Source: Tetradesmus obliquus
Lineage: Eukaryota; Chlorophyta; Chlorophyceae; Sphaeropleales; Scenedesmaceae
Assembly (NCBI GenBank): GCA_030272155.1
Contig: CP126198.1
Location: 5,740,501-5,804,500, forward strand
Length of the DNA stretch: 64,000 bases
Reading direction: 5' to 3'
Positions within the stretch are counted from its first letter, which is position 1. Every line of letters starts with the position of its first letter. This document shows, piece by piece, positions 1 to 64,000 of the stretch. The position numbers were made by a program, and so were the translations under genes. The notes under the pieces were generated by a model. It ran no database searches. It was not told the DNA's origin and saw nothing but the letters and a program-made list of their open reading frames with translations.

Positions 1-626
1 TGCAGTGAGGCATCGTTTATGCAGCAGCGGTCCAGCAGCAGACTAGTGATCCCCCGCAGCTGCCCTATGGCCTTCCATGCGGCCTGCTGCTCCCAGCTGC
101 TGCTGCTGGATGAGCTGCGGTGCTGGCCATCTGAGCGCACCACCAGCTGCCGCAGCCCCCGCGGCAGATGCTGCAGCAGGCAGCTGGTGTTGGCAACTCG
201 GTTGAGGGTGAGGCTTGTGAGCCAGCTCATGTGCTGCTGCAGATCAAGCGGCTGTAGCTTCACGCCATGCAGCTGCAGCCTGCGCAGCGCTGTTAGGTCT
301 GACCAGGGCAGCTGCACTGGCGGCTGCGGAGAGTTAGGCAGCACGTAGATCGCCTTGGAGCTGCGCTTGATCACTAAGCTCTGGATGTATGCTGCACCGC
401 CCCTGCCCAGCCATGCACAGAAGCGAGCCAGGCTGGCGTCCGGCGCTGCTGCTGCCAAGGTGATGCTGGCATCGGCTGTGGCCTTGTATGCTGCTGCGCA
501 TAGCAGCTTACACACCAGCGGGGCATGGTGCAGGCGCTCGTGCTGCGGCAGGAGCCTTAGCACCTCTGTAAGCACGTCTTGAGATAGGATGACATCCTGT
601 GCATCTCCTGCCTCCCAAGCCATCAT
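1..626 (-). CDS. F-box-like / leucine-rich protein, 5' part (cut by window edge)
   Basis: The minus strand is open from an ATG at 626 (a second in-frame ATG follows at once) to the left edge, about 208 codons without a stop. An in-frame TGA lies just upstream. Residues about 13-45 (SQDVLTEVLRLLPQHERLHH followed by APLVCKLLCAAA) look like an F-box: Leu-rich helices and a conserved 'plvCk'. After it come Leu-spaced segments such as LTALRRLQLHGVKL and LTSLTLNRV, typical of leucine-rich repeats in F-box proteins. Such proteins are usually substrate receptors of SCF ubiquitin ligases. Here that role rests on family resemblance only. The sequence before the ATG ends in TTTTCTCACAG, so an upstream exon is possible. 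The C-terminal part lies outside the window. Confidence 0.6.
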   Translation of the reverse strand, partial: MMAWEAGDAQDVILSQDVLTEVLRLLPQHERLHHAPLVCKLLCAAAYKATADASITLAAAAPDASLARFCAWLGRGGAAYIQSLVIKRSSKAIYVLPNSPQPPVQLPWSDLTALRRLQLHGVKLQPLDLQQHMSWLTSLTLNRVANTSCLLQHLPRGLRQLVVRSDGQHRSSSSSSSWEQQAAWKAIGQLRGITSLLLDRCCINDASL

Positions 627-2093
627 ATGTTTCTTGCAACCATCCACCTGTGAGAAAATTCAGTTCAAGATATAAACGTTTTTAGTTGCTACAGTAAGCT
701 TGTTGCTGCGAAAGGTAAGGCCGTAGCTGGCAGAAGGCCTGGTGCGTGGCGTCAATAGCAGTGCCAACTAGTGCGTCCGAAGGTACCAAGCATGCAGTGT
801 CCATACAGTAAACATACTAAAACAATAAATTTGAGTGGATCATCTTACACTTACTAGTGGCCTGCCTGAAGAGCAGGGATGACTCTACCGATGTGCGCTG
901 GCGCCTTTCTTTCTCGCCCTGTGATCTATACGCTCCCCGTTGGCGTCCTTGTCTTGAAAGCCTAAATTCTGTCTCTTTTAATAATATATTTATTATCAAT
1001 GCATATAGTGCTTGGTTGCGGCAGTCACGATCTTGCCAGACCGGCAAGCGCTATGCACTCACGGAAGCCGCAACCACACCGGCTACGCGGACAGCATCTA
1101 CAGATAACATTTAGTTTGAACTGAGACTGCTGAGATGCGCTAGGCAACTTGTCATGCCACCAAGTACCGAGGTTCAGTGCGAGCCTGACCAAGCAGGGTC
1201 AGCTAGGCAAAGCCTGACGGTCACGCTGCTTTGCAGAGCATGCTTCTCACCAATAACACACCTTCAGCTGTCTGAGACATACGACCAGCTGCTTGCAGGG
1301 CCTGTTGAGCTGTGGCTGCAAGAAACCCTGACCACATTCGCACCACATGCCAGATACTGTGCCGCTGAAACCACACCACGGTGACCAGCGGTCTGCTTTA
1401 AATCCAGACAACTTACATGATTTATAGTTTGCAAGCTGCACATAACAGCGGCATTAACAAGAGGCCAATCACATTGTTGCCCATGTATTTGAGCACATAC
1501 CCAGTTGTCTGATGTCGAGGCGTGGGCAACCATCAGCCACAGGTGTTCAACAACAGCCGCAAAAAAGCAGGGCTACACCAACATGATTGTTGCAGAACCA
1601 CAACGCGGCAATGCTTGGTGTGTGATTCCCACAGTATATGGGATTAGCAAAGTCTTCACCTAGCAGCAAACAGAAGCGCATGGTGCCAAAACAGCGACAT
1701 GACATGGTACAACGCCTGCAAGGCACAGCACACCCACCCCCTCAGCAGCACAGCACCCAACAGTCGCTGCTGCTGAGACAACAAATGTGGCCTTGCAGCA
1801 TCATGAATCATCGGGCCACTCACAGCACGGCACAGTGCAGCTTTGGCAGCCCAAGCCAGACAAACACAGATATACACACACCAAGTGTAGACGCAGCCCC
1901 CCCACCCATTAAGCTGGACACAGATGCCACGCCTGAGCCGTGGCATCCCCACTCCAATCCAGCTGCAACATCAGCAAACCCTCATCCCTGTATGTGCAAC
2001 CCCCACACCCCATACATCTTGTATCTATTGTAACACACACTCAGCCTCGTATGCGCACACAGCACTGCTGCAGATCACGGCTGGCTGTGCTGC
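627..2093. other. Intergenic region between the F-box gene and the Ala/Gln-rich gene
   Basis: About 1.5 kb without a convincing coding exon. It should hold the promoter and 5' UTR of the leftward F-box gene and the 3' UTR of the Ala/Gln-rich gene. AT content is higher around 640-1000 than in the neighbouring exons. Short open frames on both strands have no recognisable content. I see no tRNA, repeat array or mobile element. Confidence 0.5.
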
Positions 2094-5000
2094 TCACGCA
2101 GTGCCTTCAGGCGCTGCTGCACCTGTGTGGTGCATTGCAGCCGTGAAGTCCTGTGTTGCCAGTCCAGGGTTCAGCAGCTCAGGGTTCATGCCATCCAGCA
2201 CCTGCTGCATGCCCGCAAGGTGAGCTGGCAGCTGCACGTAGTGCTGCTGCTGCTGCTGCTGCTTGTCCAGGCCCTCCACCTGCGCTTGCTGCTGCTGCAG
2301 CAGCTGCTGCATCTGCAGCTGCTGCTGATCAGCCATGCCTGCGGCGTCAAAGTGCTGCATGTCTGGCTGCTGCTGCTGCAGCACCAGCTGCTCTGCCGGT
2401 GCTGGCGTCTCAGGCAGAGGCGCTGCTGCATCCATCACAACTGCATTCGCCAGCTGCTGCCCCAAGCCGGCACCAGCACCCCCAGCAGCAGCATCTGCAG
2501 CTGGAGCTGGAGCAGCAGCAGCAGCTGCGTCAGGCTGCGCGCTGGCGTCTGCTGCAGCTGCTGCGCCACCCTCCTCATCAGGGTGCATGCGGCTGAGGGA
2601 GGTCAAGCTGATGGCAGCAAGAATGGCTTCTTCCTCACGCGTGCGCGGCTTGGCTGCACCAGCAGCAGCACCGCCCTCTGCTGCAGCTGCAGCGCCATCA
2701 GCAGCTGCACTGCCCTCACCAGCAGCAGCAGCATCCACAGCTGGCTGGGCAGCAGCTGCAGGGTCAGACATGCCGATGCCGGACGCATCCGCTGCTGCAG
2801 CCTGTGCTGCTGCCAGATCTGCACCTGCCTGCCCAGCAGGATCAGCTGCTGCTGCTGCTGCTGCTTCTTGCATGCCAGCCACAGCGTCAGGTGCCACCAT
2901 GTGCACGACACCATCTGCCGTCACGCCGCCTGCTGCCGCTGCCGCAGCAGCAATGGCCGCCGCCGTCGCTGCATCGTACATGATATGCCCGCCAGCCGCC
3001 GCTGCTGCTGCAGCCGCCGCAACAGCCTGCGGGTCCTGTCCTGCCAGCAGCGCTGCTGTCGCCGCATCACCTGACAGGTGCGCGAGCTCCTGACCCATGC
3101 CTGCTGCTGCTGCTGCCATAGCGGCCGGGTCTGCCGCCTGCAGCCCTAGCGCCTGCAGCTGCTCTGCAGTCAGCCCCAGGCTCTGCATCTGCTCAGATGT
3201 CAGCATGCCCATACTGGCCAGCATGCTCTGCTGGTTGGCCAGCAGGTTAGGGTCAGCCAGCATCATGCCTGCCGGCAGCTGCAGCTGCCCGTGCGCGTCC
3301 AGCGTGATGGCGCCTCCAGCAGCGCTCATGCTCTGCAGCTGCTCCGCAGTCAGCGGCATCTGCACCAGGCCCTGCATGCCGCCCTGCAGGGGCACAGCAA
3401 TCAGCTGCATGCCTGCCTGGCCGCCAGCCGCAAGCAGCTGCTGGTACTGCAGCATCGCGTCACTGTCCGCGCCAGCCAGGCCGCCGTCCGAGCCGTGCTG
3501 CCGCCGCATGCCGCTCATGCTGCCCTGCTGGGTGCAACGGGGAGTGCGAGATGGCAAGGCAGCAGTGCAGCAAAGAGGGTGCCAGTCAGCAGCTGCTGTG
3601 CTAGGCTGGCTGGGCTCCGCCGCAATGCTTGTTACTGTGCATTGTACTACTACAGAATGCACTCTGCCAGGTCCATTGCAGGCAGCTGCAGTGCACTGAC
3701 ATACTCCACATCTACAGCTGCACAGATATGCATTAGCTCTGCAAGCACACGCTGCGCATCACTGCCCAGGCACTGCATGCACACTGCAGCAGCTGCTTCT
3801 ATGCATCCACACTCCTTGCACAAGCCGTACAGACGCCGCTGCCCCCACCTCATAGCCGCCCTCGTAGCCCACATTATAGCCCTTGAATAATGTGTAAAAA
3901 CTAATAGAAACACAGGTGACCAGCCACCGCCTCAGTGCCCGCACCTCGTAGCCACCCTCGTAGCCCACCTCATACCCGCCGTCACTGCCCGCCTGCGCCG
4001 TCTGCATCATGATCGGCAGCGCGCGCCGCAGCGCGCTGATCAGCATGTTGCGCTTCTCCGCCGGCGGCAGCGCCTGGATCGCCGCAAGCATGTTGGTGGG
4101 CCGCACCGGCGGCGGCGCGGGCGTGCCGGCGGCCGTGGTGGGCAGCGCGCCCGGCGCCGCGCTGCCGTCCGGCAGCAGCAGCGCACGCCGCTGGTTGAGC
4201 TCGCTGCGGCGGCTCTGCTGCCGCTTCTTGCGCTGCAGCTCCTCGCTGGAATGCATCAGCAACTTGACTGCATCTTTGATGTGTGCAATAACAGCCTCGC
4301 GGCCGGGGTGGTGGCCGTGGTGGTGGTGGTGCTGGTGGTGGCCCATGGTTAGGCCTGGCATAGCCAGCTGCAGGCCCTGCCCCAGCCCTGCAGCAGCCAG
4401 CATGGGGTGGCTGCCTGCCCCTGGCATATGCACCACGAGCGGCCCCATGCCCTGCATTGCCTGCAAGTTGAGTGCCTGTAGTGTGGCTGCATCTAAGCCT
4501 GCTAGCTGGCTCAAGTCGAGCTGGGCCAGCTGCCCCAGCCCTGCTGCATCCAGCTGGCTGCTGACCTGCAGCGGCACCACCTGCAGCATCGGCTGGCCGT
4601 CGGCGCCAGTCATCGCAAACAGCTGCCCACCAGCACTCAGCTGCGCAGCCATGCCGGCAGAGGATGCGGCCTCAGCTGCGGCCGCTGCTGCAGCAGCGGC
4701 AGCTGCCGCGTGGTCCTCGCCGCCTGCAGCAGCTGCTGCAGCAGCAGCTGCAGCTGCCTGCTGCTGCTGCTGCTGCTGCAGCGAGTCCATGGCAGCAGCA
4801 GCTGCTGCTGCCTGCTCCTCCGCACGTGCACGCTTGCTGGCATCTGCTTCTGCTGCGGCCTCGTCAGAGCCGTCATCCCTGGGCCGCTTGCTGCCAACTG
4901 CCTCGCCAAACTGCTGCAGGTGTGCTGCTGCGTCTGCGCCTGCCATGCCTGCTGCTGCATCATCCTGCAGGCCGCCGCCTGCAGGGGCAGCAGGCTCTGC

Positions 5001-5665
5001 TAGCTGCTGCTGCTGCTGCAGGGTGAAAAAGCAGGAACACACGGCAGGCACACATGAGAACAGGTGAGCAGCATTGAACGCTGTACCCAATCACAGAAAC
5101 ATGCCCCTGCAGTGCACGCCACAAATGTCGCGCACCACAGCAGTGCATGCAGACAACATGCAGCTGCGCGGCAATCCGTCCGATCCACCAGCCAACACAA
5201 TCCTGCAAGCATACCGGGCAACGCACAGTAACACAGCGCATGCACACGCGCAACGCGCCGCGCCACTCTCAGCAAGCTGCTGCTGCATGCTCTCCTGCAA
5301 GCAGCATGGCGTGCTACAGCTGCCGCTGCTACACCCACCTGGCCCTCAGCAGCAACAGGCGCAGCGCCAAGCGCCTCTGCTGACATGTCAGCGTCCTGCT
5401 GGCCAGACTGCTCCAGGCCGCGCTGCAGCAGCAGGCAGCAAGGAAACACAAATGAACTGATGTGCCAGGCTTCTGTGGGATAGCAGTACACAGTCTGTGA
5501 GGTAACAGAGTGGCACCCCTGTTCAAGCTGCTGTAATGCAAGCTGCCACATGCCAGCAACAGCACTGCTGCTGGCAAGACAGCTGCCTTAGCGGCTCCCA
5601 CCAGCAACGCCACAAGCAGCAGCCGCTGCTGCTGCTGCTGGCGCTACTGTAACTGCCACAAGCGC

Positions 5666-5699
<34 letters not shown>

Positions 5700-6957
5700 A
5701 CACCTCAAAGCTCTCGATGAGCTCCCTGCCGCTGGGGTACTCGGTGCGGATGCGGTTGGCTGGGAACCACTCCGCCTCGCTGGCCGGGTAGCCCTCAAAG
5801 GCCAGCTGGTACCAGATCTCCTGCAAGCACAAGCACAAAGCACACGGGAGAGAGCCGGTTGAGCATGCAGCGAAGAGCAGCAAGATGCACAAGTGACAGA
5901 TGAGCATAGAGCACAAGGGGGAGAGAAGGATGAGCATGCAGCACAGAGCAACACAGTGCAATAGCTGCTACTGCAGAGCATGTGTGCACCTGCAGCTGCA
6001 CAAGGAGCTGCAGAGTCTAGCGCACAGCAGGTACGACTGCGCCGCAGCAACTCTCTCTGCTGACTTTACCCAGAAAGCTGCTGTGAGATGTATGGCGCGA
6101 ATGCCAGTCCACAGCATCGGTATACACAACAATCTCTCTGTCAACAACACCGCCGGATGCAACATTTCTGTCAACACCATCCATTGCACTGCTAAACACC
6201 AAAAGCTCACCAGCCTGTCGCCGCGCGGCAAGCGTGCGCGTGCAATGATGGAGGCCTTAGGCTGATTGAGCAGCACCTGCTGGTCGCCTGCTGAGCCCAC
6301 CAGCTGCGTCAGCTGCAGCTGCGAGGCTGTGACCTGGTTCTCGCTGCCAGGCGCTGCTCCTGCAGCTGCTGCAATTGGACCAGCCGCAGCTGCCGGAGCT
6401 GCTGCTGCATTTGCTTCTGAGACACCCGCCTGCAAGCAGCGCGGCATGACAGGTGAGTGTGTACTGCGTGGCGCACAAAGCAGTCTGTACCTTGAGCAGC
6501 ATAACAGACGACCAGTACTGCTGCACCTGCTTGACCAGTGCTTTGAAAACACAGCTGCAGTACATGCGGGGCGGTGCAGTGTTGCTCTGCATACCTGCGC
6601 GTCTGCCTGAGGCATCTGCTGCTCCTGCTGGTGCTGGGGGAAGCTTTGTGCAGTCATGGCGTCCTGCAAGAGTGATTGCAGCATCGTCTGGCACCGGGCC
6701 ACTGTCTCTCTGACAACGGCTTCATTGCTGGTGTCAACTTGCAACACCTGCAGCACTGGCGCCCAACCCGGCCAAGTATCATCTGGAATTTGCGTGACAT
6801 CAGGCAGCCTTGGGATGACATGCTCAGCGAGGGCGGTCTGCAGGCACGGAAAAAAGTCGTGAGCTCCAGATGTGTGTGCTTGGGCGGGTGGCGCTGCGTC
6901 AAGCAGACCTCAGCAGTTCAACAAACGCACCACCAGTGCCGGATCATACACAGTCAT
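2094..6957 (-). CDS. Ala/Gln-rich, probably nuclear protein of unknown function (8 exons)
   Basis: Model: 6957-6931, 6837-6595, 6429-6211, 5820-5704, 5422-5339, 5015-3945, 3881-3849, 3527-2094. The lengths sum to 3,228 nt (1,075 aa) and every junction is phase 0. The start is the ATG of MTVYDPALV. The N-terminal 150 residues are mostly helical. Exon 4 encodes a compact block (EIWYQLAFEGYPASEAEWF) that resembles small beta-barrel reader folds such as Tudor or chromo, but I cannot assign it. The rest is poly-Ala, poly-Gln and a His-rich run near 4310-4330. Two basic stretches (KRPRDD and SKRARAE, near 4820-4890) could be nuclear signals. A conserved-looking helical block (AVIAHIKDAVKLLMHSSEEL) precedes the motif GYEVGYEGGYE. 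Composition suggests a transcription or chromatin cofactor; this is inference. The 33-nt exon 7 repeats the end of exon 6 and may not be used. Confidence 0.62.
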
Positions 6958-7546
6958 GGGAAGGGTGAAGCAGGATCAACCCTGTACCACGCGGGCTCAA
7001 CACTTCTGGTGCTGAGCAAGGCACGACTTCAGGCACGGCCAGCGCTGCCTGGCCCACCAGACGCTGCCCCAAAGTTTACTGTGGTATAGTAAGCTACCGC
7101 TAAGCACAGAAGAGGCGGGATATCACGATGCAAAGACTCGCTGGCAACGGCAGGCCTCCTGCTGCTTGCAGAACAGCAACCTCTCAGATAAGGAGGTGAT
7201 CCAACGCACGATTGGTGAGCTGCTGCTCACATGCGGGGTCTAGACAACACAACAACGCGATGGTTTTGGCCCCGCGTTAGTAACAAGGAGCCGCTGGCGT
7301 TGACACGATATCCCCTAAGCCTCTTGTTAATGCAGTCAATTGTTACCACTAGTCGACTGTGGGCCTCTTGCAGCCCTGTCGAAAATGCCTGGTGCAACAG
7401 CTGGGGCACTTACATTGGCTGGCCTCCTACAACAGCGTGCTGCAGCTTCAACCGGCCCCATCGCCGCTGATGAGCTCATGAGCAACAGAAGTAGTAATAT
7501 CACCACTACAGCCAGAGCTCTGCTGCGTGCCAGCGCCAGAACCCCA
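6958..7546. other. Short intergenic region
   Basis: Holds the promoter/5' UTR of the Ala/Gln-rich gene and the 3' UTR of the SMPD4-type gene, both on the minus strand. No coding exon was recognised. The string AAGGAGGTGATCCA at 7189-7202 matches the complement of a bacterial or plastid 16S 3' end, but its surroundings do not extend the match. Confidence 0.45.
7410..7414 (-). promoter_or_regulatory. Putative poly(A) signal TGTAA of the SMPD4-type gene
   Basis: TGTAA on the minus strand, about 135 nt past the stop codon. TGTAA is the usual poly(A) signal of volvocine and related green algae. A pentamer is weak evidence alone; the placement is what supports it. Confidence 0.35.
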
Positions 7547-9177
7547 TCACCACTCAGGTTCTTGCTGCACTGGCCGGTGCATCGCATGGTGCTGCCGCGG
7601 GTGCTGGTAGCCACCCCCAGCAACCCCTACAAACTGCTGCTGCTGCTGCTGTTGCCCAGCCGCCAGCTCAGCGTAGTACTCGTCATCCAGCCCGAATAAG
7701 CCCCCAGGGCTGCTGGCCAGCGCCCACAGCCAGCGCGCCAGCAGCAGCAGCCCCAGCAGCCACGCCAGCGTCTGCACCTCAGCCAGCGGCCGCAGGTTGA
7801 GCCGCCAGCCGCGCCGCCGCGCAACACTCAGCAGCTCCTGCAGCAGCAGCAGCACAGGCAGCAGGGACGCAGGCAGCGGCAACGGCGTGAGCATCCAGCA
7901 TGCATGGTAGCCGCTCTGAATGACACGCCATCATTCTGCTGCCAACACACGACAGGTGCTTGCTCATGCAATGAGCATTTTCTGCAACGCTAAAGACACA
8001 AACACGCACGCATGCGCGCGCGCCACACACACCTGCGTGACTGTCTCTGGCGGCTCCTCCTGCGGGCCGCTGGGCACCCCCGTCAGCCCCAGCGCTGCAT
8101 TGAGCCTGGCGCTGACCGCCACCAGCAGCCGCACCAGCGGCGCCACCTCGTTGCTGGCGATGGGCCGCAGCATCCAGTCGCCGTGGTAGCGCAGCTCGCG
8201 CCAGCAGCCTGGTGTGCACAAAGACAGTGGCAGCGTTTGAATGTGCTATTTGCATCACCGTGGACTCGTGCTGCGATTCACTGTTGACCAAGCAGAAAGA
8301 AGCCGCCAGGTGTGCTACGCTTTGTGCACAACTTTTGCAAAGGAGAAAGCTGCTTGTTGCAATGCGCTGACACACTCCAGCTTGCAGATGCATGCATGGC
8401 ATCACACAGCCGCGCAGTGTGCAGTGGCTGCTCACCAGCCTTGGGCAGGTCCCTGCCTGCCGCTGCGTGCGTGACTGCTGCTGCCTCCTCACTGGGCAGG
8501 TCAGCCAGCGGCAGCACCGTCTCGGTGACCTGCCGCACACGCTCCCTGCAGCAGCAGCAGCAGCAGCATGTAGCGGAGCAGCAGCAAAAACATGCTCAGC
8601 GATAAGCACTTGCTGTTCCGCCAACAGCGCTGTCAGCTGTGCCTGCCTGCCTGCTGCCTGCGCAACATGTGTGAGACAGCTGCATCTGTCACACGCTGCG
8701 CAAAACACACCGTTGCATCACACCAAGTCAAGCAGCACAGGCAGGGCCTCCACAAGCCTGGCCGCGCACCTGCCGCCCAGGTTCTGCCGCTCAGCAGCCG
8801 CCAGCAGCGCGCGCATGCAGCTGGCCGCGCCGCCCTGCTCCAGCGTGAACAGCCGGTAGCTGCAGCACAGCATCACACACAGCACACCTTGCTTCAAACT
8901 TTGCTTTAGAACGCAGCACGGCAGCAGCACCTGCTCTTAGTGGCAGCAGCAGTGCACCATGAGGCTGCTGTTCCGCTGCCTGTCCACATGCACAGGTGAT
9001 GCAGAGTCTGTTTGTAACGCACGCAGCTGCTGCTGCCAGCCAGGCAGCATACAAACATGCAAGCATATGCCAATGTCATCCGAAGCACAGCACACATTGG
9101 CACAGCGCCACCTGCCCCTGCCCCAGGGCACCGCTGCAGCCCACCTGGTGCCAGGCGAGATGGGCGGTGTCGTGGGC

Positions 9178-9209
<32 letters not shown>

Positions 9210-10224
9210 TCAGGCAGGCAGGATGCGAACATGCAAGCACGTGCCAACGTCATCAAAAGCTGTTATAAAAGCACATCACACATTGGCACAGCACCACCTG
9301 CACCTGCACCTGCCCCAGGGCAGCGCCACTGCCTTTCCCACCTGGTATCAGGCGTGATGGGTGGTGTGGTGGGCGCGCCTGCTGCTGCTGCCGCCTCCCA
9401 GTCCTGAGCCTGGTCAGCCAGCCACGGCAGCAGCTCCGCCAGCTCACCCTCGGGCCGGCGCACGCTGGCGCCCACATACCTGCGGCAGCATTTACAGCGT
9501 GCATTTTGTCAGTGACATTTACCAACCCATGAAGTGTGGCAGCTCCGCCAGCTCGCCCTCAGGCCGGCGCACGCTGGCGCCCACGTACCTGCGGCAGCCA
9601 TCACAGCGTGCAGGTGACTCTTGTACTTAACACCCGTCACTGACAGTAGTAGATGAAAGTTGCAGCAGCCTTGTGCGCGCCCACTCAGTGCAAGCAAGCC
9701 GCATGCAATGGCAACATGCAGCCATTCCCGGATACGAATTACCATGTCTGCTCACGAGCAGTGTCCCGCTGCAGCTGGCGGCGTCCACACCCTGTTTGCT
9801 GCTAGCTGCAACTGCAGAGTTGACCCCACACAACACGCATGCTTGAAGGTGCGTAACCACGCATTTACTGCATAAAGCCGTCATTCAGCATGCAGGCAGC
9901 CAGCCACCTAGTCCTGGCCTGCTCAGTAGCCTGCTGGCCCCCGCCCCACCTGCTGCACCTGTCTGCTTCTGGCATGCAAATGCAAAGTTGCTGCCACACT
10001 ACACTGCATGCTAGCGCTCAGCCACACAGTCGTGGCCCGCTGGCCTGCTGGCCGCACCTGTTGTAGGCTGGTGGCCTCAACACCCTATGTGCTTCTGGCA
10101 TGCAGAGTTGCTGCCACCACAACACTGCCTGCTGGCCTGCTGCCGCACCTGTTGTAGGCTGCCTCTGCTGCCCGCAGCTCCACCAGCAGCTCAGGCCCCG
10201 ACTCTGATAGCCACTTCATCACCT

Positions 10225-10263
<39 letters not shown>

Positions 10264-13200
10264 GTGACGCTGGCTTAGGCAATGCATTGGGCTGCCGATG
10301 CCAGTGCCTCGTCGCCCGGTCACCAAATTACTCAGAAGCATGGTCTCCTGCATACCTCTGCCTGCGCCGTCATACCAGCTGCGCTGTTACAACCCCCATC
10401 CCGCATCACCTCACTCTAGCCACTGCCCAAGAATACTGCAGCCCTGCGTGCATTCCCCAAGTCACCAACAACAGCCTGAGGCACTACAGCTGTTACAAGC
10501 TATGTATCAGGCAAGGCCATGCAGCCGCCTGCAGACAAGTAAGGACAGCAAACAAGTAAGGACAGCAACCTTACAAAGCCTCGTAACGTCACAACGCCGC
10601 GCACCCTGTATGCCTCCTTGAGTGCCGGGCGCGGGCAGTAGGCCATCTGGCTGTAGGCCAGCTCCAGAAAGGCAGGCAGCAGCTGCGTGTAGAAGGGCAG
10701 GTGCGCCAGCACGTGGCTGCGCCAGGCGGGGCTGTACTGCTGCGCCTGCAGAGGAGGCAGAAACATGTGCAAGCAGCAGCAGCAACAGACGCTTTGAAAC
10801 GGCAGCAGCTGCGTGTAGAAGGGCAGGTGCGCCAGCACGTGGCTGCGCCAGGCCGGGCTGTACTGCTGCGCCTGCAGGGGCAGGCAGAAACATATGTCAA
10901 CAGCGAGGGACGCTTGGAAAAGGCAGCAGCTGCGTGTAGAAGGGCAGGTGCGCCAGCACGTGCCTGCGCCAGGCGGGACTGTACTGCTGCGCCTGCGGGG
11001 GCAGGCAGATGTTTATGCAAGCAGCAGCAACAGACGCTTGCAAAAGGCAGCAGCTGCGTGTAGAAGGGCAGGTGCGCCAGCACGTGGCTGCGCCAGGCCG
11101 GGCTCAACTGCTGCGCCTGCGGGGGCAGGCAGAAATATATGCAAGCAGCAACAGCAACAGGCACTTTTAGATGGCACCAGCAGCACAGGCATGAGGGCGG
11201 AAGCTGATGCAGGCGAGTGAGGTGATGCGGCGCCAAGAGCACAGGCAGGATCTCAAGCAACGAACGGCTGGCAGCCCTCCATGTCCTCAGTGTGCCTCAT
11301 GCAAGCATGCAAGCATGCAACTGTGCCAGCGCTGCTGCACCTGCGCCGGCTCCCACAACCGCCCCACAGCCAGCAGCAGCAGCAGCAATTCAACAATTAC
11401 TAATCCTGCCACCTACCTTGACATCGCGGGACTCCTGCTGCTCTCCCGCCTGGTCCAGCCCATTCTGCCCAGACGCAGACAAGTGGTGCGCCATCTCACT
11501 GCCCCACCGATTCAAATTCGCAGCAGCACTCGCAGCCACTTGCCCAGCGCCGCCAAACAGCCGGTGCTGCTGCTGACCCCCGCCCTGCCCTATCCCGCTG
11601 CTGCCAGCCGCCCCCACAAGCCCAGCCGCACTGCCTGCAGCTCCACGCAGCACAGCACCCGCTGCACCGCCTAACCCACTGCTGCCGCCAGCGCTGCCGC
11701 GCGCACGCGCCTGCGCTGCACTTAAGCTATCCACCGCCTGCCGCAGTGACACTGTATCTGTGTACCCGACTGCTTTCCATGGGCACAGCACAGCTAGCCA
11801 GAGCTTCACTATGGGGCCTAAGCTCGCGCTGCTGCTGGGCTGCCACTGCGCAAAGGTGCGGCGTAGTAAGCGGTACAGCTTCCGGCTGACGGCTTGTACT
11901 GCCGGGCTGAAGGCAGGGGCTGCCATAATGGGTGAGGGCTGGTGTGGCAGTGCCAGGCGGCCGGCTGGCAGTGGGAGTGTTGCTACTGGGGACGTGGGTA
12001 GCCACTTGGTGCCAGCTTGTGCTGGGATGGGCTGTGCATCGCTGCTGGGGGGCTCGCCCACAAACACGTACTTGACCAGCAGCGACAGCGCCTGCGGGGT
12101 GGAGTGGTAGCATACAAGAGATGACAAGCAGCATGTCGGAGAGTGCAGGACCTGGCAGCGCATGGCGAATGTGCAGCTGCAAGGGCACTTGGGAGCAACT
12201 CCAGCGTCACACGGCATGTGCAACCATTTGCACATTGCATCATAAGCCTCCATCATCAGCAGGTCACACATTTCCCTACCACACTCCCTGCACGCTTGCT
12301 AGACACAAGTGAAGACTTTGCACACCAATAATTTTTGCGCCTGCCCCTCACCTGCACCAGCTCCTCTGCAGGTCACACATTTCTGCACCACAATCCCTGC
12401 ACTCTTGTATACCAGCCTACACATAAGCGAAGAGTTTCTTCACACCAGCGCCTGCCCCTCACCTGCACCAGCTCCTCAGCAGGCGGCTGGTAGCTGTACG
12501 TGTGCAGCGGCCCGCCGCCACTGCCGGCAGGCAGCACGCCAGCAGCACCACCCGCAGCACCACCCGCCCCCAGGCCCACGCCAGCTGCTGCTGCATAGCC
12601 GCCGCCATTCGACAAACCGCCTCCAGCAACCCCTCCTGGGCCACCTGCTCCCGGGCTATGCCCCAGCATCAGCCCATGCTGACTCAGCGGATCGCCCAGA
12701 ACCCCAAAACCCCCGCTTTGAGCTGCTGCTAAACCCCCAGGCCCCACAAGCCCTGCCAGGCCTGCTGCATTAGATTGAGAGTGAGCCAAGCTGCCCGGCA
12801 CACCCGGCTGCCCTGCCATGCCCCCGCCAGCCCCACCCCAGCTGCCAGCCCCCGCAGCCGCAGCTGCTGCTGCTGCCGCCGCCATGTTGCCGTTGGCTGC
12901 TGCTGCTGCTGCTGCTCCCGGCATGAGCTGGTTGGTGGGGCTGCCTGCCCTGCTGGCTGCTGCTGCCTGCGGCTCTGCAGGCAGCGGCTCGCCTGCATCA
13001 GTCAGCCAGAACTCCAGCAGCACTGACAGCAGCACATCGCCTGGGGCAGCAGCCAGCAGCAAACCTGCAGCAGCAACAGGAGCGGCAGCACTGAGTTACG
13101 CAGCAACAACACAAACTGACAGTAAAATCAAACATGGCTGGACACACAGCAGCTGGCCCCTGCTGTGCAATGCATACCTGTGTCACTGCATCGTTGGAAT

Positions 13201-15984
13201 GTGTTGCAGGCCTCAGCAGGCGATCCTGCACTACCCGCGTCCCCTCCAACAAGCCCTTGCTCAGTGCAAACATGCAGGCAGCTTGAGCAGCAGCAGCAGG
13301 TATGACAATCACAACCAGCTGCAGCCCACCTGGGTAGGCGCTGCCGCCACTGCCACCCAGTCCTCCCAGCCCACCCCTGCTGCCGCCGCCCAGTCCACCG
13401 CCCGTGCTGCCGCGGCCGCCCAACCCGCCCCTGCTGCTGCCGCTGCCGGCCCCCACGGGTGACACGCCAGCAGGCCGCGGCAGGTAATGCTCAAGGTACA
13501 GCCGCAGCAGCTTAAAGTAGGGGTGGTTGGCGCTGGGTCCCGCTGCTGCGCTGCTGCCGGCACCCCACAGCTTGCGCGCGCCCTGCGGGATGATAAGGGC
13601 GCGCGCGCGGCCGCTACTGCTGCTGCTACTGCCGCCCTTGCTGCGAATTGATGGAGGGTGTCACGGAAGCGCGGAGGCAGCAGCGCGGCAAGACAGGGAG
13701 GCAGCAGCGATGCGTGAAACAGAAACATGCACATTGTTTGACTGCTGGTGTCTAGCGCAGTGCAGCTGCAGCTGCCCTGCAAGCTGGCGCTGCAGTCATC
13801 TGCAGCACAGCACCTCCGAGCAAGGCCCTGCACAATCACAGGCTACAGCATTGCATGCTTTGCAAGCTGCCTGATGGCTGCTCAGCTGCCCTGCCTGGCT
13901 GTTGCTTCAGCTGCCTGCTATTTGCCCACTCCATGCTGGCCGCAGAGCGACTGCAGAGTAAGCTAGCCCAGTTAGTGCTGGCTCCCAAGCGGCTGCTGGC
14001 TGTGGGCTGGTGTGCCTCGCTGCTGAGGGCGTGCGTGCTCACCCCGCCTTGTCGCTGCAAGCTGATCAGCATGTTGCACTATGCAATGCTGCACTATGCG
14101 ATGCTGCACTATGCGATGCTGCAGTGACACCCGGCTCACCCCGCCTTGTCGCTGCTGCGGCTGCCCCTCAGCACGTAGAAAGCCGCCCAGAACATGAAGT
14201 ACTGGAACATGGCCAGGTGCACCTACGGCAGCAGCAGCGGCCAGCACAAAACACACATGCATGCGGTTGCGCTGTGTGGCAGTTGATATGGAGGCTGACG
14301 AGGCTTGACGAGTTGCGCAGCACGCATGCTCGACACCCACCCCACAAACAGCCAGCAACACAGCTGCTGTAGAGCGGCGTCCCCCAGCCCATGCCACCCC
14401 ACACATGACGCCCAAGTAACAGCTGCAACCAGCCATGGCCGAGCAAAGTGCTGTTGGTGCTGCACAATCAAATCCAGCCCTGCTGCTGCTGCAGCAGCAG
14501 CAGCAGCAGCCCACTGCCCCGCACCTGGCAGCGCCCCATGCCGTCCAGCCGCAGCCGCCCATGGTACTGCGGCCAGCCGTCAAGCTCCAGCCGGCCCGCA
14601 GGCAGCCGCAGCAGCTCCTGCAACCAGAGTGCATGGCACACAGCAGCAGCAGCAGCAGGCACAGCGGCAGCAGCTGTGTGTGAGTGTGTGTAAGGCGGTG
14701 GGCGGCCAGGTGAGGCCTGCCTGCACTGCTGGCTGTGATCACATAGCCGGCCCCCAGGCAGCTTGCGAGGGGCGGGGCGTGGCACACGGCAGCAGCTCAC
14801 ATAACAGACAGCACACGCAGACGTACTGCTGCTGTGGCTGCGCGATGCAATCTTGCGGAGCTACTGGACGCTGCTGTGCGACTGCTCTGCTTGAAAGCGC
14901 TCCAGCCACCAACACAGCTGCCCTCTGCCATTGCTGCTGCTGTCGATGTTTGCATGATGTCCCAAGCTATGCAACCTGAACCTGCAGGCAAACTGCTGCT
15001 CTTGCACCCTGCTTGCATCCTGCTGCCTGTGCTCTGACAAGCAACTGACAAGCAGCCACACTGATGCTGTGGTTGCCAGGCTGCTGCTGTTGTCCTCTGC
15101 GGCTGCCACACTCCTGCTGCACTGCCGCGCTGCTGCCTGCCATGCTGCTAGCTCTGCTGCTGCTGCTGCTTCCTGCAAGCGCCGCGCACCTGCGTGTGTG
15201 CCGGCAGCCGCTCGGGCGGGAACATGAACTGGATGATGCTGTCTCCATCCGCGCTGTGCAGCGCCGCAAACAGAGGGCCTGCATGCGCAGGTACAGGCAA
15301 AGGCACAGGCAAGCTCAGACCAGGGCAGCAGGCTGCAGACAGGAACGCCTGTCCTGCGCAGTGTGCCTGATTGGCAGTTGCTGTTGATGATGCAGGCCAT
15401 GGGACAAGCTTAGCTGATGGGCTGGCGTGGAACACTTGCTTGCCGGGGCCAGCTGCGCGGTGAACAGCAGCTGTGCAAACTGACAGGCATGCCCTGGCCC
15501 TGCAGCACCCCACCTGTTGGTGCCAGCAGCTGGATCAGTGCAGTTGCGTCTTCATCCCTGCCATCCTGCAACGTTGAGCATGAAAAGCCACGGCGTTCAG
15601 GCCTTACTGCCGTACAGGCTGGCCGCATGTGCAGCAGCAAGACAGGAGCAGTCGCAGGAGCAGCAGCAACTCACCACTGCTACAATATGCAGCCAGCTCG
15701 CCTCCTTGTCGTCGTAGCCAAATATACGTTTCAGCAGAAGAGGGAAGCAGTGCTCAAAGAAGCCACGAGGGTTGTCTCTGCAGATCACATCACATCAGGA
15801 GTTCAGGCACCCCTCCAGGCAAAGTGAGTGCTGCGTGCAGATGTCTGTGCCGCGCGCACTTGTTGCTGATCAAGCAGTCCCCGACAACTTGGCAAGCACG
15901 TTTGATGGCACCCGGCTTGTCGTGCTTCTCTTGCAGGAATTCAAACACCGACTGGAAAGAGTGTGCTTCGCTCCACTCGGCCAT
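7547..15984 (-). CDS. SMPD4: SMPD4 / neutral sphingomyelinase 3-family protein (16 exons)
   Basis: Model: 15984-15860, 15777-15675, 15565-15514, 15278-15190, 14617-14525, 14222-14140, 13640-13330, 13064-12463, 12091-11417, 10745-10605, 10222-10149, 9479-9342, 8859-8770, 8545-8436, 8208-8033, 7837-7547. Phases agree throughout, giving 1,050 aa. Family-like blocks appear in the expected order: GFFEHCFPLLLKRIFGYDD near the start, LHSADGDSIIQFMFPPERLP, HLAMFQYFMFWAAFYVL, DVLLSVLLEFWLTDAG, IVKLWLAVLCPWKAVGYTD, WRSHVLAHLPFYTQLLPAF, then ASNEVAPLVRLLVAVSARLN. The C terminus is INLRFL-like (RLNLRPLAEVQTLAWLLGLL) and forms a membrane-anchoring helix. The family is tied to sphingomyelin hydrolysis and, in animals, to the ER/nuclear envelope; the activity in algae is not established. 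Low-complexity Ala/Gly inserts in exons 7-9 make it longer than the human protein (about 830-870 aa). Several introns carry duplicated exon edges. An extra exon between 14618 and 15189 cannot be excluded. Confidence 0.78.
9058..9602 (-). repeat. Duplicated edges of exon 12 of the SMPD4-type gene
   Basis: The start of exon 12 with its 3' splice site (encoding YVGASVRRPEGELAEL) occurs twice, near 9433-9490 and again near 9535-9596. The exon's end plus donor and flanking intron also occur twice: 9060-9190 and 9225-9395 share a string around 'cacattggcacagc', a CCAGG-flanked donor, and a stretch encoding APTTPPI. Only the inner copies join into one open exon (9479-9342). Confidence 0.7.
10232..10261 (-). 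repeat. (CTG)n tract ending at the exon 11 acceptor
   Basis: About ten CTG units read on the minus strand and run straight into CTGCAG at the start of exon 11 (10222). The run sits where a polypyrimidine tract is normally found. Confidence 0.75.
10618..11165 (-). repeat. Four tandem ~120-bp copies of the exon 10 acceptor edge (SMPD4-type gene)
   Basis: Units begin near 10677, 10800, 10922 and 11047. Each contains a CTGCAG or CCGCAG acceptor and about 75 nt encoding AQQYSPAWRSHVLAHLPFY plus TQLLP, or a degraded version. Only the most downstream unit in the direction of transcription (lowest coordinates) continues into the unique remainder of exon 10 (10745-10605). The others end in intron sequence. 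Confidence 0.8.
14040..14156 (-). repeat. 15-bp minisatellite between two copies of the exon 6 donor edge
   Basis: A unit like ATGCTGCACTATGCG is repeated three to four times at 14071-14122. It is flanked by two copies of CACCCCGCCTTGTCGCTGC (14040 and 14138). The copy at 14138 is the real end of exon 6 with its donor. The other is an intronic duplicate. Confidence 0.7.
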
Positions 15985-17574
15985 CTTGCAATAGAACAGC
16001 TACTCAATCAAGTTCATTCTAGCGTTGTACTACATGTAGCTCGCTCATGGCTGGTTCACGGCCTGTATAGCGGCCAGTGTCACTTTGAGTCGCAGGAGCC
16101 AGGGTCCATGGCTTAGCAGCAACTGTCACTTGGCAAGTGTGAAGGAACAGGTGTGTAAAGCGCTTGTCCGCTTTGTCGCATTACTTTATGTTCCGGCAGC
16201 TGCTGCAGACACCGCTGACTCCACAGTGACTGCAGCTGTTGAAGTTGGACAACGGTTCAACTGCATGCACTGGCAACAAGCCCACCGGTTCCACCTGTCA
16301 GCAGGTTGGCACCTTTGGTGATTTGACTCAATCATTTTTTTTAAGAGTTTCAGGAAATTCATTTTGAGATGGCTGAATGCAACATCATGCGCAGTCAGTT
16401 TGTTAGAAGGCTCCCTTTGTTGCTTTTGCGCAATTGCCAGGCGAGCCTCGCCTCGGAGGCAGGAAAGGACGAGAAGAGCAGCATCGGTCTGTTACAAAGC
16501 CATTGCTTTGGGCTGGGCTGTCAAAACATGTTAGCTCTCCAGCCTATACACCACAGCAATGCATTGCCAGCCTGCTGTCGATCTGCAAGAGAGGCTCTGG
16601 GATGCGACCAAAGGTCCCCTTATTGCCCTGCACCCTTTCAGGCTGCTTGATTGGCACAAGAATCACTTCAAACAGCAGATACATGACAGTTGCGTTCCAC
16701 CAAGATACAGGAAACAGTGACACAGTGGTGGCCGCATCACAGGCGTGACTGCCGACCTACAGTACAGTGTACAATTGCGCTGACAATAGGACCCAACCAA
16801 GGCGGCCGACAACACAGGCCACTCCTTTCCGTGATGATGAGCGTGATGTTTGCTGCTGCTACCTGCGCAAAATTGTCTTCTCAACAGGTAGCTCTCTCCT
16901 CATCGTGCCATGCCTGCTGCATTTGTCAGCAGTTTGCACAATTCACCGATATGAAATCACCACCTAAGCCGACAAAAACCTAGGAGTACCATCAGGCGTA
17001 GCAGCATGTCAACAACACATGCAGCTGCAGGCCCCTGGCTTTGCTGCCCCCACAGCTTCGGCCAAGGCAATGCAGAGCATGGCAGCCAACACTATCTCTG
17101 GCTGGCTACTTGCAGGAAACCTGATGCACTGCAACTGCATCACCCAACCAACCTCCACAGCACCTGACACCAGCACATGCACCTGTTGACAGACAGCCCG
17201 AGCACACCCCATGCACGGCCAGCCTGACAGTGCAGGTGGGCTGCGCAGCACAGCGCTGATGCACACATGCACAGCCTGTTTCTGGAAACAATGCATAATG
17301 CAAGTCCGAAAGCAGCAGTCAAATGGACCCTGCTGGCAACCAACAGCATGGCGTTCACAAGCCGGTGCTGCTCACGCGAGCACACACTCCCTGCACAACT
17401 CTCTGCGCCATGTGGCAGTTCCTCAAGACAGCCGATCAGGCCTTGCCCTAGCTACCGACAATCCCACCAACCCTGAAAACCCACCCGACCAAAAACCAGC
17501 GCCAGAGCAATACCCCGGAGCAGAACAGGACACAGCATCACAAACACACACAGCAGCTACAGCGGCACTGGTAT
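15985..17574. other. Intergenic region upstream of the SMPD4-type gene
   Basis: About 1.6 kb between the ATG of the SMPD4-type gene and the stop of the SAP-like module gene. It must include the promoter of the former and the 3' UTR of the latter. No conserved coding block, tRNA or repeat array was seen. Short open frames here look like chance. Confidence 0.5.
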
Positions 17575-20563
17575 TTACCAGCGGCTGCCTGCGGTGGCGC
17601 GTGCGCTCTGGCGCTGGCTGGCTGCTGCTGCCACTGCGCTGCGCATCTGCTCCACGCTGCCGCTTGGGGACTGGCCGATGTTGTGCAGGATCTCCACCAG
17701 CTGGCCGCGGCTGAGGTCGTTCAGGGTCAGGCTGCGGGTCAGCTCGCGCACCAGGCTGTCCTTGGTCGCGTTGCGCACGGAGATGCCCTTCTTGCGGGCC
17801 ATGTCAGCCAGCACGTCAACCTTGAAGGCGCTCAGGTCGGCCTCGTACACGGCACCGCTGCTGCTGCCAGCGCTGGCACCGTTGCCGTTGCTGCTGCTGC
17901 GGGAGTAGCTGGCCCAGCGGTCACCGCTGCTGGTGGCGGCAGGTGCAGGGCTGGATGTGCGCCAGTTGCTGCCGGAGCTAGCGGGGGCAGCAGGGGAGTA
18001 GCCGCCCTTGCCCACAGCGGAGGACAGATTCTTGCGCAGGCTGTCCACGTCCCGTGCCAGGGGCTGGCCCAGCTTGTTGGCCAGGTCGACCAGCATGCCT
18101 GCGGGGCGGCAAGAACAGCACAAGACGTTAAGAATGTTGTACAGGATAGAAGGAGATACTTCCTGCAAGCATGCACTAGTTCCTGCAGGCAAGACAGTAC
18201 ACCCTTCAGGCAAGACACTGTTTCCTGCAAGCATGTACTGCTTCCTGCAAGCATGTGCTACATCCTGCAAGAAGATCACACAAGCCTGCCCAGGCCGGCC
18301 TGGCGGCTCACTCACCGCGGGTGAGCTCATTGAGGGACACACCCTTCTGGATGAGTGCGCTGATCACGCTGTCCTTGGTGGCCTCGCGGGGCACCTGTGC
18401 GCCGGTCTTCTTCACCAGCTCGGCCAGGTCGTCAATGCGCAGGTGGGTCAGGTCGGATGCGCTCAGCTTGCTGCCGCTGGCGTTGTGGCTGCCGCTGCGC
18501 CTCCAGGAGGCGGCCTTGGTGGAGCCGGCAGAGTACTTGGACCAGCGGTCACCGCCAGCAGGGGCAGCGGAGGAGGCTGCGGGGGTGGAGCGCCAGCTGG
18601 CAGCGCTGCCGCCGCTGCTGCCGCCGCCAACCACGTTGGACAGGTTCCTGCGCAGGCCCTCGGCATCCTTGGCCAGGGAGGCACCCAGCTTGGTGGCCAG
18701 GTCAACCAGCATGCCTGCAGGCAGAGGCAAGACAGCGCAGCGTACGCAAGTTAGCAACGGGGCGGCCTCAAGGGTGTTGGCACTACTGCTTCCTGCAACC
18801 TGCAGAACAGTTCCTGCAAGCTGTACACCACTTCCTGCAAGCTGATCACCATATCCTGCAAGCTGTGAAGCAAGCGGCACAGCCACATTGCACTTCCTGC
18901 AAGCTGAGAACATTTCCTGCAAACTGCAATGCACATCCTGCAGGTAGCACAAACATTCCGGCAAACTCCTGCAGTACGAAACATTAGCACAGCAGCAGCA
19001 GGCAGAGTCGCACACCAGCCCACACCACTCACCGCGAGTGCACTCGTTCAGGGACACGCCCTTGGCCAGCAGAGCGCTGATCACGCCGTCCTTGGTGGGC
19101 TCGCGGGGCAGCTGAGCGCCGGTCTTGGCCACCAGATCGCGCAGGTCATCGATGCGCAGCACTGACAGGTCAGCCGCGCTCAGCTTGGCGCCAGAGCCGC
19201 CAGCAGCGCCGCCGCGGGCAGCGGGGGCAGAGCCGGAGCTGCGGCTGTAGTTGGCAAAGCGGTCGCCGGATGCAGCGGCGGGCGCGGGGGTTGAGCGCCA
19301 GCTGGCGGGCGATGAGCCGGAGCCGCCGATGAGGGCGGACAGCTCAGCGCGGGCGGCGTTGATGTCGCGGCTGAGGCCGGCCTTGCCCAGCTTGATGCCG
19401 AGGTCCACCAGCTGGCCGCGGGACAGGTCGCTCAGGGACACGCCAGCCTGCACCATGGCGCTGACCAGGCTGTCACGGGTGGCGTTGCGGCCGCCGTTGA
19501 CGCCCTTCTTGGCGGCGATCTCCACCAGGTCGGCGATCTTGAAGGCAGACAGGTCGCCAGCGCTGAGGGTGGCACCGCCAGTGGAGGCACCAGCGGAGCG
19601 GCTGTAGCTGGGGGTGCTGCTGCCGCTGCTGCTGCCGTAGCTGGAGAAGCGGCCGCCGGCAGCTGGCGCGCTGGCAGCGCTGCCGGAGGAGCCGCCCCTG
19701 GCCTTGAGCTCAGCGGCCTGGCCCTTGGTCAGGTCGGCAGCAGTCACGCCGGCCCTCAGGATGGCACTGGTCAGGCTGTCACGGGTGGCGTTGCGGCCGC
19801 CGTTGACGCCCTTCTTGGCACCAATCTCCACCAGGTCGGCAATCTTGAAGGCAGCCAGGTCGCTGGCGCTCAGGGTCTGCGGCAGCAGCAGGAAACAAGG
19901 CATCCAAACAGGCAGGTTCACAGGCTAAATTTGATGTGCTGACAGAAGATATGCATCATTCGTATTTTTTGGGTGTGTACAGTTCATTGGAGTGCTGCAG
20001 CCTGCACGCTGGCTGTCAGGCCAGGCCCGCCAGGTGCTGCTGAAGTAGGCACTGCGCAAAGCTGGAAAGGGCAGCTGCACACTACAGCTCATCCTACACT
20101 GAAGGTCATTAAGCAAGGCAATGACAGCCCAAGGTACTGCAGTGTGCTATGCTGCTGAGCACCAGTTGAATATGCTTAGCAGGATTGCTCAGCCAGGCTG
20201 GCGAGGCATATGGTACGGCTCCGTTGCTGCTGCCTCGCACATACGCACGGCCAATGTGTATGCATTGGAGCTGCCGTGTTGCATTGTTTGTGCAGGGAGG
20301 GCTGCCGGATGTTTGTTGCGTGCGCTGCCGCTGCACCGTGCGTGTCCATAGCAGTGACCAGGCCCATATCCAGACGCTGCTCACCTGTGAGTAGCGAGCC
20401 ACAACCAGACCGCGAGCGGGGGCTGCGGACCTGCAGGGAGGAGCAGCGAATTGAAGTCAGGAACTGTTGCTCGAGGCTCCCAAAAAGGTCGCCCATTGCG
20501 CTCAAGGCAATTGAAAGCTGACCTGGTTGAAATGGCTGCCTTCCTCTGCATCTGGAGTGCCAT
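17575..20563 (-). CDS. Plastid-targeted protein of five tandem SAP-like modules (copy A)
   Basis: Model: 20563-20523, 20430-20385, 19876-19033, 18714-18316, 18098-17575; 1,854 nt, 617 aa, phases consistent. The first 29 residues (MALQMQRKAAISTRSAAPAR, then GLVVARYSQ) have the basic, Ser/Ala-rich character of an algal chloroplast transit peptide. Five modules follow. Each begins like a SAP/Rho_N helix-loop-helix (DLxxFKIxDLxEIxxKKG, then GRNATRDSL) and continues with a second helical half ([13 protein letters not shown], or [13 protein letters not shown]). Ser/Ala/Pro linkers between them carry SWRSTPAP, NWRTSSPAP and GDRW-type motifs, and the chain ends in GSRW. The three C-terminal modules each contain a phase-1 intron after the same Gly. 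Known SAP and Rho_N domains bind nucleic acid. A Rubisco-scaffold role is proposed because the same array is fused to activase next door; that is inference. Confidence 0.85.
18163..18290 (-). repeat. Intronic TTGCAGGA minisatellite, last intron of copy A
   Basis: Read on the minus strand, the intron contains about five or six units of roughly 22 bp built around CTTGCAGGA. The orthologous intron of copy B has about three more units and is about 63 bp longer. Confidence 0.8.
18786..18975 (-). repeat. Intronic TTGCAGGA minisatellite, intron 3 of copy A
   Basis: About eight to nine units with the core AGCTTGCAGGAA at roughly 20-25 bp spacing on the minus strand. Each unit contains the acceptor-like string TTGCAG, yet the exon begins only at the CTGCAG at 18715-18720. 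Confidence 0.8.
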
Positions 20564-20689
20564 GTCTGCTTGCTGGTGGGGCTGCGAGCTGAAGGATTGA
20601 GAGCGAGGCGTGAGGAGAGGCTGTGTGTAATTGATCGGGCTGGGGGACCCGAAGGAATTGGGATGAAGTGCAGTTGCAATGGAATGTGC

Positions 20690-20800
20690 TGAGCCGACCC
20701 TTTAAGCGCGCTAGAGTCCTGACGTAGGGGGGTGGGTGATTGTAGGAACTTAGGAGTAGTGGTAGGGCTGTTACATTTCGCCCCTAACTCGCCATCGTGG
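20690..20800 (-). promoter_or_regulatory. Conserved promoter block of copy A
   Basis: On the minus strand about 130-230 bp upstream of the ATG lies a block containing ACAGCCCTACCACTACTCCT, then a CCTACAATCACCCAC segment. Next comes CTAGCGCGCTTAAA (a weak TATA-like site) and CATTGCAACTGCACTTCATC. The same order is found upstream of copy B at about 37005-37120. The conservation could be functional or simply the extent of the duplication. Confidence 0.55.
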
Positions 20801-22698
20801 GCTTCGATCCACCTGTGCTTTTGAAAAATAAGTCTTAAAACTTTCAAAAGTACAAATAAGCGAATGGTTATGCCGAAGAGCCGGGCGCAAGCTTTTTGAT
20901 GCATCCACGGCTCACATGGCAAGGGCATCCGGAGCTTCATAAGCAGCTCAAAAACAAACGACAAAATGATACGAATGAATGAGAGGGATCAGCAGGCAGC
21001 TGGCATGTGCAGAGGTTGGTTGGTGAAGGTCGCGTATGACCTTCGCAGTGAGTGCAACTGCTGTCGTCATGGCAAACTGCACGAAGGTATTGACGCAGGT
21101 GTCCTACCCGGCTGCAAATGTTGCTTCAAAACACGCTGCAGCTGTGTGCGAGGTCTTATGGCTCGGCTACTGTGTCGAGTCAACCTCACTGTTCACTCAG
21201 TGCACCCCCTGCCTGCTGCAAGCTCACAACTCGCAGACACATCTGATGCGCATAATTTGAATCATAGTTTGCCTCGTTATTGCCCCTCGCATCCTGGGTT
21301 AGCACGTGCATATGCAGCATTATGATCATTTGACCAGGCCGCCGTGGCACTGCCAGCGGCTGGCTGGCAGCTGCAGCCTTGGCTAGAGTAATGCATCGCG
21401 TGCTCTGCATGCCAGTATGCCCGCATACCTAGGTCGCAAGCGATCAGACACCGTTGAAAACGCAGGTGTGTCACCAGTATCTGGCATAAAGCGCAGCATG
21501 CCCCACTGTACACCACGCTGCTGTCGCCGGTGCCACAACAGTGCTTGAAGGTGCGCAGCTTTGCTTGTTCATGCTAGGCTGTCCATCTTTACAAGCTGCA
21601 CAGTGGCCGGCGTTTAGCAGATACGGGCAGGAGGCACTGGATTTGTGAAATTCCTTACACGGAGGCTGACACATCCATAATACAGCAATGCCAGCACCGG
21701 TTTTCAAAGGGATGAGAGCTTTGGCCTTTGCAGGCTTCTTGTAAAAGCAATCAGTGCGCAGTAGCAATTGCTACGCCAAAAGCAACGGCATGTGCCGTGC
21801 ATGCAATCGGCGCTACACAACCACCCCTGGGGCATACAAGGTATTGTGCATACCTGCTTCAATCACACAGCCAACAATACTTTGTAATAGTATGCAGGAC
21901 ACAAGCTGTACAATTTCCCTGTGTATCTGCAACACGCGCAACCAACTCGCGCTACAGCAGCATGCGTAGCCTGCTGCCGGCATGTGCCGTATGTGAATCG
22001 TCTCACCACAACTGCAAGGCATCTGTGTAGTGATGATCATCTTGCTTCAGCACACTGATGTTGCTGCACAAACAGCTGACGGCATAACACAGCAGCAACT
22101 ATCCAAGAGACAGACAGCAGCGCTTATTCAGCTGCTAGCTCTGCCCGGCAAAACAACGTGCAACCCCTGCAAGCTCAACCCAACGCACCCCCCAGTGCTG
22201 TCTCAGATTGATCGGTTGATGCAACTCGCCGCCAACCTGCCTTTCCCCAAAGGCCGGCCAGCCTCACAACAGACGTGCGCCCACTAGTGTGTGTCAACAT
22301 CCCATTGACCAGCTCTGCTGGTTGTGCAACAGCAGTGCCCCAGCCACAGGCAGGTTTGCCAAGCGCAGATGGCACCAGCAAGCACACGCACACCAGCATG
22401 TCTCAGCTGTGCACAGCACAGCACAATCGTGAAAAACCACGGCTGCACGCACACCCTGCATCGCAGCATCTTGCACGCGCAAAGATGGCAAAACATGTCC
22501 CCCAACACGCAGTGCCATGTACAAAACGCTGCTGTGCATGGCACGCGCCAGCACCCAAACTTCATGCAGGCCACCACAAAATGAAGCAGGCGGTCAGGAC
22601 CACCTGCTGCACATGCGTGCCACATCAAAACTGTCCGACTACTTACAGATCACACCAGCCCAGCAACCGTACGCTGCTGTCACAGCAAAGCAGGCAGC
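20801..22698. other. Intergenic region between copy A and the activase fusion gene
   Basis: About 1.9 kb between the conserved promoter block of copy A and the stop codon of the activase gene, both genes being on the minus strand. No coding exon recognised. A TGTAA (minus strand, 22643-22647) about 50 nt past the activase stop may be its poly(A) signal, though closer than usual. Confidence 0.45.
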
Positions 22699-25600
22699 TT
22701 ACCAGCGAGAGCCGGCAGTGCTGCGTGCGCTCTGGCGCTGGCTGGCTGCTGCTGCCACTGCGCTGCGCATCTGCTCCACGCTGCCGCTTGGGGACTGGCC
22801 GATGTTGGTCAGGATCTCCACCAGCTGGCCGCGGCTGAGGTCGTTCAGGGTCAGGCTGCGGGTCAGCTCGCGCACCAGGCTGTCCTTGGTGGCGTTGCGC
22901 ACGGAGATGCCCTTCTTGCGGGCCATGTCAGCCAGCACGTCGACCTTGAAGGCGCTCAGGTCGGCCTCGTACACGGCACCGCTGCCGCCTGAGGCACCAG
23001 CGCTGCTGCCGCTGCTGCCGCCGCTGCTGCGGGAGTAGCTGGCCCAGCGGTCACCGCTGCTGCTGGAGCTGGAGCTGGACTCAGCGGGTGCTGAGCGCCA
23101 GTTGCTGGTGCTGGCGGCGGGAGCAGCGGAGTAGCTGCCCTTGCCAACAGCTGAAGCCAGGTTCTTGCGCAGGCCATCCACATCACGGGCCATGGGGGCA
23201 CCCAGCTTGTTGGCCAGGTCGACCAGCATGCCTGCAGGACATGGAGAGCAGTTGCAAGTTAGCGAGCGCAGCACAGGACAACAAAGTGACGTGCAGGCAA
23301 GCTTTCCTGCAAGCATGTTTCATTTCCTGCAAGCAGAGAGACTTCCCCTGCAAGCAGAAACTGCTTCCTGCAAGCAGCCGGTGCTCTCCTGCAGCTAACA
23401 TTACTTCAAGCAGGTGCATCCCAGCCACTCACCGCGAGTGCACTCGTTGAGGGACACGCCCTTGGACACCAGGGCGCTGATCACACCATCCTTGGTGGCC
23501 TCGCGGGGCACCTGTGCGCCGGTCTTCTTTGCCAGCTCAGCCAGGTCGTCGATGCGCAGGATGCTGAGGTCAGATGCGCTCAGCTTGCTGCCGCTGGCGT
23601 TGTGGCTGCCGCTGCGCCTCCAGGAGGCGGCCTTAGTGGAGCCGGCAGAGTACTTGGACCAGCGGTCACCGCCGGCAGGGGCAGCAGCAGGTGCAGAGGA
23701 GGCAGCAGGTGCAGGGCTGGAGCGCCAGCTGGCGGCGCTGCCGCCGCTGCTGCCGCCCACCACGCTGGCCAGGTTCCTGCGCAGGCCCTCGGCATCCTTG
23801 GCCAGGGAGGCGCCCAGCTTGGTGGCCAGGTCAACCAGCATGCCTGCAGGCAGAGGGAAAGCCAGACCAGCATGCATAAGTTTAGCAACAATTCAAGTAA
23901 ATGAATGAAACTGGGGCATGAGAACTATGCAAGCTTCACAACAGCTCCTGCAGAGCTGCATGCAACTTCTTCGGGATCTGTAAACTGCTGCAAGCTAATC
24001 CCCAGTTCCTGCAACCAATCACCTATTCCTGCAAGCGAACCTAAAATTCCTGCAACCTGTTCACCAGATCCTGCAAGACGTTTATGATTTCCTGCCAGCT
24101 GTTCTTCATCCTGCAAGCTGCAATTTCATCCTACAAGCAGAAAATGCAATCCTGCAAGCTGCAAAACAACACAATAGAGCCCTAGCAGCAGGCAGCACAC
24201 TTGAGCAGCACCACAGATCACACAACTCACCGCGGGTGCAGTCGTTCAGGGACACGCCCTTGGACACCAGGGCGCTGATCACGCCGTCCTTGGTGGCCTC
24301 GCGGGGCAGCTGAGCGCCAGTCTTGCTGACCAGATCGCGCAGGTCATCGATGCGCAGCACTGACAGGTCAGCCGCGCTCAGCTTGCCACCAGCAGAGCTG
24401 GCGCTGCCGCTGCCGGAGGCAGCAGGGGTGGAGCCGCGGCTGTAGCTGGCCCAGCGGTCGCCGCCGCTGCTGCTGCTGCTGCTGCTGCTGGGAGTGGAGC
24501 GCCAGCTGGCAGGGGGCTGCTGGCTGGCAGCGGGTGTGGAGGTGGGCGCGGGGCTTGCGCGCCAGCTGGCAGTGGCGGAGCCGGAGCCGCCCACCAGGCT
24601 TGCCAGCTCAGCGCGGGCCGCGTTGATGTCACGGCTCAGGCCAGCCTTGCCCAGCTTGGTGCCGAGGTCCACCAGCTGGCCGCGGGACAGGTCAGTGAGA
24701 GACACACCGGCCTTCACCAGGGCATCCACCAGACCATCACGGGTGGCGTTGCGGCCGCCAGACACGCCCTTCTTGGCGCCGATCTCCACCAGGTCGGCGA
24801 TCTTGAAGGCAGCCAGGTCGCCAGCGCTCAGCTTGGCGTCAGCGCTGCCGGAGGATGCACCGCCAGAGGAGCTGCCGCGAGAGCTGCTGCTGTAGCTGGA
24901 CCAGCGGTCGCCGCTGGCGGCAGCGGGTGCTGCTGCAGCTGGCGCTGGTGCGGAGTAAGAGGGGGTGGATGGGGCACTGGCAAAGCTGCTGCCGCCAGAC
25001 TTGAGCTCAGCCATCTGGCCCTTGGTCAGGTCGGCGGCAGTCACGCCGGCCTTCAGCAGGGCGCTGGTCAGGCTGTCGCGGGTGGCGTTGCGGCCGCCAG
25101 ACACGCCCTTCTTGGCGCCAATCTCCACCAGGTCGGCGATCTTAAACTTGGCCAGGTCGGAGGCGCTCAGCGCGCCAGCAGGCGCGGCTGCCGCGCGCTG
25201 TGCGGGCGCAGCAGCAGGCGCAGACTCGCGGGCCCAGCGGTCGCCGCTGCTGGCGGCGGGGGTGGGCGCGGGCGCATAGCGCTCAGGCGCGGGCGCTGCG
25301 GCGCGGGGCGCCCCGGCAACCTTAGCAGAGTCTGCGGTCTTCCAGCTGCCGCGCTGCGCGGGCATGTTTTCGCTCAGGTTGAGGTTCTTGGCTCCCTTGT
25401 ACTGCTCAGGCACGGATGAGCCGGTGGAGCCTGCCAGCTCAGCACCTGCCAGGTAGGCATCAGCCAGCTGCACGCGCTTCACGTTGTCCTGCTCTCCCAC
25501 CAGGGACTTGCCGTAGTGCATGAGCACGTCCAGGCTCATGGCGGGCTTCTCAAACTTCACCTTGCCCTCCTTGGAGTTGATCAGGCGCTTGTTGAGGTTC

Positions 25601-28600
25601 TCGTGGCCGATCTGCGCCACAAACTCGCGCACCTGCGGCGATAGGAATGAGGCAGCGCGGCAGCAGGGGGCGAGATGTCAGCACATGGTTTAACCACACT
25701 CAACAAGTATGTGACGTGAGCAGCAGAAGGACAGACCTGTTGGCAAGTCGCACATATAAATCAAGGTGGTTTAATACAGGCATAAAGCAGGCCACATGTG
25801 AAATGCAGCTGCTGACCTGCGTAGTACTGCACTGCTGCAACATGCTCGCCAGCAGCACCAACTCAATGCACAGCAGCCACAGCCTGCCGCCGCGCACCTT
25901 GTCGTCATACACGCTAACAGCATACAACAAAAAACACAAACTTGATGAATATCGGTCATTTTGACAGCCGCGCCGCACCTTGTCGTCGTACACGCGTGCG
26001 CGCAGTGCTCCGAAGAAGTCGATGGACTGCCCGGGGAAGGCATCCACCAGCTGCTCCACCTGGCCCCTGTTGAGGTTGTCCTCGGCAAAGATGCCCATGC
26101 ACACGCCCACGCGGTCCTCGCGGGTGGGGTTCCAGTAGTACTTCTCCATGCGGCCGTCACGGATGAGGGGCGCGTACAGGGTGGAGAAGTCGTTACCTGG
26201 GGGCAGGAGGGGAAACAGCAGCAGCAGGGTGGGTTTTTTGAGTTGGCCGGATGGGGTTAGATGGTGGCAGCAGTGCTTTTAATGGACAGCAGGCTGCTGC
26301 AGGGGCTGCATGGCAATCTTACTTCAGCTGGCAGCTGCAGCATGCTGCAAGGCTGCGCAATTGCTGTCGGCCGCCGCTGCTGGCGCTGTTGCACAGCAAG
26401 GTTGGCAGCTGCCCGATGCCAGCATTAGGGCTTCTTTGTCAGCAATGTATGATCATCCAATCAAAGCGCACCTGTGCAGACGATGGGCACGCGGGGAATC
26501 TCCTCGTTCTTGTACACGCCTGGCAGCTGCACGTTGGTGGGGTTGTCGGCGATGTTCATCAGCGTGGCGTTGACCATCTGGTTGTTGACCGTGTACTGGG
26601 TGGACAGGCCGAAGCGGCCTGCTCCCGCGTCCAGGTCGTTGATGAACAGGCAGCACATCTTGCCCTTCTTGATCATGTCAGACGCCTCCCTGAGCAGAGG
26701 CAGCGGCAGCACAGGATACAGTGCACAAGTACTTGTGAGTACTGCTGCACAACACCACATGCATATAGACGCTTTACATGTCCAGCATGCATAGCAGGTT
26801 TTCATGATGCACTGCAGCACAGGCACAGCCATCTGCCGTCATCACACAGCAGCAACAGCAGCAGCACCAACTCTGGTGCCAACAACTTACAACTGCGACT
26901 TGCAGCAGCAAATCACGAACAGCAGCGCAAGCCGCACCTGTAGCACTGGCGGAGGAGCTTGGCTGGCTCTGCTGCATGCTATCCATGCACGGTCACACAC
27001 ACATGCATCAGTTTGCCATCACCAGACCTCAGCGCAAGCCGCACCTGTAGCGCTGGCGGAGCAGCTTGGCTGGCTCTCCTGCGTTGCCAGACTCCAGCTC
27101 ACCAGCGGACATCACGATGGGGGTGATGCCCAGCTTCTTGAAGGCAAGCATGCACTGGAAGGTCTTACCCTGTGGGTTGAACAGAACCAAAGTTGCAGCC
27201 GACAGAGCAGTGGTGAGCCGGCGCGCCGTGAAGGACACAGCAGCTGCTTAGCTGCAAGTATGCTTGCGGCCAGCAGCAGCACACAGCCACCGGCGTACGC
27301 TGCCTGCTTGCAAGAAGCGGCACGAAATGCAGTGGCAGGGTGCCGCAAAGGAAGCACATGCACTAGCATCCTGGAAGTACTTGTGCACTGGCAGGCTAAG
27401 CACTGCAGCTGCAAGCTGCTGCCAGCACCACAGCACTCAGCAAGCAATGCATATTGAACCCCAAGCCGCTAGTACCCCAGGCCGCACCTGTCCCTTGCCT
27501 CCCCAGATACCCAGGATGAGGGGCACCTTGATCTTGGGCAGGTTCATGAAGTTCTTGGCGATGTGGATGGACAGCTTGTCCAGGAAGGAGGGGGAGATGT
27601 AGAAGCCTGCGGGAAGGACAGAGAGCAGCAGCAGCAGGGGCGACAGTCAGCACAGGCCAGCCTCCATTCACCACACGCCGTACGCAACAGGCGTAACCCA
27701 GAGTGCCAATGCCACGCCGCTTCAGCAGCACAGATGAGGCACGCAACAAGTCAGCAGGGAGCCACACAAGACATGCCCAGCACCCCCTGCCCAGCAGCCT
27801 TGCAAGTATCCCTGCTCACCGTCCTCTACGTTGTTGAAGGTGCGCTGCGCCTGGCTGATGTAGTCGGAGCTGGCCATGATGGCGTTTTGGGTGCCGCCGG
27901 TGCCGCCCCAGCCCTGGAACAGCTCGTCAACCATGCCGCGGCCGCGGGCAATATCTTGCTGCAGGGGTGGATTGGAAATAGATGAAAGCATAGATAAAAG
28001 CAAAGACATGAGGTCAGGCGAGAAGCATGAGAGAAGGCATGTGGCTGGCAGCGGTGTCATGTGGGAGCCAGATTACTGCACGTGTGTGTGGGCAAGCAGA
28101 AGCAGCTGCTGTTGCTGCATCTAGGCATGCTTGCAGGAAACTAAGCACTGTAGGATTGCTGCAACGAGCCCTTTAGCATGTTGCATGGCAGTGAAACCCT
28201 GCTGTGTGCTGCAGGAAAGCTGCAGGAAGCTAGGCAGAGCTTGTGCAGCGCCCATTGCTGTTTGCAACTGCAGTATATGCTTGCCTGGTCGTCACTGACA
28301 TCGTTGCCAGCATCCATGCCGGCCCAGCGACCCTTCTGGGCCTTGCTTGCGTGTGCGACATGAGACTGGCGGTGAGCAGCCTGCAGGAGCACGCAATACG
28401 CAGCAGCGTCGCATTCAGCTTCGCATAGAGACAGGCCGGCTACATGTGCAACTGCCTCGCTGCTGAATGATTCTGCTGCCTCGTTGATCCGGATAGGCAA
28501 CTGCGAAGTGGAGGAGGATGATTGTGCTAGCTGCCTGCATTGCCTAAGCTTCAAAGCTGAAAATTGAGCTTCCGGATTGGCGTCTCACCGTAGAGCGAGT

Positions 28601-28730
28601 GCTGGGGGACACTCCACTCTTGGCGGTGCTGCAGAAAGACAACTATACATTAGCTACGGCCCAATTGCGCAGGCTGGCTTGCCAATGCATGCTACAAAAA
28701 ATACCTGGCGTGCTTAAGTGTGAGCTGCAT
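22699..28730 (-). CDS. RCA: Rubisco activase fused to five SAP-like modules
   Basis: Model: 28730-28705, 28628-28589, 28380-28285, 27958-27820, 27606-27488, 27169-27045, 26689-26472, 26196-25979, 25632-24231, 23843-23433, 23231-22699; 3,327 nt, 1,108 aa. The transit peptide starts MQLTLKHAS, like Chlamydomonas MQVTMKSSA. The mature start ([20 protein letters not shown]) and AAA+ core are typical Rubisco activase: Walker A GGKGQGKT (about 136-143), Walker B LFINDLD (about 196-202), [20 protein letters not shown], and [16 protein letters not shown] with arginines at the sensor region. Activase uses ATP to strip inhibitory sugar phosphates from Rubisco in the stroma or pyrenoid. The core ends near residue 405, where green-algal activases usually stop. 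Here about 700 more residues follow: five modules of the kind in the neighbouring stand-alone genes, joined by SWR/NWR/GDRW linkers and ending GSRW. Intron 3 has a GC donor. Confidence 0.93.
23285..23397 (-). repeat. Intronic TTGCAGGA minisatellite, last intron of the activase gene
   Basis: Four to five units of about 22 bp around GCTTGCAGGA on the minus strand, between exons 10 and 11. The intron occupies the same module position as the last introns of the stand-alone copies. Confidence 0.75.
23940..24170 (-). repeat. Intronic TTGCAGGA minisatellite, intron 9 of the activase gene
   Basis: About ten degenerate units (TTGCAGGA, TTGTAGGA, TGGCAGGA) at 20-25 bp spacing on the minus strand, between exons 9 and 10. 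Confidence 0.75.
25893..25920 (-). repeat. Duplicate of the exon 8 donor edge in activase intron 8
   Basis: The end of exon 8 plus donor (encoding VYDDK, then GTGCG) at about 25975-25998 is repeated with few changes at 25893-25920 inside the downstream intron. Confidence 0.65.
26920..26980 (-). repeat. Duplicate of the exon 6 donor edge in activase intron 6
   Basis: The last ~45 nt of exon 6 plus its donor and some intron (about 27030-27086) recur at 26920-26977 with a few changes. The duplicate lies downstream of the real donor. Confidence 0.7.
28283..28284 (-). other. GC-AG 5' splice site of activase intron 3
   Basis: Exon 3 ends GACGACCAG followed by GCAAGC on the minus strand, and exon 4 resumes after CTGCAG with CAAGATATT. 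The join restores the conserved activase sequence [15 protein letters not shown], so the donor is GC. GCAAG with a preceding CAG is the classical strong context for GC-AG introns. Confidence 0.8.
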
Positions 28731-31492
28731 GTTGCTGGGGCTGATCGTGAGAATGTGCGTTGATTGAGATAAGCCGGACGTGAACTTTTTGATTCGTGGA
28801 GCAGGCGAGGCTGGGGGGCCTCTCTAGAAGCTCTGGGGGGATGCTGTCCTAGTTGCGGCACTCAGCTATAAGCGCTAGTGGCATTGTAGAGTTGGAGGAA
28901 TGCTTGCACGTTAATGACAGGGTGAGTATCAGGCTCAATAACCACGAGGCACAACAAATTACAATGCACTGGATCAACAATATTTGGAACTGCAGTATCG
29001 GAGGCTGAACGGGCAACTGCTGGTGTATTTAGGAAAGCGACTCCTAGACCGGCTCGAAAGTACGTGACTGCTTTGCAATCCAGTGCGATGCACAGGATAC
29101 TGGTTCAAATACAATGATTCATAGAACTTAGAGGTTAATACTCATTGCGTCGTATGGATCGGCTGCAGGCGATGTAGAGCATGTTTGTGGTGGGAAAAGG
29201 TGCGGGGGCTGCACCTGGGCTGCACCTGGGGGTGCACTTGAGGGCTTATCATGATGTGCACCTGCAACCAAACGAACTGGTATGTGCACAACGTCATCAT
29301 TCTGCTGCTTGTGCAATTCAACCGCTATACACTGCGGTGAATTGGCATCATCACCATGGACCCTGCCTTTGCGCTTTGCGGCACGTGTTGCGGCAATCTG
29401 AACTTTCCTGCTCGCTGAAGCACGCTGGGTGGCTCAGTCAGCCCCACTACGTCCCGACTGCAAAGACATGCGACTCCAAGATTTACGGAATTATTCAACG
29501 TCATATGTACCTCCTCTGGGCTGCCTGTCTGGATGCATGGCATGCACGCCCGACACCAGCGGTGCTCAAAAAGGATGAATTTATACGGCTGTGTCTTGCC
29601 GGCTGGCGGCCGCCAACACCCCGTACACCATAGGATGTCAGTCATTGTGAGGCAAGATAAATATTCTTGGGGCTTCTCAATATGGCATGTGTTGAATGGT
29701 GCTGCTGGAATGCGCCCGGCACCCCTGGGCAAGGCCAGCCTGGCGGCCCGGCTTCGAAAGCACTGCAGACGGCAAGGCATGCCTGATCAGCTGCCAGCTG
29801 AGCCAGTGGCATGGGACCTGTGACAGGACCCGCCGCCCCAGAGGCCACGGATAGATAGACATCACTTGCAGTGCTGGCCCAGCCGGGCCTGACAGGAGCC
29901 TCTTGCCAGGAGGGCGTGTGCATGCTTGCCAAGCAAACAGTGGTTCAGCACTGTTTTTTTACCAGGGGGCGAAATTTATACATAATTGTTTCAGCACTGT
30001 TACCTTCAACGCTGTGCAGCGCCGTACGCTGACGGGCATTTAGGCAGTTGAATGGTGGCAGCTGCTGACATGGAAGCTGGCTGGCCACCTGCAGGTTGCT
30101 TCAAGTGTGCTGTTGCATCTGCCCTTCAGCTGGCAGCAGCAGCATAAACTGCATCCTGATCAGCTGGCAGTCTGGCTGCGGCGTTTCACAAGCCACCGCA
30201 AGCAAAGCAGTACATAGTGCAGCTGCTGCACGCGGAGGCCGCGTGCGCTCACCAGCCGTAGTGGCTTTTTTCATTTTTTTGCACCAGCCGTAGTGACTTG
30301 CACACCTGCTCCTCATAACGTCTACACCGCCGCCAGCACGCCAGCTGGCTCCTTGTGTTTGCTCAAAGTACGGCGTGAGCTGTGGCTGCAGGAGCCTTGC
30401 TGACGCGGCTTAACGTCTGCAGGGCGTCTGCAGTGGGCAGCCGCCAGCAATGCCAGGCTACTGTAGTACATGCTTTCGTGCATCAGATAGTGCAGATTGA
30501 CTAGCAAGGATTATGCCTGAATCATTCAGTGCCAAACTTTTTAGGTATGAGAGAAGTGGTGAGCATTGGTGCTGAGGTGCTGCTTGCAAAGATCTGCCGC
30601 AGCTGCCCCAGCAATAGCCATGACATGCTGGCTCACTGTACCGGACTCATGAGATCAGGTTCGGAACACACTCAACCCCTGGAGTACAGTTCCTGTATGG
30701 CAGCACGTTACAGCCAGCTCAACAAAAGCACAGCCTATTCATTCTAACTTCTGTCTTCGTCACAGATAATTTTGAGCTCACGCAGCTGCACATGCGGCTT
30801 CATCATTCAGGCACTGCTGGTGTCCAGCCCAGCCTGGCTGGATTGGCTCAGGAAGCACCATCATCACAGCAAGAAGCAGACGCAAATGGAAGTGCGCTTA
30901 TAAAGCGTACTGTTGCGAGGTTTGAGCTCTTCAACGTGTTCCCAGTCGGAGCTGACGTTCTGAGCACGAACGAGGGCTCTGACAACCCTGGCATCACTTG
31001 ACCTTACGCTTCAGGTTGATACTGTCAGATCAGGCGTGTAGCACACTTCTTACGTCTATGTGGGTCTTTCAGTGTGCTCTTAGTCAGGCGGACACGATCG
31101 TCACCATCAAAAAGCCCCAGCTCGTCTTTTTGCCCCTACGTCTGGACTTAAACAGTGCAACACAGTCTATAAACGTCTGAAACACGTCTAGCACGGGCGT
31201 TGGGCTCATGGCTGCTTCTTGCTGAGGCCACAGCAGGAGCAACAGCAGGTGGGTGTTCATACGCAGACAGTGAAGCTGTTCTGGTGCATCTGTCCGCAAC
31301 ACGCTGGTCTAGCCGATCACTTCATGATTTCCTGCCTGATCACTGCGTGGACACACTCCCTGCATGCCTGCCGGCTTCCTGTCCTGCTCCTTTGCTGTCC
31401 GCAGAACTGCCTGACCGCCAGCAGCATCAGAATCTGCTTCGCGCAGCGCGCCAGCGCATCAGCAGCAGGCAGAAGCAGCCGCAGCAGCAGCC
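28731..31492. other. Divergent intergenic region between the activase gene and V-ATPase subunit C
   Basis: About 2.8 kb that must hold both divergent promoters. Open frames such as 29181-29633 (+) and 29325-29780 (-) overlap each other, match nothing I recognise and have no splice-linked partners. I see no tRNA or repeat array. Confidence 0.45.
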
Positions 31493-34400
31493 ATGGTGTA
31501 CTGGCTGGTGTCGCTGCCCCTGCTGAAGGGCAGGCGGGACCACACCTGGGAGCTGCTGCAGGAAAAGACCAGCTACGGCCAGCAGCTCTCCAGCAACGCA
31601 AAGCTGGAGGTTCCAGAGCTGCGCGTGGGCACCATAGACACGCTGCTGGCACACAGCGATGACCTGGCCAAGATGACCATCGGCACTGAGGCCATCGTGT
31701 CCAAGATTAGGCGCACCATCACAGACATAGCTGGCCCGGGGGCTGTTGCAAGCCTCAAGGTGGAGAATTTGCCTGTGGAGTCATACCTCACTCGCTTCAG
31801 GTGGGCCAAGGCGTGGAGCAGCAGCAGCAGAAGCAGCAGCGGTATCCCTGCATGGTGGTTGCGTTCATGTGTATGCTTGTGGCGGTAGAATTGCAGCATC
31901 GGCACCATCACTGGCACAGAGCAGCAGTGGGCCAAGCACAGGAGCTGCAGAGGAGCTGCTGTGCGCTGCCGTTGTAGTGGTAGGGCCTCACGCAGCAGCA
32001 GCTGTGCCTGGCAGGCAACGGTGCTGTAGAGCTTGTCAGCACAGCTTGTGCTACAGATGCCCCAGCAGGCGCGGTGTGCAGCACCCTGCTTGCAGTACCG
32101 CAGCTTGCAGGATTAGGCTAGGCATAAGCAGCAACACAGCAACAGCGCACAGCACCGCATGCCAGACCTCAGCAGGGCAGCCAGAGCCACGCGCCTGGCG
32201 GGCCCAGGTGGTGCTCTGCGCTACAGGCAGCAGCGGCAGCAGCAGCATGCGCGTGCGTGCGTGTGTGTGCCAGCAGAGGTCATGCGGCATTGCCAGCGTC
32301 CTCACAGGCCGTTGCCAGCACTGCCAGCACTGCCAGCACAGCAGCAGCACACTGGCAGGCGGTGCTCAGCTGGCAGCGTTCGCCAGGTCATTGTGTGCAC
32401 CTTGCAGCTCTCTCTGTGCATGCACTGTGTGCTGTGCTGAGCCACCTGGACCGCTATGCCCACTGTGCACCATGCGACTCTGTGCCGTCCTTCCACCTGC
32501 CGCCTGCCTCCCACACACCTGTGCTGAGTCGCATGCCCTCTGTGCTGTGCACCCTGTGCTGTGCACGCCACGCCACGCCTGCAACTCTGTATATGTCAAC
32601 AGCATACACTCCACGTGCCTGCCTGCCTGCCTGCCTGCCTGCCTGCTTCACTCCTTGCCACCAGGTGGGACGAGCCCAAGTTCCCGCTGCGGCGCCCTGT
32701 GAAGGAGACGCTGGAGAAGATCACGGAGATCATGGGACACCTGGAGGACGACCTCAAGGTGGGCCGATGCGCAAGCATATCAGCAGGCTGCGCAGCTGGC
32801 CGGCTGGAGGCACACTAAAGACGCACTGCATGTTGCATAATGTACATGGGGGGTTCGGGGCAAGCATATCAGCAGGCACATGAAGCACGGCAGCGGTCAG
32901 CTGCACGCAGCACCCGGCCGCGGTGAAGTGTTCCCAGCACTCGCCTCCTGCAGGCTTTGTGAGAGGCAGAGGCAGCAGGGGACTTGCAGGCAGCAGGGGA
33001 CTTGCAGGCAGCAGGGGAATTGCAGGACCAGCCATGCTTGTGTCGCCTGCGCTGCCCATATCTTTGCCTGCCTGCTGCTGCCGCCTCACTGTGGGCCATG
33101 CTGCCGTGCTGGCTGCTTTGCTGCCGTGCTGCTGCTGCCTGCAGGTCAAGGTGGCGGAGTACAACACTGTGAAGGGCCAGATCAGCGCCGCGCTGCGCAA
33201 GGCGGGCGGCAGCCTGGCGGTGCGCGACATCAGCGGCGTGGTGACGCCGGGCAGCGTGGTGGACAGCGAGAACCTGGCCACGCTGTTTGTGGTGGTGTCC
33301 AAGTACAGCGTGAAGGAGTGGGAGGCCTGCTACGAGAAGCTGTGCGACTTCGTGGTGCGTGGGTGCAGCTGCTGTCTGTTATATTTTGAGTGGTGGGGGA
33401 GGGGGTGCTGTGTGTTACAGACGTGTGCGACTTCGTGGTGCGTGGCTGTAGCTGTCATCTTTGTGGTTGAGAGGGGCCTGCTTAGTGTTGCAATCTGGCG
33501 TGTGCGACGCCGTAGTGTGTTCTGGCTGAAAGGTCGTAGTGCGTTGCGGCTAAAAGTTTGGCAGGTGGCAGGGCAGAGGTACACTGTGGGCTGTGGGGGT
33601 AGCTGATGCTTTGCGCAGTGTAGCATTGCACGCGCAGGGGTGCGGTGCATGGGCTGCATGCAGCAGAATTTGCGGCGTGTTATGCTTGGCACAGTTGCAG
33701 CCCCTGGCCTGCTTAAAGTTGTGCTTGCGAGCAATTTGTGTGACCATGCTGGTTGTGCGCTGCCTGTGCCTCCTGTTCTCGAACTCGTGCAGGTGCCGCG
33801 CAGCAGCAAGCACGTGACGGAGGACCAGGACTACGTGCTGATGAGTGTGGTGCTGTTCAGGCGCGTGGTGGATGACTTCAAGACGGCGGCGCGCGTGCGC
33901 GGCTTCCAGGTAGGACGCGCTCGAGGCATGTTGTTACCGAGGGGAATGCCGGGGACGTCGCGCATGTGGGGGTTGTTTGTTGAATTCAGGGACTGGTGGG
34001 CGGGCAGGTGGCGGCGCGCAGCGGCATGAGGGTTGTTGAGTGGCATGCGGGGGAACTGAGTAGGACAGCGGGGAGTTGGTTGGCACAAGGCGGACTGAGC
34101 GGTACGGGGGGGGGGGGGGGGGGGGGGCGCTTGGTGCTGCATGGAAAGGGTGCTGCCGGCCTTGCAGGAATGGCTGGGCTTGGGTAGCAGCGCTGACATG
34201 TACTGGGTTTGCCATGGGCAGCATAAATCGGGTAGATAGGCACATTTGCAGGATGTGCTGGCACGGCCGGCTGCTATGCAGCTGCGCCTGGCTGTATATC
34301 GTGTTATTAGTGACCAGCGTTTCACACAACCACATGCGTCTGCTGCTGCTGCTGCTGTTGGCTGCTGCCGGGCAGGTCAAAGAGTACGTGCCTCCTGCCC

Positions 34401-35776
34401 CGGAGGCTGTGAATGCGCCGCCCAGTGAGCTGCCGCTGGCGCAGCTGCGGGCTGAGGGGCAGGCCAAGCAGGCGGCGCTGGAGGCGTGGGCGCGCACCGC
34501 ATACGGGGAGGTGGGTGGAGGGTGGGGCGTGCAGGGGTGGCTGGCCTGCTGGGCACTCACCGCAGCGGCGGGTGGAGGGGTGCAATTGCATGGTTGCATG
34601 GATGGCAGCAGAGGCTGAGTGACCATGATGTTGTGCACAGTGCAGTGCGCAGGTTGCGTTGGGCATAGGTGCAGCAGCAGCAGCAGCAGCAGCACAGCGC
34701 AGAATGAGCATTTACAGTTGTGGGCATCCTCTGTAGCAAGCAAGCTTTCTCACTGCCTGCGCAGCCGATGACGGGGCGGGCTTGAGGATGGCAGAGGGCA
34801 CTGTCAGCTGCAGGGCTTGGTAACCGTGCTGGTGATAGCTTTTCTTCTCTGGAATCCTGTGTTCCTGTTTGCTTTACTACGTTTACCGCTGAACGTTGTC
34901 TACTGCCGCGACACCTTTCTGTATCAACGGCTGCCGCCTGCAGGCATTTGGCTGCTACATTTACACCAGCGTCACCTGGTTGTTCGTGTACTGGGTTATG
35001 TTTCAACACGTTGCTGCACTTCTGCATGTGTGCACACGTGCGTCCGCAGGCGTTTGGCTGCTACATGCACATGAGCGTCATCCGGCTGTTTGTGGAGTCC
35101 ATCCTGCGCTACGGGCTGCCGCCGCAGTTCCAGGCCGCGGTGGTCAAGCCGCTGCCCAAGATGGAGGCACGGCTGCGCACCGCGCTGGCAGCCAACTTCG
35201 GCACGGGTAAGGGCGGGGGTAGCTGTGCTGGTGATGTTAACTTTTGGCGTTGTGGTGATGTAATGATGTGATTGTGAGGGCTGCTGCTGTGGCGCTGCGA
35301 TTGTCAGTGCCATGGAGGACAGATGGGCAGTGGGTGCTTGATGCTGTGCTGCATGCGGATATGTGCTTACGTTATCTCTGGGTGACATGGCTGCTGCTGT
35401 TGCGCATGCAGCAGGTGCAATGGGTGCTGAAACTTGCATGTATAGCAGCCAAGCATGTGTGTCGCCATCTGGTGTTTGCAGACTATTATGCTACAGGTGC
35501 AGGTCCAGCACATCACCATAAAGCTGCCCATGGTCTTGCAGGAAATCTTCGAGGGCAAGTTGCCTGGCAGCGCAGACGTACAGTCTGCACCAGCTGTCAG
35601 GCTGCAAGCCATTGTTGCTGATGTTGTTGTGCATGCTCTGCCTGCGATGGCCTGCTGCTGCTGCTGCCCCTGCAGACGTGGCGTACTGGAAGGACGACGG
35701 CAACACAGCAGCGGGCGCACTCTCCAGCGAGATTGACCAGTACCCATACGTGTCGCTGTCAGTGCACACGGACTAG
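31493..35776 (+). CDS. VHA-C: V-type H+-ATPase subunit C (7 exons)
   Basis: Model: 31493-31800, 32665-32758, 33145-33354, 33793-33909, 34376-34510, 35050-35206, 35676-35776; 1,122 nt, 373 aa, the usual length for subunit C. Recognisable blocks: MVYWLVSLPLLKGRRDHTWE at the N terminus, VESYLTRFRWDEPKFPLRRP, the coiled helices VKVAEYNTVKGQISAALRK, LVVRDI-type SLAVRDISGVV, SENLATLFVVVSKYS, KHVTEDQDYVLMSVVLFRRV, AFGCYMHMSVIRLFVESILR and RYGLPPQFQAAVVKP. Subunit C clamps the peripheral stalks of the V1 sector to V0 and controls reversible disassembly. The pump acidifies vacuoles and acidocalcisomes. The start is the first ATG and matches the family. Its neighbours suggest no functional link. Intron 5 contains a duplicate of the exon 6 start, and intron 4 a run of 22 G. 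Confidence 0.92.
32617..32646 (+). repeat. (GCCT)n microsatellite in V-ATPase intron 1
   Basis: About seven and a half GCCT units close to the acceptor of exon 2 (32665). They lie where the pyrimidine tract would be. Confidence 0.8.
34106..34127 (+). repeat. Run of 22 G in V-ATPase intron 4
   Basis: An unbroken G homopolymer in the sense strand of the intron. It could form a G-quadruplex in the pre-mRNA; its exact length may be a sequencing estimate. Confidence 0.8.
34936..34992 (+). repeat. Duplicate of the exon 6 acceptor edge (V-ATPase subunit C)
   Basis: CTGCAG followed by a frame encoding AFGCYIYTSVTWLFV mirrors the true exon 6 start (AFGCYMHMSVIRLFV at 35050). No donor follows in a useful position, so it is probably a non-functional exon-edge copy. 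Confidence 0.7.
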
Positions 35777-36990
35777 CAGCTGCAGCTGGAGGCGCATTGA
35801 TATTGGTTGTCGGCGGTGTTCCTGTAGCAGGCAGTGGGGCAGCAACTGGGCTGCACAGCCACATGTGGACACCAGAGGGGCGTGCAGCCGGCAGCGCACG
35901 CGCTGCAACTAGTGCGGGGCGTTGCAGGCTTGGGTGTAAGTGCAGTGGCAGGGCTCACGCAACACGATTTGTTTACGCAAGGCAGCGGCTGTCACGCGGT
36001 GTTGATTCTTTCACTTGTAGCGGGCCTTTTGTCACTTTGCTGAGGCACCGCTCTGGCCTGGGGGCAGGGTCAGCAGGTCTACTTCCACTTCGTTGAAAGA
36101 GCCTGGTACCTATTCGAGTTGGAAATCCTGTAAGCACCTACAATTATTATTGCCACTACCTTGCACGCTATAAGCATTGCGCTTCACATGTGGGCCTCCA
36201 TGCATCTGCGCAGCATGGACTAAAGCAGTGTTTTACTTTGCAGAGAGCTGTTAACAGAGAGTTTGTAAAGCTGTTAACATGGAGCTGTGTTTGAACAGTT
36301 AGTGAGATCTCTTTCTCCCTAGTAACCAGATCCGATGGACTGCAGTTTGCGGTGTGGTGCAACCCAGTACGCAGCCCCCAGGCACGGCTGCAGTTTCCGA
36401 AACCCATGAGCCAGTGCATGTCCTGGCAGCAGCAACAGCTGTGCTGAACGCACTGGAGTCACCGATACGGCAGCTTCAGCAATACCTGTACCAGTGATTT
36501 GTTGTTGTTGTGCTGCTTGTTATATCTTCACTTGCTGGGTTGCAGGGCTGCTGCATCTCGAAATTTTGCTGCCACAGCATTGCAGATGCAGTTGCTCCCA
36601 ACCATCAGCACCAGGCCACCCGTCTAGCTGGGAACGTAAACTCTTCCGAGTAGCAGAACAAAAGTAATCTGCTGCTACAGGCGCGCCGACCGACAGCAGT
36701 CGTATTGTTGTACTACTTTCGGCGTGCTGGGTCATCTGGACTGGGGATGACCGGCTCCTTTGACCTTCTTGCGCTTGGCGGCATGGCACAATACAGGTAA
36801 CGATCGTTCTATTCGATAGTTGTGACACTTATTGTGTTATACAAGTCTGTTTCAGCTCCGCAGCAAGGTGTAATCGTGATGGGAGTCACCCGTTGGGATC
36901 GGGTCAAGCAGCCTCCCGGCCACATCTAAGCATGCATAGTAGTATTATCAAAGTATTGGTATGACAAAGAAGTTGATCGAGGCACGCATC
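35777..36990. other. Intergenic region downstream of V-ATPase subunit C
   Basis: 3' UTR of the V-ATPase gene, with candidate TGTAA poly(A) signals at 35935-35939 and 36129-36133, and upstream sequence of copy B. No coding exon recognised. Confidence 0.45.
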
Positions 36991-36999
36991 GTCGCTTAG

Positions 37000-37130
37000 G
37001 GGCAATGTGACAGCCCTACCACTACTCCTAAGTTCCTACAATCACCCACAGCCCTACACGAGGACGCTAGCGCGCTTAAATAGGTCGGCTCCTCACTGAG
37101 TATTGCAACTGCACTTCATCTCACTCCTCC
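37000..37130 (+). promoter_or_regulatory. Conserved promoter block of copy B
   Basis: Contains ACAGCCCTACCACTACTCCT and the following CCTACAATCACCCAC segment, then CTAGCGCGCTTAAATAGG (TATA-like) and ATTGCAACTGCACTTCATC. These are in the same order and spacing as upstream of copy A. The likely transcription start lies shortly after 37085. Confidence 0.55.
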
Positions 37131-37217
37131 GGGTCCCCCAGCCCGATCAATTGCACTCAGGCTATTTCACGCCTCGTCCCCCGATCCTTCAGCTCGCAGC
37201 TCCACCAGCAAGCAGAC

Positions 37218-40200
37218 ATGGCACTCCAGATGCAGAGGAAGGCAGCCCTTTCCACCAGGTCAGCTGCCTGCTTGAATTGGCTATTGGCGAACTTCTCACA
37301 TGCACAGCAGCATCGCAGCACAGTGTAGCAGAGCCTGACTCCACGATCCTATGTTGCCTGCAGGTCCGCAGCCCCCACTCGCGGCCTGGTCGTGGCTCGC
37401 TACTCACAGGTGAGCAGCGCTTCGCTCCAATCCTGCCTAGCTGTCTAGCCGCGCACGCTGCAGCGGGAGCGCACGCAGCAAGCATCCGGCAGCCCGCACT
37501 GCACGCACAGCAGCAGATTAGCTCCTATGCACACGCATTGGCAGTCTTCATGTGTAGTGGCCGTGCTTAGCAGTTGTGCCAACCGCCTGAACAGCTTGCT
37601 GAGCAGGCATGTCCCACTGTTGTATCATGATCTTGTTGATACTAGTCACAGTGCTGCTACACAGCTTGCTTGCTTCATACAACAGAACATGTAGTGGCAT
37701 TATGCAGCAGTCTGCTGCCCAATCGGCTTCAAGTCACATCAAGTCTCATCCAAGTGCAGCTGTGCTGTGACATGCTGTGCAGCTGTGCATGTCACAACAT
37801 GTGACAACAATCATGGAGCAGCTGTTCACATACAGTACTATGTGCTGTGTCTGACATGCCGCTGCTGCTGTTTCCTGCTGCTGCCGCAGACCCTGAGCGC
37901 CAGCGACCTGGCTGCCTTCAAGATTGCCGACCTGGTGGAGATTGGTGCCAAGAAGGGCGTCAACGGCGGCCGGAACGCCACCCGTGACAGCCTGACCAGC
38001 GCCATCCTGAGGGCCGGCGTGACTGCTGCCGACCTGACGAAGGGCCAGACCGCTGAGCTCAAGGCCAGGGGCGGCTCCTCCGGCAGCGCTGCCAGCGCGC
38101 CTGCTGCTGGCGGCCGCTTCTCCAGCTACGGCAGCAGCAGCGGCAGCAGCACCCCCAGCTACAGCCGCTCCGCTGGTGCCTCCAGCGGCGGCGCCACCCT
38201 CAGCGCTGGCGACCTGTCTGCCTTCAAGATCGCCGACCTGGTGGAGATCGCCGCCAAGAAGGGCGTCAACGGCGGTCGCAACGCCACGCGCGACAGCCTG
38301 GTCAGCGCCATGGTGCAGGCTGGCGTGTCCCTGAGCGACCTGTCCCGCGGCCAGCTGGTGGACCTCGGCATCAAGCTGGGCAAGGCCGGCCTCAGCCGCG
38401 ACATCAACGCCGCCCGCGCTGAGCTGTCCGCCCTCATCGGCGGCTCCGGCTCATCGCCCGCCAGCTGGCGCTCAACCCCCGCGCCCGCTGCTGCATCTGG
38501 CGACCGCTTTGCCAACTACAGCCGCAGCTCCGGCTCCGCCCCCGCTGCCCGCGCCGGCGCTGCTGGCAGCTCTGGCGCCAAGCTGAGCGCGGCTGACCTG
38601 TCCGTGCTGCGCATCGATGACCTGCGCGATCTGGTGGCCAAGACCGGCGCTCAGCTGCCCCGCGAGCCCACCAAGGACGGCGTGATCAGCGCACTGCTGG
38701 CCAAGGGCGTGTCCCTGAACGAGTGCACTCGCGGTGAGTGGTGTGGGCTGGCGTGTGACTCTGCCTGCTGCTGCTGTGCAAATGTGTAGTTCTGCAGGAG
38801 TTTGCCGGAATGTGTGTGCTACCTGCAGGATGTGCATTGCAGCATGCAGGAAGTGTGCTCAGCTTGCAGGAAGTGCACTGTAGCTGCGCCGCGTGCTTTA
38901 CAGCTTGCAGGATATGGTGATCAGCTTGCAGGAACTGTTGTGGAGCTTGCAGGAAGTGGTGTACAGCTTGCAGGAAGCATTACTGCAACCCCCTTGAGGC
39001 CGCACCGTTGCTGACTTGCGTACGCTGCGCTGTCTTGCCTCTGCCTGCAGGCATGCTGGTTGACCTGGCCACCAAGCTGGGCGCCTCCCTGGCCAAGGAT
39101 GCCGAGGGCCTGCGCAGGAACCTGTCCAGCGTGGTCGGCGGCGGCAGCGGCGGCAGCGCCGCCAGCTGGCGCTCCACCCCCGCAGCCTCCTCTGCTGCTG
39201 CCCCTGCTGGCGGTGACCGCTGGTCCAAGTACTCTGCCGGCTCCACCAAGGCCGCCTCCTGGAGGCGCAGCGGCAGCCACAACGCCAGCGGCAGCAAGCT
39301 GAGCGCATCCGACCTGACCCACCTGCGCATTGACGACCTGGCCGAGCTGGTGAAGAAGACCGGCGCACAGGTGCCCCGCGAGGCCACCAAGGACAGCGTG
39401 ATCAGCGCACTCATCCAGAAGGGCGTGTCCCTCAACGAGCTCACCCGCGGTGAGTGAGCCACCAGGCCGGCCTGGGCAGGCTTGTGTGTGATCTGCTTGC
39501 AGGATGTAGCACATGCTTGCAGGAAGCAGTACATGCTTGCAGAATGCACTACTTGCTTGCAGGAAAATAGTGCGTGCTTGCAGGAAGTAGTGCTTGCTTG
39601 CAGGAAACAGTGTCTTGCCTGAAGGGTGTACTGTCTTGCCTGCAGGAACTAGTGCATGCTTGCAGGAAGTATCTCCTGCTATGCTGTACAACATTTTTAA
39701 CGTCTTGTGCTGTTCTTGCTGCCCCGCAGGCATGCTGGTCGACCTGGCCAACAAGCTGGGCCAGCCCCTGGCGCGTGACGTGGACAGCCTGCGCAAGAAC
39801 CTGTCCTCTGCTGTGGGCAAGGGCGGCTACTCCCCTGCTGCCCCCGCCAGCTCCGGCAGCAACTGGCGCACATCCAGCCCCGCACCTGCTGCCACCAGCA
39901 GCGGCGACCGCTGGGCCAGCTACTCCCGCAGCAACGGCAACGGTGCCAGCGCTGGCAGCAGCAGCGGTGCCGTGTACGAGGCCGACCTGAGCGCCTTTAA
40001 GGTTGACGTGCTGGCTGACATGGCCCGCAAGAAGGGCATCTCCGTGCGCAACGCCACCAAGGACAGCCTGGTGCGCGAGCTGACCCGCAGCCTGACCCTG
40101 AGCGACCTCAGCCGCGGCCAGCTGGTGGAGATCCTGCACAACATCGGCCAGTCCCCAAGCGGCAGCGTGGAGCAGATGCGCAGCGCAGTGGCAGCAGCAG

Positions 40201-40247
40201 CCAGCCAGCGCCAGAGCGCACGCGCCACCGCAGGCAGCCGCTGGTAA
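37218..40247 (+). CDS. Plastid-targeted protein of five tandem SAP-like modules (copy B)
   Basis: Model: 37218-37258, 37364-37409, 37890-38733, 39051-39449, 39730-40247; 1,848 nt, 615 aa. Exons 1-4 have exactly the lengths of copy A; exon 5 is 6 nt shorter. The transit peptide (MALQMQRKAALSTRSAAPTR) differs from copy A at two residues. The five modules and linkers are almost identical; most differences are single substitutions such as SLSDLS/SLNDLS-type changes and Gly/Ser swaps in linkers. Even synonymous positions are nearly unchanged in the parts I compared, while introns 1-2 have clearly diverged. The gene lies inverted relative to copy A, about 17 kb away, with the activase fusion and V-ATPase genes between. 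It shares the proposed Rubisco-scaffold role (inference). Confidence 0.85.
38815..38985 (+). repeat. Intronic TTGCAGGA minisatellite, intron 3 of copy B
   Basis: About eight units with the core AGCTTGCAGGAA at 20-25 bp spacing, orthologous to the array at 18786-18975. Confidence 0.8.
39487..39680 (+). repeat. Intronic TTGCAGGA minisatellite, last intron of copy B
   Basis: About nine units such as TGCTTGCAGGAAGTAGTG. Compared with copy A, the flanks match almost base for base but there are about three additional units, direct evidence that the array changes copy number. Confidence 0.85.
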
Positions 40248-41905
40248 ATACCAGTGCCGCTGCAGCTGCTGTGTGTGTGTGTTTGTGATGCTGTGTCCTG
40301 TTCTGCTCCGGGCTATTGCTCTGGCGCTGCGTAGGGTGTAGGGTAGGGTGGGGAGAGTGCTGTAGGTAGGCTGCTGTGCTGTAATGCCATGGCCATTGTG
40401 CGAGGGCATGTTTAGCTGAGAGAGTGTGAATTGCACCGTGAGATTGGACTTCCAGCACGCAAGGGTTGGGTGGGAGTGGTTTTGTACTAGTTTTGTTCGG
40501 GCTGCAGCCGCAACAGCATCCTAGTGGTTGCTGGTTGGGCCTCATGCGTTGTGGTCTGCTGTCGGCTGGCCAGCACAGTTCACTTGCTCTGTGCAGTGTT
40601 GGGCATGTTGGGGGACATGTGTGGCAGGCCGCGGTGCAGGTGCATGTGCTGGCAGCCACGCGGAGCTTGTTGCCTCAAGGTGGTGTGTTGGGAAGGCCAG
40701 GTTTTGGTTGGCAGGTTGAGAAGGTGACTGCACATTCACACCTGGTACGTTGTTTGCAGCGTGCGGCTGTTGCCACTGCTGCTGCTGCTGGGGTGCTTAC
40801 AGCTGTGGGGGCAGCTGCTTGTGGCTGGAAGTGTGTGGCTGGCAGCAGCTGCAGCTGCAACTTGTTTGACTCTGTTGTTAGTTGTATAGAGACCTTTTGA
40901 CTGTTGCATCGTGCTTGCAATGTGCAACTGCACGCACTGCTTCCTTGTGCAATGCGGCTTGGTCGAGAGTGAGCTGAGAAGACAGAATATGGAAGTTGCC
41001 TGTTCAAACCAAGTGGAGACAAACACTTGTGACTGCTACTGGGGGCGCCATCTTTCACCCCACTGAGTGATTGCAGGCAGCCCCGAGTATGGCATGTGAC
41101 TTCACATCGTGTATTACACACAATGAAAGGCAGTGACGAGAGCGTGATATCTTTCATTCAGTATGTGCGCACTGGCTGTGCCTCGCTGTGTTTGTGGTTG
41201 TGGTGCAGCATGCTGCTGAAGTGGAGCGGGTGTTGCTGCCTGTGCTGAAACTGTAACAGAGCATGGGATGGACCTTTCTCTTTCAGAGAGTGAGTCATGC
41301 CTGAGGGGTGAATCAATTCTGAAAGGCCTACAAGATACAATTGCCAGCCGTGGCTGCCAGCGACATGTTGTGAAAATGGCGCGGTGTTGCAATGCTGGTC
41401 TTGCACACTTGCGGCAGCAGAATGCTCATCGGGTATCTTGTCATCACCGCTTTACAGGCTGTTGGCCTGGCAGGATGCAACTACCAGAGTTGCCAGCTCA
41501 GTTGGCTGGCTGCTTGGTACCGTGTTGCTGCTGCTAATCAAAATAGCTACCAGAACTGCGCGTTGCTGCATTGCCAATGCAGCCAATGACCTAGTCGGCT
41601 GCAGATCCTGTTGATAACGTGTGCAAATACTGCCTCTGACTAGAGACTGCTCCGAGAGCCGTTGCCTGTAACACATAGGCATGTCCTGGCATGTGTCGAT
41701 TGGGCTGCCCTGTCACATAAGCAGGGTTTCTTAGTCACCCAATTGAACTGGCTCGAGTATCGTGTGTAACTTATCTGTCGGTAGGCCTCTCACCTCGTGC
41801 CAGGACAGTCTTTTTGCACACAGCACGATGAGGATCACACCAGCAACCGGCTGATGAGGTCGGCTGCCAATAATTCACAATTTTTTTTACATAAAATAAA
41901 ACAGC
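40248..41905. other. 3' UTR and intergenic region upstream of the SMCHD1/GMI1-type gene
   Basis: Both flanking genes read rightward. The region holds the 3' UTR of copy B and the promoter of the giant gene. A stretch of T and A-rich sequence (41881-41901) directly precedes the ATG at 41906. No coding exon recognised. Confidence 0.45.
40380..40384 (+). promoter_or_regulatory. Putative poly(A) signal TGTAA of copy B
   Basis: TGTAA about 130 nt after the stop codon, the standard green-algal signal at a plausible distance. Confidence 0.4.
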
Positions 41906-42435
41906 ATGCCGCAGCAGGTGTCGGTGAAGGTTGTGTGTGATGGCCAGACCTCTACTGTGCTGCTGCCAGGCAACAGTAGCCTGGGAGCGATACGGGAAGC
42001 CATTGCTGCGAAGTATGACGCTGCTAGAGTGGAGCTATTCTGCGATTCCCGCAGGATGCCGAACCGCAGCATGAGTCAGGTGGGCTGCAACCCATGAAGC
42101 TGGCACTTCCTGCACAGCAGTGCCCTCTCCTGCTGTTGTCAGCTGTCAGTGAATTTAGGCTAGCTGGCAAGCACAAAAACAATCATATCTTCAACCAGTA
42201 TGCACCTATCGCATCAACAGCTGGTGCCTGCCTTTAAGCTTCTCATTTTGCACGCCACCTGCGTACCTCTCCTGCCTGCTCCTGCAGGCACCCACTGCTG
42301 GTGCAGAGCTTATTGCGCTTGTCAGCGCGGCAGCAGCAGCAGCTGCAGCAGCAGCAGGCCAGCCGCAGGAGCTGCACAGGGGCAAGCGCACCATCCCGCC
42401 AAAGCCCATCATCCTGACACAGGACATGGAGGTGC

Positions 42436-42509
<74 letters not shown>

Positions 42510-43159
42510 GGCTGCTGCTGCATTGCAGGCTCACATGCATGCGTACACAATGTACACAGTGCAGCAGCAGCAGCATTTGCAGCACCCTGCAATGTACTGC
42601 ACTGCTGCATGCCTTTGTTAGGCGAAGCAGCTGCCCAGAGTGGTGTGCCTCCATTGTTGTTCGCTGCTCTGCCTGCTGCAGGCGTTCACTTTGGCGGAGT
42701 GCCTGTGTGAGATTTTTGACAACAGCATCCGCGCAGGCGCCAGCAGCATCACCGTGGACTCCAAGATGGCCCAGAAGGCCGCCACCACGCTGCGCTGCAT
42801 CGACAATGGGGTGGGCAGCAGCAGCAGCAGCAGCGCGAATTGGTAGCAGTGAAGCTGACCCAGCACCAGCCGGAACAGCTGGCCTTTGGCCATCATTGGC
42901 CTGTCAGCAGAGCTATTGCATTTGAATTGGCAGCAGGCTGGTGCCAGGGCTCGGCAGCTGGCCAGCTGGTGCGGCTACTTGGCCCAGCAGCAGCACAGCT
43001 GCTGCTTGCATCACTATCTATCTACACTCTGTATGCACCTTCCCTGTGTGCATGTGTGTGTATGCTGAGCAAAGCGCTGCAGTGCATCGGGCCTGCCACA
43101 GGCACGCCATCTCAACACACCTCTGTGGCGTTGGTGTCCTTGACACCTTGCATCAATGC

Positions 43160-43199
<40 letters not shown>

Positions 43200-44022
43200 A
43201 GCGGGGCATGGACGAGGACGCCGCCACCAACTTCATGTGCCTGGCGCACACAGACAGCGGCATCGTCACGGCTGTTAGGGGTGAGGCGCACCGCCGGCAG
43301 CCGCAGCCACCCAAGCTCAGGCCATGCCTGCTGCAAGCCAGATGTCATCTGAGTGACAAATGCATCGCCGCATGACGGTGTACGCTGCTGCACACTGCAA
43401 AAAAAATCACCAGAGTTGTTGGGCCTCTGCTGCTGCTGCTGCTGCTGCTGCTGCAGAGCACGGCAAGCCTCTTGCGCTGGCGCAGTACTTCAGCCGGGAG
43501 CTGTCGCGCCACGGCAAGGGCGCGGTGGCGCTGCTGTGGTTCGGGCACAAGGTGCGGCGGCTGGCCGGCTGCAGCGTGGCACAGCAGCAGTAGCAGCAGC
43601 AGCAGCAGCTGCAGCAGCAGCAGCATGATACCATTGATGGATTCGGCACAAGGTGCAGCGAGCCGCACCACCACCCACGGCTGCGGCTACTGCAATGTCG
43701 ATCACACAAGGCGCTTGCAGCTGCTTGACATGCTGTGCACAGCGTGCTTCTCTGCAGCTAGTTGATGCACCGTCCACATCTTGTCCGCCTGCATGCATGC
43801 AGCTGCCTGACGCGCTGTGCCTGGGCCGGCTGCTGGTGTTGACAGAAAGATCACAGTCAGTTGCATGCAAGCAGGCTATCAAATACATCCTACTAGGTCA
43901 CTGTTAACACGCCGTCTTTGTTGACACTCAAATGATTGATGTTCCCTGTGCTGTGCCGCCCGCCAGGTCACCATCAACACGCGTCAGGCTGACAGGGACA
44001 TCGGCAGTCATGCCATCCTGAA

Positions 44023-44061
<39 letters not shown>

Positions 44062-44437
44062 CGCCAGGTGACCATCAACACGCGGCAGGCTGACAGGGAC
44101 ATCGGCACCAAGGTGGCCTTCAACTACGAGCAGTGGCTGCAGCAGCAGGAGCGCTGCAAGTATGAGGGTGCGTGCGCGCACAGCTGCCTTGGCCGCAGCA
44201 GCAGCAGTGGCACGCACGGAATCAGCATGTGCAGCAGCAGCAGCAGCAGCAGCAGCGGCACGCAGGGCATCAGGATGTGCAGCAGCTGCAGCTGCTGCTG
44301 TGTCTGCTGCAGTGTGCCTGTCTCCTGTGCTGCTGCTGTTGTGCTGCTGCTGCCACTGCCTTGCCGTGTGTGCTGTGCAGTGGACGTGTATGCGTTACTG
44401 GACTACATTGCTGAGGCGACTGCTCTGGCCTCACTCC

Positions 44438-44488
<51 letters not shown>

Positions 44489-44884
44489 TCTGCTGCTGCT
44501 GCTGCTGCCCCTGCTGCTGCTGCTACTACTGCTGCTGCTGCTGCTGTGCAGTGGACGTGTATGCGCTGCTGGACTGCACCGCTGAGGAGGAGGGCTGCTG
44601 CTACACTGAGATTGAGGTGGCCGGGCTCAAGCAGGAGGTGGCGGCTGAACTGACCGACAACGTCAAGACAAAGCACATCACGCGCGAGGTGGGGTGTGTG
44701 TGTGTGGGCCAGTGTGCTGTTGGTGTTCATGTGTGGCTGACTTGGGGCACGTTGTGGGTCTGGCTCTTTCTACACTGCGCTTGGCGACCCCTGGTTGTGG
44801 CTGCTGCTTGCGCGCTGTGGCCAACCCGCATGCACATGATCAGAAGACAATGAGATCGAGGTGGCGGGGCTGAAGCACGCTGCA

Positions 44885-44915
<31 letters not shown>

Positions 44916-45027
44916 CCTGACCCCATCACCCTGGATGCTGTTCTGCTCGACCAGCTGCGCCCAGTCCTACAGCGTTGCCTCAAAAACTATCCATTCTCCA
45001 CCATAAACACTGTAGCATGCCTGCTGC

Positions 45028-45060
<33 letters not shown>

Positions 45061-47100
45061 AGCTGGCGGACATCTACCACTTCTTCCTGCACGGCATGGA
45101 GCCGCAGCTGTGGGCCAGCGCGCCAGACGTGCTCAAGCCGGGCCCGGGCAGCCCCGCTGCGGGTGGTGGGCGGCCGCAGGGCGGGCTGGGCATACGATAC
45201 TACGGCTACGACGTGGGGCGCCAGGTGCCAGGTGAGGGCGTTAGGGTTCTGAAATAACCAACCACATATAGCAAATGAATGGGTACGTAATGCTGCACTA
45301 GGAGACGCCCGCCATGTGGTGCAGGGGAGACACGGAGACAGATGAGTGCAGGCCACACAGTGCGTGGTGTGCCTGCCCGGCCTGCTGCGTGTCGGCAGCA
45401 AGAGCATGCCCTCACGTCTCCCAGATGTGCTGTACGGGTTCATCGATGCAGTGCGACGGCTGCCGATGCTATGCGCACAGCAGCAGCAGCAGCTGAGCAT
45501 CTCCTGCGACTGTCCCTCTCCTCAGCCCTCGCCTCACCTTTTGGCCCACATGCGCCTGATCCCTCTCGACACAGCACCTTGCCTCACTCTTCAATCAACT
45601 CCTGCCCCCCTGCACAATTGCTGCAAGGAAGTGTGGCGCCGCCGCGGCTGGCGGCCATGCTGCGCGCACAAACCCAAAAACAGAACAAATCACTTGATAC
45701 AACCACGGCTTGCCTGCACATATGCTGCATATGTAGGTGTGCCGCCGCCGCGGCTGGCGGCTATGCTGGGCGCATTCGCTGCACTAGGCGAGGCAAGCCC
45801 CAAGCCCTTCTGGCTGCCCATCCGCTGGGTGGACACAGAGGGGGGCCTAGGCGTGGATGATGTGCCGCGCAACGTGACAACGTCCGAGGCGTTTGCCAAG
45901 AGCGGCGGCAGCGACCCGGCGGGGCGGCTGCGCGGCGTGCACCGCGACTTCCTGCTGTGCCTGCTGTACTTCCCCATGCGCAACGGGTGAGGCGGGAAAG
46001 GCTGCAAGCATGCGGCGGTGGGGTGGACGATAGGCAAGTGAAGCGTTGCTGCATGCTGTTGCTTACCTTGTGTGCAACGGTGCGGCATGCAGGAGGCTGT
46101 TGCGGTGGGCAGCATGTGCTCTCGTGCGGTGGTTTGATAGCATTACTTAACGGGGTCTCTTGCAAATGGCTGCTGCCACATCAGTTTTGCAAGCTGCTGC
46201 CTGGTGTGGTGTGCATTCCTGCTTCAGCTACGTCTAATGTACCCCTCTGTCTGCGTCTGCTGCTGCCACTCCCATAATAATGCCCTACTGCTGCTGCTGC
46301 TGCTGCAGCCAGCGCAGCAAGCCCCTCCAGCCGGTCAAGGACAGCGCTGAGCTATGCCTGGTTCAATGTGCTGATCTGCTTCAGCTACGTGTAACACATT
46401 TTCCCTCCTTTATTGCCCCTGCTGCTGCTGCAGCCAGCGCAGCAAGCCGCTTGAGCTCACCAAGGACAGCGCTGAGCTGTGCCTGTTCCCCATCTGGGCG
46501 GAGCGGCTCATCCCTGAGGCGCCCTGCATGCGGCAGATGCCCGCGCTGGTGGCGGCAGCAGCGCAGCACGGGGCAGGCACCTTCAAGCTGACCAGCCAGC
46601 GCCTGTGGTGAGGGCACCTGGCAGCGGCAGGGAGGCAGCGCATGTGCGCGTGTGCTGTCAACCCCATCTGGGTGTGATTTCCCCTAATGCAGCACGTTGT
46701 GTGTGCATATAGATGGCTGGCTACCATGCGTGTGCGCAGCGTTGTGTGCTGCAGACCACACCACAGCTTGTACCTTCCAGCAGCTCGTACGCGCCCCTGA
46801 GCTGCTCCCTGTGTGCCTGCTGCTGCTGCTGCTGCCGCGCAGCGGCCTGCTGTTCTGCTCCCCCGAGAACTACACCACCAACCACAAGACAGCCTTCCAG
46901 GAAGTGGCCTTCACGCAAGCCATGCAATGCGGCAGCGCCGGGCGCAACCCTGATCTTGCGCGCTGCCTGTTTGTGTGGAATGAGCAGCAGGGAAAGTGGG
47001 CCAGCCACGGCTACTCTGGAAACCTGCTGGCACAGCACTTTGAGAGGCACTGGCGGCAGCTGGTGCGCGCACTGCTGGGGGCCGGGGAGCGCCTTACCAT

Positions 47101-47153
<53 letters not shown>

Positions 47154-47262
47154 TGTGAGAATGCTTGGTTGGGTGCGTGATGTTGCTGCTGCGAGCTGGC
47201 GGATGCCGGAGGGCGCATGGTGGGGCAGCGTGCGGCACTTCTGCGGCTGCATGCAACGCTCA

Positions 47263-47315
<53 letters not shown>

Positions 47316-47689
47316 GCAGGAGAGTGATGGCATGCTGCTGGATGCGCGGCTGGACCCTGAGACGCAAACGCACCGCAGCGCCAGCTACAAGCTGGCCAAC
47401 AGAGAGTGAGTGGCGCTGCTGCTGCAGCATGTTGCAGCCCATCTCAGCACACTGGCCTCTTGATCGGTAGTATCCGGTTTAGGTTTGCCTGCCAGTCTGA
47501 AGCCTGAAAAGCATAACCTCAAATGTTCTCCAGGCGCCTCCTCAATGTGGCAACTGCACAGCCTGGCTGCTGGGGCAGCTGCAGGCACAAGATGCAGACG
47601 CACAGGTCCGTCTTTGTGGCTACATGCGCCTGGTGACGAACGACCGGATGCACTGCCTGCATGCAAGAGGCCTGCTCACCTAAGTGCCG

Positions 47690-47735
<46 letters not shown>

Positions 47736-50700
47736 GCTGCTGCTGCTGCTGCTGCTGCTGCCGCTGCTGCTGCTGCTGCTGCAGTGACCCCATCAGGGCG
47801 GACCAGCTGGTGAAGCTGCTGCAGACCACAGAGGAGCGCCAGGCAGCAGACAGCTCAGCAGCAGGCAGCTCGGCGGCAGCAGCAGCAGCAGCGGCGGCGG
47901 GGCCGGCTGCTGGTGGCGCAGGCAGGGGTGGCGGCAGGAGGGGCCCAGGGCGCCCGCCAAGGTAGCGAGCGCAGCAGCAGCATGCTTGGCATGCACAAGG
48001 CTGCCTGCAGCAGCGTTGCATAATATCCCACAGCATCACTTGCTGGATGCTTGCACCACATGTTCATGGGCTGCCATGAGAACAAATGACGCTCGGCATC
48101 ATCTGCCCTGCTGGCTGCGGCTGCGGTTTGTCCCGTTTCAGCTTGCTCCCAAGCACTTTTGAGCTGAATGCATCAGCCCTGCATGGCAGAAAACACCTGC
48201 TGCTGCCTGCCGCCAACCGCATGCTCATGCTGCGCGCACCCTGGCTGTGCCCTGCCTTTCCGCTCTGCCTTGTGTGCTGCTGTGCTGCAGCACGAGGCCC
48301 GCTGCTGCGCTGCTGGGCGAGTCTCCTGCGGCCTACCATGTCATCATCATCAGTATCATTGCTTTGCCCTGCGTTGTCGCTCTGCCTTGTGTGCTGCAGC
48401 AAGAGCCCCGCTGCTGCGCTGCTGGGCGAGTCACCCGCGGCCTACCGTGTCATGATTATTGCTTTGCCCCTGCCCCTTTGCCTTGTCGCTCTGCCTTGTG
48501 TGCTGCAGCAAGAGCCCCGCTGCGGCGCTGCTGGGCGAGTCTCCTGCGGCCTACCGCATGCTCATTCTGCGAGCACCCTGGCTTTGCCCTGCCTTTTCAC
48601 TCTGCCTTGTGTGCTGCTGTGTGCAGCAAGAGCCCGGCTGCCGCGCTGCTGAGCGAGTCCCCTGCAGCCTACCGTGTCATTGTGTGCTTTGAGGAGCTGG
48701 GGCCTGACAGCGGCACGCAGCACCGCGTGATGCTGCGCGAGTGGACGCCGCCCTGGGCGCCACAAAGTAAGAGGGAAGGATGTGTTTGGTGTGGCAGGTT
48801 TTACACCAGTGTGTGCCTGGGTCGGGGGGTGGGGGTGAGGGGCGCAGCACCGCGTGATGCTGCGGGAGTGGACGCCGCCCTGGGCGCCGGAAGGTGGGCT
48901 GGTGTTGTCACGTTCGTGTAGTGCAATGTGGCGTTGGGGGCCTGACAGCGGCACGCAGCACCGCGTGATGCTGCGGGAGTGGACGCCGCCCTGGGCGCCG
49001 CAAAGTAAGAAGGAGGGGCTGTTCGTAGTGCTGGGTGCCACGCATGTGTGTGCCTGGGAGGGAGGGGTGGGGCCAGACAGCGGCACACAGCACCGCGTCA
49101 TGCTGCGCGAGTGGACGCCGCCCTGGGCGCCGCCAGTTGGGTTGGTGTGTGTGTAGTGCACTGCGGAGGCCGTAGCGCTGGGTCAATGCGTGATGCTGCG
49201 TGCGTGGACGCACCCCTGGGCGCCGTAGAGTGAGGGGAGGGGTTGTTTGTAGTGTTGGGGTGCCACACCAGTGTGTGCCTCGGTCTAGGGGTGGGGGGTG
49301 AGGGGCGCTGCACCGCGTGATGCCGCCCTGGGCCCCGCAAAGTAAGAGGGGTTGCATGAGTTTGGGGGTGTGGTGTTGGGGGCCAGGGGTGCTGGGTCGA
49401 AGCGTCGGCTGCGGGAGTGGGCGCTGCCCTGGAGACCGCCAGGTGGGAGGCAGGGGGGCTAGCTCAGGTTGACCAGGTTCTGTTGTGGCCTGGTGTAGCC
49501 GCACAACCACACCAATGTAACCGCTCTATCTATCTATCAACCGTGCTGCCGCAGGCTACAAGCCAGCCGTGGAGGTGACTGACGTGGCCTCCATCAGCCC
49601 GCTGGCCCCCACCAATGCAGCAGCGGAGGAGCTACAGGCAAGGCTGGCGGCAGGCTGGCAGCGCGCCGCCCCCCACCACCTGGCCTGGGTGGACACGGCA
49701 TCAGCTGCCAACAGGCTGGAGGTGGAGGGCAGCCAGCTGTCGCTGCTGCGGGCGCACAGCAGCATGTTTGCGCCGCCGCAGGTGCGAGCAGATTCCTGTG
49801 CGTCTGCGCGGGTTGCATGAGAGCAGATGAGCGGCTGTGCGACTGAAGCAGGCAGTTGCGCATATGTGTGCGACAGTCATATGTGGGCAGGTTCTGTGAG
49901 GGGAGGGGGGACTGCAGGTGCGGCATCGTATATGGATGTTGCGATGGCGTTGGGGCCTCCGTCGTTTGTTTCGTTGCTGCACAGCAACGGCTGACGCCAG
50001 CGGCCGCTGCCCAGCCCCTCCATGCTGCTGCCACTGCCTCACCTTGCGGCTGCGCTGTGTGCTGTGTGCTGCTGTGCTGCAGGTGCCAGAGCAGCTCACG
50101 GCGTGCTTTGTGCTCAACTGCTGCTGCTGCTGCTGCTGCAGCCGTACTGATGTCCTCCATGCTGCTGCGCTGTGGGCTGTGTGCTGTGCTGCAGGTGCCG
50201 GAGCAGCTCACGGCGTGCTTTGCCACTGCCGGCAATGCCCTGGCAGGCCTGGAGAACATGCGCTGCTCACACGCTGCTGCTGCGCATGTTGCTGATGTGC
50301 TGCTGTGCTGCAGGTGCCGGAGCAGCTCACGGCGTGCTTTGCCACTGCCGGCAATGCCCTGGCAGGCCTGGAGAACATGCGCTGCTCACACGCTGCTGCT
50401 GCGCATGTTGCTGATGTGCTGCTGTGCTGCAGGTGCCGGAGCAGCTCACGGCGTGCTTTGCCACTGCCGGCAATGCCCTGGCAGGCCTGGAGAACATGCG
50501 CTGCTCACACGCTGCTGCTGCGCATGTTGCTGATGTGCTGCTGTGCTGCAGGTGCCGGAGCAGCTCACGGCGTGCTTTGCCACTGCCGGCAATGCCCTGG
50601 CAGGCCTGGAGCGCGGCAAGTGGGGCCCCCGGCTGATGTACAACAGCACGAGGCTGCACTGGACCCTGGCCTGCAACGGGGCACGCGTGTGAGTGCCCTG

Positions 50701-51022
50701 CGCGCTGCGCTCACCACAAGCCAACTGTTGCATCTGAACAACAGCTCAGTGTGTGGTTGCTGATATAGCAAGGATAGCACAGAGTCTGCACATGCGCGCG
50801 GCACTGGCCACGTGCTGCCCAGCCTGCTGTGCATCTGGGCGTTTCCGCAGCTCAGCATGCATGATGCTGCTTAAAGGCCAGGTGCCCAGCCTGCTATGCA
50901 CTCGGGCCTGTAAGCAGCCGCTACCACACTGCTCCGCACAGCAGCCAAGTGCATTCGGACCCGCTGCAGTGCAGCTGCCGGCGTGTATGTGCTCCTCACC
51001 TCTGCTTGCTGCCTTGCTCCTC

Positions 51023-51054
<32 letters not shown>

Positions 51055-51567
51055 AGGTATGCCGGCCAGTCCACCTACCGCCAGGTCAGCAAGGGTGTGC
51101 TGCTGGAGGGGCTGCGGCAGCACGCACAGGCGCCAGGGGACTACTGCCTCAGCGTGCTGCCAGACGGCACGTGGATCCCTGAGCCGCTCACACTCAAGTT
51201 CAAGGTGAACAGCGGTTGAAAGCCAGCTAAGACTGTGCGGTGTCTGTGTGTGCTGCTGGGTTGGGTGCTGCCTCAGCGTGCTGCCGGACGGCATGTGGAT
51301 CCCTGAGCCCCTCACACTCAAGTTCAGGGTATGCTGACCAATTGGGGCTGGGCTGTGCGCTGTGTATATGGCTGCTGGGTTGTGCGCTGTATGTCTCTGC
51401 TGCTGTGAGTGGTGCGGTGGTGTGCGCTGCTTTTGTGTGCTGCTGTGCCGTATGCTGTGTTGGATGCTGCCACACAGCTGCATGAGTATGCTGCTGCTGC
51501 TGCTGCCGCTGCTGCCGACTTTGCCTGCTGCTGCTGCTGCTGCTGCTGCCGCTGCTGCTGCTGCCGC

Positions 51568-51604
<37 letters not shown>

Positions 51605-52713
51605 TGGTGGTGGCTGTGCCCACCGTGCTGCGGGCCTCCTGGGAGGGTGCTGAGGCCACGCCCACGGTGCAGCTGGGTGGTGTGATAAACGACCTGGTCA
51701 TCCGCGCACGCAACGCAGAGGGGCAGGTGCGGAACAGACGCTTCCTGCTGCTGCTGTGGCTGTTGCAGGTGCTACGCTGTAGTGTAGTATGTGGCATGCA
51801 GTATGGGCAGCTTGGCAGTGATGAGGCTGGCAGCTAAGCTTGCGTGCTGGATTTCAGGGTGGCCGCTGTGTTGCATGCATGTCTGGCAAGTCCTGCGACT
51901 TGCTTGCTGCTGCTGCTGCTGCTGCTGCCAGGACGTGGCCATGGCGCTGCCTGACGAGGACGGGGCGCTGCTCAAGATGTTGGAGGTGAAGCTGCGCCCC
52001 ACAGACCCGGGCCAGCGGGGGGGCGGCGTGATCAAGGTGAAGGACGTGGCCGCATTCGACGGGGCTTCAAAAACGATGATCTGCGTGCGCAGCTGGAGGT
52101 GAGGACCCAGCAGCAGCAGCAGCAGCGGCAGCAGGTGGGGCGTGGGGTGTTTAACTTTGGCCATCTGGCTCAGAAGGTGTTGAGTTGCCACCAGCTACTG
52201 CAGCAGCAGCTGCTTTGATTCGATCTGGCTATGGTCCTCAGAGGCAGTGGCCTGGCAGCCCCTGCAGCTTATACAAGCCGCTGCTGCTGCTGCCATGCGC
52301 ATGTAGCGCAGCTGTGCACTCTTCACCGTAAGCATTCTGTTGCTTCTGCCGCTGCTGCTGAGCCTAACACTGTGTGCCCCGCCTGTCCCCGCAGGCTGGC
52401 GCAGCAGCGGCTGGCGCTGCAGCCTGGGCAGTCCAAGCTGCACGCCACGCACTAGATGCACTCCCCACCTTCAGCTTATTGCTTCCACTGCTTCTGCTGC
52501 TGCTGATGTGTGCGTTCCGCCTGTCCCCGCAGGCTGGCGCAGCAGCCGCTGGCGCTGCAACCCGGGCAGTCCAAGCTGCATGCCACGCTGCACGTGGCGC
52601 TGAAGCTGCCTGGAGGGGGCAGGCTGGAGCTGGAGCCGGGCACGGCCCCGGCGCTGTTTGTGGCCAGCGGGCCGCCGGCGGTGATGGAGGCGGTGTCGGG
52701 GGAGGGGTGAGCT

Positions 52714-52752
<39 letters not shown>

Positions 52753-52929
52753 AGCAGAAATTTCACAGGTCGCATGTCTTTGAAACATGACATCTGCGTG
52801 TTTGCTTCCTGCCGGCCTATCTGCTGACAGTTGTGCCAATGGCATCCTGCCTGCTAGCTGTAGCTGCTGCTGTTTGTGGCCAGCGGGCCGCCGGCGGTCA
52901 TGAAGGCGGTGTCGGGCGAGGGGTGAGCT

Positions 52930-52974
<45 letters not shown>

Positions 52975-54798
52975 TGCTGCTGCAGCAGTGTCAAAAATTG
53001 AACAATGACATTTCCATCTTCCTGTCCTGTGCTGCGGCCGCTGGCTGTGGCGCTGGCGGAGAAGGTGCTGCTCTGTAGTCTTGCGGGCAGTCACGCCAAA
53101 GGCACTCTGCCTGCGTGCTCTAGCTGCCTCCTCCTGCTGCTGCTGCTGCATGTGGCCCAGCCCACCCAGCCAACGTACTGCCTGCCCCTGCTTCTGCCCC
53201 TGCCTGCTGCAGCACTGCTGATGCCCCAATGCTGTTCAGCCGCGGCAGCCGGCTGCTGCTGCCCAAGCTGCTGGTGCTTGATGCAGAGGGCAACACCACA
53301 GACATCGACACAGCCAGTGACAAGCCGCCCTCGCACTGCGCGGCGCTGACTGTGCACCCGCCAAACGCCATCCAGCTGTGTTCCGCTGCTGTGCGCGCGG
53401 CTGCTGTTGACCTGCCTGGCAGTGGCGGTGCTGGCAGCAGCGCAGCAGCAGCAGCAGCAGCAGGGGCATCAAGGAAGGGCGGTGGCAGCGGGGCGCGGCG
53501 CGGCAGGGCTGCTGGTGGTGGTGCTGCGCTGGCGTTCCCCTGCAAGCTGGATGGTAATGTGGTGGAGTTCACGCAGTCGCTCAAGTGAGTGCCGAGCAGA
53601 AGTGCTGTTCTCTGTTAAAGTTGATTGTCTGTAGGGCCTGCTGCACTGGTGTACACTGTGTTGGCAGCAGAAGACCGCTGCAGCTGCTGCTGTGCTTGAG
53701 GCGCAATGGCCTCCCACCACAAGCATCTTCAGGGGGCTGCTGTGCTCATGAGCTGCATACTGCTTGCTGCAGCAGACCGCAAACCACCACGCACTGTTGT
53801 AGTGCATGCAGAAGTCTACACAATTGTGCATGCATGCGCTTGTGGCAGCTGCTAGTTCGATCCAGCTGCTAGTGCATCCCGCACCTCCTCATGGCAGGCC
53901 ACCGCACATCATGTGTCTGCTGAATTCTGAAAGTAATTTGAATTACTGATATATGAATATTTCGGGTTGAATACACTTTCAAGGAAATATATTTTCCCGT
54001 ATTAAGATATAATTCTTTTCTGCTAGACTTACAGCTAGATGCTTCCAAACACTGCACGCAGGTGGGCTGCGGCGCCAGGGGAGACGGCCATGCTGACTGT
54101 GCAGCTGTGGCATGGCCCGCAGCTGCCGGCAGCCATGCGGCAGCCCCCCCTGGCCAGCATCAGCCTGCACGTGCGCATGCAGGCCATGCATGCAGTGCTG
54201 CAGCACCCCTGGATTGAGGAGCTGGATGAACTGGACCCGCTGCTGCTGCGGCGGCAGCGCGGCAGCAGGGCCAGGGCTGGGCGCGAGCAGCAGCAGCAGC
54301 AGGAGGCAGCAGCAGGGTGAGTGCGGGATGCATCAGCAGGTTGTGCTTGCACTGCATGTGTGTTGCATGAGTGCTGTGCGGCTGCCTGACACAATGCCTG
54401 GGGAATGCTGATATAACGTGTATGTTACATAGGTATAACATTGATATAACATAGATGTGATGTCACAACTGCCTGCCGCCTCCTTCTGCAGATTTGCTGG
54501 CGAGGCGTACGAGCTCAACACGTATGACAAGTGCCCCGATGAGGTGCTGGCTGCTGACGTGGCGGAGGCCAAGCTGGCCCCGGAGCTGCGGCGGCGGCTG
54601 CTGGCCGCCTACGAGGTCAGGCGGGACGTGCTGGCGGGCAAGCCGGTGAGTGGCAGCAGCAGTGCTGCTATGTGTGTAGCGTGATGCTGCTGCATAACTG
54701 CAGTGCCTAATTACTTGTAGCCTACGAGGCCAGGCGGGATGTGCTGGCGGGCAAGCCGGTGAGCAGGGTGTGGCTTACAGCGGCCTAGTCTGGCGGCA

Positions 54799-54831
<33 letters not shown>

Positions 54832-55115
54832 GCAACCCGTGCCTGTGTAGTGTGTGATATTTGTGTGCAAGCCAGTGAGTGGCATCAGCACATTTGCCTG
54901 CAGCGCTAGCAACAGCAGTGGCCAGCAGCAGCAGCGGCTGCAGCAGCATCCACTGCATCTGCTTTGTGTGCAGCACGGTGCTGCTTCATACCTGCAGCCC
55001 CCGATCCTTGGGGAGCAGGTGTTGACACTTGTGACGCAACTGGCTCCCTGTGAGTCGTCCCTACTGTGACAACTGGCGTGCACATGCCCTCAGCCACAGT
55101 GATCGTTGACACCAT

Positions 55116-55154
<39 letters not shown>

Positions 55155-56031
55155 GCGGCAGGTTGATGTGTTTATAACGCCTGACGGCGTCGTCCTGCGC
55201 AGCAAGAACGAGGCGGGCGCGGTGCAGCGCAAGCTGCCGGCCAGCCTGGTGCAGCACTGGAACGCGTGAGTGGCGCGGGCTGGGGTTGCATGTGGCAGCC
55301 TGCATCCTGCTGCAACTGCTGCTGCCAAGTGCGGCTGCACTGAGCTGTCATATCATGCTGTTGCTGCTGCTGCGCCTGCTGTCTCAGCTGTCTGGCTGCA
55401 GTGCATGCTGAGCACGAGCGTGCGCTGCGGTTGTGCATTCTGCACCTACAGCACAGCTGCGCAGCATCCAGTCAAACTTCTGCATTGCAAGCCGCATTGC
55501 CCAGCAGCATTCAGTCCCAGCAAACACATCCACAAGTGCAAGTCACCAAATGCTTGGGCACGTGTTACTTTTTGCGCTATCACCCTGGTTTGTGTGCGTG
55601 TAACCGTGCATTTTGATGTGTGTGTGCATCCGCAGGCGCCCGAAGCACCGCATCGGCGGCAGCCCCGGCGTGTTGCAGCAGGTGTTTGTGCTGCCTGCGT
55701 CACCCGGCGAGCTCAGCCTGAGCGGCATCTCTGTCCAGTACTGTGACGAGAATGACTTGCACGATGCTGACTTTTGCGGATCAGTGGAGGTGGGCACCAC
55801 AGGGGCAGCGCCTGCCTGTGCAATGAGAGAGGATGGTTACTTGTGGGTCCTGGCAATGACTTGCAATGACTGGTCATGACTGGCAATGACTGATAATGAC
55901 TGGCAATGACTGGCAATGATTGGCAATGACGTGCTGTTGATTCAAGGCTGGGGGGAGGGGTGCGCATTGCCTGTGGGTGGGAGTGACTGCAGTGCTGCTG
56001 CAGGTGGTCACCAGGAGGTGCTGCTGCAGCA

Positions 56032-56107
<76 letters not shown>

Positions 56108-59100
56108 TTCTGGTTGTGGCAGCATATGCGTGAGAGACGGTGCATGTACAACAGCAGGTCAGTGATTGGCTGCATGTTCCTGGCGGCTGCTGCTGCTGCT
56201 GCTGCCTGCAGCTGGTGTGTGCCGGCCACAAGGTGCTGCCTGATGGCGTGCAGCTGCGCATCAGCGGCGGCAGGCTAGATCTGCCGCAGCTCACCCTGAA
56301 GCGCGAGTGGTTCAGCATGCTCAGCAACACCTGCAAGCTGCAGCTGCTGGATGTGGAGCAGCAGCAGCAGGAGGACGGACAGCAGCAGCAGCAGCAGCAG
56401 CGGCGCGCAAGTGACGAGTTCTTTGTGCGGCTGGCGCCGTATGCTGAGGAGCTGGAGCTGCTGCCTGCCGGGCGGCTGTTTGAGGGCGCACTGGTGACGG
56501 CAAACTTTCACGCTGACTGGGTCCCAGCGGAGACGCGTCGCCTGCTGGTGAGGCGGCGCACTCACAGCACAGCAGCAAATATAGCAATCGCATCAGCTGC
56601 ATCATGCTGCAGGCACACACACATGGGGTATATTGAGATTCTGAGCTGCTCTCTATTGAGGCCGCTGACTGGGGGGCGGCAGAGATGCGGCGCCTGCTGG
56701 TGAGGCGGCGCACTGACGGTGTGGCGGCAGGCGGCAGCGAGCAACAGACAAAGCACATTGCATGATCATGATGTCGGCAGCATTCAGCCAGGGCTCGTAA
56801 GTGCCCAATATATCCATCTTATCTTATCTTGCGCGCTGCAAAGCGCGCGACCCAACGTTCTGTGCCTGCTGCTGTCCTGCCACACGCGCGCAGAGGCACG
56901 ACCTGCCGCAAGCCGCCAGCAGCAGCAGCACTGCCAGCCATGGCACCCTGGGCGCCTGGTCTCCCTGGCGCACCCGCAAGGACGACCCACAGCAGCAGCA
57001 GCAGCAGCACTCGCCCGCTGCCGCCTCCGGCACCAGCAGCCGCGCGGCCGCGGCAGCAGCAGCAGCGGATCAGCAGGCGCGTGAAGGGACTGGCTTCCTG
57101 CACCCTCGTGGTTTGAGGCTGCAGGCGCCGCTTGTTGTGCGGCTGGGTGAGCCGCTGGTGCTTCACTTTGTGGCGCTGGACCTGGCGCGCTGCCCTGCGG
57201 CGCTGAGCGGGCAGCAGGCGGCGTGGATGGAGGCGCAGGGGGTCACTGTGGAGGGGCAGGGCGCTGCTGAAGGTGCGGAAAGGGCGCGGGGCTGTGTGCG
57301 TACAGTGACATGCGCAATCCAGATGTGTTTCTCTTTGCCTGGATGGAGGCGCGCGGGATTACTGTAGAGGCAAAGCCGAGCGCTGCGGAAGGTGAGAGGG
57401 AACTGCGTTGGTGCTTCATTTTGTGGCGCTGGACCTGGCCCGCTGCCCCGTGGCGCTGAGCGGGCAGCAGGCGGCCTGGATGGAGGCGCAGGGGGTCACT
57501 GTGGGGGCAGAACAGGGCGCTGTGGAAGGTGAGAGGCACGGGGGCTGTGTGCAATTTATGGTGAGCTTCTCCTCCTGCTTGGATGGAGGCGCATGGGATC
57601 ACTGAGGCAGGGCGGGGCGCTGCGGAAGGTGCCGAGAGTGTGGTATGTGCTGCGGCAGCTGCATTTCTTCTGTGGTGCTTCACTTTGTGGCGCTGGACCT
57701 GGTGCGCTGCCCTGTGGCGCTGAGCGGGCAGCAGGCGGCCTGGATGGAGGCGCAGGGGCTGACCGTGGAAGCAGGGCCGGGCGCTGCTGAAGGTGAGGGG
57801 CGTTGGGGCTGTGTGCGTATGATGATGTGTGCAGACCAGCTTTGGATGTGCTTCTCCTTGCGTGGATGTTGGCGCAGGGGCTGTCTGTGGAGGCAAGGCA
57901 GGGGCGCTGCGGCGGGTGAGGGGCGCGGAGCTTGATGCAGACTAGCTGTTGATATGCTTCTCCTTGCCCCACACAGTGCAGAAAGCGCTCCATTCTTGCT
58001 CATCAGCAGTTATCAGCGTGGCTACCATTCCGCCCCACTAGCATGCCCCGCCACTGCTGCTGCTGCTGCTGCTGCGCTGCAGGCCCCACATTTGAGGTGA
58101 CCGCCGAGGCATGGAGCTGGGCGCCCTCCCACCCCAGCCAGCAGCAGCAGCAGCAGCTGCCGCCAGGCCACCTGGGCGGCCTGATGGTCAACGCAGTCAC
58201 CTGCAGGTTGACCGCAGGCAATGGCCCCGCCCTGCTGAAGCTGCACCTGCTGGGCAGTGCAGGAGAACCCACAGTGATGGAGCTGCCGCTTGTTGTTGAG
58301 GCGGGGCCTGTTGCTCCTGACGGCTTGTGGCTGCGGCAGGTGCAGCTGGAGCCACCACAGCAGGCTGCTGCTGCTGCTGCTGCTGCTGGGGCTGGGGCTG
58401 GGCAGGTGCTGGATGTGAGATTTGAGGGTGTGCTTCAGGACCGGGCCAGCTGGCAGTTCATGCCTGAGGTGAAGCAGGAGCCTGGAGCGGCAGCAGCAGC
58501 AGAGGAGGAGAGTGAAGAGGAAGAGGAGCAGCAAGGTGACCATGAGATGCAAGAGGCTGGCGATGGTGCTGCTGCAGAAGAAGAAGAGGCACCAGCGCCT
58601 GCAGCAGCAGCGGCACTGATCAAGCCTGATCCTGAGCAAGCACCTGCGCAACAGCAGCAGCAGCAGCCACGGCAGCAGCCTGAGTGCATAGAGCTCCTTG
58701 ACTCCGACTCAGATGATGAGGTGACGATTGTGGACGACCCCCCTCCACCACCACAGCAGCAGCAGCAGCCAGCGCAGCAGCAGCCAATGCAGCCGGCTGT
58801 GCGCAGGCGCCGGCAGAAGCGGCTGACGGCGCGGCAGCGCCAACTGGCGGCGCTGGACCCTGCTGCTGCTGCGCTGCTGTACAGCCTGCCTGCCCTGCCT
58901 GAGGGCAGCGTGGTGCGCTTAACTGTGCAGTTGCGGGATGCAGCAGGCCAGGAGATCTGCGCAGACAGGCCTGGCAAGCTGCGCCTGATGCACCACAGGG
59001 GCTGGCAGCAGCAGCAACAGCAGCAGGGGGTGGCAGAAGAGGTGCAGCTGGTGCCTGTCAGCAGAGGGAAAGTAGAGCTGCAGCTGCGCATTGGCATAGG

Positions 59101-59413
59101 TGATGCCTGGCTAGGGGAGCAGCTCTTTGAGGTGGCGCCTGCAGCACCCACAACACAGCTGGCAGCAGCAGCAGCAGGAGCAGCAGGCAGTGAGCTGGCC
59201 AAGGCATTGCCGCTGCTGCTGCGGTTGCGGGTGGTGCGTGGCAACCATCCCAGCAGCCTACAGCTCAAAAAGGGCCCGGCAGCAGCAGCAGCAGGTGGCT
59301 TGCTGGTTAGCGCTGGCGAGGCGGCAGCAGCGGCTGCGCCTGCAGATGTGCTGCAGCAGTACACAGCTGACAGCATCAGCGCCTCTCTGGGCAGTTGCCA
59401 GCTGCATGGCGGT

Positions 59414-59450
<37 letters not shown>

Positions 59451-59501
59451 TAGCTGGTGTGACCGCTGACGTATTTGTGCTGCAGCTGCCGGATGAAGCC
59501 A

Positions 59502-59536
<35 letters not shown>

Positions 59537-59762
59537 GCAACGGCGCTGCCCTGTGAGCTGCCTGGGTTCAGCGTGGGCGTTGCTGCCAGGGACGGCCAGC
59601 CGCTGCCGCTGCATGGGCTGGGCCAGCTGCAGCTGCAGCTGCTGAGGTGGCAGCCGCCACTGCAGCAGCAGCAGCAGCTGCAGGGTGAGGAGCTAGACCC
59701 AGCCAGCTGCTGGGTGGAAGTGCCGGGCTGCAGTGTGCAGGTGGCGGCCACGCTGCCAGCAG

Positions 59763-59796
<34 letters not shown>

Positions 59797-60319
59797 TGCT
59801 GCTACCGGTGATGAGGCGGAACATGCGGATTACCCAGCAGCAGCAGCAGCAGCAGCAGCCATGGAGCCGGTGTTTGTGGTTGAGCCTGGCTGTGTGGAGC
59901 TGCCGCGGCAGGCAGGGCTGTACAAGCTGGCAGCAGCGTACACGGCGCAGCAGCAGCAGCAGCAGCAGCAGCAGCGTGGCAGGGCGGCACCAGGTGGGTT
60001 GCATTGGGAGGAAGCCGGGCAGGCCCTGCATCCTCGCGGCTAGTGCAGCCAGTATGCCACCTCCTGGCATAGGCAAGGCTGGCTACTTGTCTGTTGTCTT
60101 TACTAGCACCATGAAACACTACATCTACAACAATTCACTGCTGAGCCCCACAACAGCCAGCCAACCCACTCCACCACGCTGCACCTAGTTACCTGCGCTG
60201 TGCTGCCATGCTGCACTGCCTTCCGCTGCCTGCAGGCCCCCTGCTGGCACCGCTGGACATCGGTCCCTTCCTGCTGCTGCCAGCTGCCCCCTGCCGCCTC
60301 GTGAAAGGCAGCGCCTCAA

Positions 60320-60355
<36 letters not shown>

Positions 60356-63300
60356 GTGCAGCTCCCAGCCCGTCAGCCAGGCGGGTTTCTGCAGGCAGGC
60401 GCGGCAAGGGGCCCACCATGCAGCGGCCGCCAGCCGCCGCTGCTGCTGCTGCCAACTCAATCACACCAACAACAGCAGCAGCAGCAGCAGGTGAGGCGAG
60501 TGTGGTGCTGCTGGAGAACGTTGGCAGTGAGCAGTGGCCTGGTGAGGTGCTGACACTGCAGGATGCATGGGGCAACGCCTGCAGCGCTGCTGCTGCACGC
60601 ATAGCAGCAGCAGCAGCAGGAGTGGCAAAGGCTGCAGAAGAGGAGGAGGCAGGCGATGATGCTGTTGCTGGCTTCCTGCCCACGCCTGTGAGGAGCCTAC
60701 TGTCTGCCATTGTGGCGCTGCCAGCAGACAGCAGCAGCCCACAGGGCCAGCCGCCCCCAGCAAAGCGGCTGCGAGCGGCTGACGGCGGCGGCGTGCCTGG
60801 CCCTGGCGCTGCTGCTGCTGCTGCTGGTGGTGGGGAGTGGCGGCTGCAGCTGCAGCTGGCGCAGGGGCAGCGCCCGCGCAGGAGCGATGGATCTGGCAGC
60901 AGCAATCATCATCATCAGCAGCAGCAGCAGCGGCATGTTGTGCTGGAGGCTGCGTTTGACTCTGAAGGCTGCTGCAGGCTGGCGGCTGTGACCCTGGAGA
61001 GCCTGGGTATAGCCAGCACGGGCGAGTTTGCGCTGTATGCTGTTGCGACGAGGGCAGGTGGCGGCAGTGACAAGCAGGTACGTAGACCAGTGCAGTTTTG
61101 CTGCTGGGCTTTGGCTGCTGAGTTAGTTTCTGGGCCTGATGTGCTGCGGTTGCCAGTGCTCAGTAAGGTCGCGTTCGCACACAGCAGCCCTTGTCCTGTG
61201 TTTTGTTCAGGATGCAAGGTCACAGCCACGCATGGTGCTTGCAGCAGCCACCAATAACTGGCTTGGGCATACCGACATGAACAGGTCGCTATAAAGTCCT
61301 CTGACGCCGATGTGTCTCACCTGCTGCTGTGCTGCCTCTGGATGAACCGGACCCTGCCCGGGGCCTGCTGTATTCGCAGCTGCCTGAGCTGCTGCTGGCG
61401 CGCTACCACGTGGAGAACCTGCGCCGCCGTGCAACCCTGGCCACGCAGCGCGAGCAGCTGCACGGAAGGGTCAGCAGCCTGGCCAGCGCCCTGCGCGGTG
61501 CGCAGCAGCGGCTGGAGCAGCAGCAGCAGCAGCGCGACCTGCTGCAGCACCAGCTCGGCGAGGTGCAGCAAGCTTTGGGTGCAGCAGCAGCAGCGGCAGC
61601 CAACTTGCGGGAGGCAGCGCAGCTCGCGGCTCAGCAGGCGCCTGTGCAGAATGCGCCGGCGCGGCCGCTGCCACGCATTGGCCCTCCGCCGCAGATAGCG
61701 CCGCCGCTACATGTCGGGCTGCTGCTACTGCACCCCCGTGTGGTTGTCAACCCTCAGCAGCTGCAGCCTGCGCCGCAGGACCGCATCAACCACCTGCTGG
61801 GCAACAGCAGCGCGCTCGTGCAGCAGTTGATTGAGGCGGGGGATGCATTGGCACCTCTGGTGACACTCGGCGCGGCTGAGTGCCCGGATGTGGCTCGTGC
61901 ACTGGCTGGCTTTGTGGGCCAGCGTGACTTGGCCACTCTGGTGGCTGCAACGCCGGCAGGAGCGCACGCGCTGCGGCAGTGAGTGCATCGCTTGGCAAGC
62001 TCGGGTGCATGCTAGCGTGTATGTGGCGAAGCTGCCTGGGCATGCGTTGCTGGTGCTTGTTAGTTCTACAGATGCTCTGGTTGCAAGTCAGCGCGGCGGA
62101 TGTCAACTCCTGCTTGCAACACAATTGCCGACGTGTGCTGTGGCACAATCGCCTGCTCCTCTGCAGGGCGCGCGTGCCGTGCTTCAACCTGTCTCAGAAC
62201 GAGGCTGGATGGCTCCTCCTGCTGCCAACCCATGCCAACATGTGTTGTTTCCGCATCTGCCTGTACTGCAGGGCGCGCGTGCAGTGCTTCAACCTGTCTC
62301 AGAACGAGGCCGTGCAGTACTTCAACTACGCCCCGCACCTGCACGACCCCAACCAGCAGCGCCGCCAAGCCTCCCTGCAGCACGCGCTACAGCACGCCGG
62401 CCGCGCTGCATGGATGATCCAGCACCCCCAGCAGCTGGTGCCGCCCAGCAGGGACCTTGCGGCGCTGCTGCAGGGCGTGCTGCGCTGGGAGGGCTACCAC
62501 CCCCAGGAGGGCTTTGTGGGCTTTGGCATCAACCTGTTGAGGCTGAGCTCGGAGCAGCTGCGCTTCAGTGTAGCAGTGCGCGGCACGCCGAACAACAACA
62601 ATGGTGAGGCGCGTGGCAGCAGAGCTGCGTCTCTGCTTTGGGGTATGTAGTATCCATGTACAGCTGCTGACGCTGGCTACGAATACGCGGCAGCTTGAGG
62701 CAGTCACGCACGTCTGAATCCAACGTAACGTGGCTGACTACGGGTGCCCGCGTGTTGCTGAGTAGTTTCGCCGCAGCGGAGATGCCCGGCAGGGTGGGCC
62801 CTCAGTCTAGCTGCTTGCAGACGTGCTCAACACATACTGCTTGCACTCCGCATCATTGCCGCATCCTTGGCATTGGCAGCTCCGGCCACCTTTCCTCTTT
62901 TGCTGTGCGTGTGCTGCAGGCGAGCGGCTGCGCTTTGCGCCCAATGCGCCGCCGCTGCGGCTTGGGCTGCGGCACACAATGTGGGCCAAGGCGCTGTCCA
63001 ACCTGCTGCTGTTTGAGAGTGAGGTGGCCATCCAGAGCTTCAGGGAGCGGCTGGGGGCAGCAGGCAGGGCGCTTCCGGGGTGAGTTGCTGCTGGCAGAAG
63101 AAGTTTGGTTGTTGGAAGTACTGGTCGGAGGCCTGCGGCATCACCATCGCTGGCTGCTAATTTCATCTGATTAGCGCTGTGTTCCGCCTGCCTGCCTGCC
63201 AGCCAGCCGGCCTTCTTGCCTGTTTGTGCGCGGCTGCTGGTTCCCTCCGTCGCTGGCTGAGGCTCATTGCGCACATCTGATGAACGCTGACCTCTGCCTG

Positions 63301-63728
63301 CCTGCCTGTCCACCTGCCTGCTCCCCTGCAGCTGGGTGAAGCTCATCGCGCTGGACGGCTCCACCTTCAACATGCTGACACCACATCTAATGATTTCTAT
63401 AGTTTGCCTGCCTGCCTGCCTGCCTCTCTGTGCGCGGCTGCTGTGTCCCTCCGCAGCTGGGTCATGCTCATTGCGCACATGTGGTGATCGCTGCTCTCTG
63501 CCTGCCTGCCTGCTCCCCCGCAGCTGGGTGAAGCTCATCGCGCTGGACGGGTCCACCTTCAACATGCGCGCCATGATGGAGGGCGTGGCCCTGGGCATGC
63601 CAGGCCCGGGCAGCCTCGTGTTTGGCGGCGTGGGCCAGGAGGAGGCGCTGCCCAGCAGGCCGGCGGCGCTGGCGGCAGCAGCAGCAGCAGCGGCGGGCCC
63701 GCTGGATCTGCGGCTGCGGCACGCCATG
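41906..63728 (+). CDS. Giant SMCHD1/GMI1-type GHKL ATPase with SMC hinge (33 exons seen, 3' end outside window)
   Basis: Exons: 41906-42079, 42288-42431, 42682-42810, 43202-43280, 43457-43551, 44068-44167, 44552-44688, 45063-45231, 45737-45986, 46434-46607, 46843-47062, 47320-47405, 47785-47961, 48627-48766, 49555-49781, 50552-50688, 51057-51204, 51604-51726, 51932-52098, 52533-52706, 53213-53584, 54062-54316, 54492-54645, 55162-55265, 55636-55789, 56212-56547, 56894-57272, 58083-59993, 60236-61077, 61380-61978, 62272-62603, 62920-63079, 63524-63728. They sum to 2,951 codons in one frame. Order: ubiquitin-like start (VSVKVVCDGQTSTVLL); GHKL ATPase with N-box EIFDN (116-120), DNGRGMD and GKGAVALLWFG; transducer-like and Ig-like repeats; acidic/Gln-rich region; coiled coil (from about 2520); hinge-like block (LAPLVTLGAAECPDVARALA). 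This order matches SMCHD1 and plant GMI1, which act in chromatin silencing or DNA repair. Exons 8-9 and 11 are the least certain. Confidence 0.8.
42437..42508 (+). repeat. (CAG)24 at the 5' end of intron 2
   Basis: About 24 CAG units start four bases after the donor of exon 2 (GTGCG at 42432), so the run is intronic. Length polymorphism is likely. Confidence 0.85.
43158..43201 (+). repeat. (CTG)n tract forming the exon 4 acceptor
   Basis: About 14 CTG units run without interruption into CTGCAG, and exon 4 (CGG GGC ATG GAC, completing the DNGRGMD motif) starts at 43202. Confidence 0.85.
43961..44112 (+). repeat. Duplicated exon 6 acceptor edge around a CTG run
   Basis: CCGCCAG plus about 40 nt of exon (encoding VTINTRQADRDIG) occurs at 43961-44008 and again at 44061-44112, separated by about eleven CTG units. 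Only the second continues in frame to a donor. Confidence 0.8.
44368..44580 (+). repeat. Duplicated exon 7 acceptor edge around a CTG/CTA run
   Basis: TGTGCAG followed by a frame for VDVYALLD occurs at about 44374-44405 and 44545-44575, with about 110 bp of interrupted CTG between. Exon 7 uses the second (44552). Confidence 0.75.
46296..46482 (+). repeat. Duplicated exon 10 acceptor edge
   Basis: A short CTG run, CAG and about 50 nt encoding QRSKPL and KDSAELCL appear at about 46296-46360 and again at 46420-46482. Only the second continues as exon 10. Confidence 0.75.
47100..47152 (+). repeat. (CAG)n run after exon 11
   Basis: About 18 CAG units. Read through from exon 11 they would encode poly-Gln and then a TGA. 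The donor GTGCGC at 47063 keeps phase with exon 12, so the run is probably intronic. Confidence 0.7.
47692..47784 (+). repeat. (CTG)n tract forming the exon 13 acceptor
   Basis: About 90 bp of CTG with two CCG interruptions, ending in CTGCAG directly before exon 13 (47785). Confidence 0.8.
48262..48690 (+). repeat. Four tandem ~115-bp copies of the exon 14 acceptor edge
   Basis: Units near 48280, 48397, 48508 and 48625 each carry GTGTGCTGC-type intron, GCAG, and about 60 nt encoding KSPAAALLGESPAAYRV with variation. Only the last unit continues into the rest of exon 14 (48627-48766). Confidence 0.85.
48700..49445 (+). repeat. Six to seven decaying copies of the exon 14 donor edge
   Basis: The end of exon 14 (encoding SGTQHRVMLREWTPPWAP) with its donor at 48767 is repeated downstream near 48845, 48950, 49078, 49185, 49308 and 49405. 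The copies are progressively truncated and diverged. All lie in intron 14. Confidence 0.8.
50080..50640 (+). repeat. 119-bp tandem array of the exon 16 acceptor edge
   Basis: CAGGTGCCGGAGCAGCTCAC recurs at 50192, 50311, 50430 and 50549, exactly 119 bp apart and almost identical over the full unit. An older diverged copy starts at 50080. Because 119 is not a multiple of three, reading through the array shifts frame. Exon 16 (50552-50688) uses the last copy, which alone continues into unique coding sequence. Confidence 0.92.
51255..51335 (+). repeat. Duplicate of the exon 17 donor edge
   Basis: A copy of the end of exon 17 (encoding CLSVLPDGMWIPEPLTLKF) with a GT after it lies about 115 bp downstream of the real donor at 51205. 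Confidence 0.8.
52372..52590 (+). repeat. Duplicated exon 20 acceptor edge
   Basis: CTGTCCCCGCAGGCTGGCGC and about 60 nt after it occur at 52383 and at 52521. The first copy hits an in-frame stop (CACTAG) soon after; exon 20 starts in the second (52533). Confidence 0.85.
52650..52985 (+). repeat. Duplicated exon 20 donor edge with CTG runs
   Basis: TTTGTGGCCAGCGGGCCGCC through the donor and a following CTG run occurs at about 52656-52755 and again at 52874-52985. Confidence 0.8.
55851..55930 (+). repeat. 10-bp minisatellite (TGGCAATGAC)8
   Basis: Eight head-to-tail 10-bp units with single-base variants, inside intron 25 shortly after its donor (55790). Confidence 0.9.
56033..56104 (+). repeat. 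(CTG)24 in intron 25
   Basis: About 24 pure CTG units in the intron between exons 25 and 26, the longest CTG run in the window. It is not directly at an acceptor. Confidence 0.9.
57160..57920 (+). repeat. Tandem copies of the exon 27 donor edge
   Basis: The stretch encoding LHFVALDLARCP, then ALSGQQAAWMEAQGVTV, and a GAAG|GTG donor occurs at about 57160-57275, 57410-57535 and 57680-57797. Shorter remnants lie at 57330-57395, 57575-57632 and 57855-57920. The first copy is contiguous with exon 27, whose donor at 57273 keeps phase with exon 28. Confidence 0.8.
58680..58745 (+). other. Candidate SUMO-interaction motif in exon 28
   Basis: Encodes ECIELLDSDSDDEVTIVDD: a hydrophobic IELL core followed by acidic and Ser residues, and a second hydrophobic-acidic string VTIVDD. 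It lies in an acidic, Gln-rich region. VKQEP (about 58470) and IKPDP (about 58620) nearby fit SUMO-acceptor consensus. Function is inferred from motif only. Confidence 0.5.
62160..62315 (+). repeat. Duplicated exon 31 acceptor edge
   Basis: CTGCAGGGCGCGCGTGC and the next ~35 nt (encoding VQCFNLSQNEA) occur at about 62163 and 62266. The exon starts in the second copy (62272). Confidence 0.8.
63230..63580 (+). repeat. Four copies of the exon 33 acceptor edge
   Basis: CAGCTGGGTGAAGCTCATCG with flanking CCTG-rich intron is found near 63329 and 63521. Degraded forms lie near 63245 and 63452. Only the last continues as exon 33; the 63329 copy still encodes WVKLIALDGSTFNM before leaving the frame. 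Confidence 0.8.
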
Positions 63729-64000
63729 GTGAGATGCCGTGGGGTTGCTGCTATGAGGCAGTGCGGCTGTTTGTTATGGTGTGGTGCGGTGAGCCAGCTG
63801 CCTGGCGGTGCCTTGAACGGCAGGGGATGGGAGAGGCTGCTGCTGAAGATCTTGCCTGATTATGTGTTCCATGCACCCCTGCTCAACACGTTGGCTCCAG
63901 CTATACTCATCAACTGCGGAAAAAGCAACACTGTTTATGCATTAGTGCAAACTAAGTACAAGCAATTCGTTCTTATACAAGCATTGGAGATGCTAGCAAT
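63729..64000. other. Last 272 bp: intron of the giant gene, no exon recognised
   Basis: Starts with the donor GTGAGA after exon 33. AT content rises towards the edge. No acceptor with a matching open frame was identified, so the remainder of the gene lies to the right. Confidence 0.5.

What the first reader, a model, noticed from the sequence alone, without database searches (positions are those of the whole stretch)
22699..28730. Rubisco activase with a ~700-residue tail of five SAP-like modules
Seen: eleven exons join in one frame from an activase transit peptide through a complete AAA+ core (Walker A GGKGQGKT, Walker B LFINDLD) into five ~80-residue modules separated by Ser/Ala/Pro linkers. 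Known: green-algal activases normally end near residue 405-410; plant alpha forms add only a short redox tail; some cyanobacterial activases carry one Rubisco small-subunit-like domain that anchors them to carboxysomes. I know of no activase with a SAP-like array. Inference: the tail tethers activase to a Rubisco condensate or to plastid nucleic acid.
Basis: partly seen in the sequence, partly recalled or inferred. Interest (0 to 1): 0.92.

Follow-up and report, generated by a model that had tools for sequence, protein, structure and literature searches.

The report
Rubisco activase fused to sticker-linker array
In a common freshwater alga, one of the genes for the enzyme that repairs the CO2-fixing enzyme Rubisco carries a long tail of small folded modules joined by tryptophan-bearing flexible linkers, and the same tail is made alone by two neighbouring genes, which makes it a candidate for the scaffold that packs Rubisco together in these algae.

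Summary
The gene is real. Eleven exons (minus strand, 28730-22699) encode a 1,108-residue Tetradesmus obliquus Rubisco activase: an intact AAA+ core plus a 705-residue basic tail of five Rho_N/SAP-like modules.

(1) The tail also exists without activase: two near-identical genes (copy A 20563-17575 -, copy B 37218-40247 +) encode 617- and 615-residue versions. No other copy was found in the 104.7-Mb genome.

(2) The alga keeps an ordinary tailless activase on another contig, so the tailed enzyme looks like a specialised paralog.

(3) Both architectures occur in four groups of relatives. One complete fused ORF (1,023 residues) fits on a contig of at most 3.4 kb, so it is probably a spliced transcript.

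(4) All 12 tail tryptophans lie in the disordered linkers, in repeated GDR(W/F)..Y and (S/N)W(R/K) motifs. One motif, WRRSG, is invariant in 22 of 22 relatives.

Best reading: a multivalent tail that holds activase in the Rubisco condensate (pyrenoid), with the free versions as scaffold candidates. Rubisco binding is untested and the motif does not fit the Chlamydomonas consensus. Nucleic-acid binding is the main rival. A Chlamydomonas eustigma activase carries an unrelated nine-fold tryptophan-repeat tail, suggesting convergence.

The parts
22699..28730 (-). tailed Rubisco activase gene, 11 exons: 28730-28705, 28628-28589, 28380-28285, 27958-27820, 27606-27488, 27169-27045, 26689-26472, 26196-25979, 25632-24231, 23843-23433, 23231-22699; 1,108 aa
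   Evidence: splice model in one frame; 1,098 of 1,108 aligned columns identical to OEZ85_014455
25402..28299 (-). activase AAA+ core and helical domain (about residues 51-404; introns inside)
   Evidence: Pfam AAA and RuBisCO_activase_AAA_helical; aligned to 4w5w over 350 residues
24964..25170 (-). tail module 1 (residues 482-550, short)
   Evidence: module HMM; Rho_N E 0.022 at 486-522; coordinates checked
24586..24831 (-). tail module 2 (residues 595-676), five predicted helices
   Evidence: module HMM; AlphaFold2 mean pLDDT 83.8; coordinates checked
23752..24381 (-). tail module 3 (residues 745-825), split by intron 9
   Evidence: module HMM; coordinates checked
23140..23583 (-). tail module 4 (residues 882-962), split by intron 10
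   Evidence: module HMM; coordinates checked
22738..22971 (-). tail module 5 (residues 1019-1096)
   Evidence: module HMM; coordinates checked
23608..23667 (-). linker motif [20 protein letters not shown] (residues 854-873); W869 R870 R871 S872 G873 invariant in relatives
   Evidence: 22 of 22 sequences; coordinates checked
17575..20563 (-). standalone tail gene, copy A: exons 20563-20523, 20430-20385, 19876-19033, 18714-18316, 18098-17575; 617 aa
   Evidence: 616 of 617 residues as in OEZ85_014454 (P0002)
37218..40247 (+). standalone tail gene, copy B: exons 37218-37258, 37364-37409, 37890-38733, 39051-39449, 39730-40247; 615 aa
   Evidence: inverted repeat with copy A, arms I1-I4 94-99% complementary

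Best explanation
A green-algal activase paralog acquired a multivalent scaffold tail. The AAA+ part repairs Rubisco as usual (inferred from homology). The tail alternates folded helical modules with disordered, arginine-rich linkers carrying Trp-Arg and Arg-Trp short linear motifs (sequence and predicted structure). I infer that these motifs act as weak stickers for Rubisco and/or for each other, so that a ring of activase subunits holds dozens of stickers and stays inside the Rubisco condensate of the pyrenoid. The two neighbouring standalone proteins, which have the same array and a basic, Ser/Ala-rich N-terminus of their own that may be a transit peptide (no predictor was run), would be the condensate's scaffold or linker, or activase-free partners; likeness kept up by gene conversion would keep the tails compatible. 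The ordinary tailless activase would serve Rubisco outside the condensate. Shown: architecture, paralogs, motif conservation, predicted disorder. Inferred: Rubisco binding, condensate localisation, division of labour.
For: All 12 tail Trp lie in the linkers (314 aa), none in the modules (391 aa); DR[WF] occurs 5 times against 0.02 expected and [SN]W[RK] 6 times against 0.34, in 0 of 5,000 shuffles each; tail pI 10.1. Modules are 44-68 residues apart and 8 of 11 Trp-to-Trp intervals are 20-114, within the spacing range (20-120) used to look for linkers (PMC11570498, passages). WRRSG is invariant in 22 of 22 relatives. AlphaFold2 of the standalone relative gives five folded modules joined by linkers with pLDDT under 50. 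The array exists alone in two neighbouring genes and was found nowhere else in the genome; copies A and B differ with Ka/Ks 0.08. Known linkers and clients use Trp-bearing motifs: KWSPR in diatom PYCO1, where replacing W476 abolished Rubisco binding (PMC10288592, passages), and WRVDI in KEY1 (PMC13086578, passages). Activase is a pyrenoid matrix protein in Chlamydomonas (PMC10473226, passages). A C. eustigma activase carries nine DFS.WL repeats after its core. Tailed and tailless activases coexist in this genome.
Against: No binding, localisation or expression data for this protein. 0 of 12 Trp sites fit the Chlamydomonas Rubisco-binding motif as I recall it ([D/N]W[R/K]xx[L/I/V/A]), and that motif is reported from Volvocales only. 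Modules make up 55% of the tail (391 of 705), so it is not a typical disordered linker. Between fused gene and copy A the linkers are only weakly constrained overall (Ka/Ks 0.62, against 0.29 in modules), so only the motifs, not the linkers as a whole, look selected. DR[WF] is absent from P0005. Rho_N and SAP, the nearest recognisable families, are nucleic-acid binders in other proteins. The shuffle test is inflated by internal duplication of linkers. I found no direct report of a T. obliquus pyrenoid in the passages read (one pyrenoid is described for Scenedesmus incrassatulus, PMC10324582).
Confidence: 0.53

Rival explanations
1. The modules are true SAP/Rho_N nucleic-acid binders. The tail ties activase, and the standalone proteins organise, chloroplast nucleoids or plastid RNA; the basic linkers add affinity.
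For: Rho_N profile matches in 17 of 22 relatives (best E 7.4e-5) and SAP in 3 of 22. First hairpin superposes on the Rho RNA-binding domain (1a8v, 1pv4; 41-44 residues, 1.3-2.4 A). Modules pI 9.4-9.7, linkers 11.2-11.8 in the five proteins measured.
Against: Rho_N and SAP matches stay under the curated cut-offs in the eight relatives scanned in full and no fold match reaches E 0.001. Net charge is only +9 to +13 over 322-396 module residues. It does not explain the invariant Trp motif or the link to activase.
Confidence: 0.2
2. The tail is a self-association domain: modules and aromatic linkers bind tails of activase and the standalone proteins to one another and set activase assembly or storage, with no direct contact with Rubisco.
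Against: Gene conversion between neighbours explains the likeness without any contact. The death-fold likeness is within noise (Foldseek E 2.2 or worse).
Confidence: 0.17
3. Annotation or assembly artefact joining an activase gene to a neighbouring array gene.
For: Two array genes lie within the same 23 kb as the fused gene, so misjoining is conceivable.
Against: The joint is inside one exon. A separately deposited T. obliquus protein has it too. P0004, P0006 and P0007 hold activase C-domain and whole array in one ORF; P0005 is a complete fused ORF on contigs of at most 3,386 nt. Exon-9-like fused ORFs also occur in P0023-P0027.
Confidence: 0.02

Closest known systems
Green-type Rubisco activase (RCA)
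   Same: Complete AAA+ core and helical domain, 350-residue alignment to 4w5w; in a 12-row tree the tailed cores are sisters of two tailless Sphaeropleales ones (82/88).
   Different: About 700 extra C-terminal residues; the tailless paralog of the same genome stops at ...MPEAYAAQ.
Cyanobacterial activase with Rubisco-small-subunit-like domain
   Same: Activase fused to a further domain; recruitment to carboxysomes is the subject of Flecken et al. 2020 (only the title seen, in a reference list). 27 of 117 hits carry PF00101.
   Different: No PF00101 match here; the tail is longer, repeated and eukaryotic.
Pyrenoid linkers EPYC1, CsLinker, PYCO1
   Same: Repeated elements at a spacing suited to bridging Rubiscos; Trp/Arg motifs as in PYCO1; standalone forms.
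   Different: Large folded modules between the motifs; one form fused to activase; Rubisco binding unproven. Their sequences were not compared directly here.
Rho_N / SAP domains
   Same: Helix-extended-helix hairpins (predicted), sub-cut-off profile matches.
   Different: Two hairpins per 80-residue module, five modules, no match at curated cut-off where scores were listed, no known nucleic-acid target.
Chlamydomonas eustigma activase with DFS.WL repeats (P0039)
   Same: Activase with a long tail of repeated Trp motifs.
   Different: Acidic tail (pI 4.3), unrelated sequence without the modules by eye: apparently an independent invention.

Membership tests
Green-type Rubisco activase | AAA domain with Walker A and B plus activase helical domain | tested here: met
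   Pfam PF00004 and PF21228 above cut-off; alignment to 4w5w
Green-type Rubisco activase | Reactivates inhibited Rubisco | not testable with these tools
   needs enzyme assay
Pyrenoid linker (EPYC1/CsLinker/PYCO1 class) | Repeated elements spaced 20-120 residues | tested here: met
   modules 44, 68, 56 and 56 residues apart; Trp intervals 20-114 in 8 of 11, the other three 13, 17 and 18; criterion from PMC11570498
Pyrenoid linker (EPYC1/CsLinker/PYCO1 class) | Largely disordered protein | tested here: not met
   210 of 617 residues of P0002 under pLDDT 50, 382 at 70 or more
Pyrenoid linker (EPYC1/CsLinker/PYCO1 class) | Binds Rubisco, lies in the pyrenoid matrix | not testable with these tools
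   no binding or localisation data
Chlamydomonas Rubisco-binding-motif proteins | Motif [D/N]W[R/K]xx[L/I/V/A] (consensus recalled; WRVDI seen for KEY1) | tested here: not met
   0 matches in the 705-residue tail, also 0 without the first position
Rho_N / SAP domain | Profile score at or above Pfam gathering score | tested here: not met
   Rho_N 15.1 bits against 24.9 in the window's protein; best seen in relatives 23.1 against 24.9, SAP 19.3 against 23.9
Rho_N / SAP domain | Helix-extended-helix fold | tested here: inconclusive
   predicted helices fit; Rho superposition 41 residues 1.3 A but Foldseek E 3.0-4.2
Rho_N / SAP domain | Nucleic-acid binding | not testable with these tools
   needs binding assay
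Carboxysomal activase with SSU-like domain | PF00101-like domain | tested here: not met
   no PF00101 match in the 1,108-aa protein at E up to 1

The most novel reading that the evidence does not exclude
The standalone array proteins are the Rubisco linker of Sphaeropleales pyrenoids, built on a new principle (folded tandem hairpin modules joined by Trp-Arg stickers), and the alga has covalently built its repair enzyme into the same scaffold, so that activase is part of the condensate network and not a client.
Probability: 0.33. Interest if true: 0.92.

Novelty: new variant of a known kind. Interest (0 to 1): 0.8.

Why it matters
In the passages I read, green-algal pyrenoid linkers are described for Chlamydomonas and Chlorella and conserved only in close relatives; how other green algae condense Rubisco is open. 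This locus offers a concrete candidate for Scenedesmaceae, with built-in comparisons (tailed and tailless activase in one genome, free and fused tail). A tail that partitions activase into Rubisco condensates would also be a useful module for engineering pyrenoids in plants. The unrelated tail in C. eustigma, the small-subunit-like domain in cyanobacteria and the rhodanese fusions in other algae suggest that adding domains to activase is a recurrent theme.

Tried and rejected
Assembly or annotation artefact: very unlikely (joint inside one exon, fused relatives). Chlamydomonas motif: 0 matches. A solved relative of the modules by sequence: one hit, E 0.32, a glucanase. A solved relative of the linker: one hit, E 3.5. 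Fold search of module 2 and of the whole standalone relative: nothing at E under 0.001; death-fold and Rho likenesses are weak, and a fold not listed is not excluded. NCBIfam on 4 proteins: one weak match far under its cut-off. Other Pfam matches: EAD2 (E 0.0084 for module 5 alone, under cut-off), EAD7, Thymopoietin, Pentapeptide and AvrPtoB_bdg once each, and DUF7440, which passes its cut-off by 0.1-0.2 bits in P0018 and P0019 over the last third of the profile. The database's own labels for P0016-P0019 are likewise EAD7 (PF19960) or DUF7440 (PF24224). I judged these chance or shared-fold matches. Other proteins of this genome with the linker: beyond the three genes only two hits, E 0.23 and 3.4. 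Tail tree, 23 rows; left out were P0001 and P0002 (near-copies) and the partial P0015, P0022-P0028 and P0031. It did not give one fused clade (4 changes needed), against a simple single split of fused and free tails; I read it as gene conversion, but separate fusions are not excluded. The core tree has 12 rows, 3 of 9 inner branches strongly supported. Literature: the listings of all 10 searches (0 to 20 rows shown per search, of up to 103 papers) showed no paper on an activase with such a tail; only open-licence PubMed Central papers are held.

Full report
What is there. On the minus strand, 28730 to 22699, eleven exons join in one frame to a 1,108-residue protein. Residues about 51-404 are a complete green-type Rubisco activase core. 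Residues 404-1108 form a basic tail (705 aa, pI 10.1). A profile of the modules finds five copies, 44-68 residues apart. The joint lies within exon 9, so no splicing choice creates the fusion.

Independent support. The protein search for the tail (only the 7,982 candidates sharing most words were scored) gave seven proteins. One is T. obliquus OEZ85_014455, identical at 1,098 of 1,108 aligned columns. One is the standalone OEZ85_014454. P0003 to P0007 are further fused activases or fragments of them from sources without an organism name. P0005 (1,023 aa) is complete on contigs of at most 3,386 nt. P0004, its close relative (652 of 692 aligned columns identical), begins with what looks like read-through of an intron before the VRKFV exon, so P0005 is most simply a spliced transcript (inference). 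P0004, P0006 and P0007 carry the activase C-terminal domain and the whole array in one reading frame. A second search from the standalone relative listed 30 proteins (7,998 candidates scored), among them eleven standalone forms of 512-588 residues on contigs of 1.7-3.1 kb (P0008-P0010, P0012-P0014, P0016-P0020), again probably transcripts (inference).

Three copies in the window. tblastn shows two further genes with the same array and no activase part: copy A (617 aa) and copy B (615 aa), each of five exons with a short basic N-terminus. Introns 3 and 4 of A and B fall at the same places in the modules as introns 9 and 10 of the fused gene. A and B are inverted copies, arms I1-I4 94-99% complementary. 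A genome-wide search gave ten matches, all inside the window (such counts are lower bounds).

A tailless sister gene. The same genome has an ordinary activase on contig C16 that stops at MPEAYAAQ, and two divergent activase-like loci on C11 (40-84% identity by exon). In a 12-row tree of cores the three tailed proteins form one group (96/92), next to the tailless ones of T. obliquus C16 and Scenedesmus PABB004 (92/94; both together 82/88). This points to duplication of activase and one gain of the tail.

How the tails evolve. In a 23-row tree of modules (6 fused, 17 standalone), fused and free tails fall into four groups, each holding both architectures (supports 99/95, 93/89, 84/82, 100/99), and do not separate by architecture; four changes are needed. 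Synonymous divergence between fused gene and copy A varies by module: 0.29, 0.34, 0.09, 0.47 and 0.04. This patchiness suggests gene conversion between neighbours. P0006 and P0030 list the same longest contig length (10,886), and so do P0007 and P0029 (62,385), which suggests that fused and free genes are neighbours in that group too.

The linkers. All 12 Trp of the tail lie in linkers and none in modules; DR[WF] and [SN]W[RK] are far above shuffled expectation, though internal duplication inflates that test, and P0005 has no DR[WF]. Conservation across relatives is stronger evidence: in 22 aligned relatives the linker between modules 3 and 4 keeps S-A-G, then W-R-R-S-G, in every sequence, with an invariant R before W or F upstream. 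The other two linkers measured keep fewer columns (9 of 44 and 8 of 52 at 90% or more, against 19 of 49). As a whole, linkers are weakly constrained between fused gene and copy A (Ka/Ks 0.62; modules 0.29).

The modules. AlphaFold2 of module 2 gives five helices at mean pLDDT 83.8. The standalone relative gives five well-predicted modules and four linkers under pLDDT 50, with no fixed overall shape (pTM 0.25). Rho_N matches 17 of 22 relatives, SAP 3 of 22, below cut-off where scores were listed. Solved-structure matches are weak.

Reading. The likeliest function is retention of activase in a Rubisco condensate through many weak Trp/Arg contacts, with the free arrays as scaffold candidates. Precedents are the diatom linker PYCO1, whose Trp motif is needed for Rubisco binding (passages of PMC10288592), KEY1 recruitment by WRVDI (passages of PMC13086578) and cyanobacterial activases with a small-subunit-like domain (27 of 117 hits). 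The unrelated nine-fold DFS.WL tail of a C. eustigma activase suggests that activase tails of this sort arose more than once. Against it: no Trp site fits the recalled Chlamydomonas consensus, the modules resemble nucleic-acid-binding folds, and no binding data exist. The T. obliquus small subunit (one gene found, three exon matches) reads SDDQIARQVDYIV and DPVQV/LREIDNATKAFP across an intron; compared with the Chlamydomonas helices as I recall them, it keeps acidic helix A and changes part of helix B, which neither supports nor excludes that site.

Literature. The listings of ten searches of the open-licence library showed no paper describing this architecture. Of the papers cited I read passages found by term, not whole texts; of Flecken et al. 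2020 only the title.

Noticed in passing
P0039 (one search hit, Chlamydomonas eustigma activase, 616 aa): Activase with an acidic tail of nine DFS.WL repeats, unrelated to the window's tail; looks like a convergent activase fusion.
   Followed up: partly
one search hits P0087-P0140: 31 of 117 long activase hits carry a rhodanese domain (PF00581), including Cymbomonas; rhodanese-type proteins STR16 and STR18 are reported in the Chlamydomonas pyrenoid matrix.
   Followed up: no
P0036 (Chlorella vulgaris, 1118 aa): Ser/Pro/Arg-rich repeats stand directly before the activase core; the far N-terminus looks like a wrongly joined gene.
   Followed up: no
L018 and L019 (G000 contig C11): Two divergent activase-like loci in the same genome, 40-84% identical by exon.
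   Followed up: no
window 32884-33603 +: V-ATPase subunit C exon (E 1.3e-20) between the fused gene and copy B.
   Followed up: no
window 17575-20563 and 37218-40247: Inverted gene pair about 17 kb apart with stretches reaching into introns still highly alike, synonymous divergence 0.073: recent duplication or conversion.
   Followed up: partly
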